A program made the position numbers and the translations under genes. The notes under the pieces are model-generated. The model was not told where the DNA came from. It worked only from the letters and a program-made list of their open reading frames with translations, and made no database searches. From positions 4,154,001 to 4,218,000 of the forward strand of contig CM038920.1 in the NCBI GenBank assembly GCA_021904315.1: a stretch of 64,000 nucleotides of DNA, written 5' to 3'. Shown here one piece after another: positions 1-64,000 of the stretch (its first letter is position 1; every line of letters starts with the position of its first letter). The stretch is from Sphagnum magellanicum (taxonomy: Eukaryota > Streptophyta > Sphagnopsida > Sphagnales > Sphagnaceae).

Positions 1-225
1 TTGAAATGTTTAGAAGAAATTTTAAAAAACTAAAAATTGAAATGTCTAAATACTAAAAACTAAAAATTGAAATGTCTGAATATTGTAAACAAAAAATTGA
101 AATGTCTAAATATTGAAAATTGAAAATTGAAATGTCTGAATACTGAAAATCAAAATGTTTGAATAATGAAATTAAAAAATTGAAATGTCTAAATATTAAA
201 AACTAAAATTTGAAATCTTTATATG
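1..225. repeat. AT-rich minisatellite
   Basis: Imperfect tandem units of about 28-32 bp share the core ATTGAAATGTCTRAATA followed by an A-rich spacer. About seven copies are visible from the window edge to about position 225. Unit length and spacers vary, so the array is degenerate, and it probably continues upstream of the window. Confidence 0.8.
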
Positions 226-1614
226 AAATGTATAAAATTTTAATTTACATCTTACATCAATAATAAAAGAGCTTTAGTGCAAACCCTACCTCTACGGAAA
301 AACTTTCATCTCATGTGGTAAGTTCATAAAACAAGTCATGGACCCAAAGCTTCTCATCCTTGGATTCCCATAACTTCCTCCCCCCAATATTGTGTTTGTA
401 TTCCAGGAGCAGATAATGTCCACCTTGTTCATCTTCTATTTTTTTTAAAAAATGACATCTTAGATAAAAATCCACCCACTACGAATGGCCTTGGTCTACA
501 ACAATACTTTTGTTGACCCCACAAGTCATTTAGATTTTCCCACAAGCATGAGAAATACAAAATTAGGCATTGATTTTCTTCTTTAAACTCATCTCATAAC
601 TGTAATGCCCAAACAATGAGTAGAACCTCCCGATCATTAAAACTAAGTAAATTCCTTCAAATACATGGTTTGAATCCTAGTTGAAGAATATGCAAAGGAG
701 AACCAAAACAAATTAGAGCCTTTTGATGCAACAAATCACCTCCAAGTTGCCTTTTGCCAAAACAATAGTGGGCTTTAATGCATGTGGAAGTGGAAAAAGA
801 TTTGCAAACATGGAGGGTGCATAAGCTTATGTAGGTAGAAATATACCACAACCTCCAAACTTTGACCCTGCAAACCATTGCTAACATATATTCAAACATA
901 TTAGAATTGCACAGGCCCCTTGTTTTCTACCTTTAGCATTCCAAATGTTTGAACTTGCTTATGTTACAACAATTCAAGAAACAATGCAACATACCGCTTA
1001 GGAATCAACCCTAATAGAAGGGATGCAATTTTCATCCAAAATTGTAACATAAATTTCTATTCCAAATAAATGAGCATATAAAAACAATAAGTTCAACACC
1101 TTTCGTGCAATGCTGCATTGCATTAAAGAAAAATGCAAAAAGAAGGTGACGATGAGATTCGCCTTTCATTAGGCATAGAGGAATGTAGGAATATATATGC
1201 CTATTTAATTTATCAGTAGATATTGTACATCCTTGGAACTCCTTCTACTAGTCCTTTGACAAGAATTGTAACTTTTTATTTCGCCATCGCACACCATCAA
1301 GTCAGCCCCACTAGCCACCACAATGGTTGCACTTTTTGAAAAATTACTTTTCCATCATTATGTTACTTGAAAAAAAAAAATTATTGCAAGCCACCACAAA
1401 GCCTAGTATATTGATATAAGGGCATGCAACTACAAGAGGGGGCATAATAGAAGGAATGAAACATCTGTCAGATGAATTTTGTTGGATGGCATGTGGAAGA
1501 AGAAGAAGAAGCATGTCACCATGGATAATGCAACCTATAAGTAGACATCAAAGGTTTTCAATACCCCAAAACTATTGTTGATATCCTTGAAAATTTCCCT
1601 AATAGTGAACAAAA
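226..1614. other. intergenic, nothing recognised
   Basis: AT-rich sequence without a long open frame, RNA gene or recognisable repeat. Short poly(A) and poly(T) tracts are present (for example around 430 and 1370). Confidence 0.5.

Positions 1615-1645
<31 letters not shown>
1615..1645. repeat. poly(G) run of 31
   Basis: An uninterrupted mononucleotide G tract, 31 bases as given. It is preceded by an A-rich stretch and followed by TTGATTGATTGAT. Mononucleotide runs of this length are prone to assembly and sequencing error, so the exact length is uncertain. Confidence 0.9.
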
Positions 1646-1647
<2 letters not shown>

Positions 1648-1917
1648 GATTGATTGATGTCGCAAATAAATATTTCACAAATGTAAAGGGAGAAAATTCC
1701 ACACACACATTAATCATTATCATCATCATCAACAACAACAATAATACAAAAAACCTTTTTCCAACACGCACAATGCACCAAATGCCTTGCAAATTTGTTC
1801 ACTTACCCAAGATTCTTGCTTGATTGGGGTTGATTAATGCAAAAGTTACACCTTGTGTAGGGTCATTAAAAGGTTTAGTCTAGTGTATAGTCCATATGAT
1901 CAATGGATTTTGGGATA

Positions 1918-3357
1918 CTAAAGGGGTTGTTGATGGAACATTTTCTTATTTGGGTTCACATAACCCATGATGTTGTTCATGTGCATGATACTTTGAGATG
2001 CAAGACCAATAGCACAAGGGGCTATTGAACTTGATGAAAGAGGTGATGGAAGGCAAGAGATGTTATCTTGGATGCAAGTAGGTCCCAAAAGATGCACCGC
2101 ACTATGTGAATTAAAATGCCTCACAACCATTAGATCCATGTTTGTGATCATTGTTCGAGAATCACAAGAAGTTGAGGATGATATAGGCACTTGTGGAATG
2201 TTGATTGTGTCAAGGACTTGAGGTGGATATTGCCATTGCGAAAGGGGCCTAACCAATAGCATAATTTGTAACGATGGTTTTGCTTACATCACTGCTTGGA
2301 GAAGCTTTCCCTTTTCTGGCAAGGAGTTCAACATCACCTAGGGGTTTGCCTCAAGTGGTTTTGACATATGAACCAGCCTAAATCCTAGATGCATTGAGTT
2401 GGGCTTTGACATATCACATAGTTTCAAAGGATTTAAAAGGGAAGCCACTGTTGAACCACTATGAAGGCAAATAATTGGTAAATTTATACTATTGGAATGA
2501 GGTGATGATGAGCACATATATTGTGGAGAAAAGAAGGCATCACCAATAGATATAGATTGCCATGTTACATGTTGTTGTGATGTAGATACAGTAGTGAACG
2601 CATTGTTTTGAAGATTATGTGTTGATTGCTGATGCACTGGAACTTGTTCTTCAAATTGAATTTTTTGATGCTTGTTCCGTTGTTGCATATGAAGAAATGT
2701 TGTTGCTCAAACTTGTGGTTTGCTTGTTCATCTGAGCATTGCTGCAACAACCAATGATGTTGTTGATGCCCTACTTGATGTTGGAAATTTGACCTTGCAA
2801 TGACTTGTTCTATATTTTCAAGTTCATTCATAAAACATTGTTCATTTGGTGAATGGATTTGAGCGAGTGTATGGAGTGAATACTATAGATTTAAGGATGG
2901 AAAGTCTAGATGCTAGAGCACCTAAACTTAAGCATGTGAATGTTCAACAATGTTTTATTGTTCATGGTGTGCTAGTGAAGAAACATGGGGGGATGATACA
3001 TGGGATTGATGCAATTCCAAGTGCTGGTGAAACTTTTCCAACTATTGTTGTTGTTGCTGCTATTAATAATGATGTGTGTTTACAATAAATTCCGCAACAC
3101 CTTCTAACCCTATGTTTGGCATGCTTTCACTTAAACTAGATTCATTTAAGCTTGATGAGTGAGAAAGACACTATTGTAGATGGAAGCACTCTTTGTGTGC
3201 TTCATTTTTTTCATAACATGTAATCTACAAAAGTTTTTTCCATCTGTTGCATCCATGCTTTATGCATTTGATCTTGCATTGTTGCTACCATTTGGGTTGA
3301 TTCTAGTTCCATTGTTGCACACACGAGCAAATGCCACGAAAAATCCAAACTACCAAT
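1918..3357 (-). pseudogene. DUF1635-family gene remnant, broken
   Basis: Function of the family is unknown; these are plant-specific proteins with an N-terminal helical segment and a conserved C-terminal block. On the minus strand, 3357-3214 encodes a segment containing ATMELESTQMVATMQDQ, close to the leucine-rich 'TLELEST' opening of DUF1635 proteins. The middle (about 2830-2340) is Gln/His/Asn-rich. At about 2320-2215 comes the block KGKLLQAVM followed by an in-frame stop (2284-2286) and then LLVRPLSQWQYPP, matching the family's C-terminal signature. Lesions visible here are stops at 2338-2340 and 2284-2286 and a frame change between the 2831-2565 and 2688-2338 open frames. Some breaks could be introns, but the stop inside the C-terminal block cannot easily be one. 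Family assignment is from memory of the signature motifs. Confidence 0.5.
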
Positions 3358-4515
3358 ACATAAGGCCATGGATTTAGGTGATGCATATATCATCATCCCA
3401 TTCCCATGGGTACTTTTATTACACCACCTTGTCCCACATATACACACATACCATACATGACAATCTTGGAAAGGACTCCAAAATAAACAACAAACCAAAT
3501 TTGCTTCAGATGGATAATATATTGTCCCACCACAACAACAACAATAACAACAAGGAAGCAAAAATCCTCCCTCTTTAGATAGAGAGAAACCTATTTCTTT
3601 AAAAGAGGAACAACATCGAAAAAAAAGGCAAGGGAAAAATACATCAACATCATTCATTGTTTCATTGCAGCAAAAAAATAAAAAAATAAATGCAAAATAA
3701 AAGATCTTACCAAATGCATTGAAAATTTTCATTCTGTGAACACTTGTCATCTTCACATTGGCTAATGAATGAGTATTTTCCCTATGGGCAAAACCAACAA
3801 AATGTAAACAAATGATGAAAGTAAACACATAGTGAAAGCACAAGCACAAAGACCTCTAAATGCATAAAAATTGGAAAACATTGAACATAAAAAGATAAGC
3901 ACAAAACAAAAGGAGGGGAAAGAAAATACATGTTGATGCAAGTCTAAACACACTTCACATAACAATATCAACAAAGGCAAATGTAGTTGCTAGCCATTGC
4001 TTGGTGTGGATGTATTGCAAAAAAATAAAATGTTGATGCTTGTGTTTCATGATGTTAACATTGGCCAAAGTGCCACATGATGATGATAGGGTTGTTAAGG
4101 TAATCTTTAACGTTGCAACCCTAACATTAGGTGATACTAACCCTTAAATATAAAAGCACAATGTTAGATAGTAGCTCTTAAAATGGCTTTAACATGGATG
4201 TTAAATTAACCCCTAAACATTAAAGCAAACCAATTTGATTTGCTTTCCAATGTATATTTTGGTTCTTCTAAGGATTCGAGGTTAACAAAATGCTTTTCCA
4301 TAATTATCCTAATTGTGAATGAATAAAAAAAAATTCATTAACTTTCAATTTAGTGCTAGCTAACATGTTAAGCCATTATTTCTTTACAAGATGTTATTTA
4401 AATATTAACCTAATTAAACACCATGAGACCTCCCACCAGGTATAATTACAACTTCGGGTTAGATCGCCATCTAGGAGTCCAAATCTAACGTATTTTTGGG
4501 TTTAATTTGACCACT
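3358..4515. other. intergenic, nothing recognised
   Basis: AT-rich sequence upstream of the DUF1635 remnant (minus-strand sense). It could contain that gene's lost 5' portion, but I see no homology signal. The long minus-strand open frame that runs through 3849-3358 has low-complexity Cys/Phe-rich content and no domain. Confidence 0.35.
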
Positions 4516-4519
4516 AGAA

Positions 4520-4665
4520 GGTATATTAAGAAGTTATTTTATATCCATGATAAAACACTTGACAAAATTCCTAAATATATTAGGAAGTTATCTTCTATCC
4601 ATGATAAAACACTTGACAAAATTCCTAAATATGTTAGGAAGTTATCTTATATCCATGAATATCCT
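4520..4665. repeat. 54-bp tandem repeat, about 2.6 copies
   Basis: The unit beginning AAGTTAT recurs at 4531, 4585 and 4639. Each unit contains ATCCATGATAAAACACTTG and ACAAAATTCCTAAATAT, and copies differ by only a few bases. The 54-bp period is a multiple of three, so all plus frames stay open through it; this is not evidence of coding. Confidence 0.85.
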
Positions 4666-5236
4666 TCCAAAAAAAGAGGAGGTATATTATACTTAATACT
4701 TATAGATGTGAGATACATCCCACTTGTAAGGAATATGTGTTATAACTAATGTTGGCAAGTTCCCAATTTGAGGTTCTTGGGTCTTAAACATGTAGTAACA
4801 TCTTTTTGGTGGAAATAACACAAGACTAAAATTATAAATAAGTCTTTGAATAAAATCGTAATTGAAATTAAAACTTTGAAAAACAAAAAGTTTCATCACA
4901 AGTTTAGGTTCTTTAAGTAAATAGGTCGAGCCTTTTAAAAAGTGACTAAGTAGACTAAAAATTTAAAGGTATTTGATTTGTTTTAATTATGTGTAGAAGT
5001 CTGCACCTAGGCAATCCTTAGTTTTCATTTTAAATTGTTTTTGTAAAACTCTATACCTACAATATACACTTGTGAGGAGTGTCTAATGTGTACATGCAAT
5101 TGGATGAGGTTTTCAAATAGGGCTCAAAGGTTGTTGAATTTGAAAAAGTGTACCAAAATGTGGGGTTCAAAAATATGAAGAACCAAGTTCACACCTGCAC
5201 CCGTTTAAATAACCACCTTCACCCAATGTTTTGATA

Positions 5237-5475
5237 TTGATATTGAAATTGTGTTTAGATTCATTATAGAGTATAGTAACTTAAGGGATTTTGGCCCCTA
5301 GGTAATAATAGGTCTATTTTTATAGGAGTATTTTTGTAAGATGATATTTTGGCTTGTGTTGAAACTTGAGATTAGTTATAAAATTATAATATCTTGAAGT
5401 ATTTTTGCTTTCTTTTAGAGGGTTTTTTTTTTGAAGATTATATTTTTGCATGGTGAAATATTTGAGTTTCCATAA
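5237..5475 (+). repeat. 240-bp dispersed repeat, left copy of an inverted pair
   Basis: This copy runs from a GTGTTTAGATTCATTATAG segment through a TTTTGGCCCCTAGGTAATAA segment to TTTGCATGGTGAAATATTTG. The reverse complement of 11875-12115 follows it segment by segment with small indels. The two copies face each other about 6.4 kb apart. Confidence 0.7.
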
Positions 5476-5964
5476 TTCTTCCTTTGCCATAAGATACTTT
5501 TCAATGTAAATGGCAAGGGAACACAGTGTGACACACCCCCTTGTTTTTCCAAAAATCAAGAACTGGCCAACACTACTAGTTCAACGATCTTGATGACATG
5601 AACATTAGGTGGTCCTATCGGCTACCGTTGATGGGTTCCATTTTTTTAGTTGTTATTTTCTTGTTGGTTCGTGCCCTTTGGTTGTGTTTGCGGTTTGTGA
5701 TCCGTCAGCCCTTTAGGGGAGTGTTCTTTGTTGGGCCAGGGACTATCGGATTGGATCCAACTTTTGAAAGTTTTATTTTTATTAAAACCGGTTTCACATT
5801 AGATGAACTGATTTCTTTGGTGAAAATGTTTAGACTGTTTAGGAGATTGGAACAGATTTTTTGGTGTTCAGAATGTGGACACAGTAAGTAGATGCACAAC
5901 ATCTTATCTGTTGGCATGGCAGGGCCAGCGTGTTTTGTGATGCCTTGTGGGTATTTTTCGCAGT

Positions 5965-6184
5965 GAAGTTCCTTTCATTTGTGCCACAAAAAGAAATCTT
6001 GTCCTTACACAAAAACACTGAAGTTCCTTTCATTTGTGCCACAAAAAGAAATCTTGTCCTTACACAAAAGCACTGAAGTTCCTTTCATTTGTGCCACAAA
6101 AAGAAATCTTGTCCTTACAAAAAAGCAATCAAGTTCCTTTCATTTGTGCCACCAAAAAAAAATTCTCGCCCCTACACAAAAGTC
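5965..6184. repeat. 55-bp tandem repeat, four copies
   Basis: Units start at 5965, 6020, 6075 and 6130 with GAAGTTCCTTTCATTTGTGC; the fourth starts CAAG. Copies 1 and 2 are nearly identical and copy 4 is the most diverged. The repeat opens all three plus frames, so the three overlapping open frames here are artefacts of the repeat. Confidence 0.92.
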
Positions 6185-6587
6185 AACGACCAACGTTTAG
6201 GAAGTCAACGCATGGCGACTTCCCATTCAAAAGCCAACAAAGGTAAAATCCCCACTTTCGCATGGAAGTCCAAGGAACGTGTATAATAACATAGACTACC
6301 TATTTCCGACACCCAGGAATAAACACTAAACATGTTCCCAGACATGAGTTCTTCTCCTTTTCTCTTTTTTGCGGTGTCAATTTTGTTGTGATGTGGCCAA
6401 AGTGGTGATCATCCATTGGAAGATTTAAGCCAATTTTGGCTATAAACAAGAGTATGATTTTAAAAATAAAATAAAGCATCCTTTTCTATATTGCAGGGGT
6501 AACATGCTGGAGCCAAAATATACAAAAATCTACCAATTGAAAACCTCAATAGTCACTTCATTTTCAAAATTTTCAATTATTGTAGTC

Positions 6588-6822
6588 TAGGGTCAGTTTC
6601 CACATCGACAAAATGAATGATTATTATTTCTTAATTTTAAAAAAAAATTGAAATTATTATTATTTTCCATGATTTACTAGGATATTGTCATTTGAGCATT
6701 GAAATTATTCAGAGTGTAGCTTATGATCATCATGATGATTTTCAACATGTCCACTTCATATTTTTTGCAAAAATTCGTTTCATGATTTTGAGGATTATTA
6801 TTTAGCAACAAAACTGACCCTA
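6588..6822 (+). mobile_element. MITE with 12-bp perfect TIRs, copy 1 (235 bp)
   Basis: The element is bounded by TAGGGTCAGTTT at 6588-6599 and AAACTGACCCTA at 6811-6822, perfect inverted termini. If the outer TA is a target duplication the transposon is GGGTCAGTTT...AAACTGACCC, consistent with a TA-targeting (Tc1/mariner or Stowaway-like) MITE. A second copy lies at 30962-31200 in the same orientation. No coding capacity; mobilisation would need a transposase in trans. Confidence 0.75.
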
Positions 6823-7999
6823 CCTTAAGTTTATGATTTTTCTTTTCAGCAAAAATTCACAAATAAAGAAAATCTGGTTCACAACTTCTCAATAACTGCC
6901 TTGGGTGAACCGGCACCCACATTGTTACCATGGTAAAAATCCCAAAATCCATTTAGATTATTTCTAAATATTACAAATTTCCCATACTTAAACTAAATCA
7001 GAGTCTTTGAGTTCAAATCTAATTTTTTTGGGCTTCATATCATTAAGAGATCTCACTCAAAAAGATAAAAGGTACCAAGTATCAACCTATGTTTTTTAGG
7101 TTCTTGCTGAGGAAGCTTCAATTTCATTTTTTATTTTTAATTCATAGAACCTTCAATGTTGGTTTGAGGACAATTTTTAAAATTTACACAAAACCTTCAA
7201 TTCTGGAGACTTCTAAAAAAATTGGAGCTCAGTTGGAGTTAAGAATCAATTTGGTTTCATTTACATTGCACCAATTTTTTTGTAATAACTTACATAAATA
7301 TGTGCCCATACTCAAGAGGAGTGAGTTGTTAAAGTAAGAGAAAATTGGGAAGATATATATATTAAAAACCAAATCCTAACAATCAATGAAACAATGCATC
7401 AAACCCATTATTTTTTACTCAATTAAGAAAGAATTGCTTGATTTTTCGAGAAAGGGGGACACACTTTTAAAAGGCCTTGCTGCTTATACCTTAAAAAAAA
7501 AAAAAACTAAAACTCTTTTACAAGAACAATAGTGCCATTTCAAGTTTCAATTCCAATTTTCAAAAGAGATGATTTCAAGGAAGATAGTTTGTTTATTTTA
7601 TTTTGTTGGTCAATTTATACCCCGATCTTCCTTGAGAAAGCTTGCTTGAGGAATTTGTCCGAGAACTACATCCTTCTTTTCATCCATCTATGAAAGAAAA
7701 TAAGAAGTTGAAAAAAGAACCAAACCTTGAATGTTTGGGTTGGAAGGGGCAATTCCAATCGTTGTATCACATTTTTAAAAATTAAAATTGTGATGAAAAA
7801 AGATAGTTAAAACATTCATCACCATTTAAGTACAGTTTTTGTAAAAAGTTTGAAAAACCATGAAAACTAATTTTTTTCTGATTTTTTTGGTGGCAAAATT
7901 TTTCATCATTTTGTGAAAAATAATTCTGAAACTGTCACAAATTCCCTGTTTTTGAAATTATGCCTCCTTATGGATGTAAGATTCCCCCCCCCCACCAAC
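6823..7999. other. intergenic, nothing recognised
   Basis: AT-rich DNA with short homopolymers, including a C-run at about 7985-7993. No gene is supported. Confidence 0.45.
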
Positions 8000-8002
8000 T
8001 CT

Positions 8003-9097
8003 TTTAGGCTGCATTCACACCAAGGGTTAGTAGTAGGGATATCCTTATTTCATTTAATCCTCTCTTGATTTGATTTGGAGGTTAAAATGACTAAAATAAA
8101 CATCCCTCTAATGTTCACACCAAGGGGAAAGATAAAATAGTACTAGGGGGATTAATTTAACCCTATGTTGAAATGTTTGTATTGAGGAGTTTTCCAAACT
8201 ACCCAAAAAGTTTGGGCAGCTTGAGGAAACTTATGATTTTATTTTTTTTTCATGCTTGGGCATTAAGAGAATTCCTGAGAAATGGTTTTCAGGATGCTCA
8301 AAAGAAATTTGGCAGCTTGGGAATTTTTAAAATTCTGCCCTATGATTTCAGGCAGATTATATAGGTTGATTCTTTCCATTTCTGCTTAAAAGTTGGGGAA
8401 CTTGAAAAAATCTTGATGCTCAAAAAAATTTCCAGCATGCTCAAAAAAATTTGGGCAGTTTTTGTAATTTTAAGGCTGCCCAGGAAGATTATAAAGGTTG
8501 AAAAAAAATTCATTGCTGTCCTAAATTTTTGGTTATTTTGGAAAAATCCTGATGCGTGAAAGTTTTTTGGCATTTTGCGAATTTGTGTGCTGCATGATAA
8601 TTTGGTACCTTATAAAAATTGAAGAAAATTTTCATTTATGCCCAAACATTTTGGGCACATTGGGAAAATCCAGATGCTTAAAGAATTTCAAGCAGTTCAG
8701 GAATTTGTATGCTGCCTGATAACTTTGGGCAGATTAGAACGCTTGAACAAAATATTTTTTTCCTGCCCACAATTCTGGGTGCTCTCTCACATGAAAGAGA
8801 TTAGGTTGACAAGAATAAGATCAGAAATTCTTGTGAACACGAGGAGGTATTTAAACCATTTGAAATCAAGGGGTCACATTAACCTCCTTATTCCACCCTA
8901 ACTTGATCTCAAATCTAGGAAAAATGAAGATATTTATTCCTAGGGTTAAGATATCCCAAAACATTTATCCCCCTTTTAACCCAATCCCATGTCATTTGCC
9001 AAGTCAAGTTTTACCCCTTTTGTTGGGATAGCATTAGGGTTAGTTTATTTTTTAAAAGTTTCTCCATTCTATCACCTTGGTGTGAATGCAACATTAA
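8003..9097. mobile_element. 1.1-kb non-autonomous TIR element
   Basis: Perfect 16-bp inverted termini TGCATTCACACCAAGG (8010-8025) and CCTTGGTGTGAATGCA (9075-9090). Imperfect pairing extends several bases outward on each side. The interior has no transposase. It holds four degenerate copies (about 8180-8740) of a roughly 120-150-bp motif rich in TTTGGGCAG and GCTGCCT. A 214-bp element at 49697-49910 has related termini, so both may belong to one family. The termini resemble hAT-type short TIRs, but I cannot identify a clear 8-bp target duplication. Confidence 0.6.
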
Positions 9098-9349
9098 AGG
9101 TGTAGGGTGTAAGAATTGAGAACCATGCCTGGTACTTTTTGTGATGTACACATGTTTAAGTTCATGATAATGTTCACCTGGTGCTTTACAATGGGTGAAG
9201 CTCATTCTTTACCTTTACCAATTGGCATCAAGGGACATTCCCAAAATATTGGCTGCACTCAACTATCACCATGCTAGGTCCCTTATTTTGGGAATGGCTG
9301 CTCGTTGTGAGAACAAGTGTGGATATAGTGTTATGTATAGGAGACCGGC

Positions 9350-9432
9350 CTCAGGCATAGATCTCAAATCACGGAAGGGCCTGGACTCAGGCACAGATCT
9401 CAAATTACGGAAGGGCCTGGACTCAGGCCCTT
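9350..9432. repeat. 36-bp tandem duplication
   Basis: A CTCAGGCAYAGATCTCAAAT segment followed by ACGGAAGGGCCTGGA starts at 9350 and again at 9386, period 36 bp. A third partial unit (CTCAGGCCC) starts at 9422. Confidence 0.85.
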
Positions 9433-11874
9433 TCATAGGTAAAGTAGAGCTGGGATTTTTTCACTTTTTAGAAAAAGTGACAGGCTGCCTGGCACCTTCT
9501 GCTGGTCAGAAGATCCCTGTACAGCCTGGCTGGTACCTTCCATTGAAGATCCCCCTTGCTGAAAACAGGTTTCTTCAGGCAGGTAAGGGAGCTGAAAATA
9601 CAAAGGAAAAATCCAGGCAGTGCTTTACGGGATGTAAGCACTAGAGAGATTGAAGTAGGTTTGCTAAATGGTATGTATAACTTATACTGTAAGAAGATAA
9701 TCAGTCATGTTCTCCTACATGGGCAGCCATACTATTGGAACTAACAAATTCACACACATAAAAACATGCACACAAATTTATGCCATTGAACCAACTACTT
9801 TTTATTTCTCTCGTGTGCTTTAGAACATCAGAACATGAAAGAGGAGACTCCAAAGCCACCACACCCTTGAGAGATAAAACCCCCAAAACATGAAAAAGTT
9901 GAAACCTTGCTCGCATTGTGGAATTGGGTTCCAAAAACAAATCAACCTCTTCAGAAGATTAACCTCCTTCACCAAAAAAAAATCCCTAACAAGTTTCACA
10001 TACTTCTCATAAGTGAGTGCTAGAATTGGGCTCTAGATCAAATGGGTCCGAACAAAGCTTTCACTTCCATGTAAGCTCTGGGATCAGAATAAGCCAGCTA
10101 TGAAGTATGTGTGTTGCTTCATACAGTACTCAAGCACTCCACATGTGCACCATGATACTGTGTGCATCAGTTGCACAAATGAGAGAGGACAGTAGGAGTA
10201 GGGCACACAAATGAGGGGCTAGTGGTGGCGGCAAAGTGTCAACTTGATTGCTTGTCTCAAAAGAGTGTGATGGGAACAAAGTGAGATTTGAAGCTCAGTT
10301 TGGGTGAGTCTGTGAGTGCATTCTTGAGTTTGTTCTTGAGTGCTTTCTGCCGCATTAGTACTAAGTTGAAGCAACAACAGAAAGGGCAGCTGGTCAAAAC
10401 AAATTTTGGGCATTGGTTTACATTTGTCGAAAAGGCCGTTAAGCTCAACAATTTCGAACTACGGATTTTTCTCAAAATCGGCTCATTGTTGTCAACTCTT
10501 CTTGCACATTAAAATTGTCCCCCAAAATTAGTTGAATGTAGGAGGAAATGAGAGTTTTCAGTTGCAAGTTGGTCTAAGCTTCTTATAAATTTCTCCTTCT
10601 CATGGGCCCAACCCAAGAGGCCATTTTGAGAGAATTGCAGTGTATCGCATCCAGATCTTGTGCATAGAAGCCATGCTCGATCTGATCAATGTTATGACAT
10701 TGATGATCACAGTGGTGATGTACAACCTTGAAAGCGTGTGCTCCAATTTTGGTGTATGCTCATGATTGTTGATGACTACTTGATTTTGCCTCGGAATAGA
10801 TGGGATATGGATATGGAAGGGAGTAACAAGTGTTGGGTAGGTATTAGAAACTGCTTCAAAGCTCCCATTGGGTATAGGGTGGAATGTTACCAAGTTTGCA
10901 TTAATGTAATTCAAAGGATTGGACCCTTCAAAATGGACATTATCCAATGCCACACATACTCAATTTCAAAAGTCTTTAATTCAAACCAAAACCTTAAATT
11001 ATTATTTAATGGTTTTTTCTTTTGAATACCTTAGGAATCAAATAAGACATCACGACTATTGTTTTCACAATTGTATCATGTAAACATATCTACTGTGATT
11101 TGCAATTTTCATTATGACATAACCCATTTTTTAGTTTCCCAAAAGGTGGGTGGATTCCAATTGAAAGTTTTTTGTTTTGTTTTGTTTTGTAGACTAGTTA
11201 GAAATCCAATTGCAAGCTTCGAATGTAGTATTTCAGAATTTCAAGGTTTCATGCACATAGTGTGTGGCCTCTGCCACCGGTCCAAGTGTTACCATGTTCT
11301 CAACTGATTTTTCCTTCAAAACAGAAATCGCTTAAAAATCAATACCTCTCACATTCTGAATCCAAATCTTACCAAATAAATTCCTTAAATCCTGCTCATC
11401 AAGATCTTTCCAACAACACCAAAGATTAGCGGTTATTAACAATATCAAATACCCGCCAAATGCTCGCCCTAGACTTTGTCCCCAAGTTGCTTAGGCAAGT
11501 TTTTTTAAAGCTCATATGCAACCTCATTTCCTTTTTGAAGAAGACGTGTAAGTCATATACCCCGAGTTCCTCGGCCAATTCCACACTAATTATATTAGTT
11601 TCAGAAATGTTTGAAAATTTCAAAAATTATTTCTTCCAAATCAAAAAATATTGTGAAGGATAATAGTGAATACGCTGGAATATTCTGTATGATAAAATAA
11701 AAATTTCAAAATTAATTAATTAATTATTTATTCAACAAACAGGTGTTGAAATGGGCAAGGTACTACGGTATTTCAATTTGGCAACAAACTTAGTCACAGA
11801 AAATTTGCTGATGATGCACAATCAAGTAATTCACCATGCAAAAATATAATTCTTCGAAAAATCAAATAATTCGT
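9433..11874. other. intergenic, nothing recognised
   Basis: No domain, RNA gene or repeat family is recognised. A 117-codon minus-strand open frame (10953-10600) has no recognisable motif and unremarkable composition. A TTTTG pentanucleotide run sits near 11170. Confidence 0.4.
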
Positions 11875-12115
11875 TTTGAAAAACTCAAATAATTCACCAT
11901 GCAAATATATAATCTTAGAAAAATCCTCTAAAAGAAATTAAAATCCTTCAAGATATTATAACTCCATAATTAATCTCAGGTTTCAACACAAGCCAAAAAA
12001 AAATCATGTTTCAAAAATCCTCATTTAAAAATAGACCAATTATTATTATTATTACCTAGGGGGGCCAAAATCCCTTATGCTACTATACCCTATAATGAAT
12101 CTAAACACAATATCC
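11875..12115 (-). repeat. 240-bp dispersed repeat, right copy of an inverted pair
   Basis: Reverse-complement partner of 5237-5475. The right copy also repeats internally a short AATTCACCATGCAAA segment (about 11830 and 11895). Confidence 0.7.
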
Positions 12116-14440
12116 TTCTTGCCTTGGTAGGCATGGCCAATAAACCCGATTTATGTCTAATAATTTCTGTAGATTGTGCATGCACACTTGAGTCTTCTCT
12201 TTCTTTGTGCATTTTTGGAACTTTTGGAAAAAAATTAGGTCGCAAATTCAATGGTTGGGTTTTTGGAATTTCCAAATTTTGACAAAAAAAAATCTAAAAA
12301 AATGTGTCAAGATGCCAGATTCCTACACATGGTTCAAAGGTAGCAAAAATATAATATATAAGGATGTTTAATTTTTTTCCTTCCATATATTGTTTATTGC
12401 CCAATTTGACTAAATCAGCTTGGGGACAAGCACAACCTCAACTACATCACAAAATTGAAACAAAAAAGGAAAAAAATAAAAAATAAAAAATGGCCATAAA
12501 TAAAAACACCATAACTTTTCTTCACATCACCTATTCAACACAATAAAAACATTAATATTCTCACACAAGTATTAACCTTAAATTTGCTTTGGGAAGAGGG
12601 CTCTCTCCCACCATAACTCAAAGGGGAAAGGGAAGCACATAACCTGACCCTCTCTTCTCACTAGACTTGCATTTGGAATATATGATACCTTTCTAAATCT
12701 CACACACAAAACAAACAAAATGCAAAAAAATGCCACAAACCTCAAGCCCATTAAACTCCATGTGATTTGCATAGGTTTTAATTTTTTAAAAATTAATGTT
12801 GTGCACTTACTTGGTGAATTGCACATTTGTGCCTTTGGTATTGGGCAACATTTCCATTTTTAAGCCCTTCACTTTGCAGCCTATAAACCTACATACACCA
12901 CAAGTTTGAACAAGCTATTGCATTTTGGTAAATTTTTTCACTAATTTTTAAAATGTTGGTGTGCAAGCCCATAATTTGTGAATGTTGTGCACCCATTATC
13001 TGTGCAAGATCAAAGGATCTTCAACTTGGAGGAGAGGTAAAATATTCACCTATAAATAATAAATGTTGTTGCCAAATAATTACATTAGTATAATCACTAG
13101 GCACATGACAACCTTCAATTTAATTGTAAACATTCAACTTTGATTTTGAAAACTCTTTTCTAATTCAAATTATTTATCAAATTTTGATGCCTATAATCAA
13201 AGCTTTGTTGTCTTCAAAAGGTTAATCTTCGAAAAGAGATCAAAGCCATTTTGTAAACAAGCAATGGTTTAATCATTGGTTTGTTGAAAAGAAAACAACT
13301 TAGGATTGATTTGTTGTTGTTGAATTAGGTTGAAAATTATGATTTTATTTTGATATTCAAACATGAGGCTAACGTCCATGAAAAAATTGACCAAAAAAAA
13401 CACTAACCGACTTTTGAAGACTCATTATTAACCTTCATAATAACATTAAATCATAAATATATTATATCACTTGTATCATATTCCTTATCATCTACCAAGA
13501 ATCATTATTTGTAGTTTTTTACAAAATTAGATTATAATTGATCAAATGTTTAACCTAAATAATGGTGTTGGTGACCAATGGAAAAAATTATGAAATGCAC
13601 CTTCTTCAAGAAAATATCCTTCAAATGTGAAATGAGAACAAAAAGGCTATGTTAAGTTTCATAAAATAAAATGACATGAGGGTCTAAAACATTAAAATCC
13701 TAAATTTTTTCTTTAACAATTCAACTTTTTCAAGGTATAGGGTTTTATCCAATGTTGGTAATGTTGGCTAGGTATATTAATTTTAATATATCAGCTAAAT
13801 AGTAAATGAAAAATTTCAAAAAAAAAAAATTAGTTAGGGAAATATAAATAGGTTTCAACAAAATTTCAAAAAGTTTGTCAATCCAAGTAAGGGTATTATG
13901 CACATTTATCTTATTCACAAAGCAAGGATAAATATTTCATCGTTTTTCTTATACATGTCATGCATGTATAAATAGGTTTAAAAATAAGGAAAAAAATAAA
14001 TGGCACAATCCTAAAAAGAAGAAAGCTAATTACTTGTGCAATTGACATTGCAAACTCACAAAACACATGAGATTTCAAACATCCCATTAAAACAATTTAC
14101 AAAAATATAATCAAATCAATCAATAATGTTAAAAATTATGTTCAAAGCATTTTAGAGTTAAAAAAAGGTTGTAAATTTTTTTAATTCTAAAGGAGTCCCC
14201 TAGCGCATATGGGAAGTGGTTTTTTTCAAGGTAATTAATGTAATAAATAATGATAAAATGTCAAAAGCAAATATATTCAATACTAAGTTACTTAATCACC
14301 ATAATTCAAACAAATCTATCACAATAATTGCATGCATGCATTGCAAAATAGGAAAATGCATATATGCTATATAATGATTTTGGCATGTATTTCTATGTAC
14401 CCTCTTCAAACCAATTACCCTCCCTCAAATATACAAGCAA
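12116..14440. other. intergenic; one copy of a short dispersed repeat, AAAAT microsatellite
   Basis: At 12290-12470 is a diverged member of the family clustered at 23.4-25.6 kb (AGATGCCAGATTC ... GGTAGCAAAAATATA ... TTTGACTAAATCAGC ... ACATCACAAAATTGAAAC). An (AAAAT)n microsatellite lies at about 14437-14462. No gene is supported. Confidence 0.5.
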
Positions 14441-14514
14441 AATAAAATAAAATAAAATAAAATCTGAAATATTTACCAACTGAATACCCCATAAACTATA
14501 AACCCCATTTAATC

Positions 14515-15000
14515 CCAGAACCCTACAAACTCCCTATCTGCAAACCCTACAAATCCCCTTAATCCCTACAAAACCCATTAACCCCAAAGCCCTACAAAAA
14601 CCCTGAATCCCAAAACCCTAATAAAACTTCTAATCCCAAAACCATACAAAATCCCGATTCCCTACCAAACTCCAAAATCCAAAAGCCTATTAAAAACCCC
14701 AAGCAAAAACCATGCAAAATCCCTAACCCTAAATCCTGAAAACCCTAGAGAGCCCCATTCATCCCAAAACCCTACAAAATCTTCAACCTAAATATGCTAC
14801 ACAACCCTCAAATCCCCACAAAGCCCCTCAATCACAAATCCCTGCAAGCCCTAACCCTAAACATTCTACAAAACCCCTAATCCCAAAACCCAGCAAAACC
14901 CCCCACCCCCGACCTCAAAACCCTACAAGACTCCAAATCCCAGCAAAACTCCCCTTTATCTCAAACCCTTCAAAAACCCTAAACCCTAACCCAAATCCCA
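14515..15000. repeat. degenerate telomere-like (CCCTA-rich) array
   Basis: About 480 bp of loosely periodic sequence built from AATCCCAAAACCCTACAAAA-like units of about 20 bp. It contains short true plant-telomere motifs such as AACCCTAAACCCTAA (about 14965-14985). It ends just before the GC-richer segment upstream of the PreP locus. It could be a decayed interstitial telomeric repeat or an independent minisatellite that resembles it. Confidence 0.65.
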
Positions 15001-15204
15001 GATTCAAAGCTCGAACACCATATCCACGGTTTCCGAGCTTTGTTCCTCTGCAGCAGACGCTGGTTGTCGTCAGCGCAGGTGTGCTCCCCGCAAAGGCGCG
15101 ACATACATAATCCATTTGCCGAAGAGAAGATGAGCCCATGAGCTGATGATGATCGTATCATCCAGCAGTTGCTGAATTGTTGATTCTGATTTTAGCAAGT
15201 TGAC

Positions 15205-15395
15205 AGGAGCAGGACGAGGAAGAGGAAGAGGAGGAAGAGGAGGAGGGGGTTGTCGAGCAGGACTAACAATGCTTTTGGTGGAGCTCTTGGTGAAGAAGGA
15301 CGGATGGGTTAGTGTAGTATTAGGGTTTGCAAACTCCAATTTGGAGGAGCTTGCGGTGAAGAAAGAAGGATGGGTTAGGTCAGTTTCTATGCAAT
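15205..15395. repeat. purine-rich tract and short direct duplication before PreP
   Basis: A GGAAGAGGAGGA-type tract (about 15210-15250) is followed by two copies of a roughly 32-bp segment that ends AAGGACGGATGGGTTAG in the first copy (about 15279-15311) and AAGAAGGATGGGTTAG in the second (about 15348-15379). The segment is open in one plus frame but shows no similarity I recognise to a PreP organelle-targeting presequence. Confidence 0.5.
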
Positions 15396-15625
15396 GCAGC
15401 TTTCTGGTTGTTGTATTGTTCTTACAGTTTTGCTACTTGGTGGAACTCAGGGGCAAGTCCAGAGCTTGTGAAGGAATTAGGGTTTGAGCAGCTAGAACAG
15501 CATTTCATTGATGAGTACAAATCAACTGCCACCTTGTATCGGCACCTAGAGACTGGTGCCGAGGTCATGTCAGTTACCAATGACAATGAGAATAAGGTCT
15601 TTGGCATTGTCTCTCACACCCCACC

Positions 15626-15635
15626 ATAAGTGACT
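15626..15635 (+). other. mutated splice donor of PreP intron 1 (ATAAGT)
   Basis: The exon ends ...CACACCCCACC and the next exon starts G-AAA-GAC (15913), restoring Pro-Lys-Asp in phase. The intron begins ATAAGTGACT, a consensus GTAAGT with G changed to A. The preceding base is C, so the original dinucleotide was CpG and the change equals CpG to CpA. Reading through the site meets TAA at 15627-15629. ATAAGT...AG introns are very rare. Confidence 0.75.
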
Positions 15636-18600
15636 ATGGAGTTCTTTTCATCTGTTCGCCCCCGCCCAGAGCATTTTGTGAAGTCACCATCATATTCTGT
15701 TCCTACTGTGAACCACATGTAGTACCATGTACTGATTGATGCCAATGGAACTGCCTGCCATCTGCTGTTGTTTTTGATGATGCAAAATTCAAACAGTACC
15801 CTTTTCCAGAAACCAGCATCCCCAGTTTTGGTCTATAGCTCTTGTTGGTTTGTGTACAGGGCTAGAAGGTGAAAGGCAGGAATTCATTTTCTTGAGATGT
15901 CTGAAATTGCAGGAAAGACTCCACAGGGATACCACACACATTGGAACACAGTGTGTTGTGTGGCTCAAGGAAGTATCCGTTGAAGGAGCCATTTGTAGAA
16001 CTGCTTAAGGGGAGTCTCCACACTTTCCTGAACGCCTTTACTTACCCCGCACCTGCTACCCTGTCGCATCCACAAACATCAAGGTATTTGTCTGTTTTGT
16101 TGATTGATGAACTGCATATTCCAATTTCAGAAACTGTTTGTTTGTTTGTCTGCTTCATTCTTGTAGCTCATCACAGGAGGAGGAACAGTGTATCATTGTC
16201 ATAAAACTGAGAACTGGCAATGTCTTTGAGTTGTTTCTGAAAGCTATCTAACTAAAGGAATGAGAGTATCAGGAACTCTGGTACCTCTGCCACAGCACTC
16301 TGCTGCATTACAGTTGTAACACAATTGAACTTCCCCTTTGTTTTCCTGCAAGGTTTTAACCTGGATACTTTTGCACTTACCTACAGGGACTTGGGTCTTC
16401 TTGGATGGTGAGCAGGACTTCTACAATCTGGCGGATGTGTATCTAGATGCTGTATTCCACCCTCATGTCGTGTATGAGGTGCACACCTTTCAGCAGGAAG
16501 GGTGGCACTATGAGTTGAATGACCCATCTGAAGACATTACCTATAAGGGTAAGAAGGCTGCCTGTGGTACACAATGATTCTGCTGCTGTCAGTCAGAGGC
16601 ATGTGCAATTTTATTTTTCTTTGTAAAAGTTGCCATTGTGACCAGGAAATTGAATTTCTGATCATGTAACATTTGGTATCTGAACCTGAAAGTGACAGTA
16701 CATGAAATGATGTTGCTTCTATAAAGAGGTTTCTGTGTATATTCTGAGCAGGGCTAATAGCTTTGATTGTACATTGTTGAAGAGGTGCTTGTGTCAAGTG
16801 TCTGACAACCATTCATTTTGTCTTGTGATGATGTTACAGGAGTGGTGTTTAGTGAGATGAAGGGTGTGTATTCACAACCTGACAATGTGCTGGGCCGTGT
16901 CTCTCAGCAGGTTTGGAACTAGCTCAAAAATGGATTTGCTATTAGGTCTTTTGTGGTTTGTCTTCACAATGTGGTGATTAGAAATTTCTCAAGGTTTAAT
17001 CAAGTTGGGTTTGAGAAAGATATGGTGACTGATGAAGTATAAAATTTGCGAGTGCAGGCTTTATTTCCTGACAACACATATGGTGTTGATAGTGGTGGAG
17101 ATCCCACTTTTATTCCAAATCTGACCTTTCAACAATTCCAGGTCTGTTTTTTGTTTCTTTGTGGGTGGACAAGCAAATAAATGTTCCAAGCTATTGTTGG
17201 AGCAGCACTAGGCAAGTTCAAGATGTTGGAGTGTCAATGCTGTTTGTGGTGATTTTTTTTCTGGCTAGAAGCATGGTACATTTTTCTCCACATGAAAGTG
17301 TTTTGTGTGTGTGAAGGCAAGTCTTACTGCCCAGTCCTCAGCTCTCCTTTATGTTCATGACAGGAATTTCATGCCAAGTTTTACATCCAAGCAATGCATG
17401 TGTGTGTTTCTATGGTGATGATGATCCAGACCAACATTTGCGCATACTAAGTGGCGAGTTAGTATACTAATCCTGAGACAGAATTAGCTCTAGGGTTCCT
17501 TGATCACCTTATGCTGGGCACCCCAGGTTCACCACTGAGAAAAGTTCTGCTGGAGAGTGGAATCGGTGAAGCCATTGTGAGAGGTGGTATTCAGGATGAG
17601 CTCTGTCAGCCTCAGTTTAGTATTGGACTGAAAGGTGTTGTGGCAGAAGATGTGTCCTGTGTGGAGGATCTGGTGTTTAGTACTTTGAAGCAGCTGGTTG
17701 AAGATGGCTTCTCTTCTGAAGCAGTGGAGGCTTCCATGAACACAATTGAGTTTTCTCTGCAAGAGAATAACGCGGGGTCCTTTCCCCAAGGTCTCTCACT
17801 TATGCTGCGCTCTATGGTCAGTGGATAATTGAAGTTTTGAAAGTACAGGATGATGCATTGAATTATTCTTTTCCTGCTGTAGGCATTTGCTTTCTACATT
17901 GTTTTCTCTTTCCACTCAATTACTCCACTGAGTCATGATCTGTTCTGTATCTATTATCAACAATGTATATGACCATTGGATCCTGTTTGTTTACAGGGAA
18001 AGTGGCTTTGTGGTGGTGATCCATTTGAACCTCTTCACTTTGCCAAGCCCTTGGAGCAGCTTAAGCAAAGGCTTTCTGCTGAAGGTGTGAAAGCAGTTTT
18101 GTCTCCAGTTATCCAGAAATACATTCTGGACAATCCACATCGGGTGACTGTTGAGCTCCAGGTTGGTGCTTTTCCCTTTGCTTGAACAATGAAATTCCTT
18201 TAACTAAGAGATCTTGTGTATGAACTTCTTGGGCCATGTTGTGATTTGGGACAATATGCTTGCACACAACACCAAAGAAAGATTGAGGTAAGTAAGGGCT
18301 GGGAATTTGTATATATGGGGGGAAACTTTGCAGCCTGATCCAGAGAAAGGCAAGATGGATGAAGCACAGGAGCTGGACAGGCTAGCAAAAGTAAAGGCCA
18401 GCATGACTTCAGCAGATTTGGCTGAGCTTGCCCATGCCACAGAGGAGCTGCGGTTGAAGCAAGAAACTCCAGACCCACCAGAAGCTCTTAAAAACTGTGC
18501 CCAGTCTTGTGTTGTCGGACATCCCAAAGGAGGCTGCGACTATACCTATCATTGTATGGCTTCTCTTTTCCCTCCCTTTTGAGAAGATTTATTTTGAGCT

Positions 18601-19285
18601 ACATTCCTGACCTGAGGAAACCGATAGTAAAAATAAGCACAATGTTGGGACATGAGGATGTGTGGGGATCACAATGTGTATTGCTTATGTTGAGTTTTAA
18701 ATCTTATGATGATTTTTTGTGATCCTGATCAAGAATAATCTTTTGTTGGTGGTGTGCAGGTTGGGGAGTTGAAGGGAACAACAGTGCTTTGGCATGACCT
18801 TTTCACTAATGATGTCTTGTATGCTGAGGTTGCATTCAACCTCTGCACAGTGAAGGTTGAGCTGCTTCCCCTCATCCCTCTCTTCTGGTATTTCCCCTCA
18901 CTTCATGGCTATCTCTTATCTGATGTCTTGATGTTTTTTTAACTCCATGTGTGTTTTTGACCTTGAGGGGGATATGTTTGGGTCCAGAGATAGGTAAACC
19001 ATTTCCTCTGAAACATGGAATCATGACCCTGTTGATGCAGCCAATCACTTCTGGAGATGGGTACAAAGAAGATGAACTTTGTGCAGCTGAGCCAGCTTAT
19101 TAGCTGTAAGACTGGGGGCATCTCTGTCTACCCTTCCACACCACCTATCAGGGGTAAGGCTGAGCCATCTAGTCATATCATAATTAAGGGCAAGGCGATG
19201 GCTTCTCAGAGTTCAGATCTCTTTGAGCTGGTGAGTTTTCCTTTCCCCCTAATGCAGCAGGTATGTTGATGTGTTTGTGTGATTG

Positions 19286-19308
19286 AGTTTAGGGTTAGGG
19301 TTTAGGGA
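19286..19308. repeat. telomere-like motif in a PreP intron
   Basis: Reads AGTTTAGGGTTAGGGTTTAG followed by GG, two and a half plant telomere repeats within an intron of the PreP pseudogene. It may act as, or derive from, a telo-box. Confidence 0.6.
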
Positions 19309-20714
19309 TGGCATGATGTGCATGCTCTTCTCAGTCTCTACTGAATGTTAAGTGCATGAGGCTGGGCAGGCAAGCATGTTAGTTAGACTTTTTATGTGGC
19401 CCTTTGATTGTTTGGAATCTATGAGATTTAAGGGAATGTATGGGTGTGCACAGATGCGAACAGTGCTGCAGGACGTTGAGTTCAATGACCAACAGCGCTT
19501 TAATCAATTTGTAGCCCAAAGCAAATCACATATGGAGGTAGGCTGTGTGCTATATGTATCTACCTCCTGTGTATCTGTGTCACAAGACTGACACTTCCAG
19601 AATTGTGCACATCTCGGGAAGATATCAGAGTAGTCCACACTGACCTTTATGTTCTCTAGTTGCATCCCAATCAGCATTTTTCTTTTCTTTTCAAATTCGT
19701 GAGGTATGTGGGTTGGCAACCATCCAAAAGACAGCTTAGCCAAAGTTGGCTACAAGTAAGAGAGGAAAGTAGAAAAGTTGATCTTGCTACATCTTGGCAC
19801 CATGCTAGAACCTATTGTCTAAACATGGCGACATGGGCCCATTTTCTCCAAAAAAAATCCCCTGTATGCCATTTGCAACCCTCTTTTTTCTTGGCAGCAG
19901 GATGTGAAATTTTGCCCCCCAAAATAAAAACTTACTGGTCCCAATTGAGTCTCAAAGTCAACCAAATGGCCTCTCATGATGTTACTTTCAAATTATTACC
20001 AGATTTTTAGTTCCTGTTGATGTTACTTGCTTGCAACAGTGAGCACTGTTGATGTAGATTTCTCTGGGTGGATGCAGAGTCAGATTACTGGAGGTGGGCA
20101 TGTTATTGCTGCAGCATGCATGTGTGGTATGCTGAATGTGGCTGGGTGGGTTAGTGAGCAGATGGGAGGTTTAAGGTGCTTCCTGTGAACTGCCCTTCCT
20201 TCTACTCCACAAGCAACATGTACAGTTTTATTCATTTTGTTCAGTTCTGTGGCTGATTTATTGCTAGTATAATGAGAGCTTTATTGTGTGAAAAATTCAG
20301 TGATTCTCTTTCTGCTGAATCTGGGATGATAAGCAGTGTCGCAAATTATAATGGCTGTTGCTTTAGAAATAGCATGTGGAGGAGTGCAGTATCCTTTTTT
20401 CTCTGAATTGGGTGGGTACGAGTGAGTTCTGTCCTGATTGAACTGTGGGTGCCTGGCAGTTACTTGGAGTACTTATGGGACTTGGAAAAGAGGGTAGATG
20501 AGGATTGGCCTGCTGTTGCAGAGTCCCTGGAAGCGGACTGCTTTGCTTGCATGGAAGGATGCCATTGTGAATTTGACAGCAGATGATCATACACTGACCC
20601 ATGCAGAGTCTCATGTGGCAACTTTGCGATACATTGCCTGAGCATAGTTCTGGTCTTGTCTCTTGGGATCAGCGATTACCATTGATCAATGAGGGTCTTG
20701 TCATACCTACTCAG

Positions 20715-20720
20715 ATCAAT
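20715..20720 (+). other. mutated splice donor of a late PreP intron (ATCAAT)
   Basis: The exon ends ...ATACCTACTCAG and the next begins GTGAATTATGTTGGC at 20872, giving the expected Pro-Thr-Gln / Val-Asn-Tyr junction. The base pair after CAG is AT instead of GT, the same G-to-A change as in intron 1. Confidence 0.65.
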
Positions 20721-21966
20721 ATTTTTTACCATGTTATTTGCCAAGCAATGTAGTATACAGTGTGGATGTTGAGAATTTCATATATCTATCTTTCATTGTT
20801 TTGGTTTTAGTACACAGATTGCAGATGCAGAATGTGCCTACTTATTGATTGAGGTTTTTTGTTGGTGACAGGTGAATTATGTTGGCAAGGCAGCCAGTCT
20901 TTACGATGCAGGTTATGAGCTGAATGGTAGTGTGTATGTTATCTCAAAATTTATTGGCAACACATGGCTATGGGATCAGGTTTGTGTCAGCAGTGGTGCT
21001 TATGGAGGCTTTTGTGACTTTGACAGTCAATCAGGTTCATTCTCATGCCTCACACATGTATCAATGTCTGTGGAATGTATGGGCTGGAGCAGTACAGGTG
21101 ACACAAATGCCTACCTGATTACTAGGATTTCGTACATCCTTACATATATGCCAAGATTAAGATTTGTTTCTTGCCTGAAAGCTTATCTACACACTTCAAA
21201 TTTGCAGGGGTGTTTTCTTTCCTCTCATACAGAGATCCCGATCTGGTCAAGACTTTAGACAACTATGATGGGACAGTAGAGTTCCTGCAGAATCTGCAAC
21301 TGGATGATGATGTGCTCACAAAAGCGATCATTGGCACCATAGGTGATGTAGATTCATATCAGTTGCCAGATGCAAAGGGTTATACCGGGTATGTTAATTG
21401 AACCGATGAATTTCTCTACTGAAAACCTGTTCTCTTCTTAGATCTGAACACCCAACTGTCCCCATGAAATGCTTTTGCTCAGGAGTTTTCAATAATGGTC
21501 CATTTGATTACCTGCTTATGAGAATGATAAGTATCTGTGAAGCTCATGCCTGTAACTGCATGCAGCATATTTTTTGTCTGTGTGCATGAAAGTTGATGTG
21601 ATGTTGATTTGTGTGTATCCAGCATGTTGCATTATATCATGGGTATAACTGATGAGGAGAGGCAGTGCAGACATGATCAAATTCTCTCAACCAGGTTGGG
21701 TAGTCTGATCTTTGACTCATGTCAATTTTAGTCTATTAAAGTTCTGCAATACTTTGACACCTATATATATATTGTACCTATTTAAAGTCTAAAATCTATG
21801 ATGTGGCATTGTGGGTGGGTGCAGTGTGAAAGATTTTCATATATTTGCAGATGTTTTGGAGACTGTAAGGGAGAAAGGTGTGATAGTGGCTGTTGCATCA
21901 GCAGATGACATTGCTGCAGCTAATGAGGAGAGGCCTGGACTTTTACAAGTGAAAAAAGTTCTGTAG

Positions 21967-23390
21967 AGATAGTTGTCCTGCCCATTATGACAGTCTGTGC
22001 TCAGGAGTTAGCAAATCAGGGATGACCAATCTATTTTCCCTACATGGAAGTGGTATGTGCTGCTTAGTTAGTATTTAGTTTCTGAAAATGCATCATAGAT
22101 ACATCCCTTTTTACATCCTTTTCTGAAACTACGAATCGATGATGGCTTGATTTAAGTTCTTTCAGTTTTGATTGAAGTATTTTCTGCAAAGATTTTTCAT
22201 CTCGTGGCATTAGAACGGGCCCAAATTAGATGATGGGAAAATAGTGGTGTGCACTGGAAGAAAGTTTCTGTTTACAATTTCTCAGTACTACAAAGTAGAA
22301 AGTTTGGTCAACAATCCATGCACAAACTATGGTGCACAAATACTCCAACTTCAGAATATGAAACTTTGACTTTTCTGGCACCCATCGGTATTCAATTATC
22401 AGTCAGGTGTCTGTTTCAGGTATGGTAGGTTTGTTGACTGCCAAAAATGTTGGATTTTATTTGGGTAATATCTGCAGGTGCTCATTCTACTGACGTTGTT
22501 GGATGTATAGATTGTGTCCATCATAGGTGAGAAGGCTTTGGTGAAAGTGATTTGAAAATTTCCAGGAGCCGAGTACATGATACCACATCACATTCAGTAG
22601 TGAGAGCCAAGCTTGGAGAAAGTCGTCGGGGGACTTTTCCTTGGGGTGGAGTACAGGACTTGCACCTTCATTTCAGCAATGAATGTTTCAAGTGGTGGAC
22701 AGTTGTGGGACTTTTCCTCGAAGTGGAGTACAGGACTTGCACCTTCATTTCAAGCAGTGAAAATTTCAACGGGTGGACAGTTGGAAAGTCCAAATCCCTC
22801 AGAAACAGGTACGGTTGAGTCCTTTGTAAGGTTGTAGTAAAGTCTAATCTCCTAATCTCCTATTCTCCTATTCTCTTTATATTTTGTTAAGCCTAATCTA
22901 TTCTACCCAAATAGTAGCATTGGTAAATTGTACAATTCTTGTAGTTAAAAAGCATATAATAATTTTCCATCACCCAACTTCAATGAGTGTTGAAAAATGA
23001 GGAATTGGAACTTGGCCAAATTTGTCACATGGTTCTTCTTCACAATGAATTCTTTTCATTTGTGCCGAAAAGAAAAAAGAAGCTATCACATGGGCTAATT
23101 ATTATGACTAATAAATCAAAGCCAATTCACATTTCTTTATTGGTCCTTTTAGAGTGCATTACATCCTATGTACATTTTACAGGTCGAAACTCCCTTTTTT
23201 GACACTCTTTAAAATCTAAACTTCATCTGAATCATCCTTTGCACACCGCACTCTATGGATGTGCTCTTTTCAGATGCCAATGTTCTATTATAGACCCATG
23301 TGATGAGCATGATGAACAAAATCTAACTGTGAACCAAAATACCACTACTCCATTGCAAAACAGCCTTTCTTTTGCTGGTTGTTATACATA
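21967..23390. other. intergenic downstream of PreP
   Basis: The first several hundred bases follow the PreP stop and may be its former 3' UTR. Apart from the duplication at 22630-22785 I recognise nothing. Confidence 0.4.
22630..22785. repeat. 77-bp tandem duplication
   Basis: GGGACTTTTCCT begins units at 22630 and 22707. Each unit contains TGGAGTACAGGACTTGCACC and ends near GGTGGACAGTTG. Copies differ by several substitutions and one-base indels. Confidence 0.88.
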
Positions 23391-23399
23391 GCCAAAATG

Positions 23400-25600
23400 A
23401 GAAATTAAAAATCAAAAGTACCACCAAAATCGAGTGCTTTTTGAGATTTTCAATAGCCACAATTTGACCAAAATTTAAGAAAAAATGCCAGATTTTTCCT
23501 ATAGATGGTTCAAATGGGTAACCCCAAAAATACAGAAGGATGTTTTTTTTTTTAGATTTTAATTTTCATATTTAGCTTGTAGCTAAAATTTGGCTAAATC
23601 TTCCTATGGATGATCACCACTTTGGCTCCATTACAAAATTGACAAACAAAAACATTGATTGCAAATATGCTACATTATGGTGATCATTCGTAATCGGGAT
23701 GCTTAGCAACCATGTCTTTGTGAATATGATGAGTTCATGAACTCCGAATACACATCTAGTTTTCCAGTCTTTTCCATCTTTTTGCTGGTTATAAAAGTGA
23801 CTGGCATTGTTATTATTTTGGGCAAATTCTCACATTTTTCAACCTCAAAAATATGATTTTGACAAATGCAAAGGATTTTGGAGAAAAATATGGCTCAAAT
23901 AGGAAGATTTCAAAGTAAAATGAAACAAAATAGCCAGATTTCTCCAACAGGTTCCAGCTGGTAGCCAAAATATAAAAGGATTTTTAAAAATTACTACTTT
24001 CATATGTGATATATAGCCAAATTTGGATAAACCTTCTTGTTGATGATTGCCAGTTTGGGCTGGTTCACAAAAATATATATAATTTAAAGACACAAGTAAG
24101 AACATCACTACTTTGTGGAAATAGTTGGTTAGTTATTTCACCATTCTCATGGATCATACGTCTCACCGAAACCCACATGACCAAAGTGATTTTTTTGCAC
24201 TCTAGGGTTAGCCAAAAACATAGAAGGGTGCTTTTTTTAATAAAAAAATCATATTCCAATAGCCAAATCTGGCTAAATTTTGTAATGGATGATCGCCTGA
24301 TCACCATTTCAATTACGTCACAAAATAAACACTACTTTGGAGTGACCCAAGGAAGTACATAGCCATGGATAGCTAGGAATGAGAATTAAAGGTAAATTTT
24401 TGCATCCACGTATCAGCGGGCCTGGTATTCTTTTAAGGATTTTGTTACTATCATCCAAAAAATAATTTAGCCAAATTTGGCTACATATTAGACATGAAAG
24501 TAGAAAAGAACAGAATCCTTCTATATTTTGGCTACCAACTGGAACTTCTCATAAAAATATAGTGATGTGAATTTTTTTTCTTCAAAATCTGGCAAATTTG
24601 GGCCATTTATTCCATGAATTTTATTTTTCTATAGGTCAAAAATTTGCCAATAAAAAAAATGTTGGACCTTGTTATCACTTCTTGAATTCTTGTACCCACA
24701 TAGTCTAAATATTGACCCCAATATTTCATAATTGAATACAAGACTTATTTATTTAGATTTGATACTTAATATCATCACCCATACCATGTTACATACCAAC
24801 CAATAAACTCCCTAAACATTGGATTAAACTTGGACGAGTCACCAACAATTGGTGTGCCTAATCCTCCTCAAAAACGATTCATCTCTAACTTATAGAAATC
24901 CATGCTTATTAAAGCACAAAAACAAAATGTAAATAAAAGCTTTAAACATCAAACTAACAATCTATTATTCTTCTATGTGCTTTAAAACATCAAAACATGA
25001 AAAATGAGAATCACATCATGGGCGTGAGAAATGTTATTGTAGGACATTGGTTTTCCATAAGGGTTTATCACTTCTTTTTTGTTGGAACTTAGCTAAAGGT
25101 GAATAACATTTCAACTTGTTCATGTTTGTGGGGGAGGGGGGGGTTTATCTAGACAATTTGCATGCATGTTTTTGTGTGTGTGATTTTGTTAGTTTTGATA
25201 GTGTTGAACGTTGGATCTAGAAATGCACAACATATCATATCCAACTTTGGAATAATGTTTCGAATGTGTGAGATTCACATGCAACTTGCAACGTTTCTTT
25301 TACTAGAAAATTTTCGCCAAATCCCTACTTGAAAAATATGATTTCTACTTATAGGTAGGACTTTCCATGAAAAAAAATCGCCCAAATTCGCCAGATTAAA
25401 AAATATATATATTCTACCAATCACCAGATTTTTCTTATGAGTTCTCAGTTGTTGGTAGCCAAAAATATAAAAAGATTTTAAATTTTTCCCTATTTCATAT
25501 TTAGTACATGTGACCAAATTTGGCTAAATCAAATTTGAAGAGTGATATCCACCTCGGCTACACATCACAAAATTGGAAAGAGAAAAAGAAACCCTGCATG
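23400..25600. repeat. cluster of about five short dispersed repeats
   Basis: A motif series recurs at about 23470-23650, 23920-24080, 24180-24320, 24470-24620 (reversed) and 25400-25580: a GCCAGATTT-TTC segment, then a GTAGCCAAAAATATA-AAGGAT segment, a T-rich stretch, CCAAATTTGGCTAAAT, then GATGATYRCCACTTTGGCT and ACATCACAAAATTG. Further members are at 6390-6560 (reversed), 12290-12470, about 19725-19800 (partial) and 51990-52060. No clean terminal inverted repeats are visible and copies are strongly diverged. Confidence 0.6.
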
Positions 25601-28500
25601 ATGCAAGTTTTTGGCCCCAACCCTAAACCCACAATGAATTGCAATACATGATAACTTCTTTGCTATCCAACATGTATGTAAGAAAACTATGAACATGGGT
25701 TGTCTGACAAAACAGTGCTGCTCATGTTGACCTCAATATATCCATATATTATTTATTTATTCATATTTATCTATTTATTTATTTATTTATTTATTTTTCG
25801 GAGTGTATCAATTCCTTAGTTGTAGCTATGAGATTTAAGCTCTTTTGTTTGGTGGTTAGGTGCTTCATGGTGTGCAGGAAGAACAAGGTCCTAGATTTGA
25901 TTGTTGGATTTCAGTACACACTTAAAAAAGGCTAGCAAAGAAGGTGGGGGGATGGGGATGGGGATGGGGAGGGGGGAAGAAAAGAAGAGTGTGGGCCAAC
26001 TTTGTCTGTGGCAATTAGTAGCCTTTTGTTTTGGGGGGGGGGGGGAGGAGAAGCAATTGACAAAAATTGGCACTATTGAATAAAAGCTTTGTGTCAGTGG
26101 AGAGATATGAATATACATACAGCACTCATTGAACTCACTCACCTTCCACCATTGACTATAAGAAAAACCACAGGTCTAATGGGGAGGGGAAGGGGGAGGA
26201 GGGGTGATTTGATGGTCCCATTGCTCATCATTCTTAACTCTCAAGAGTAACAAGTCAATTGCCTAATGAGTTTTTTGAGAAGTCCCCAGCTCCACAACAT
26301 TTGATACACATACACACACCAAAGGTCTGATCTTGTCCAAAGTTCCAAATCTACAATAGGTGACACAAACAAACAACCTAAAGCTCGTTGGGTACCACCA
26401 GGTATCACAAGCAAAAAAAAAAAAAAACAACAACAATAACAATGAGCATTCCATTTTCCAAAAGCTTGCAAGGTGACTATTCTAAATTGTTTTTACTAAG
26501 GCTATTATTTTAAAATTTTTATTAAAAAAATCATAGGTTATTATATATTATTTCAGATTATTTTAAATTTTTATACCTTAAGATAAAATAATTTATAATA
26601 ACATAAAATAGAATGATCTTGAATATTTTAAAGCTAATTAAATAGTTTAACTTAAAAGAATTTTAAATATAATTTAGAATAAATAACATAGGATTTTTTA
26701 AAATATTAAATTAAATTTATTTACATTAGTAAATTATAATAATGAACTATGTCAACTAGTAGTGAAAACATGATGTTTACATAATGACCTTATAATGAAA
26801 TGACTTTATTCAAAGTGAAATCATTACAGTGCAGTGAATTTATTTCACTATTAAGGTCCCATAATGATTTAAACCAATGAATTGCAAACCATTTTTTTAT
26901 TGGTGAATTTTAATCACTTAGAATTAAACTAGAATTGAGTCTAATTTTTGGAATTGGATTGGATTAAAACCAAATTTATAGCCAAAATTGTTTTGGAATC
27001 AGAATTATAACCCAAATTGATTATAAAACCAGAACTAAAAAAATTTGAATTATCATATTTTGGGGAAAATGGTCAAAAAAAGGGGGTCGATTAACAATTA
27101 ATTGTTGATTTCAAACCAATTTACTTGGAATTGGAACTTGAATTTTCTTTTCAAGAATCAAGCAGAAACTAAATTTGAAGTTCCATTTTTTGGCGAAATT
27201 GGAATTAAATCCATTCTAAATTTTTTTGAAAGAACCAAAATTAAATGTTCATCATAAAAAATAAGAACCACTAAACATTTCTTTTAACCCAATAATTCAA
27301 TCCATGAATTAGTTTGGGGTGGCATCAATAACACAATTCCCAAATCAAATTAGCATGTCAAATATCATAACTTCCCTTGTGAATTGTTGATCTTCGTTAT
27401 CAATTTCAAAATCAACGAAATTCATTTATTTCATGGGGCAAAAGCACATCACAATGTCCATTAAATTGCATCACAAGACAATTTTTGCAAGATTTTGACT
27501 ATATAATTGACCATGGAACAAAACTAAACTAATTAAGATAAATTTTTTTATCATATCTTATTTGGTGTGATCACATTGTGTGAATTTCATGAATATATTT
27601 TGAATTGTTGTAACATATTTGGAGTTTTGGAGGATTACCAAAACCTTTATAATAATTGTTAATAAAAGTATGAATATAGTGAATTAATAACTTTGAAACT
27701 TGAAAAACATAAAACCAATATGTTTGATTCAAGTATTAATGCTGATTACAACTTTTATAGTTTTAATGCAAAAAAATTGACCAACAACTACATTGAGTGT
27801 GCAACTCATTTCAAAATCTTCAATTGCACCCAAAAAAAAAAAGTAATATGTATGAGACACATTATATCAATGTTGGGTGTATTGTCCACATCTCTTTTCT
27901 TAGGTCTTGTTAAACAACTTTAGATATGAAGTCCCATCACCTCCCAAAATTTGAAAATGGTTATTTTGAAACATGTTTGAATCCCTTCAATAGAAGAGTG
28001 GGAAATCTTTTGTTTTCTTGAAACTTTGTGGGGTGCATTCACAATAGCTGTTGTTAATTTTATTTTTTCAAGTGTTTTTTTTTTGTTAAAGGTGAAGATA
28101 TTGGATAATTATGTTCATCAATTTTCTTTTAATTTAGAATAAATTGTGATCATATTCTTTCATTGGTTTTGGATGTTAAGAGTTTTTCTTTCAAATTCAA
28201 CTTTGTTTTAAGTGTTCAAAAATGGAGTTTGGACAAATAAAATTTTAAAATCTTTTTCCCCATTTTTCTTGGGTTTGAAAGGCCCAATTAATATGCTAAA
28301 ATATCGCAAAATAGTTGTAATCATTGTTTATTATTTCATGTTTTAAGGTGATAACTTAAGTTGGTGTTAAAATTTTTAGATTTATTTGATACAGACATTC
28401 ATAATATAACATGGGAACATATGGATGAGTTTGAAATCAATATAATGAACTTAAAAACCCAATTTTTTATAAAAATAATTTAACCAATGTTTCTGCTATT
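25601..28500. other. intergenic, low-complexity rich
   Basis: Contains (TTTA)n at about 25745-25795, G-rich tracts (G-run of 13 at about 26033-26045; GGGGATGGGGATGGGGATGG near 25947), a poly(A) run near 26415 and very AT-rich sequence at 26490-26720. No gene is supported. Confidence 0.45.
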
Positions 28501-28501
28501 T

Positions 28502-29331
28502 AAAAGTGACGTGCTCCCAAGTCACGGGGTGAAACCCACTTGAGGGTTTCACAAAGTCAAGTTGCGGAAAGTTGAACTTGGTAGCACGCTCCCGGCTTCC
28601 AACTCTAAAAAGGGGTAGAGGGTCGAGTTGGGAGCCCCGGGATTAGACTAGGAAGAGGGACTAGCTTAGCTCATGTGAATCTGCATCCAAAAACCAACCA
28701 AATCGGGTTAGTTTAGCATTCGGGACACCCTTTGGTGTTGGGACTTGCCACGGGCACTTGGACACACAAGACTCACCACGGCCCGGACTCGGGGGAAGCC
28801 ACCACCTTCCCCCATATAGTATTCTCTGCGGCTGGTCGCGGAGGCTACATCCGAATGGCACATTTTGTTGGGACTCCCGAAATGGAATCCCGAAATTGTC
28901 CCGGCGGGACTCCCGGAACTTTGAACCGCCATAACTCCCGACTGCAGAGTTGGATCGCGACAAGGTCTGAACCAAAGTTGTAGCCCTCGTCGAGATCTTT
29001 CCAACGCCATGTCGCACGCTCAAATCGGACGTCGGGAAGAGGTCGATTCCCGACTTCTAGTGGTCGGGAGTCAAACTGCCAGTTTGACTCCCGACACTTC
29101 TTTTGCCCATAACTTGGGTTACAGATGTCCGAATTACCAATGCGAGGGCATTTTCGATATCTATGTTTCAAGGCATTTCCAATGACACCAAGAACACCCC
29201 AATGCAAGGTGTTTTGCCCCTTGCTGTTGAGCTCTGAACATTCGGGAGTCCCGGAAGACTCCCAACTTTCAACTTTTCCAAGTGTTGGGCTTCACCCCCA
29301 CACTTGGCCAAAGTGGGGTTGCGACAAAAAG
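28502..29331 (+). mobile_element. 820-bp solo-LTR-like element, copy 1
   Basis: The body 28507-29326 begins TGACGTGCTCCC and ends GGGGTTGCGACA, i.e. TG...CA. It is flanked by AAAAG on both sides (28502-28506 and 29327-29331), as expected for a 5-bp target duplication of an LTR element. It is GC-rich relative to its surroundings and carries no coding domain. A possible TATA (CCATATAGTATT) lies near 28811. A second copy of almost the same length is at 45201-46021 inside the Ty3 element. Confidence 0.65.
29063..29095. repeat. 33-nt perfect palindrome inside the 820-bp element
   Basis: GTCGGGAGTCAAACTG and its exact reverse complement are separated by a single C. The copy at 45757-45790 is imperfect (two or more mismatches). 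It would form a hairpin in RNA or single-stranded DNA. Confidence 0.9.
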
Positions 29332-30961
29332 ACTCCTAAAAGAACTTTAAATATTTAAAAATGACATATTGTTGGAAAAAATTTAATACAATTAGTGACA
29401 TAATAATGTAATGAAGCATTTTTTGAGGTCTTTCAATTTATAAATCATGGAATTAAAAGTATTCTTGAATAATCAATCATGTTTTGCCATGTTAGCATGA
29501 GTGTTTTGGCTAACCCATTGTTTTCTATGGATTCACCTAATGGAATTGTTGGCTCATTATAGTGTGATTGCACCTAAAAGCTTGATCCCATCAATTGTGT
29601 TTTTGGTATGAATTACACTTTCTAGTTCATGCATTGCTTGATTTTAGCTAGTCCAGTCATATATTAGCTTGAATCACTTGTTGCCTATCTATCACAAATT
29701 ATTTTAATCCATTCTCACTTTGTTTCTTGCTAGTGACCTTTCTTTTGTTGTTCTACCTTTAAAATAATATAATTTGTCCAATTAATGCCTTTAGCAATTA
29801 CTTTTATGGTGCTCCTTTGATTCTAGCTCCTTTCATTCAATGCAAAACTTCAATGGACTTCAAGTACATCCAATTTATGAAATGAAAAAATCCATTTGGA
29901 TTTCTAAGAGATAGTTTCGAATATAATTAGCTGAATATTTCATAATATTAACTGACAATGTCCTAAGCTAAGCTCTCAATTTCTTCACCAACATAATATA
30001 ATGCAAATTTTCCAAACCTTTTATTTTGCCTTGAAATTATAACATGGTCCTTGAGTTTATTTTGTCCCCTTTGTTAAGTATTTAAAATTCTTAATTTCAT
30101 TGTGACCATGACTATTTCTACTTAATTTATTCCAATATGTTCTTAAACCATGTTCCAAATTTTATGCTTGATCATTCTTTAAAAAAATTCTTCCCTTCGC
30201 ATATTAAATTGGTCATTGCAATTAATGTATTCCAACTTGTTCTTCAACAATATTCAAATATCCACCATGGTCCCAATTTGTTGTTTGGGGTTGTTCATTG
30301 GAATTAAATGCCACAAATATTTTACTTATAGCTAGTTCTTGGACACAAAAAGTCTTTCATGAATCACGAAAATGCCACACATGCATGCATTAGGTTTTTC
30401 ACTCAACAAAATAACCTTGGATTGAGCAATCACCATCCCAATACCCAAGAGTTGTAGGCTAATGTGATTTAATCTATGCATGGTGACAAGATTGAAACAA
30501 GAATAACATTCCAAGAAATATCAAGTGTACACATGAGAAGAGTGCCAACAAATGTTGTCCATTTTAGTTATATTCAAAACATGGTTGAATCTCTTCATAT
30601 GCATGAATCAAATTAATTACATAACTTTTTTTTTGGTTTAAACATTTGTAAATCTTTTGGTATAATCAACCAAAATCAAGCAACCAATGATGAAATAAAT
30701 AAATTACATTGAATTCATATGCAATTGACACATGTGTTATTCAAAGTTTGATTAAAAACCTTATTGACCAAGAAAGGGCTTCCAACATAACATTAATGTA
30801 TGATGATATAGCATTTGCAATGAACACATTAGGTATTCATTAAAAAAAAAAATTCAGGCCAAAAAGTTGTTCTTTAAATAAAAATGAAACTTGACAATTT
30901 TCAAAATGTGAATGTGAAAATGAGGAACTTATGAGGGAATTAGGTTAATACTACCGTAGGC
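29332..30961. other. intergenic, nothing recognised
   Basis: AT-rich; no domain, RNA gene or repeat recognised. Confidence 0.45.
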
Positions 30962-31200
30962 TAAACCCAGTTTCCACATTGACAAAATGAATAATTATTT
31001 TATCCAAAAAATAAAAAAAATTTCAAAATTTTCAAATTATTGAATTTTTCATGATCTATTATGATATTGTCACATGAGTAGTGAAATTATTCAGAGTGTA
31101 GCCTATGATAATTATGATGATTTTCAACATGCCAATTTCATATTTTCACAAAATTTCATTTCACTATTTTGAGGATTATTTAATGACTAAACTGACCTTA
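30962..31200 (+). mobile_element. MITE copy 2 (239 bp)
   Basis: Same family and orientation as 6588-6822; the interior matches along its length, for example GAAATTATTCAGAGTGTAGC. Termini TAAACCCAGTTT and AAACTGACCTTA have lost perfect pairing, so this copy is more decayed. Confidence 0.75.
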
Positions 31201-32009
31201 GGTGGACATGGGTCAACTCATAAATGAAAATTTGAAATTAACCCTCGTTACCACTTATGATCCCCACCTCTTTCATTCACCATTAAGAAATGTGAGTTTA
31301 CTTTATTAACCCAATCCAATATGGGACCCTAAAAGTGAATTAGGTCATCATACCCTTGCACCAATTCATCTTGGGTGAAACTTTAGTCATTCATGTCTAC
31401 CTTTAATAATAAAAATTTACTAAGGCAATTCACTAAGGTCATTTTTTTGTATTATTCAAATAATTTTTATAATTTTGAATAAATTTATATATTGTATTGT
31501 GATTATTTATAAAATTATTAAATATACATATGTTAAATGTATATAACATGTTAATGCATTATACTTAATACATCATATATAATATATTTTATGCTTAACA
31601 TGTAGTAATCAATATATTACAAATTACTGTAACTAAACTATAATATAGTATGGCTTGTTGACATGATATACTATTTTCTTTATAATGTAATATAAAATAT
31701 TAATATTAATATTTATTAATAATGAATATATTTTTTCTTAACATTTTATTTATGTTCCCCATAAAATCTTTCGCATACACAGATATTCAAACTTGTCAAA
31801 TCATATTTTCTCATGAAAAAATATTTTGTGAGTTGTTGTTAAAGAAAGAAATTCAAATGTGTTTTCCTTTGAATGGTGTGGAAGTTTTTATATTTATTTA
31901 GTATATATGTTTAGACCCTTGAAAAAATTTCAGGAATGAATTTTCATTTGTTTCAATTTGAAAAATATATGATACCACCAAATCCACTAGGAAAGATAGA
32001 CAAAGAGAT
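31201..32009. other. intergenic, extremely AT-rich core
   Basis: 31440-31740 is almost entirely A and T with ATATAT-type runs. No gene is supported. Confidence 0.45.
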
Positions 32010-32700
32010 AATTGGGACCTCTTTCCATTATGCCATTGTGATCACATATTTGGCCCCAACAATAGTTTTCAATTGCATTTGTTCCATCTAGTTGCACTCA
32101 CAATCACCTCAAAACTCTTCAAGTCAAGCATTGACAAGATGCAGACTTGTGTGAGCTGAGAGTCAAATTGCAAATCATACGAGGTAACATTTGTAAATTC
32201 TTTTATGATAACATATCTGATTTTATTTTACTTTTCAATTTTATAAATGTTGCATCATTGGCTAGCATCCCAAGCGAGAATTAGCATTCAATGGCAGTAG
32301 GTTTTTAGAACTTGACTAATTTTTGAAAAAATACTTTAAAAATGCTACCAAAGTAAAATTAGAGTCCAAATGTGGTGAATACATTTCAAATGTTTTTTTC
32401 AAACTGTGTTGAATTTTTCAGAAAAAGGAATAATATTGTGACAAACAATTTCCTTTTCTAATTTGAATTTTTCACATTGTAGCCAAATTTTGCTCCTGAA
32501 AAAACCCTAGGCAACATGTGTTCTGTTCAAATTCTCTAAAACATTCTGGACACATGAACTATTCTTAACATTCACAACAGAAGTTATCTACATATTTTGA
32601 GCCCAATTGCAACTCTCCAATGGAAAGTGTGAGTCCATGCAGTAAGAGCTGGACTCCATTTCATTGGCTTCCCATTAGGTTGTTGTGATCACAGCATACT
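32010..32700 (+). repeat. dispersed repeat related to 48730-49110
   Basis: Segments such as CTTTCCATTA...GTGATCACA, CTAGTTGCACTCACAATCACC, ATTCTCTAAAACATT and CCCATTAGGTTGTTGTGATC occur in the same order at 48740-49110. A (CT)n microsatellite follows at 32700-32718. Confidence 0.6.
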
Positions 32701-33152
32701 CTCTCTCTCTCTCTCTCTAATTGACTCTGCTCACCGCAGCTGAATGGAAAAGAGACTCTTATTACTTCATGGTGGGGTAGCCTACTTACCTACCCTTCAA
32801 CAAACTTCAATCTTCAACGGTGCCACCGCAATCATCCTTGTATTTTCACAGGCCGGCCCACATCTCCATTAAACAAACGAACTTTGGCGCAGGCGGCATC
32901 ATCTTCCCCACCCATGCAATCAATCAATGCAGCCAGTGCGTTGTTGCAGCTTTTTACAGTTCATCAGCATCTCTCCTGTTCCACCCCGCCCCAATTGAAT
33001 GCTCCTCCAGCTCTGCAACAAAATCCTCCCCCACAAGTTGATCCTCTTCTAACAAAGTTCCAAGTTCCAAGTTCTTCTTCCTCCACAACTTAGAAGACAA
33101 CAAGCAATGAACATCATGGGTAAGACAGGATACAATCAACACCAGCAAGTCA

Positions 33153-33187
<35 letters not shown>
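32700..33187. repeat. (CT)n and (GA)n microsatellites bracketing a GC-richer segment
   Basis: (CT)n at 32700-32718 and (GA)n at about 33156-33186 are inverted relative to each other about 440 bp apart. The segment between is Ser/Pro-rich in two plus frames, but no protein family is recognised. It resembles a plant 5' UTR or promoter in composition. Confidence 0.5.
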
Positions 33188-33189
<2 letters not shown>

Positions 33190-33670
33190 AGTACTCTCTT
33201 CTGTACTCTCTTCTGTCAGTTGTAGTATTTGAGCACCCCCTCCATTAATCATGGCTCAAGAATTTTAAGAAAAAAAAGCAAAGTGGGCATGTCTAATGAT
33301 TCAATTGTTTTTTTTGGGTGATGGGGCAATCAAAGTGGCTCCATGCAAAAAAAATGGAGAAGAGAAAAAAAACACACCTGGAAGAGTCTTTAAATGTTTT
33401 GAGAGAGAGAGGAATCACTGGGCCACCAGCAACAAGCTCCAAATAAGAATCTCTCTAGATGGGTCTAGTTTCCTTTAACAAGCTTTAACAAGCTTGCTCC
33501 AATAATAGATCAATGTGTCAACGCCTCTGACAAGCGCAAACCTCCAAATAACTCATTCATCCATTAATGCACCACATATTCTCTACTCTTCCAAAGGGGA
33601 AGAGGATGTTAAAAATCAGCAATGGGTCTTTTTTTTTTTTTTTTCTCCTTGGCTGCCCAATTTCCCAATC
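33188..33670. other. intergenic, nothing recognised
   Basis: Purine-rich and T-rich tracts only (T-run at about 33630-33644). Confidence 0.4.
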
Positions 33671-33725
33671 AAGATGTGTCTGGTCATCTGATCATGATCC
33701 CAATGAAGATGACCAGATACATCTT
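33671..33725. repeat. 55-nt hairpin
   Basis: Arm AAGATGTGTCTGGTCATCT pairs with AGATGACCAGATACATCTT with one mismatch and a 17-nt loop. Confidence 0.75.
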
Positions 33726-33730
33726 GGTGC

Positions 33731-33874
33731 TGCCCAGACACAATTTTTTTTTGGGGGGTCTTATTATACATGTTTTGGGCGTGTAATTCAACACTAGGAG
33801 GCGTATTGTGTCTCTTAGTGTCTATTACACACTCAAAGCGTGCATAACAGGACCCGAATTTTTGTGTCTGGGCA
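33731..33874. mobile_element. 144-bp fold-back element
   Basis: Termini TGCCCAGACACAA (33731-33743) and TTGTGTCTGGGCA (33862-33874) pair perfectly. Internal segments (TGGGCGTGTAAT near 33776 and ATTACACACTCAAAG near 33823) also pair imperfectly. This is typical of a small MITE fold-back. No clear target duplication was identified. Confidence 0.6.
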
Positions 33875-34526
33875 TCATTCATCTTTTTCTCAAAACCATG
33901 GATCGAGCCAAGGGCAGACAAGGAAATAAAAGGACCCCATTGCCAATTTTACCGTCCTCTCTCGTGGGAAGTCTTACAAAAGGAACTTTTCTTAACTTTT
34001 ACGGTCAATTTCCATGTGGCCCACTACACAACTATAATATGGTAAATAGTGACCGTATTATTCTGTTGTTAGTGTCGTCTACCAAGTTGTGACCTACCAT
34101 TTTCTGGAGGATTTTTGGGCATTCTATTTAATTTTTTTCATAAAGCCCTGGCCCCTTTTCTTTTAACACTAAATTTCCGTAATTTGCAACTTGGGAGGTG
34201 AGAGGGTGTTTTGTTACAGATTCATCGGGCATCGGGCAGTATGATATATTGTGGCAACCTCAATAAGGTGAGGCAACATTTTGGAATGGGCAGTGAATTG
34301 GGCACAATGGCCTGTACTGGGCACCACATTCCATAGTTAACGGTTTTCATGATTTGCACAAATAGACATGTGGATATATAAAAACGAGCTTGTGGATTTA
34401 GCACAATGAGCACGCTGATTTTGAACAATGGTTATGTCATGTACACCCAAGAAGGTGTGTTCATTGTGCCTTGTAAGGAGAACTCAAAGGAAGTAGAAAA
34501 GGTCACATAAAAAACCATTACGTAGT

Positions 34527-34651
34527 ATGGAATGGTCAAGTGCCGCCGATTCATTAGGTGCATTGTCTGCACTCGCCCTAATGGGGACAACAAGTCTAGG
34601 GCATGCACAGACAATGCGCACAAGAGAATGGGCAGCGCTTGACCATTCCAT
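34527..34651. repeat. 125-bp imperfect hairpin with about 58-nt arms
   Basis: ATGGAATGGTCAAG (34527) pairs with CTTGACCATTCCAT (34638-34651), and inner segments GCATTGTCTG and CAGACAATGC also pair. Arms match along most of about 58 nt with scattered mismatches. It could be a tiny MITE or a MIR-like fold-back. Confidence 0.6.
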
Positions 34652-34659
34652 GACATTAA

Positions 34660-35769
34660 AGTTTTGGGTGCAAATTTCATGAAAATTCATTGTGGTCACT
34701 ATTACAAGTGTATGATCATCACCAGAAAACTATGTCATGTAATGTGATAAAAAAAAAAAAAGCACATAATTTGCCACCCAAGACCCTTAATGCAGATGGA
34801 AGTGAGTAGGTAGATTATTAGGTCACATATTTTCAAAAGCTGATGATGAACATGACCAAACCAACCCAACCCAACCCAAACCCAGTCTGTCTTTGAGCTT
34901 CAGGTTGTTGTTTGTGTTTTGGATGGGTGGATTGCAAAGCTCAGTGAGCTACAGTGACCAAAATGACAAATGGGTTAGGATGCAAATTGAATGCAAACTT
35001 TAACTCGTTATTATTGTGAAGTATTAATGTATTTATGTCTTTTGTAATTTGATGATTTTGTAGTTGCTATGTGGCATGACAGTTCAAAGTTGATGAGGCA
35101 GCAAATGACCACATTTTCCTGTTGTTCCCAGGATGTAATCCACTTCCTTGATACTTATTATATAAGCTTAATGAAGTAGAAACTAGGAACTCAGGCCCGT
35201 TTTACACTAGGAGTCCAGGCCAATGTTCAACCCAAATCAAGCATTCCTATTGGTGCAGAAGTTGAAATTGGCTCCCAAGGGCTTTTACACTAGGAATCAA
35301 GGGTGAAATAGAAAAAATATTTTTCAATCCGTCCCAAGCTACTAATAAATGCTGAATTATTATGTATGGCCTTGTGCTGGCCCCCAAGGCTGAAAAAAGG
35401 ATACCATTGAATTTGGGAAGCTAATTTGAGGGCCAGTGTGAACCAGCACCTTCACTGGTACCTTCACCTTCTTGAGTAAGGCCTCATAGATGGTGATTTA
35501 CTCTAGGGATGGGATATCTATAATTTGAGGGTTTTTGGCCATGGTACCCGTATAGGAGCTGGTCTGAGAGTATGCAAATTTGACTCTTGATGGAAACTAT
35601 ATACAAGTAGACATGGTGTAAAAATCATATCCAAGAATCATTACGCACAAGTGAGTTGGATAAATAAGGTGGTTATGTAGAGATTAATTAGATCAAGTTC
35701 TAGTTATTATATAGGCCAAATTTAGTTATTTCAATTGTGAACCTCTCTACCTTTCATATGATTTTTTGA
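34660..35769. other. intergenic, nothing recognised
   Basis: No gene supported. The segment at 35190-35300 (a CCAGGCCAATG ... CATTCCTATTGG run) has weak similarity to 50610-50700. Confidence 0.4.
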
Positions 35770-36061
35770 AAATGTGCTACTAACCTCAAAGGTGGTGGTG
35801 TTGTTCATGACAAAGAATCAATCCACAACAAGAGGATTTGGAAGACTAGAAGATGCCATCTCAATCAACAAAATTTATTATTCCATAGCAAAACCTTACA
35901 AAAACAATTCTCTATGTTACTATTGCCTTCATTTCACTCACCACAAGTTGTTATTCCATCTGAAAAGGAAAAATTTATTCCTAATTTGCAACCATTTCCT
36001 AGAATGGCAATGGATGAAGAACATGAAATTGAAATTGACATGTTACAAGATGTTAAACAAG
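35770..36061 (+). other. open frame interrupted at the retroelement's 5' end
   Basis: One plus frame stays open from 35770 to the first LTR base, ending with residues MAMDEEHEIEIDMLQDVKQ, Q- and acid-rich and protein-like. It has no recognised domain. It runs about 27 further codons into the LTR. It could be an exon tail that the element landed in, or chance. Confidence 0.25.
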
Positions 36062-36355
36062 TGCCATGCCCGTACATGGCCTCATACATGATGGCCAGTT
36101 ACGAGCATGCTCATGTGCGCTTTTAGGGTTAATGTATGGTCTTAGGCGACTATACATTATTAGGTACTTAGGGTTTTAGTTTGTTGGCGGCAGTATAAAA
36201 GGCCCAGCCCATTCTTTCTCCCTTTAGTATTTTTAGAATTCCTTTGTCAAGAGAGTTTCGTCCATAATAAGCTAGGATTTCTAGATGCTCATGGCGCCCA
36301 TTGCACGGCCACCGTCTACATACATTTCATTTTCTTCTTTCTTTGCAATTCAATT
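36062..36355 (+). repeat. 5' LTR core (segment B)
   Basis: Begins TGCCATGCCCGTACATGG and aligns to 46255-46547 throughout. A TATA box, TATAAAA, lies at 36194-36200; the 3' copy reads TATAAGA. After 36355 the two copies diverge completely: here the sequence continues TTCTAGAAAAATTATAA, whereas in the 3' copy it continues with segment A'. No tRNA-Met-type primer-binding site was found after it. Confidence 0.85.
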
Positions 36356-38080
36356 CTAGAAAAATTATAATTTTTGTTACTTCATGTTGAAAGCCGCAAA
36401 TTTCTTTTGCCGGTGAGTTTTCGAGTTATTGTTGTTACTACTATTGTTGCTCCTGCTGGTGTTACTGCTGTTGGAGGGTGCTGGTGTTGCTACTGCCGAA
36501 GGGTGCTGTTGGAGGGTGTTGGTGTTGCTACTGTCAAAAGGAGTTAGCATTGTTACAGGAAGGAACTTGTGTTATGCCAACCAACAAAGTTGAGATTTTT
36601 GACATTCTTGACAGGTTTCAAAGCTCCCTTCTTTTTCTCTTTCTTTCTTTTTTTCTGTTTCATGTGTACAAATTCGCCCTCCACTAACGAATTTTAAAAA
36701 AAAAAAAAAAAAACAAACATTTAGACGACGACGCCCGCCATTGCTGCAGAATAGCGTAGCACCGCTTGTTGCAAAGCAACGTTGTTGTAGTGACGTGTGT
36801 TGCAAGATGCTCCCATGACGCGAGCTGCAGCATCGCAACGTCGCAACAACAGCAATGTTACAGCGTTGCAACAACAGCGCTGCGAGCTGTAGCAACAATG
36901 CCACAACAACATCAACGCTACAGCGCCGCAGCAGCACCACAGCAATAGCGTCGCAGCAGCGCCGCAGCAGTGCCATCGTTATAACGCCGTAGCAACAACG
37001 CCATAGCAGCGCCATCGCTGCAACGCCGCAATAATAGCGTCGTAGCAATGCCATTGTTGCAACGCCGCAATAACAGTGCCGTAGCAGTGCCATCGCTATA
37101 GCGCCTAGTAATAGCACCATCGTTGTAGTGCTAGAGCAGAGCAGTGCAGCGCTGATGTAACAGCAACATTGCAGCAATAGTGCAGTGTCGTAGCAACAAC
37201 AACGTTGTAGCAACAGCGCCATAGCAGTGCAGCGCAGTAGCAATAATGCCGCAGCAGTGCAGTGCAATAGCAACAGCGTCGCAATAATACAGCGCAGTAG
37301 TAACAGCGTCACAACAATGTAGCATCGTAATAATAGCATCGCAACAGTGCCATTGCTGTTGCAGCGTTGTAAGTGACGATGCTACCATCGCTGTGACCTT
37401 GGTCTGTCCAAACGTCCGTCCAACTTTCGTTCGACTCTCGTCGGATGATTCAATCAAGTTCTATCCATCTAGGGACTTCCGTCCAACGTTCGTCGAACTT
37501 TCGTCCTGCACCTGTCGTCTTGCATTCTACCTGCGTCTTGTGCCTCGCGCCATGTCGTCCTGCGCCATGTCGTCCTATGTATTGTTTTGTTGTCCTACCT
37601 TTTCATCCAACATCTGTTTAACTTCCGTCTGACCTTCGTCCAATGTTTGTTGAACGTTCATTTGACCTCCGTGCGATCTCTGTGTGTCACAAGTCATTCC
37701 CAACAATGCACTGTATTCTTCAAACTGTACATTGTGTTAGAATTTTGTAGTTAATGTTGTGTATTATCACAAAATTTTGGGGCATGGGACAACACCATGT
37801 CCTCGGATGATGAGAGCACTACCGCTTAGCCAAAGCCCAGGTATCAACTACGAAGTAACACACAATCTTTTGAGCTGATTTTTTTAAGGTCACGATCTTC
37901 ACAATAGTACCATCAAGTGTCTACAGCACCATTGTCATTTAGTACAACTCCTACCTGAAATTCAGGCTCAAGTTACACTACATCAACGATACATCAGAGT
38001 CCATTTGGAGGGGCTCATCAGTGGAATACGCATGTTGCCACACCTACTTTCACACCATCACCGTATATCCCGTTGTAAAC
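36356..38080 (+). repeat. low-complexity leader: GCN-triplet array and GTCC-rich repeat
   Basis: 36420-36550 is GTTGCT-rich. 36697-36713 is poly(A). 36720-37380 is an imperfect CAGC/CAAC-triplet array with a higher-order period of about 39-42 bp (for example CAACGCCGCAATAA recurring at about 37020 and 37060). 37400-37680 repeats motifs like CGTCCAACNTTCGTC. Both strands stay open for long distances because of the triplets. No gene is supported, and the minus-strand 255-codon frame here (37339-36572) is an artefact. Gene-free leader between LTR and gag. Confidence 0.75.
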
Positions 38081-38081
38081 T

Positions 38082-39745
38082 GTGACCTTAACACCCATAT
38101 ACACCATGAAGGTCAGTAGTTCCTCTGGGAGAATTGAGAATTTCAATGGAAGGCCAGGTATTATTTCTTTGAGGGAGTTCAAGGCAACTTCTTCAACTGT
38201 GGTTTGTGAATTAGAGCTCAAGTATGGCACTAATTACATCAAGGCGTTCACATTCAAAAAATTGGTTCGTTATGTGCACTATGAGGCATTGAATGTCTAC
38301 AAATAACATTCTGCAAGGATTTTGGGTGTCACCCAGATTCTCAATCCAGCTTACGCCATAGCCATCGCCACCGCCTTTCAAGCTGCAATTACACATCACG
38401 AGGCTATGCCGAATAATCCAGACCTGGTACCTACCTCAATAAAAAAAAATTTCTCAACAAATCATTGTTGCTACCACAAACATTCCTCCCACCACTAATG
38501 CGCCAACTTTTGCTCATCCAGTGGGGGAATTTTTTTGAATTCTTGAGGTGGAATTTCAAGTCAAAAATTTTGAAAAAATTGTGCAGCTCGCCACCTTCTT
38601 TCGACAGAAAGATGAAACCCTCAAGATGCTCTACAGGAGGCTTCTCAAACTCAAAGAGAATACCCATAGCATCACAGACCTAGAAGCTGCCCATCGGTAT
38701 CTTCATTCATTGGAAGGTACTCCAACACTCCATGCGGGGGTTTTACAACGGGTTTTTGCAGAATTTGGAGACTCGTACACTTTGCTGGATGTGTACAACA
38801 TTTCTGAAAAGCTAGAACTAGCTCATGCACACTATGAGGCGAGTACTATGAGGCCTCCATCACGTTCAAGGCCTTAATCTACACCAGTTGTGCCAATTAG
38901 ATCATCACATTCTTTTTCAAGGACTAAAGCGGTGCACTCGGCTACACCCATCCTACCTTCTTGCAACTATTGTGGCAATCCTGCCCACAAAGTTAATGAG
39001 TGCAACATTCCTTCCGAAGATCTCTTTTGTGATTATTGTGGGAAAGAGGGACATCAAGAATATGTCTATTTTGCCAAGTTCCCAGAACGAAAGCAATTCC
39101 GATTATAATGGCAAAATCTACCAACATCTTCCGTTGTACCTCAACTAAAAGCCAAGGCACATCAGCCTTCCACTCAGGCTTTGCCCACCAAGGGTAATTC
39201 CAACAAGAATGCTAAGAAGAAGGAGCACAATGATGACAAGAGGGAGGTGCTTCAAGCCCATGCAATTCAAGTTCAGACTTTACAAAATGAACTCGAATCA
39301 TTGAGGGCCCAACTTGTTAATCTAAAAGGCAAATCCTCCCAACCAGCTAGTCATGCCCAACATGTACAAGGTTCAGGATCACGAGAGGGACCTCTTAGGT
39401 TGTTTTATGACCTTCCACATGATGTCACGGTTGGGGAGTATGTTCTTTCCACTCCACACAATTTTAGTGTCACACCAAAATTTGCTATTTCTTTTTGCCC
39501 TTTCTATGTCATGGCACAAGAAGCTAGTGTGGCACCTAGAGTTTTTGCCACTAGGCAAGTAATTCAAATTGATGGATTCGCATCTAGTTCAAGTCCTATT
39601 ACCAAGGCTAGAGGAGCTCAAGCAATCATGCCACAATCTTTTCGTCCTTTCAACATGGAAGAAGAACACGCCTTATTGGCGAAGGGGGAGGAGACTATTA
39701 CACCACAAGCTGTTAGGGCATCAAATTCTCGTGTCCCAGGAATAC
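38082..39745 (+). pseudogene. gag-like polyprotein segment (capsid and nucleocapsid), broken
   Basis: The gag product packages retrotransposon RNA into virus-like particles. A capsid-like stretch lies at 38548-38877 (LEAAHRYLHSLEGTPTLHA and neighbours, typical of the retrotrans_gag helical region). Two CCHC knuckles follow: CNYCGNPAHKVNEC at 38962-39003, intact, and CDYCGKEGHQEYVY at 39028-39069, whose last Cys is Tyr (TGT to TAT). 39181-39780 is a coiled-coil-prone, Lys- and Gln-rich linker (LQNELESLRAQLVNLKGK). The frame is 0 at 38082-38306 and 1 from 38548 on. In-frame stops are at 38304, 38874 and 39106. The true start codon is uncertain. Confidence 0.8.
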
Positions 39746-40940
39746 ATGTATATCAGGAAAACACACAATTTTTCCACTGATCAGCTTATGGAATGCCAAC
39801 TTCAAATGCATGAAGTGGCGCAAAAGCTTGTGAGTACACCATTGTTTAGTTTTCAAAATTTGAAGCTAAGCACCAAGAACATAATTGCAATCTTAAAAAA
39901 TTCCTTGAACACTACATCAGGTCCTCTACCAATCCCTGATCCACATGCTACAAAGGTCCCATCCAACACCTTGGAGAGACATTCGATTAACTCATGTGTT
40001 GTAGATGGCGTTCGTAATCTAATCACTAATTCTAACATGGCTAAACTAGTGGGCTTTCCTATTTCTGACTCTACATTCACATATCAGAAGGGAGTTCAGA
40101 ACACCTCACTTGTGGATTTGTTACTCAACAAAGGTGTTGTGGATAGCCATTCTCTCCACAAAGTCTCTCACTCATTTCCAAAGGTGGTGCCTAGTGAGAG
40201 AACTTCCATCACCACCGGAGTTGCCATTGTCGACAATATTGGGTTAGTAATCCAAATGGGAGGACATACACCCAGAGTGGTACTTCTTGACACAGTTGCC
40301 CAACCAGTGATTCTTGGAGTTCAATTCGCCGAGAAGATGGGCATGCTTGACTCCAAACTACAGAAATCTATGTGGCAGATTCGCACCGCTAGAGGGAACG
40401 TAAAGGAGGTACTTGGGGAAAGCTTGGATTTTATTACACTTAAGTGCAATGAAGGTACAGATCAGGAGCTTTGCTTACAAGTCAGATGTTTAGTCACCAA
40501 TGCCACCAATTATGATTTACTCATTGGGCAAGAAACCCTATTTCCACCAGGTTTCACAATTGACAACTGGTTAGAACATGCGTACTACCGAGTGGATTGG
40601 GAGACTAATGGCCACCACCTGGGATACATACCCCTTGATTTACATGGGAACCATAGTCCTATGGCTCACCATTGTATGCTCAAGGAAGCACACACCATTT
40701 CCTACATCCAACAAGCTAACCACAAGTGGATAGAAGGAGATGAGGAGGAGATAACTTACGCTCAAGCTACTGAAAGCTTGAGGGTGGTTCCTACTGACAT
40801 TCAACATGGACCAGAGGTTTTACAAAGGTTCAAAGTAGCCCACAAGCCTTTGGTCAAAGCTTTGTCTAGTTTTGAAAGCATGGAGAGCCATGGCGAACCA
40901 ATTAAACCATTACTTCGTCAGCTAATCACCTGGACACCAC
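39745..40940 (+). pseudogene. retropepsin-like protease segment
   Basis: The aspartic protease matures the polyprotein. The active-site region reads VVLLDTVAQPVILGVQ (catalytic Asp codon 40289-40291), where the family has Asp-Ser/Thr-Gly; Gly is Val here, so activity is doubtful. The C-terminal retropepsin fold signature NYDLLIGQE follows at about 40506-40532. The frame is shifted by one relative to gag, at about 39725-39745. It continues without a break into the methyltransferase through a linker of about 130 residues (40540-40940), so protease and methyltransferase were translated together. Confidence 0.75.
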
Positions 40941-40942
40941 CT

Positions 40943-41880
40943 AAGGATGGGATTACATTACTAGAGCTCTTTGGTGGTATTGGTACAGGTCTTGAAGCCC
41001 TACTACAATCAGGGATGGTGGTTCGGAGGTATTTCTATGTAGACATTGATCCTATTGTAAGGCAAGTGGCGACATCAAGAATGAAGGAATTCATAACAAG
41101 ATTTCCATAATAGTTTACAACCACCGCATGGAAGGCTAATTTCACATTTTTGCCCTCTGACATATAACTAATTCAGAAAAAACATATGGAATTACTTGGC
41201 CCTGTCGACCTCATCATTTCAGGTTGGGAGTGTCAAGGATTTTCTGCGCCTGGATTTGGAGAAAGCTTGAGTGACACAAGATCTGGTCTTTTCACAGACA
41301 TGATACGATTGATCACCTGGGCTCAATCCATTTCTCCTACACTTGGTTATGTAATTGAGAACACCCCTTCTCAATTTGACCAGAGGGAGAAAATCCAGGA
41401 GCACTACACACTGGTCAAACATTACTTTGGAGAGCCGCTCTTACTTGATGCGGCACAATGTGGTTCCTATGTGCACCGGTTGTGCAACTGGTGGACCAAC
41501 CTGGCACCACTCTCAATTCTGCAGCTAGCTCTGAAATACATTATCAGAGACCCCAACCTACAGGTTTCTCACATATTGGATGATCAAAGTTCTTGCTAAC
41601 TAATTACAAGGCAAGAAAAATCTCCTTGGTTTCTTGCAAACACAATAGGAAAACCAACAGGTGTTTAGCCCACCTTTGTCTCCTTCCCAAGAGCACATGC
41701 CTTTCAAGGAGATGAACCAAGCATGGTGTATCATCATGCTTCAACCACTTGGGATGAATCAAGCCTAGAAGAAAGAAAAAGGGTTATGGGGTTCCAAGCT
41801 GGCACTACTAGTCACACTAAGGTGACTAGATTGGAGCGTAACACTCTACTAGGGAGAGGCATGGACCTGAATTCCCTTAC
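40943..41880 (+). pseudogene. C5-cytosine DNA methyltransferase domain, DNMT3-like, in pol
   Basis: The enzyme would transfer methyl from SAM to cytosine C5. Motif I LLELFGGIGTGLEAL (40958-41002) matches the SAM-binding loop and DNMT3's LFDGIATG spacing. Motif II-like YVDIDP is at 41036-41053. Motif IV GWECQGFS holds the catalytic Cys at 41231-41233, but the usual Pro before it is Glu. Motif VI reads IENT in place of ENV, near 41354. The motif VIII region AAQCGSYVHRLCNWW spans about 41449-41493. Motifs IX-X, ERKRVMGF to LLGRGMDL, lie near 41779-41868 and resemble the DNMT3 C-terminus. The order is canonical, unlike DRM. Five in-frame stops (41108 TAA, 41111 TAG, 41165 TAA, 41597 TAA, 41666 TAG) and no frameshift; all five fit CAA/CAG. 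The length, about 310 codons, suits a catalytic domain. It has no PWWP or ADD region. Confidence 0.9.
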
Positions 41881-43656
41881 ATGGTTGTTGTAACTTGTGT
41901 ATTCTTTCAAATGTACACAACACCAACACTAATTCAATCAACTTGTAGTTTTGGCGATGCGACCACATGGCACCCCGACCAAGTACACTTGCCTATCTTT
42001 AACACTCTACATTTCACTCTTAGTGTTGGGTGGGAAGAGGTACCATGTAATTTGACTCAAGTTGTGTCTAATACACTTGGAGGTACATCAGCTTCTAGAG
42101 AAACAATTACAACCTTCTACGAATCTACGTAGTTGGATAGTGGAGAACCCAATACACCAGGTTCTTCAAACACACTTTCTAACTCCATTCCATGTGTTTC
42201 TAACTACCTTTTTGTTATGGGGAACTAGCTCACCAAGAAGGAGAGAGACCAAGTCATAGACTTGCTAATTAAGTATGAGAATGCGTTTACATTCTCAATG
42301 AAAGACTTAGGTAGGTGTAAGACCATGCAATTTTCTATAGACCTTACATATGAAACACAGAGGAGGCATAGGTTGAGCAAACATGAATGGGAACTGGTAG
42401 ATGAAAGATGCAAAAAGCTCCATGAAGCCGGTCTCATTCAACCATTAAGTTTTGATTTCGCAGCCATTATAGTAATGCCAGCAAAGAAAGATTCAGCTGG
42501 ATTATGGACTGAAAAAAGGATGTGCGCGGATTATAGGCCTTTGAACCTAGTTACACCTCAAGATAGGTACCCCATGCCCATCCTTGAAGAATTGTTTGAT
42601 AGCATTGGAGATTCAAACATCTTCACAATTGTGGATCTGAGGCAAGGTTTCAACTAGATTGTGCTTGTTGCAAAGGATCGCAAGAAAACAACATTCCATG
42701 GAAGCAACAAGTTATGGAAATGGCTTGTGATGCCTTTTGGATTGAAGAATGCACCTATCTTTTTTCAACAAGTCATGGACCAGGTTCTCAAAAGGGCAGA
42801 TTTCCTGAAATGCTACATAGATGACGTCCTAGTGGATAGCAAGGGACTCCTGCAGCATTTGGCTCATCTTGAGGAGTTATTCAAGAAGCTCCACGAAGTC
42901 AATATGAAGATCCATCCTAAAAAGTGTGAGTTTGCTGTCACCTCAATAATCTATTTTAGACATAAAATTTTGCCAAATGGTATTATGGTTCATTGGGCCA
43001 AAGTAGTAACCATTTTAGAGATGCCCAATCCTACTGATGTTCACATGTTGAGGAGCTTCATCGGACTATGTGATTACTACAAAATTTATGTCCAAGGTTT
43101 TAGTATTATTGCTCATCCTCTCTATGCACTGTTAAAGAAGGATGTTGCTTGGACATGGAGTGATGAAGCTCAGGAAGCTTTCAACATACTCAAGGAAAAG
43201 CTTTCAGAGTTCCCCATTGTAAGAAGACCTGATTTCAACAAGGTTTTCATTCTACACACTAACTGGAATGCTCTTGGTATTGGAGCTATTTTTGGCCAAC
43301 TTGATGAGGAAGGCAAGGAATATGTTATCACCTATGCATCTCGAAACAATAACAAGGCTGAAAGCAACTACTCTTCATACGAGAGGGAGTGCTTTGCTGT
43401 TGTATGGGCCGTTATACATTTTAGGCCTTATCTTTATGGCACCAATTTCCCTTTATATACCAACCACCAGCCTATCAAGTGGTTAATGACCAACGATAAG
43501 CTTACTGGTAAGTTAGCTCGTTGGGCGCTTATACTTCAAGAGTATGAGTTCAAGGTTATTCACCAACCTGGTATTACACATCAAAATGCGGATATCACGT
43601 TGCGAAGACCCCTCACTACCTTTGAAGATTTTTCAAAAGCCAATCAAACCAAGTAA
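41881..43656 (+). pseudogene. reverse transcriptase and RNase H segment
   Basis: RT copies the element's RNA into DNA and RNase H removes the RNA. RT block landmarks are MCADYRPLN, VDLRQGFN, MPFGLKNAP and the catalytic YIDD at 42814-42825, intact. The RNase H block (about 43225-43590) has two of its catalytic aspartates as Asn: codons 43261-43263 (HTNWNALG) and 43462-43464 (YTNHQPIKWL), each one G-to-A change. The Glu in SSYEREC and the last Asp (NADITLRR) remain. The frame is 1, shifted from the methyltransferase near 41880. In-frame stops are TAG at 42130, TAG near 42225, TAG at 42656 and TAA at 43654. Confidence 0.93.
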
Positions 43657-45033
43657 GATTTTGACCAGATTCGAGCAGTACATGTATCAGAAGCATCTAG
43701 TTATCTTGCACTACAATGTAACTTGGTTGAGCATCCCATTCTGGATATATGGGAAGACTTGGACACTCTGAGGTTTCTTCAACATGGGTAATACCTTCCC
43801 TAAATTACATCAAGTCAGCGGGATCGCATACAACAGCGGTCCAAACGCTACTCATGGAGGGACAATCACCTCATCCGATGCTTACTACAAGGTGACAAAG
43901 TGGTTCCACCACCACATGAACGACTTGGTCTTATTCAAAAGGTACACTTGGAGCTTGGACACTTTGGAGTTAAGCGTACTTATAACCTTTTCGCTCCTCA
44001 TTACCATTGGAGAGGTATGTATGCTCAAGTCCAAGACATCATTGCTAGGTGTGAACAATGTGATAGAGTGAGAACTTCTTTCTCTTCTCGACAGCTCACG
44101 CTTTTTCCACTCCTTATTCAGGGCATGTTCTATCATTGGTCATGTGATTTAGCTGGAGAGTTACCACAAACCTCTAGGGGTAATGTTTACATCATGATTA
44201 TGATTAAGCATTTTTCAAAGTGGGTTGAGCTTGTTGCACTACTGGAAAAATCATCACATAACACTAGCCAGGCTTTTTTACAATAGGTTCTAAGTAGGTT
44301 TGGGGCTTGTGTTGAGTGCCTTACTGATCAAGGATCAGAATTCAAGGGAGAATTCCAAGACCTACTTGACCATGCTCTCATTGACCATCATCGGACTTCA
44401 AGAGATCATCCCCAAGCTGATGGCCTTACAAAAAGGATGGTTCAAACATGCAAGAAAGGACTTCGGAAGATTTGCCTCACTAAGAACAAAGAGGATTGGG
44501 ATCTGGCCCTCCCTTACATCGCCATGGGTTACAGGATGTCCAAACACGCATCTTTATCTCATTTCTCTCCTTACTTTTTACTTTTTGGGAGACATCCCAT
44601 TCCACCCTCTTCCATTGCTACTCAAATGGACCAGGTTGTGGATTTGGACTCCCCAACCACTTGGGCTAAGGTCATTGCAGAAAGGGCCGTTCTATTTAGG
44701 AGGGTTATGCCCATAGCCATGGAGAACCTGTCCATTGCACAACATTGAGACACCTTACAATATGCACACACACGAGGTGGCAGTTATAAACCTAAGGTGA
44801 GAAAATTTGATGTTGGTGATTTTGTGTATCTCCAGCGGCAACCCAATGATACTCTAGACACTTCTTCTGGCCGCACTATCTTGAGGATTAAGGCGATTAG
44901 GCCTTCATGTGTGTTAGAGTTGCAAGGAGCTAATGGACGCACAATTTGGGATCATTCCAAAAATTGTGCACCCTGCCACATGCCAAACTTGGATGCTACC
45001 ATCATCACGTCGATTTGGATTCCTCCACTTGAT
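43657..45033 (+). pseudogene. integrase segment
   Basis: Integrase inserts the cDNA into the genome. The HHCC zinc domain is visible as HLELGH ... CEQC (about 43942-44058). Of the catalytic triad, Asp at 44146-44148 and Asp at 44326-44328 (LTDQGSEF) remain, and the Glu position (44431-44433, after HPQADGLT) is Lys, a single G-to-A change. A GPY/F-like C-terminal module (FDVGDFVYLQRQ, about 44803-44838) follows. In-frame stops are TAA at 43787, TAA near 43799, TAG at 44284 and TGA at 44746. All lie in the same frame as RT. Confidence 0.9.
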
Positions 45034-45039
45034 TATCCA

Positions 45040-45192
45040 TGTTAGGTATGTCAAAGGATAGACGATGCTGATCAGATGTTGCTTTGCGATAATCGTAATG
45101 GTCGATACCATCTCTTCTGTTTCAAGCCAAAGCTCACTCAAGTTCCTGCTAGCAATTGGTACTATTCATCATGTTCTCTTATAGCACCTTGA
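45040..45192 (+). pseudogene. PHD zinc finger fused after integrase
   Basis: PHD fingers bind two zinc ions and read the histone H3 tail. Codon positions give C (45040), x2, C (45049), x11, C (45085), x2, R (45094), x4, H (45109), x2, C (45118), x14, Y (45163), x2, C (45172). This is exact C4HC3 spacing with two cysteines replaced by Arg and Tyr, and the conserved Trp two residues before the seventh ligand (45157). The motif MLLCDN and the Lys-Pro-Lys-Leu segment after the sixth ligand match canonical PHDs. A TAG sits between the first two cysteines (45043). It is in the integrase frame and ends at TGA 45190. The acidic residues before the third Cys resemble PHDs that bind unmodified H3K4, but that is inference. 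Confidence 0.88.
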
Positions 45193-46035
45193 TTCCTACC
45201 TGACGCGCTCCCAAGTCCCAAGTTAGCCCCAAGTTGGGACTAAGTCACTCAAATTGCGAAATTCCTGGACTCGGGGCACACTCCCAGCTTCCAGCACTAA
45301 AGGGGGTGAGAGGGGCGTGCTGAAAGCTCCGAGATAGACTAGGAAGAGGGACAAGCTTACTCAATTACATGGTCCTGCATCCAAATCCAACCAACAAGTT
45401 GGTTAGAACTCATTCTGCACCCTTTTGGTGTTGGGACAAGCCACGGGCTACCTTGGACTCACTTGACTCACCACGGCCCGAACTCGGGGGAAGCCACCAC
45501 CTTCCCCCATATAGTATTCTCTGCAGCTTTCTGCCGCACTTGCATCCAAATGGGTCTTTTTCCCCGGACTCCCAAAGTGGAGACCCGAAACTGTCCCGGT
45601 TTGGACTCTCGGGACTTTGGACGCTCATAACTTCTCACCCCAAACTTAGATCGAGACGAAGTTTGAACCAAAGTTGTAGCTCTGCTTGAGAGCTTTCCAA
45701 CGGTGTGTTGCACTCCCCCTGCACGCATCGGAATCAGGTCGATTCTCGACTTTTAGTGGTCGGGAATCAAACTGCTAGTTTGACTCCCGGCCTTTCTTTT
45801 GACCATAACTTGTGCTACAGATGTCCAAATGGTTCATGCGAGGCCATTTTGGACATCTACACTTCAAGAAATTTCCAATGGTATAAAGAACGCTTCAATG
45901 CGAGGTGTTTTGGCCCCTGCAATTGCGCTCTGAGTTTTCGAGAGTCTCAGAGGACTCCCAAGTCCCATTTTCGGGAGTGTGAGTGGTGACCTCACAACTC
46001 CCTCAAAGTGGGGTTGCAACACCTTGATTCCTACT
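45187..46035 (+). mobile_element. 820-bp solo-LTR-like element, copy 2, nested in the Ty3 element
   Basis: The body 45201-46021 (821 bp) begins TGACGCGCTCCC and ends GGGGTTGCAACA, aligned with copy 1 throughout. It is flanked by CCTTGATTCCTACC (45187-45200) and CCTTGATTCCTACT (46022-46035), a 14-bp direct repeat with one mismatch. That is too long for an ordinary LTR integration and different from the 5-bp flank of copy 1. It interrupts the Ty3 element between the PHD-coding end and the polypurine tract, so it is younger than that element. Confidence 0.8.
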
Positions 46036-46068
46036 CAGACCATGTAACGCTTTTCCCGGCTTAGGTCT

Positions 46069-46076
46069 GGGGGGGG
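46069..46076 (+). other. candidate polypurine tract
   Basis: Eight G residues (TCTGGGGGGGGATACATGAG context) just upstream of the duplicated 3' LTR region. Plus-strand priming would start here. It abuts segment A rather than the LTR core, which is unexpected. Confidence 0.6.
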
Positions 46077-46254
46077 ATACATGAGAATTTCATTTCAGCC
46101 TCCCTTGTGCATTGTATATATATGTGTGCATGCATCTTTTTTTAGTTGATTAGTTTATACCTTTGACTGGCTTTAGTCTTTTTGTTTAGTAGAACTTATT
46201 ACGTATTTACATCCTTACGACACCGTACGTCACGACACTACACGTCACAACAAT
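46077..46254 (+). repeat. segment A, direct repeat before the 3' LTR core
   Basis: About 178 bp beginning ATACATGAGAATTTCATT and containing CCTCCCTTGTGCATTG and GTGTGCATGCATC. Nearly the same sequence recurs at 46548-46710, directly after the 3' LTR core. It is absent near the 5' LTR core. Confidence 0.85.
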
Positions 46255-46710
46255 TGTCATGCCCGTACATAGCCTCATACATGATGGCTAGTTATGGGCA
46301 TGCCCATGTGCGTTTTTAGGATTAATGTACGGTCTTAGGCAATTGTACCTTATTAGGTACTTAGGGTTTCAGTTTGTTAGCGGTGGTATAAGAGGCCCAA
46401 CCCTTTCTTTCTCCCTTTAATTTTTATAGAATTCTTTTGTCAGGAGAGTTTCCTCCATAATAAGCTAAGATTTCTTGATGCTCACGGCGCCCATTGCATG
46501 GCCACCGTCTACATACATTTCATTTTCTTCTTTTTTTGCAATTCAATATACATGAGAATTTCATTTTAGCCTCCCTTGTGCATTGTATATATATGTGTGC
46601 ATGCATCTTTTTTTAGTTGATTAGTTTATACCTTTGACTGGCTTTAGTTTTATTGTTTAGTAAAATTTACTACATATTTACATCCTTATGACATCACACG
46701 TCACGACACA
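46255..46710 (+). repeat. 3' LTR: core B plus segment A'
   Basis: Core B 46255-46547 begins TGTCATGCCCGTACATAG; A' 46548-46710 ends CACGTCACGACACA. TGTC at the start and GACA near the end are short inverted termini, as in LTRs. If this is the full LTR, the 5' LTR has lost or exchanged its A' part. Confidence 0.7.
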
Positions 46711-46712
46711 AG

Positions 46713-48735
46713 TTTCTTAACATGAATAGATGTTCAAACTTCTATAGTAATTACTTCTTTTTCACATAACAAGGATTTTGAGGATGGAATTTAAAGTACT
46801 GAAAAGATAATGTTAAGGGATAGGTAGGGGTGAAAATACATTATGGGTGATTACATTATCTTGTCACAACTTGATTATTGGCCATTGAACAAAAAAAAAA
46901 TGAATAAGATAAGAAAAGGATTCAATAAAATGATATTTTATATGAAATGATTACATCATATGAATTTCATGAATGGATTTTGAGTTGCCATAACATATTA
47001 GACTTTTGAAAATTCTTTTTAACATGAAAAGTATTATGATGCCATTGAAATAAAGGAAGAAAATTTTGGAAAGATTTTGATGATCATAATTTGAGATATA
47101 TGACGAAATATGATTTTTTAATAAATCTTTTTATTTATTTAAATTAATAATTCAACTTTTCAATTTTGAAATGTAAAATTTTGATACAATTACTTACATT
47201 TGACAAAATCCTAAAAGAAAAAAAACATATTAAACCTTGCCATATGACTTGTGTTTAATATAATTATCTTGTTTAAAATGTGTTTACAATGTTGTTTTGA
47301 CTATTTTTAACACTAGTATGAATTCCACCACATGTTGGAAAGTATTATACCGTAGTTTGCTTTTGCCTATAAGCATAGTGAAATTCGATAGGTACATTGG
47401 ATAGGTACACAATTGCAAAATTGACTTAGGTTTGGACATGAAGTAGTTTTTAAAAAAATCTTATTATTTTCTTTTCAACTAGGGTTTGATAAGGAAGTAA
47501 GGCAACATTTCCTTTTTTTTTTTTTTGTTATGCATCACTTCTTTTTCTTTTTCTTTTTTTTGCAAGTTTTGATGTTTTGAAAGCACTAATTTGGGTGTGG
47601 TAGAATAGGTAAAAGTTAGGTGGAAGAAAACAAAAAGAGACTAAGGATTTTGCAAAACAGATTTGGGTTAGTACATGCAGGTAAGAGACATATCAAAACT
47701 ACTAGTAAAAGAGTTATTAGTAGATTTGAAAACCCATAGTTTAAACATCATTTTGATACCAGTGTTTTGAGAATGTTTGCATAGAAATAAATCTCCGGTC
47801 CAAAAAGGGGACGGGTATGGGGTTTCCAAAAAATGTATGGTTGGAACTAGGGGTGAAGGTTTAACAAAATGGGAACCATTGGACATATGCCTATATATCT
47901 GGTCTAAAAACCTATAAATATCTAGCGCCATATTAAAAGACCGCCCAACATTGGATGTGACCACGGAAATGTTGAAAGCATTCAAAACCCATTCAAAGGG
48001 TGTCCCCATGAAAATTCAAGAATCATTTGTGTGGACTCTGGTTTTGAAGTGTAATGTAAAGTGATTAAAGAGTTTGTTGAAGTACCATAACATGATAATA
48101 TATTGCAATTCATATTAATTAAATGTGGGAACCTTTAAAGTTTTTTTTTGGGTGATTAACATCTTCAATTGGCGCATCACACAATCCTAGGGAACATGTT
48201 GGGAATTTGGTGGGAACTTTATAGGAACACGTTGGGAACTTTGTGGGATGACCCTCTCCCAAATGAAAAAAAGCCTAGGCCACTTGGTGCATGTTGACTC
48301 ACCTCTTGGATACAATGATTTTTTTTGCATATTTTTTCTTTGTCATTATTGGCTTAGGTTAATGGCATGAGCATGAACAATGAATGAATATAATAGTGAA
48401 GCAAAAAAGGAATAACATTTCAAACCAATCATGGCTTTTGGGCTCATGGTCTAATAGACTTTGTGTTGTGCCCACCTCAAGTAGTGGGCTCGGCATGAAG
48501 TCCTGTAAAGACCGTGAAACATTATCCAAAGTGCATTTAATGAGAATTTTTCATTCATTCACATTGCATTGGTCCCTTAGGCACTCAATCTTCATGTAAA
48601 GTGAACTTGTACCATGACATGTCTTTTCCTCAAATTCGACGATTTTGAGTTTCAATGGTCATGGGCTTTCAGGCTTTAGTGTAAAGGGGGCCTTAGTCCT
48701 ATCCTTTGGACTTGGATGGAATCTTCACCCTTTCA
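46713..48735. other. intergenic, nothing recognised
   Basis: AT-rich DNA; a 113-codon minus-strand open frame (48009-47668) has no recognised motif. T-rich tracts are at about 47510-47560. Confidence 0.4.
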
Positions 48736-49283
48736 GGACATCTTTCCATTAGGTTGTTATGATCACAAATTGTGGCCCAAGAGAACCTTTCCATCATGTT
48801 TTTTGCAGCTAGTTGTGCTCATAGTGACCTCAAAGCTCTATTGGTCAAACACTGACCAAATGCAGGAGCTCACACATAGTGAGTCAAACTATGAATCATC
48901 ATAAAATGACACCTATCATTGTTCTCAGAGGAACTCGTGTCTGCAAAAATTCTCTAAAAAAATTTGTTCCCAATGTTTTTAACATTGATTGCCGCCAAAT
49001 TTTGAACCCAGTTACAGCTCTATAATGAATAGCACATGTCCATACAACAAGAAATAAGGCCCCATTTTAGTGGGCTTTCCATTAGGCTTCTACCGCCACA
49101 GCATACTATGTGTAACTTCATATTATGGTGCAACTGGATCACAACAACCTAATGGAAAGAGACGCTTAGTTCAAAGGGTCTAAAACTAAAGGTTTATAAA
49201 GATCTCTCCAGAACACCAAAGTCACAGCATAGTGATGTAACTATGATGTAACTGTGATCATAGCAGCCTAATGGAAAGAGACC
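48736..49283. mobile_element. 548-bp TIR element with nested inverted repeats
   Basis: Left terminus GGACATCTTTCCATTAGGTT and reverse complement of the right terminus GGTCTCTTTCCATTAGGCTG pair over about 30 bp (through TATGATCACA). A second inverted pair with the same motif lies inside (49072-49165). Related segments in one orientation occur at 32010-32700. No coding capacity. Confidence 0.6.
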
Positions 49284-49568
49284 CTCAGAGCATTAGCTGG
49301 AGTGATTGCAAAGCTCCACATACTTGTGGTTTTTCGGTGCATTGGAAAAATAGCAACAGAAAGCAAAAAAATATAGTTTAAAGTAACTAGTTCCATATTG
49401 TTCAATGTGACGATTGCTGTTGCTTTGCAGTATGGAAGTTGTGGGCGATAATGAAAACAACACAACATATGACATCAACTTCTGCTACGTCCGAGTGCAT
49501 TGGGAACGATTACCATCATGATTCCTATTAATCCTTAAACCTCAAGGAGGACCAAACCAAATCCAAAT

Positions 49569-49594
49569 TGCTCTCTCTCTCTCTCTCTCTCTCC
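49569..49594. repeat. (CT)n microsatellite
   Basis: About 12 CT dinucleotides. Confidence 0.9.
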
Positions 49595-49696
49595 TTACTC
49601 TCAGGAGGCTTGGAGCATTGGCTTCAGAATCTGGCACACATGGGTGGGTTGTAGTTGTTATGTCATTGAGTAGGGTTCACTCTTCTATTTTTAAAA

Positions 49697-49910
49697 GTGC
49701 ATTCACACTTAATGTTAGGGACTCTAGTGTCGAGTCTCCTAACACCATGTTAGTCATTTAGAACTTACTTACACCTACTTACTATGAACATTTTATGTTA
49801 AGTTAAACATTCACTGAACATTAAGCTATCACCCATTTAACATTGGGTGCCACCTAGGATGCCACCTAGATTTTCATTTAACACTGACTTAACATCAAGT
49901 GTGAATGCAC
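49697..49910. mobile_element. 214-bp MITE
   Basis: Left GTGCATTCACACTTAATGTT pairs with the right end AACATCAAGTGTGAATGCAC at 19 of 20 positions. The termini resemble those of the 8003-9097 element (TGCATTCACAC). The interior is ACATT/TTAACA-rich without coding. Confidence 0.75.
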
Positions 49911-51300
49911 CATAAGAACGCACATTACCTTAATATTGTGCCATGCCGGACTGACACCCACAAAGTTCAGAGACAACAAACAAGGTCATGTTTGTTACAG
50001 GCTATTTTTATTTTTATTTTTTAAAATTTTGGTGAAAGTGAGTTGACGGAGTGTGTGATGCCCATACTGAATGAGGTCATCCATGACTTGTGGGATTATC
50101 ATCCAAGTTAAGAGAGACCTATTAGGGTTGTCAAATGTCCTCTTCAATGGTTTTCAATTGGATGGTTTTGTGTATTGATTTGGGCTCTTAGAGGCTTCAT
50201 CTTAGTTACTCATACCTGCCACTGAATTGTGATGTTCGGTGTTTAATAATCCTGGTGGGTCTAAATAAATAAATAAATAAATGAAAACTCCACACCGTGT
50301 AAACAGAAATTGCACAATCTGAACCCACAAATTACCAATGTTTATCGGAAATAGTTTCCACCATTTTATTTTTTACCATAAACTGAAATAATATTTTAAA
50401 TTTAGTTTCAAATTTTTGGAATTTCAGATATTTAGACTGGCGCTGTTGGATCACTTTTTTTTTTTTAAATGGTAATTTTTTTAAAAATCACATTAGAGTC
50501 ATCTGGAAAGTCACCCTGTCTTCACCCTGTCTTTGGGCTTGCTTTCACCCACTATCTCCTCTTTCAGTGGTATCCGCAAAGTAAGGAAATTTTATCAAGG
50601 GCCACTTTAGACAAGGGTTCAAGGAACACGGCTCAATGAAATCGAGCATTCCTATTGGTCAAGAGCTTTAAATCCCAAGGTTTTTAGACAAGTATCCAGG
50701 ACAAAGACAAATCAAATTGTGATTTAGTTTACATGGCATCATTTCAGAGGGAAAAGCAATTGGTCTGGACCAAAAAATAGAGCTTAAACGAGAGCTCATG
50801 ATTTGGAGAACCAAAGTATAATCGAGGGTCGAAGGTTGCTCATTTTTTCGTTTTTTGTTATTTTTCATTGTTTTTTCTTACCCTTTGTTGCTCAAAATTT
50901 GTGAGAATGGAAGAGCCATGGATTGAGGACATTGTTGAGAGAACACAAGCTCCCTCATTTTTTTATCAATTCTAAAGTTGACATGACTGGTTTTTTAGAT
51001 TCTCACAAGGTGGTTGCTAAAAGGGATGCATTTTTAGCCTTTCCAAGTGCACAAAATGGAAGCAAAATTTTTTAAAAAACTAAAAAATCCATGATAATAA
51101 TAATAATAATAATAAAATCAAAGGTTAACCTAATCTTTTGACATGTCAATCACACAATTTTTTGATATTGGACCCTCGAATTAGACCCCAAGCCTTTGGA
51201 CACGTTCATTGTACCTTAGAAAAAACTGTTTTTTAAATGTGAAAAGGGTCTTTTTCCAAACCATGATGATTTGAGTTTTCTCATGTTTCTTGTGTTTTGT
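49911..51300. other. intergenic, nothing recognised
   Basis: Includes an (AAAT)n run near 50265-50283 and an (AAT)n run near 51095-51113. No gene is supported. Confidence 0.4.
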
Positions 51301-51309
51301 CTCTATGTC

Positions 51310-51930
51310 TAACTAGGGCTTTACTTAGGTTATGGGATACTTTAAAATGAAGCCTACCTAAAGGGTTGATTAGGGATTGTCTAAGTAGAAAAAATATTTA
51401 GAGATTATTTAAGAATCTACCTTGGGGCTTTTTTTGATAGAAGCTATCGAAAGCTTAAATATGAAGCTACATAATGCTTATGTAAAGGGCTACCTAGGAA
51501 CTCCATTAGAACACACCTAGGAGCTTACTTAGATCATGTGATACCTAAAGATTATTTAAGGCGTTACATAGAGTTGACTTGTGAGATTAGTTAAGGATTT
51601 CTTAGGTTAAGGGATATGTAAGAGTTATTTAGTGGCTTGCCTAAGGTTACTTAGGGTTCATTCATATTGCAAGAGGGGATCACATAGGGCCTACTTACTT
51701 ACTTAGTGATTACTTGGGGAGACACTTAGAGACCTACCTAGATTATGAAATACCTAAGGACTATTTAGAAAACTATGTAGACCTTACCTATGAGGTTAGC
51801 TAAAGGTTTCTTAGGTTAAATGATATTTAGGAATTATTTAAGGATTATCTAAGGCCATCAAAACACCTATTTAAGTTAGGGGATACCTAAGGACTATTTT
51901 AGGAAGTACATAAATACTTTGGAGAGTACT
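51310..51930. repeat. degenerate tandem repeat of about 200 bp
   Basis: Blocks such as GATACCTAAGGACTATTTA and GGTTTCTTAGGTTAA recur at about 51535-51640, 51735-51840 and in part at 51870-51905. The period is about 200 bp, with a more diverged first unit near 51330-51420. CCTAAGG/CTTAGG motifs dominate. Confidence 0.6.
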
Positions 51931-52880
51931 ATATAACCCCTTTTGCATTGGGCAAATTCCTAATGCCCCCATCTGAAAAGATTCACTTTCATGTAACTAA
52001 ATTTGGCTAAATTATTTTTTGAATGATTGTCATTTTGGCTACATCACAAAATCCTGAAAAACCCACTTTTAGTGAGTGCGTTTTACCCTAAGTTGCTTTA
52101 GCTCTCTTAACTAGGGTAGTGTGGCTCGTGTTGTTGGCCCAAGTGTGAATAGAACTTTGATGATAGAGCTTGATCGTGAAAATATCATTTTAAATTTTAA
52201 ACTAATTTCTAGTGACAAGAACTACTCAAATTTCAATATCTTTCACACCCCTCAAGGTCTAAAATTTTCCAAATCAACTTTATTAAATCTTTACTCATGC
52301 TCACGGAGGGCTTTCAAACAATAATATCAAGACCACACCTAAATTCCCTTATAATTTTTTTAGTTTTGATTTAAATGAAATTATCAAGAAATAATTATTC
52401 AATATTTAATAACATTTTCACCATAGGTCAAAACTAGTATTGGCCAATTATAGAGTTTGGACCTAGTTATCAAGTTGGTTATTGATTTTGTCGATAGCCA
52501 CCTCATATTGAATTTTCAAAAATCTAATAACCTACTTGGATGATCCGATTAAATCATCTAGGTAAGTTATCAATCTTTAAAGAGTAATACAAAAAAAATT
52601 ATAAAAACAGATTTTTTAATTTTTTTTTATAAAAAAAACCTTGTAGCTAGTAGCTAATAATAATAGGTGATTATCAATCGGTTATATGATAACCCACATG
52701 GTTGCTGATGAGATTAGTGCTAATCAAAAAATGGTTAAATGGATGATATTGATGATGGTAATGATTTCCTTGATTCCTTCCAAATTAGTTAGGGTTGATG
52801 ATCATAATAAGGGATGATAAAGGGTTGATTTCAAAGACATAAGAAAAAGGGGTTTTCACACCCACCACTAATCTGGATTA
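51931..52880. other. intergenic; one dispersed-repeat member
   Basis: 51990-52060 is a member of the 23.4-25.6 kb family (CTAAATTTGGCTAAATTA ... GGCTACATCACAAAATCC). Otherwise AT-rich without a gene. Confidence 0.45.
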
Positions 52881-52899
52881 AGGGTCCGTGATTAGCGAC

Positions 52900-53151
52900 A
52901 ACACGAGCGCTCGCTCGATGATGGCCAATGGCACCACACTCGTCAGCTTCTTTCTCTCTCTCTCTCTCTTCTCTCACTGTGCACACGCAGCGCAGCGAGC
53001 GAGCGAGCGGTCGCGCGGGGCGACAATAATAAGACGAAGACTAGGAGCCGGCGGCGGAAGAATCGTTTGCTGTTGCATGTCTCCGGATTACGGTCGTTGT
53101 CCGGTGCAGTAGTACTAGAGGGAGACAAACACAGAGAAAGAGACTCTCAGA

Positions 53152-53193
<42 letters not shown>

Positions 53194-53519
53194 GAAGCCA
53201 GGTTTGCCACAAGATCTCTCTCATGACGTGTGTGTGTGGTGGCAGTTTTCACTGAGAAAGAAGAGAGAGAGAGCAAACTTGGAGGTGAAGTTGTTTTAAG
53301 GCGATTTCTGTTGTTCGCGATCTTTAGCGGAATAAGTACCTTTTTCTTCGTCGAGGTTTTAGTTTGTTGTGCTAAGTTTGTTGCATCGAGGCGTGCCAAG
53401 GAACGTGGTTGTTTTAGGAGGACTCGTGCAGAGGATACTACCGACTTTGAAGAGCCAAAAAAAGAAGACAGAACGAGAGAGAGAGAGAGAGATCAGAGCT
53501 CTTGAAGAGATAGAGCAAT
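52900..53519 (+). promoter_or_regulatory. 5' UTR and promoter region of the PSY-like gene
   Basis: Composition turns abruptly GC-richer. (CT)n at about 52952-52970 and (GA)n at about 53154-53189 and 53477-53493 are typical of plant 5' leaders. Several short open frames lie upstream of the ATG at 53520. No clear TATA box was picked out. Confidence 0.5.
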
Positions 53520-55257
53520 ATGCGGTTGTGTGCTGGAGGCTGGCTGCTGGTGTGCACATTAGTTCTACTTCCTATCTTCATCGTAGGTCGAGTTCTTGCT
53601 CAAGGTAATTCTCTCTCTCTGTCTCTCTCTCTCTCGTTTTCTGTCTGTGTACCTGCCTCTTCTTGTGTTTCCTCGTGATCTCATTCTAGACTTCTACGCA
53701 CTAGTTCCATCTCTGGCTTTGAAATCGCAGGCCTGCAAGGGAGAATCCTAAGAATGTAATGCTTTGGTACTTCGACGTTAGTACGGGTAATGCCGGCGAC
53801 GGATCAAGGTGCTGTACTGCTCCATGAAAGTTATAGAGTTGTCGAGCCGCCCGCGGTTTACAGACGTTGCAGCACTTGCATTGATTGGCACTAGGACTAT
53901 GAGAAGAAACTTAAAGAATTTGGTGGAGAATGTGTAACGATTGTGTACTACAACCAGAGAGCTGCGAAATAGATGAACCTTCATAACGTGATGTTCTTCG
54001 TTTACAGCAATAGAGAGGCACGCGGCCGCCAGACGCAGTACTTCTCTATCTGCACTTCATTTTGTTGTACGTGGAAATGCGAGGTAGTAGGTGGTGGAGC
54101 AACACTGCACAGATTTGTGTGAACTTGTGGATTTTGTTCTCAGATTGTCAGTTTGCAGAGTCATGAACTCGAGGTAGCAACGTCGTCCTGCATCGTTCAA
54201 CCAGCAGTTCTCAGTTTGGTTGCCGGCCTGCTTTGTGAAAGAATCTGAGAAGAGTAGAGATCCAGATGCGAAACAAATTTTGTCCATGTCTTCCCGCGCA
54301 ACCGCAACTTTTTCATTCTTCGCATTGTCTTCCGCTCACGGACGCTGCGACTAGTTCCCGCTTCTTCAAGTGCTTGAGAGCTATACGCTTTCGAAAGCGC
54401 ATCATAATATGCATCTTCTCCTCTTGGTTAATTCCTTGTCTCTTCGACAAGAAGAGCGAAGAGAAAAAGCAGTCCTGGCGGCGCTCTACCCGCGGTAACT
54501 AACATTGTTTGTCTCTCCCGCCGGAAAATTTCAAATTGAGGGAAGCTGATGGCGGCGTTTAAAGATATTTTCTCAGAACTTCGTTACTCATCACAGTTCT
54601 ATCGCAGTATAGTACTAGAGACACTTCCGTAAACAGAATCTACTGGTGCGTCAGTAGCAAGAGTAAGGAGCAGCAAGTAGCATGAGGCAACCAAATTTGC
54701 CATAGCGGAATACTACGCCGCCTGCGCCAAGTGCGAGGTGCGAGGTGCTCGGGATTAGGGTTCTTCGGTGCATCCTCTTATTTGGATTCTGACACTTGAT
54801 GCGAAATTCGTATGCAGAAGAAACCGAGCACATTGTGTTCAGAGAAAACCCGCCTCTTGTGAACATGGACCAGGACGTCGTGCAGAGCAGCGCATCCAAA
54901 GAGAATCAGGTAAATGGGCTTTCATTGCTATTGTGATCATGCAAGCTTGGTTGGAGTTGCAGTTGGATATTCCAGTTATGAAGATGATCTGAGCTAACAC
55001 ACAACTTCTTTGGTTTGAAATTGTTGTTTTTTCATCAGCTGTCAGCGGATAAGACCAGGGTGAGTCCAACCATGATCAATCCTGCATACGAGCAACATAC
55101 AGCCTCATTGCATCATCACATTGCCCCATCAAGATTTCTGTATGATGTCCAAGAGCAAAGAATTCTTTTGAGCTCCTTTGCAGACTATGTGGATCCTGGG
55201 TCCAACACCAATCCTGGGATTGTTGAGACTCCTGTATCTGCTCCACCTCTTCCTTAA
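53520..55257 (+). CDS. candidate PSY-like secreted peptide precursor (three exons)
   Basis: PSY peptides are tyrosine-sulfated growth signals cut from small secreted precursors and sensed by leucine-rich-repeat receptor kinases. Exon 1, 53520-53604, encodes a signal peptide (MRLCAGGWLLVCTLVLLPIF start, hydrophobic core, likely cut after RVLA). The donor is GGTAATT; phase 1. Exon 2, 54818-54909 (acceptor TATGCAG, donor GTAAAT), joins in phase. Exon 3, 55039-55257 (acceptor CATCAG), ends with TAA. Total 131 residues. Near the C-terminus, RILLSS is followed by ADYVDPGSNTNPG (Asp-Tyr at 55183-55188), which matches the PSY pattern DY-x-DP-x-x-N; the usual later His is absent. PSY precursors are usually 70-120 residues. 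The exon model rests on phase and splice signals only, and intron 1 (1.2 kb) might hide another exon. The gene is real with fair confidence; the family call is less sure. Confidence 0.55.
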
Positions 55258-57000
55258 TTTGTAGAGTCTTTTCTCTTTTTTTGGGTTTTGGGTTTGTATC
55301 GTATGATAGTTTTGTACTTGTTTCTGAGGAGGTGCTGCTGATTGAAAATAGTTTCTGGCTGTGTACATGTGCACGAAATTTGCTTGTCATTTCAGACTAG
55401 AAGAAGGATCTTAAATCATCAGCTCATTGGCATTAATTGTTACCCTCTTACCTCATCACATATAGAGCTCAGTCTGGGAGAAAGACAATTTGATCACCCG
55501 CACAATAGAAAAGTCTCCAAGGCTTTGTGGCTCCTAGAGTCTTGAGGCAGAGCAGGTACATGTTTTGTTCTAAACATGTGAACGAAAAGACATGGGCTCA
55601 AGCTTTGCAGTAGAATGTTTTGCATGTGACTAACTAGTGGAATGCAGATCCCAAGTTCTTTGAGCACATCATGATCTAGCAACCCAAGCTTTGGATTTGT
55701 GAAAGGATTTCTTCCAAAGGTTTTGTGCTAAGGTTCTTGTCCCATATGCATATATACTCTCAATTGTTCACAAATTGAAGAATGTCAAACCGTTTCAAAC
55801 ACTCAATGTGTGGAAACAGCGCATTTAAGAGTAGAAATGATCTTTCTTGAACTATGGCAGCTACCCATTGCTAATCCCTCTTTCTAGGACTGAGGTTTTT
55901 AGATTCTCTCTTCTTCTAACTCCTGACAGGATTCTTGTTTATGCCAGATGTTGATTTCTGTGTGCCCATGGACACTTTTTGTCAAATGTCCTCTGGAGAG
56001 AAGTTCACACTAATCTGTCCATGTGCAATTTTGCTTCATAAACTGCTCTCCTTGTTGAAGAGCTCTTTGGATGCATGTGAAGATTCTGGTGTGGTGCAAA
56101 GGCTGGTAGACAGTGGGATTTGAAGTGTGAGAATGTATTTAAAAGTCCTCAAGTGGTGGCAATGTAACATTCTCTTTCTCTACGTGGTGTGTTTCATTTG
56201 TTACCAAATCATGACAGGATCCACGTGTATGAAATCTGTGTGTGGAGTGTTTGGAAACCAGATGTCGATTTTCCTTATGAAAAGCATGAAATCAGTGCCA
56301 TCTCTAGTCAGCAGGCAGGATTGTAGATGTGCAGCAATCCTCTGTCAGACTCTGTTAAAACATGTCCTGATCCTTTTCCAACATGTGAAAGACAGTATGC
56401 ATCAAGGTACACGGTGGGGTTGGCAACTTGTATGGTCTTGTGCACATCAAACACAGGGAGGATCTACACAAATATGTGTTTCTGCTGTATTATGCATTGT
56501 GAAATTGACAAGGCTGTTGAGTTCTTGCTGGATTATCAGGGTCTTGCAATTTCAGTCTGAATAGAAAGACTCCATTCATCAGCTGTGGAAATTGAACAAT
56601 TGCAGAAGTACAAATTGTTCTCGGAGATGTGTATTTGACTTAAAAGAACCCAATATTTGCGAAGTCTGTTGTGGTGGACACCTGAAGCTGGATGACATGA
56701 GATGAGTTGAAACCTCCTTTGCTATATGCACCTCAAGAGTTATTGCATGCTTTCAATCATACCCCACTGAAATGAAACCCTAGGAGTTTGTCATTTTGAT
56801 ATTATATAATGTGGTAGTACTACAAAAGCACCATTGAGAAATAATGTAATGGCTTGATGAGATTTTGAGGATTGAAAATGAGGAAGTGTATCAAGCTCCT
56901 ACAAAACAATAAAACTTATTACAATCCCTTGCATATCAAAGTTACATGCATATGTTAACCTAGATTTGCAGCTAAGCTCTTGTCCTATTCAAATGGCAAT
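55258..57000. other. probable 3' UTR, then unassigned sequence
   Basis: The first few hundred bases have gene-like composition and probably hold the 3' UTR of the upstream gene. 55930-56560 has two overlapping Cys-rich plus frames (up to 145 codons) with no recognised domain. I cannot support a gene there. Confidence 0.35.
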
Positions 57001-60000
57001 AGGTGAAGAATATCTTCTTTGGTTTTGAAGAGGTAATTGTTTGTGATTTTGTCTATTCGAGTGTATGAAGCACTAGAATGTGCATTTTAAATCAGCATTT
57101 CAGCTTGAGCTTCACAATGGACATTATGTTACTTTCATCACATGATATTGACAAACATGTGAAAATTGAAACAATAGTTGATAAGGACGATATGTTTTGA
57201 CACACATTGTGTTGAATGGACTCTAGCTTGAATTGTCAAGTGTTATTTATGCTTTATTTGAGGTCTACAAGATGAGTGCTAAGATAGAATCCCAACTCTT
57301 TGAATGTCAAAACTCAAATCAAAAAGTGGGTCTCACAATGAGTTGTAGTGTAATATAGTGATCTATAATCTTCAAGATTTATTGGACTTTCTTGGTATGT
57401 AGGACTACAGCACCAAATGCAATATTACTAACCAACCTACTATCCTTTCCACATAACAACAAAACATGCCTTATTTGCTTCTTGTTGATGAGCTCAATGC
57501 AACTCAGTTTGAAGCACTTTGATTTTTTCTTTGATGAGATGCCTTGGAAGATGGATGCAAAGTAGGAGAAAGAGTTTGAGGTCCACCAACAATTGTATGT
57601 GGGAGTAAGCATGCTTTCATAAATGGCAATGGGATTGTTGTTGTAGTAGAAAGCTTTGAAGAATTTAGTTGTTAGGACAACATTCAGCTAACTTCAAAGG
57701 GAGTCAAATTAGGAACAACATGATGCAAGTGTGCAAATTCCATGAGAATAATTTGTTCATAGGATTCTTCAACATTGGTGCTGAAAAATTAAATAGTGTG
57801 CAGCAAGATGGAATCAAGAAACATATGAGTCTATAGGAGGAGCTTGCTCTAAGAGTGGAGGTAGGACATATTAGTGCAAAGTTAGGAGATGGGATCACCT
57901 CTAGCAACATAAACACTTAGATCACATTACATGCGCTTTGGCTAAAGTTTAACATGTATTGTCAATAGATTGCGAGAGAATTGTTCCATGATTACTTAGT
58001 TGTCCATTTAAATTATTACAATTGTTTCTTTGATTCAATAGAAGTTGGTTAAAATGATTTTGGGGATATATACCTAGTAGTTAGATTGATGTGAAGAAAG
58101 TGTTTTCCATTGCACAGATTTTGACAAGTCTTTGTTGATGTCGACTTGATGCAAAGAACTTGGATCTTCTAGTTCTTTTGATTAGGAACTAACTTAATGA
58201 TCCCACTATTGGTTTTGAGGATAAAAAAGGATCTAAAAATGTGGATGGGTTTGGTGAGGTTGAAGAAGACATACTAAATGTGATGGATGCCAAGTTTCCT
58301 AATAAGGTTGATGATAATGTAGAGGATTATATGCAAAATTGGGACATGTATCAATGATTTTGGTAGTGTTTTGTCCATGATGCACATGGTACTTCTTCAA
58401 TTTCCATTGAACTCTTATACCCCTATAACCACTTTGTAAGTGTGTCAATTCAATGATCATATTGGACATTTAAAATGCACATTTTTAACCTTTCATGTGA
58501 ATGAAATTGAAGTTTACATGATATGGCATTTTTTTGTTTCATTTTCTAGCTTTTTCCTTTTTACACCGTTTTTACATTTAAACTATTTTCACATAGCCAC
58601 TAAACTTTTCTTTTATTCATAAATTATCTTTTTAATAATGGTGTTCATCAACAAACACCTCTTCTATTTATTATATGTTTAAAGGTGTTCCCAATGAACA
58701 CCTCTCTCTTTCTTTCATTTAAAAATGTTTTTACACTTACACTATTTTTACATGACTTAAAGTTATTTACATGGTTTTACACTTACACGTCCCACCATTT
58801 ACATTTACATGGTTTGTTGTTGAACCATATACACGTGTACCCAATGTATAAATAAATTTGCTTGAAACATTTACACTTACATCGTGTGTAAGTCTTAAAC
58901 CATACACATACACAACATAAGAAAATATTTCCCCAATCTTGGTTTAAATCCCCTTGCCATTGTTGTTGTATTAAGTTCTTCATGTTGGTGGTAAACAATC
59001 TTTCCTCAAACAAATCAATTAAACATGTGGTACAAAATCATCCTTCTAACCTCTTTTGGATTTAGGTGGAGGAGGAGGCTACGCAGGGTACAATGGAAAA
59101 AGGAAATGAAACATTCAAAACCATCACCATTTGAGAAAAAAAAACTAAACTTTTCATAACATTCCATAGTTAGAAGGATGAAGAAGATGTGTTTTTTGAA
59201 GTTTGTAATGCTCAATTGCAATGAAAAGATGGTTACAAAGGATGGGGGATATAAAGGAACTATCAATTTCAACAAAATTAAGCCATGAATTCAAAGGTAA
59301 TCAATGAATTTTGATCCCAAAACTATTTAAATAAGAGGGGACGATCACATCCTTTATATGTAGTTGACGTGAACCTTACCAACACCATCATAATGTTGTT
59401 AAGTCTCATTTGGGTTGTACCTTTAAGAATTAATCCATTAAACTAAATTAAAATAACATTTAACAAAAAATTTAAATGACAATTAATATAACATTTTAGA
59501 CCTTCAGATTTTTTTTAACTGATTTTTATGCTAATTAATCAATCTTATAAATTGGTTATCCTTATAAAAGGTAAATTGTTATTATGGTGGTGCTTGCAAG
59601 GTTAAATTAAATCATTATTTTACATTTTCTTTCAAATACATTTAAGATTTTGACAATGTAAGTATTAAAGAAGGGACTATAAGTTGCTTTATTAAAAGTG
59701 ATAAATTTTAGAATACATAAAACCCAAATATCTTTAGCCCAAGAACTAGAATTTTATTATGATATGGTAGAACTTCTCACATTTTTTTTTTACATAAGAC
59801 CCATACTAAAAATTTCAAATAATTTATTCAAAAAAAAATATTTCTTTTGTCTTTGCTATTACAAAAACCCTAAAATTGCAAGAACTTTAGGATGTGATAA
59901 ATAGTGTGAGTAAGAAATCTATTAAAAAATCAACAAAAACTTAAAGGATCATATCACATAACCACCAATAATGGTTGACTTCAAGGATTAAAAACCACAT

Positions 60001-62120
60001 CAAAATGGTAGTTTCATCACTTTCATAAATGCATTTATATAAGATTTCAATTTCACCAACAACAATAGGTTTGACTTCAAGCATTAATACCAATGAACAT
60101 GTTGGAATTGAACATATGGTGTCATGGTTTAGTGATTTGCTCAAATGTCAAAAATGAACATATTGCTTGTTTGATTAGTTCTTCTTCATGGGGTTGTTGA
60201 ATATCATTCAAATCTAGGGTTGTATTATGGAACAATTCATCATTCGATTGTGTAATTTGGGTTTCTTGTGATCTACATCATAACCAATTTGAAAAAATGT
60301 TGCATGAAAAAAGAATGCAAAAATTATGTACTATTATGAATAAAGATGGAAAACATTTATTTAAAACATTCTATAGGGTATGGGGAACAAGAAAATTCAA
60401 TCACAAGGAAGGCTAGCAAAATGGGAATTCAATAAACTAGACAAATTTAAATTTAATGATGGATCAAGATGGTAAAGAAAATATTATGATGTAAAAGGCC
60501 TACTTCTTAACTTATTGTTTAAGAATATGTACCGCACAAGCAAATAGTACAATGCATTGAGTTAAAAGGCATTCAAATGGAATAATAAAAAAATACGTTA
60601 GTAATTTTACTTGAATGAATTATTTTAAATGTTAATTACCTTGGATATGTTAAAACTTCATGAAACATTTTAAACCATAGGTGGGATCAAGGGTGGAGCT
60701 TAAGAAAGCGATTTAAAACAAGGGTGGAGATTAGGAAAATATGATTGGAAGGAGGTGATGAATATATTTCAATCCTCATTGGGATACAAAATGGGAACTC
60801 CCAGCTTGGAAGGGGAAGGATCTAGAAGGATCTAGAAGTGAAAAGTTACCATCTTGGGAGAATAGTTCATTGATTGAAGAATGCTTCAATTCAAGCATTA
60901 TAGCATTGGACATGAAGTTATATGGAAAGGCTTGTGATATTTTGAATGAAAAGGGGTTCCAAACTTGGATCAAGTCTTTGAACTGGCAACATATTTAATC
61001 AATTCTCTTAAATCCAATGTTAATTTTTTTTCAAAATGCAAACAATCATAGAGAATGACATAAAACATATGTTCATGAATTTGCAGCACAATGATATAGT
61101 TATCAAGGAATTATCATCAAGGAATTGGTTGAGGTAGGTGCAAATGAAAACCAACAAGTTTTGAGAAGTCATTCTCACCTCCATCCTTCTTTTGAACTCA
61201 TTTATTGTGTGTGGAGGTTGGAGGAGTGTAATATGTTAATGCAAATTTTTGGCCCATTTTTTTATAATAATGAATGTGTGTTGGTGTGTGCTTGAACCTT
61301 ACCTAACTTAACTATTTACCTTTACGAGATCCAATCTTGGATTTTAATGGATTTTGATTAACATTGAATGAATTAGAAATTCAAAAACTTTTGAGAGTTT
61401 CAACCATTTTGGAACTAGGATAAACAAATGATATTGTTTTGAATTAACAAGATGTTGCCATCTTTTAGTTATTTTTCTAATTATTTCAAACATGATTGAT
61501 AGCTTTATAATGGTGTGAGTTACGGAAATAGCATGAGATGAACCTTTATTAGATGTTATGGATGATTATGGCTTACAATGAATACAACCTTTTATTTTTA
61601 ATCCTTGTTCAACCCCTTAGTTATAAGAGTTCTTTTATTGAGATCAATCAATAAGAAGAGTATGTGACCCTTAGACTTATATAGTGCATAATATCATATT
61701 CATTCAAAATACTAATCTTTATTTCTCAATTGAATAACATTTTTTAATAATGAACAAGAATTCCTTAGATAAACTCACCTTTGAATGTTGTTTGTGGTGT
61801 TTTGAAAACCTTCAAAGCTAAAAGGTGTGCAAGATTCCTCATAGTTGAAAAAAGTGAAAATAAAAAGTTTGAAAACCTCATAATATAGTGCCTCATAAGA
61901 AGGTGCACTAGAACCTTTGTACAAGTTGGCAACAATGTAATAAGGTTTACAAACGTCAATAATCAAGATTAGATTTCTTATGTTTTTTGAACCATGTCAA
62001 AAAATCATAAACAATTCATAAGTGTCCCTTAAGCTTTTATGAGTAGTCACATGCATATGTCTTCAAATTTATGATTTCTTGAAAATTGTAAAAACACTTT
62101 TAGAAGAATTTTTTCCCCAA
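57001..62120. other. intergenic, AT-rich, nothing recognised
   Basis: No domain, RNA gene or clear transposon. A short TTTACACTTACAC motif recurs several times at 58715-58890. Confidence 0.45.
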
Positions 62121-62125
62121 TATTA

Positions 62126-62160
62126 TACACACACACACACGCACACACACACACACACAA
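62126..62160. repeat. (CA)n microsatellite
   Basis: About 17 AC/CA dinucleotides with one G interruption. Confidence 0.9.
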
Positions 62161-63690
62161 AGATAGAACAAAAATTTTGTGCATCCCTACATGGATTACA
62201 AAGAAAAAATATCAAAAATGTTCAAAAAGGGGATTGAGTCAAGATGGTGTATTCTCTCTTGGGCAGATCAAAGATGGGGGGGGGGCTATAGAGACTAGTC
62301 TTTGTCAAGTGTGGCCAAGCAAAAGTTTGCATTTTTACCTACTTGATTTTCTTGAAGATGTTAGGCCAATCCACCTCCCCCACAACAATCTACCCCTATT
62401 CTTCCTTCATGTGCATGTAACATTTGCTGCCACAGACCAATAATAGAATTAATCAATCATCAATAGTGAACGAATCAGAAGTGCTAACAAAGACCAATAA
62501 TAAAATTCATCAATTACCACTAGCAAGTAATAGATCAGAACCAAAGATTGACTGCAAATTATTTTAATCACCTAACAACTACAAGTAACAACTCACAATT
62601 GAGAATGACAAAGTTGGCTGACAACTAGCAGCCATCAGAAGTGAGAATAACAAATATCATCAGCTACCAACTTACAGATAACAAATCAAAATTGAGAATG
62701 AGACTAAAGACCCAAAACAAAATTAATCAAAAACCACCTGCAAGTGACAGATCAGACACAAGAATGGGAGGAGAGCCCCCAAAGAGTCTGCAAATGGTTG
62801 TATTTGTTGTCAGCCCATAACCAGCTTTAGGGGCCATCCTGCTAATGTGTCTCTTCCTCATTGGGGATACATTGAACATCCATGCTCAAGTTATATCCCA
62901 TATTCACTTGCCTCTTAGCAGTTTCTGATAATCAACTTGGTACCACTTTACGTCAGTAACCTGCCAAGAATGTGGATAGAAAGATATGTTTCACCCAAAC
63001 AGATATGGTTGTGCATGAAGGATTTTATAAACATTCAAATTTCAGATTCAAACATAGCATATCATTCAGTTTTGCAAATCATAATTCTACCTACATACTA
63101 ACCCTTTACCTAAACAACCTTCCTAATTCACTTACTACCATCCAAATGAACAGTAAAACCAGTAAAAACAGGAAGGAGTTCGCCATGTCTATACCCCCCA
63201 TAGTGCTGTTTATGTCTGGTAACCAGATTGAGCTGACCTGCTACCTAGTCCATTAGCTCCTCTCTGATCAGAGCGTTGTCCCCTTTTCTTTGTGCTTACA
63301 AATTGTTGCAAGTGTGCTGTGAAACAGCTACAAAATTTGGGTCATAGGTATACCTGTGTCTTCTTCAGAAGGCCTGAATCAAATATATAGCCTCCTTCCT
63401 GGCTCCTTGAAACATGTACAGTAAGTGTTTGGCAGGTGGAAGAAGAAGCACTGACATACCAGTACTCTACTTGTGGCAACTGCTACTCCTGAAATATGTT
63501 TGATACTTGCAAGGAGGTTTTTTGCAGTCTCACGTATGTATTACAGTATATTGTGCACATAATCTTATATGTGTTTCCCCTTCCTCATAAACCAAATCTT
63601 TAAGAAAAAATATCATGCCAATTGACAGATTGTCTCCTCCAGGATGCTAGAGTCACTCACCCGATTTTTGTTCAGTATGCAAATCTTTGT
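62161..63690. other. intergenic, possible minus-strand exon
   Basis: 62450-62760 contains loosely repeated AACTCACAA / CAAGTAACA phrases. On the minus strand, 62963-62907 could be read after an AG acceptor as a short exon ending VDYQKLLRGK and TGA; it is too short to assign. Confidence 0.2.
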
Positions 63691-64000
63691 TCTTGTAGGT
63701 ACTTTTGACGTGGGATCTGTCCTGCCTGCACTTCTTTCTCTGGAGCAAGCGTACCAAGAAAAGTCAGGGATATCAAGGATTACACCCCCAGTACAAGCCA
63801 GTTGATTGTATTATGACTGTCCACTCCTGGCAGTATTGCAAGGTAGCTCCTTCTAGCAAGTGTACAGGTGCCGTCATCTGCAGCTGGACACTCCATAAGC
63901 AACTCAAGAGTTTCTTCCATCCTTCTATGGCCAAATCATCAGTGCAGCTGCTGCCCAGTGAGTCAGCTGCACAATGACCACCAGAAGCTCAAGGTCAGCA
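63690..64000 (+). other. gene-like segment at window end, unassigned
   Basis: Balanced base composition and an AG acceptor-like site (CTTGTAG, ends about 63699) precede a frame reading GTFDVGSVLPALLSLEQAYQ and on; it meets a TGA near 63800. A different frame (63705-63977, 90 codons) is also open. I cannot tell whether this is a decayed exon or the edge of a gene beyond the window. Confidence 0.25.

Follow-up and report, generated by a model that had tools for sequence, protein, structure and literature searches.

A stretch of 64,000 nucleotides of Sphagnum magellanicum DNA (the window) carries, at 36062-46708 on its plus strand, a decayed LTR-type retroelement that encodes its own C5-cytosine methyltransferase (MTase). 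The MTase is of the DNMT3 class, lies within an ordered series of Gag and Pol domains, has many relatives among which the catalytic residues are conserved, and is inherited together with the reverse transcriptase (RT). The element as a whole is probably, though by no means certainly, a dead copy of a multi-copy bryophyte Ty3/gypsy family in which the MTase carried in Pol marks the element's own cDNA and a PHD finger tethers the integrase.

In such a family the Gag-Pol order would be Gag-PR-MTase-RT-RNase H-IN-PHD, with the MTase kept within Pol and inherited with RT. The MTase, produced with Pol, would be packed in the particle and would methylate the double-stranded cDNA of the element ahead of integration or while it proceeds; new copies would then arrive pre-marked. 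The PHD finger would hold the integrase to nucleosomes whose H3 tail is unmodified. The element could benefit through insertions that are quieter and better tolerated, or through a protected cDNA. Methylation of cDNA has been proposed by de Mendoza et al. (PMC5890265) for DIRS elements, whose cDNA precedes insertion.

Coding regions of the decayed copy

The element reads, in order, A1, leader, gag, protease (PR), MTase, RT, RNase H, integrase, PHD finger, B1, A2 and B2, all on the plus strand. The gag region (38106-39762) is split over two frames, contains a CCHC zinc knuckle at 38962-39003, and matched residues 1-559 of the related protein P0004 at 63-72%. The aspartic protease (40253-40540) has a degenerate active site at 40277-40318 and matched PF13975 at 6.4e-4, under the family cut-off. 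It is followed by the DNMT3-type MTase (40943-41890), in which motifs I-X are ordered and which was recognized by Pfam, by its relatives and by profile, and then, in a frame different from that of the MTase, by RT and RNase H (42229-43545; PF00078 2.5e-18, PF17917 2.7e-35). The integrase (43744-44745) is broken; its H2C2 zinc-binding part matched PF17921 at 1.3e-15 and its core (rve) matched PF00665 at 6.5e-3, under the cut-off, while the later core piece, 44290-44745, gave no Pfam match when scanned alone. A degenerate PHD finger lies 3' of the integrase in the same frame (45040-45189), identified by PF00628 (1.4e-7 for 45046-45189, over the cut-off) and by the related protein P0009. One alignment with the related protein P0021 covered both integrase and PHD finger (window 43744-45177, 42%). 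The Gypsy Pol domains PR, RT, RNase H and DDE integrase were thus present in the window and its relatives, and scores under the Pfam cut-offs for PR and the integrase core are expected of a decayed copy.

Protease and MTase share one frame, in which five stops were found between 39569 and 41890. In P0004 (1214 aa) a single frame extends from Gag across the protease into the methyltransferase, and in P0003 (820 aa) from the methyltransferase across RT into RNase H; the frame breaks in the window are therefore decay. Among the related proteins compared, those closest to the window element were P0002, P0003 and P0007, at 84-87% identity. With P0003 the match was 85% for the MTase part (41015-41890) and 87% for RT-RNase H (41884-43467), and the Sphagnum magellanicum protein P0009 matched 40370-41140 at 83%.

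Class and conserved residues of the methyltransferase

An earlier note, made from the letters of the window alone, had placed the motifs of a C5-cytosine MTase between retropepsin and RT, in the retropepsin frame. This was borne out: motif I was found at 40958-41005, II at 41036-41071, IV with its Cys at 41210-41245, VI at 41348-41368, VIII at 41447-41500, IX at 41768-41794 and X at 41837-41878, all of them sharing one frame with the retropepsin (40277-40318). The translated search also returned a C5 methyltransferase, since Pfam DNA_methylase matched the ORF at 41186-41599 at 2.1e-5, over the cut-off.

The enzyme is of the DNMT3 class with an unrearranged motif order. DNMT3 gave a full-length collinear match in the profile search and a fold match in the fold comparison of the MTase domain. 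The tRNA enzyme DNMT2 scored far lower than DNMT3 in the profile search, and no chain named DNMT1 or CMT stood among the 60 matches listed of 62, which is weak evidence. A DRM origin was rejected on the unrearranged order I, II, IV, VI, VIII, IX, X and on score; DRM chains matched the MTase profile in two stretches, at 38-43 bits. Capture from bacteria was not favoured: in the profile search HhaI (38 bits) and HaeIII (30) fell under DNMT3A, and P0002, P0003 and P0040 matched NCBIfam dcm at scores far under the cut-off. In the fold comparison, the bacterial enzymes trailed DNMT3A by just 3-4 Z units.

Pro-Cys is the rule in motif IV of DNMT3 methyltransferases. Among 59 family domains the catalytic Cys and the motif VI Glu were present in all, the motif VI Asn in 57 and the motif VIII Arg in 58; the residue preceding the catalytic Cys was Glu instead of Pro in 32 of the 59 and in the window. 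This replacement is the point in favour of another, unlikely reading, namely that the MTase is kept for binding and not for catalysis, as an AdoMet- or DNA-binding part of Pol that would, for example, hold the cDNA or help RT; the change from Pro to Glu would then weaken catalysis. However, Pro and Glu lineages alike keep the Cys and the motif VI Glu without exception and the motif VIII Arg in all domains but one, which is more than binding alone would demand. At least five changes between Pro and Glu were counted on the tree, so the motif IV change is recurrent and not a one-time loss. The Glu-Cys motif IV is an unusual C5-methyltransferase variant and lends itself to direct assay. The Arg of DNMT3A that serves in CpG recognition (Arg836) corresponds to Arg in only 6 of the 59 family domains, the alignment being uncertain in that loop; self-methylation, as put forward in the earlier note, and CG activity are putative traits of this enzyme.

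Repeat layout and comparison with known elements

The earlier note had set the borders of the element at 36062 and 46710; the first was retained, and the 3' end was moved to 46708. A candidate target-site duplication, read by eye from the sequence as (A)CAAG, 4-5 bases, flanks the element (left copy ACAAG at 36057-36061, right copy ACAAG at 46708-46712), the borders being uncertain by a few bases. The 5' terminal repeat A1 (36062-36354) recurs as A2 (46255-46547), and the alignment of the two, 36056-36354 against 46249-46547, was 89% identical over 299 nt. A2 is preceded by repeat B1 (46077-46238) and followed by repeat B2 (46548-46708), which ends the element and is 93% identical to B1. The divergence was 10.7% between A1 and A2 and 6.8% between B1 and B2, a difference that was not significant. 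Between A1 and gag lies a leader (36355-38105) with GC-rich minisatellites (tandem repeats at 36454-36508 and 36921-37308); end-versus-end alignment found no repeat B in it, only repeat A being aligned. This single copy therefore shows the layout A-coding-B-A-B, an arrangement of split repeats absent from the earlier note.

The same layout is that of DIRS elements and has been published for KnitGypsy-Dnmt3 of Klebsormidium nitens, which combines it with gypsy domains (de Mendoza et al. 2018, PMC5890265). An alternative, rather unlikely, is that the present element began as an ordinary LTR element, lost the B half of its 5' LTR and gained its second B by duplication, so that the split repeats would reflect decay and not design. 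The DNA comes from one copy only, and A2-B2 taken alone would form a 454-nt LTR with TG...CA ends; but decay would require two independent events with matching borders, and the layout of KnitGypsy-Dnmt3 is described as identical (PMC5890265). With a candidate duplication and a DDE integrase, the split repeats of this one copy are probably the best link of the element to the Klebsormidium family.

Transitions between the repeat copies were commoner at CG and CHG (15/72) than at CHH sites (20/277; p 0.0016), which fits host methylation and is silent on the element's own enzyme. The CpG observed/expected ratio was 0.51 in the element and 0.25 and 0.37 in the flanks; as the element does not fall under its flanks, this gave no sign of self-methylation. 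Eight short primer-binding patterns were sought in the leader region, and one was matched (TGGCGCC, at 36292); as this match lies inside A1, a primer site was not identified. When the window was searched by tblastn with 59 related proteins (E <= 1e-6), every match lay within 36000-46800, so that a single copy was seen in it; neither the Rfam nor the tRNA scan of the window found anything.

Compared by description, KnitGypsy-Dnmt3 resembles the present element in its Gypsy domains, its DNMT3-class unrearranged MTase inside Pol and its A-coding-B-A-B layout (PMC5890265), whereas the present element differs in its land-plant host, the Glu in motif IV and the PHD finger after the integrase; the term PHD is absent from the main text of PMC5890265. 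SymbioDIRS-Dnmt3 also has a DNMT3 within Pol, the A-coding-B-A-B layout and two domain orders side by side, but encodes a tyrosine recombinase in place of the DDE integrase, and the text of that paper sees no relationship between SymbioDIRS-Dnmt3 and the gypsy element (PMC5890265). Work on these elements also bears on the substrate of the MTase. That it would be RNA (genomic RNA, the tRNA primer or an RNA-DNA hybrid) and not double-stranded DNA seems improbable: RNA methylation was raised for SymbioLINE-Dnmt, which was inactive on DNA in yeast, but the SymbioDIRS-Dnmt3 enzymes gave CG methylation (PMC5890265), and both profile and fold place the present domain in the DNMT3 class, with DNMT2 much lower in the profile search. 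Double-stranded cDNA is the substrate that we favour.

Cellular DNMT3 enzymes (Physcomitrella DNMT3a/b, PMC6453930; DNMT3A) have the motif order and catalytic fold in common with the element MTase, but carry DUF3444 in plants and PWWP and ADD in animals, whereas the element domain lies inside Gag-Pol and seems mostly to lack the CpG-reading Arg. A captured nucleic-acid-modifying enzyme is also known in an orchid Ty3/gypsy element (PMC9289625); there it is an m6A RNA demethylase domain, acquired recently according to the title, as against an MTase here. Retrotransposon-encoded DNMTs as a subject were treated by de Mendoza et al. 2018 (PMC5890265), and a 2025 paper (PMC12344493) restates that finding for streptophytes and dinoflagellates, but names Copia and DIRS. 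The word 'methyltransferase' is absent from the main text of a survey of plant LTR elements (PMC6317226), and no report of such land-plant elements was found in the open-licence literature, searched mostly by title and start of abstract. A retrotransposon-borne DNMT3 is therefore already known, and what appears to be new is the land-plant host and the PHD finger.

Relatives, joint inheritance and the PHD finger

The MTase part, used as query, matched 15 of 5223 candidate proteins (E <= 0.001), one of the 15 being that of the window itself. The search from P0004 returned 48 of 4643 candidates, and the profile search 844 of the 7998 scored. None of the 15, the 48 or the best 120 of the 844, which were examined by name, was a Klebsormidium-named protein. 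Relatives were found in Sphagnum magellanicum (P0009, 18.2 Mb contig), Sphagnum compactum (P0124, partial, 13.5 Mb contig), Calypogeia fissa (P0006, 66.6 Mb contig; P0174, 17.2 Mb contig) and Closterium (NIES-53 P0059, 98 kb contig; NIES-54 P0053, 2.6 kb contig). These hosts comprise mosses (Sphagnum), a liverwort (Calypogeia) and a zygnematophyte alga (Closterium), and the relatives found in them show that the design is conserved. The bryophyte relatives lie on megabase contigs, which makes contamination unlikely; the Closterium contigs are too short for the same argument. When P0003 was run against IMG/VR and GTDB contigs, no relatives turned up; entries from the genome that contains the window may have been excluded.

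The earlier proposal of a land-plant Ty3/gypsy element with its own DNMT3-type MTase is upheld by the relatives in Sphagnum and Calypogeia, whose contigs measure 13.5-66.6 Mb, and by presequence-protease exons in the same window; other copies keep the domain, which lies in the Gag-PR or RT frame in P0004, P0003, P0006 and P0059. That note had also judged a host gene hit by an unrelated insertion unlikely. The idea that a host DNMT3 gene or a contaminant was joined to the retroelement by nested insertion or misassembly, for which no supporting point was found, was dropped as practically negligible, because these four relatives have the fusion in frame, P0006 on its 66.6 Mb and P0059 on its 98 kb contig.

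Both MTase and RT were present at the required lengths in 29 of 177 proteins. The MTase precedes RT in three of these (Sphagnum-like P0003 and P0005, Closterium P0059) and follows RNase H in the other 26, before the integrase where an integrase is present. The proteins with MTase after RNase H formed one group (support 95/98) in the RT tree, which had 27 rows and Closterium as its root, and all 26 fell inside one 36-row group in the MTase tree (99/99). Neither the root of the MTase tree nor the positions of Closterium P0053, P0116 and P0014 in it are secure, since its outgroup was a single, very distant DNMT3A and long branches were flagged. One change on the tree suffices to account for the two layouts, counted with 26 rows in the second layout and 10 in the first (P0003 with RT in the same protein, the window, and eight by Gag-protease context alone). 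Identities of MTase and of RT-RNase H were correlated across 25 elements (r = 0.81; means 41% and 48%). These data fit a single putative capture, long joint inheritance with RT and one move within Pol. The earlier note had left open a land-plant relative of the algal elements or an independent capture; the former fits better, because the published Klebsormidium split-repeat layout matches and the identities of MTase and RT vary in step, the Klebsormidium link being by description only.

The PHD finger was missing from the earlier note. In the search from P0004, it accompanied the integrase core in 27 of the 28 proteins listing a core (exception P0035), and none of the 28 had a chromodomain. 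A PHD finger and no chromodomain were found in P0009, P0021, P0030 and P0040; the window was scanned up to 44745 and from 45046. No tyrosine recombinase (PF00589) was found in scans of P0021, P0040 and P0030, which had the DDE domains PF17921 and PF00665 instead. Chromoviruses are Ty3/gypsy elements with a chromodomain after the integrase; they likewise have a module of chromatin-reading type 3' of the integrase, but the present element has a PHD finger in that place and an extra MTase in Pol. For the Sphagnum kind of element, a PHD finger was seen in P0009 and the window only. Against PDB, the best match of the Sphagnum PHD finger was JARID1D (KDM5-type, 3e-11), then KMT2D, Lid, KMT2C and DPF2, with UHRF1 lower (7e-6). 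Several of these PHD fingers read the H3 tail unmodified at K4 or R2, and we infer that such a tail may also be the target here.

A bolder version of the proposal is possible but tentative. The element would belong to an ancient streptophyte lineage with its own epigenetic kit, in which the PHD finger would steer the integrase to nucleosomes with unmethylated H3K4 and the DNMT3-class writer with its changed motif IV would methylate the incoming copy. The reader-writer pairing of animal DNMT3 (ADD and catalytic domain) would thereby be rebuilt in Gag-Pol, and the lineage would have persisted from algae to bryophytes, its MTase moving once in Pol. The pairing of MTase and PHD finger suggests that such elements may select the sites of their insertion as well as mark them, and mosses offer a tractable system for asking what leads a parasite to encode the mark by which transposons are silenced. 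The window also carries exons of a presequence protease (PreP_C 2.3e-20), the sole PDB match of which was chain 2fge_A, presumably the Arabidopsis presequence protease.

Motif IV and relatives of the methyltransferase

In motif IV of the element's methyltransferase (41210-41245), Pro-Cys was replaced by Glu-Cys. This Glu-Cys form was common to the methyltransferases of the window, Calypogeia and Closterium, and was present in 32 of the 59 aligned family domains. On the family tree, motif IV switched between Pro and Glu at least five times.

Similarity searches with the methyltransferase part of the element and with its relative P0004 also yielded the proteins P0014, P0054 and P0056, which contain methyltransferases related to that of the element. 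A Pfam scan of P0014 and P0054 found no Ty3 domains. The RNase H in P0014 was of another type (PF00075), a hint that this methyltransferase lineage has moved between kinds of retroelement.

Repeat copies and leader

The repeat copies (36056-36354, 46077-46238 and 46249-46709) were compared, and 35 of the 43 differences between them were transitions. The differences were more frequent at CG and CHG sites than at CHH sites. This pattern fits past host methylation. The leader of the element contained GC-rich minisatellites (36454-37308) with repeat units of 11-39 bases, which were overlapped by a minus-strand ORF of 255 aa (36572-37339) that looks spurious.

Presequence protease gene in the window

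Elsewhere in the window, 17511-21255 contained exons that belong to a gene for presequence protease (PreP). A PreP_C domain was detected at 20872-21255 (Pfam E 2.3e-20), and the sole PDB match of this region was chain 2fge_A, presumably the Arabidopsis presequence protease. The M16_C match at 17511-17825 (Pfam E 0.002) was under the family cut-off.
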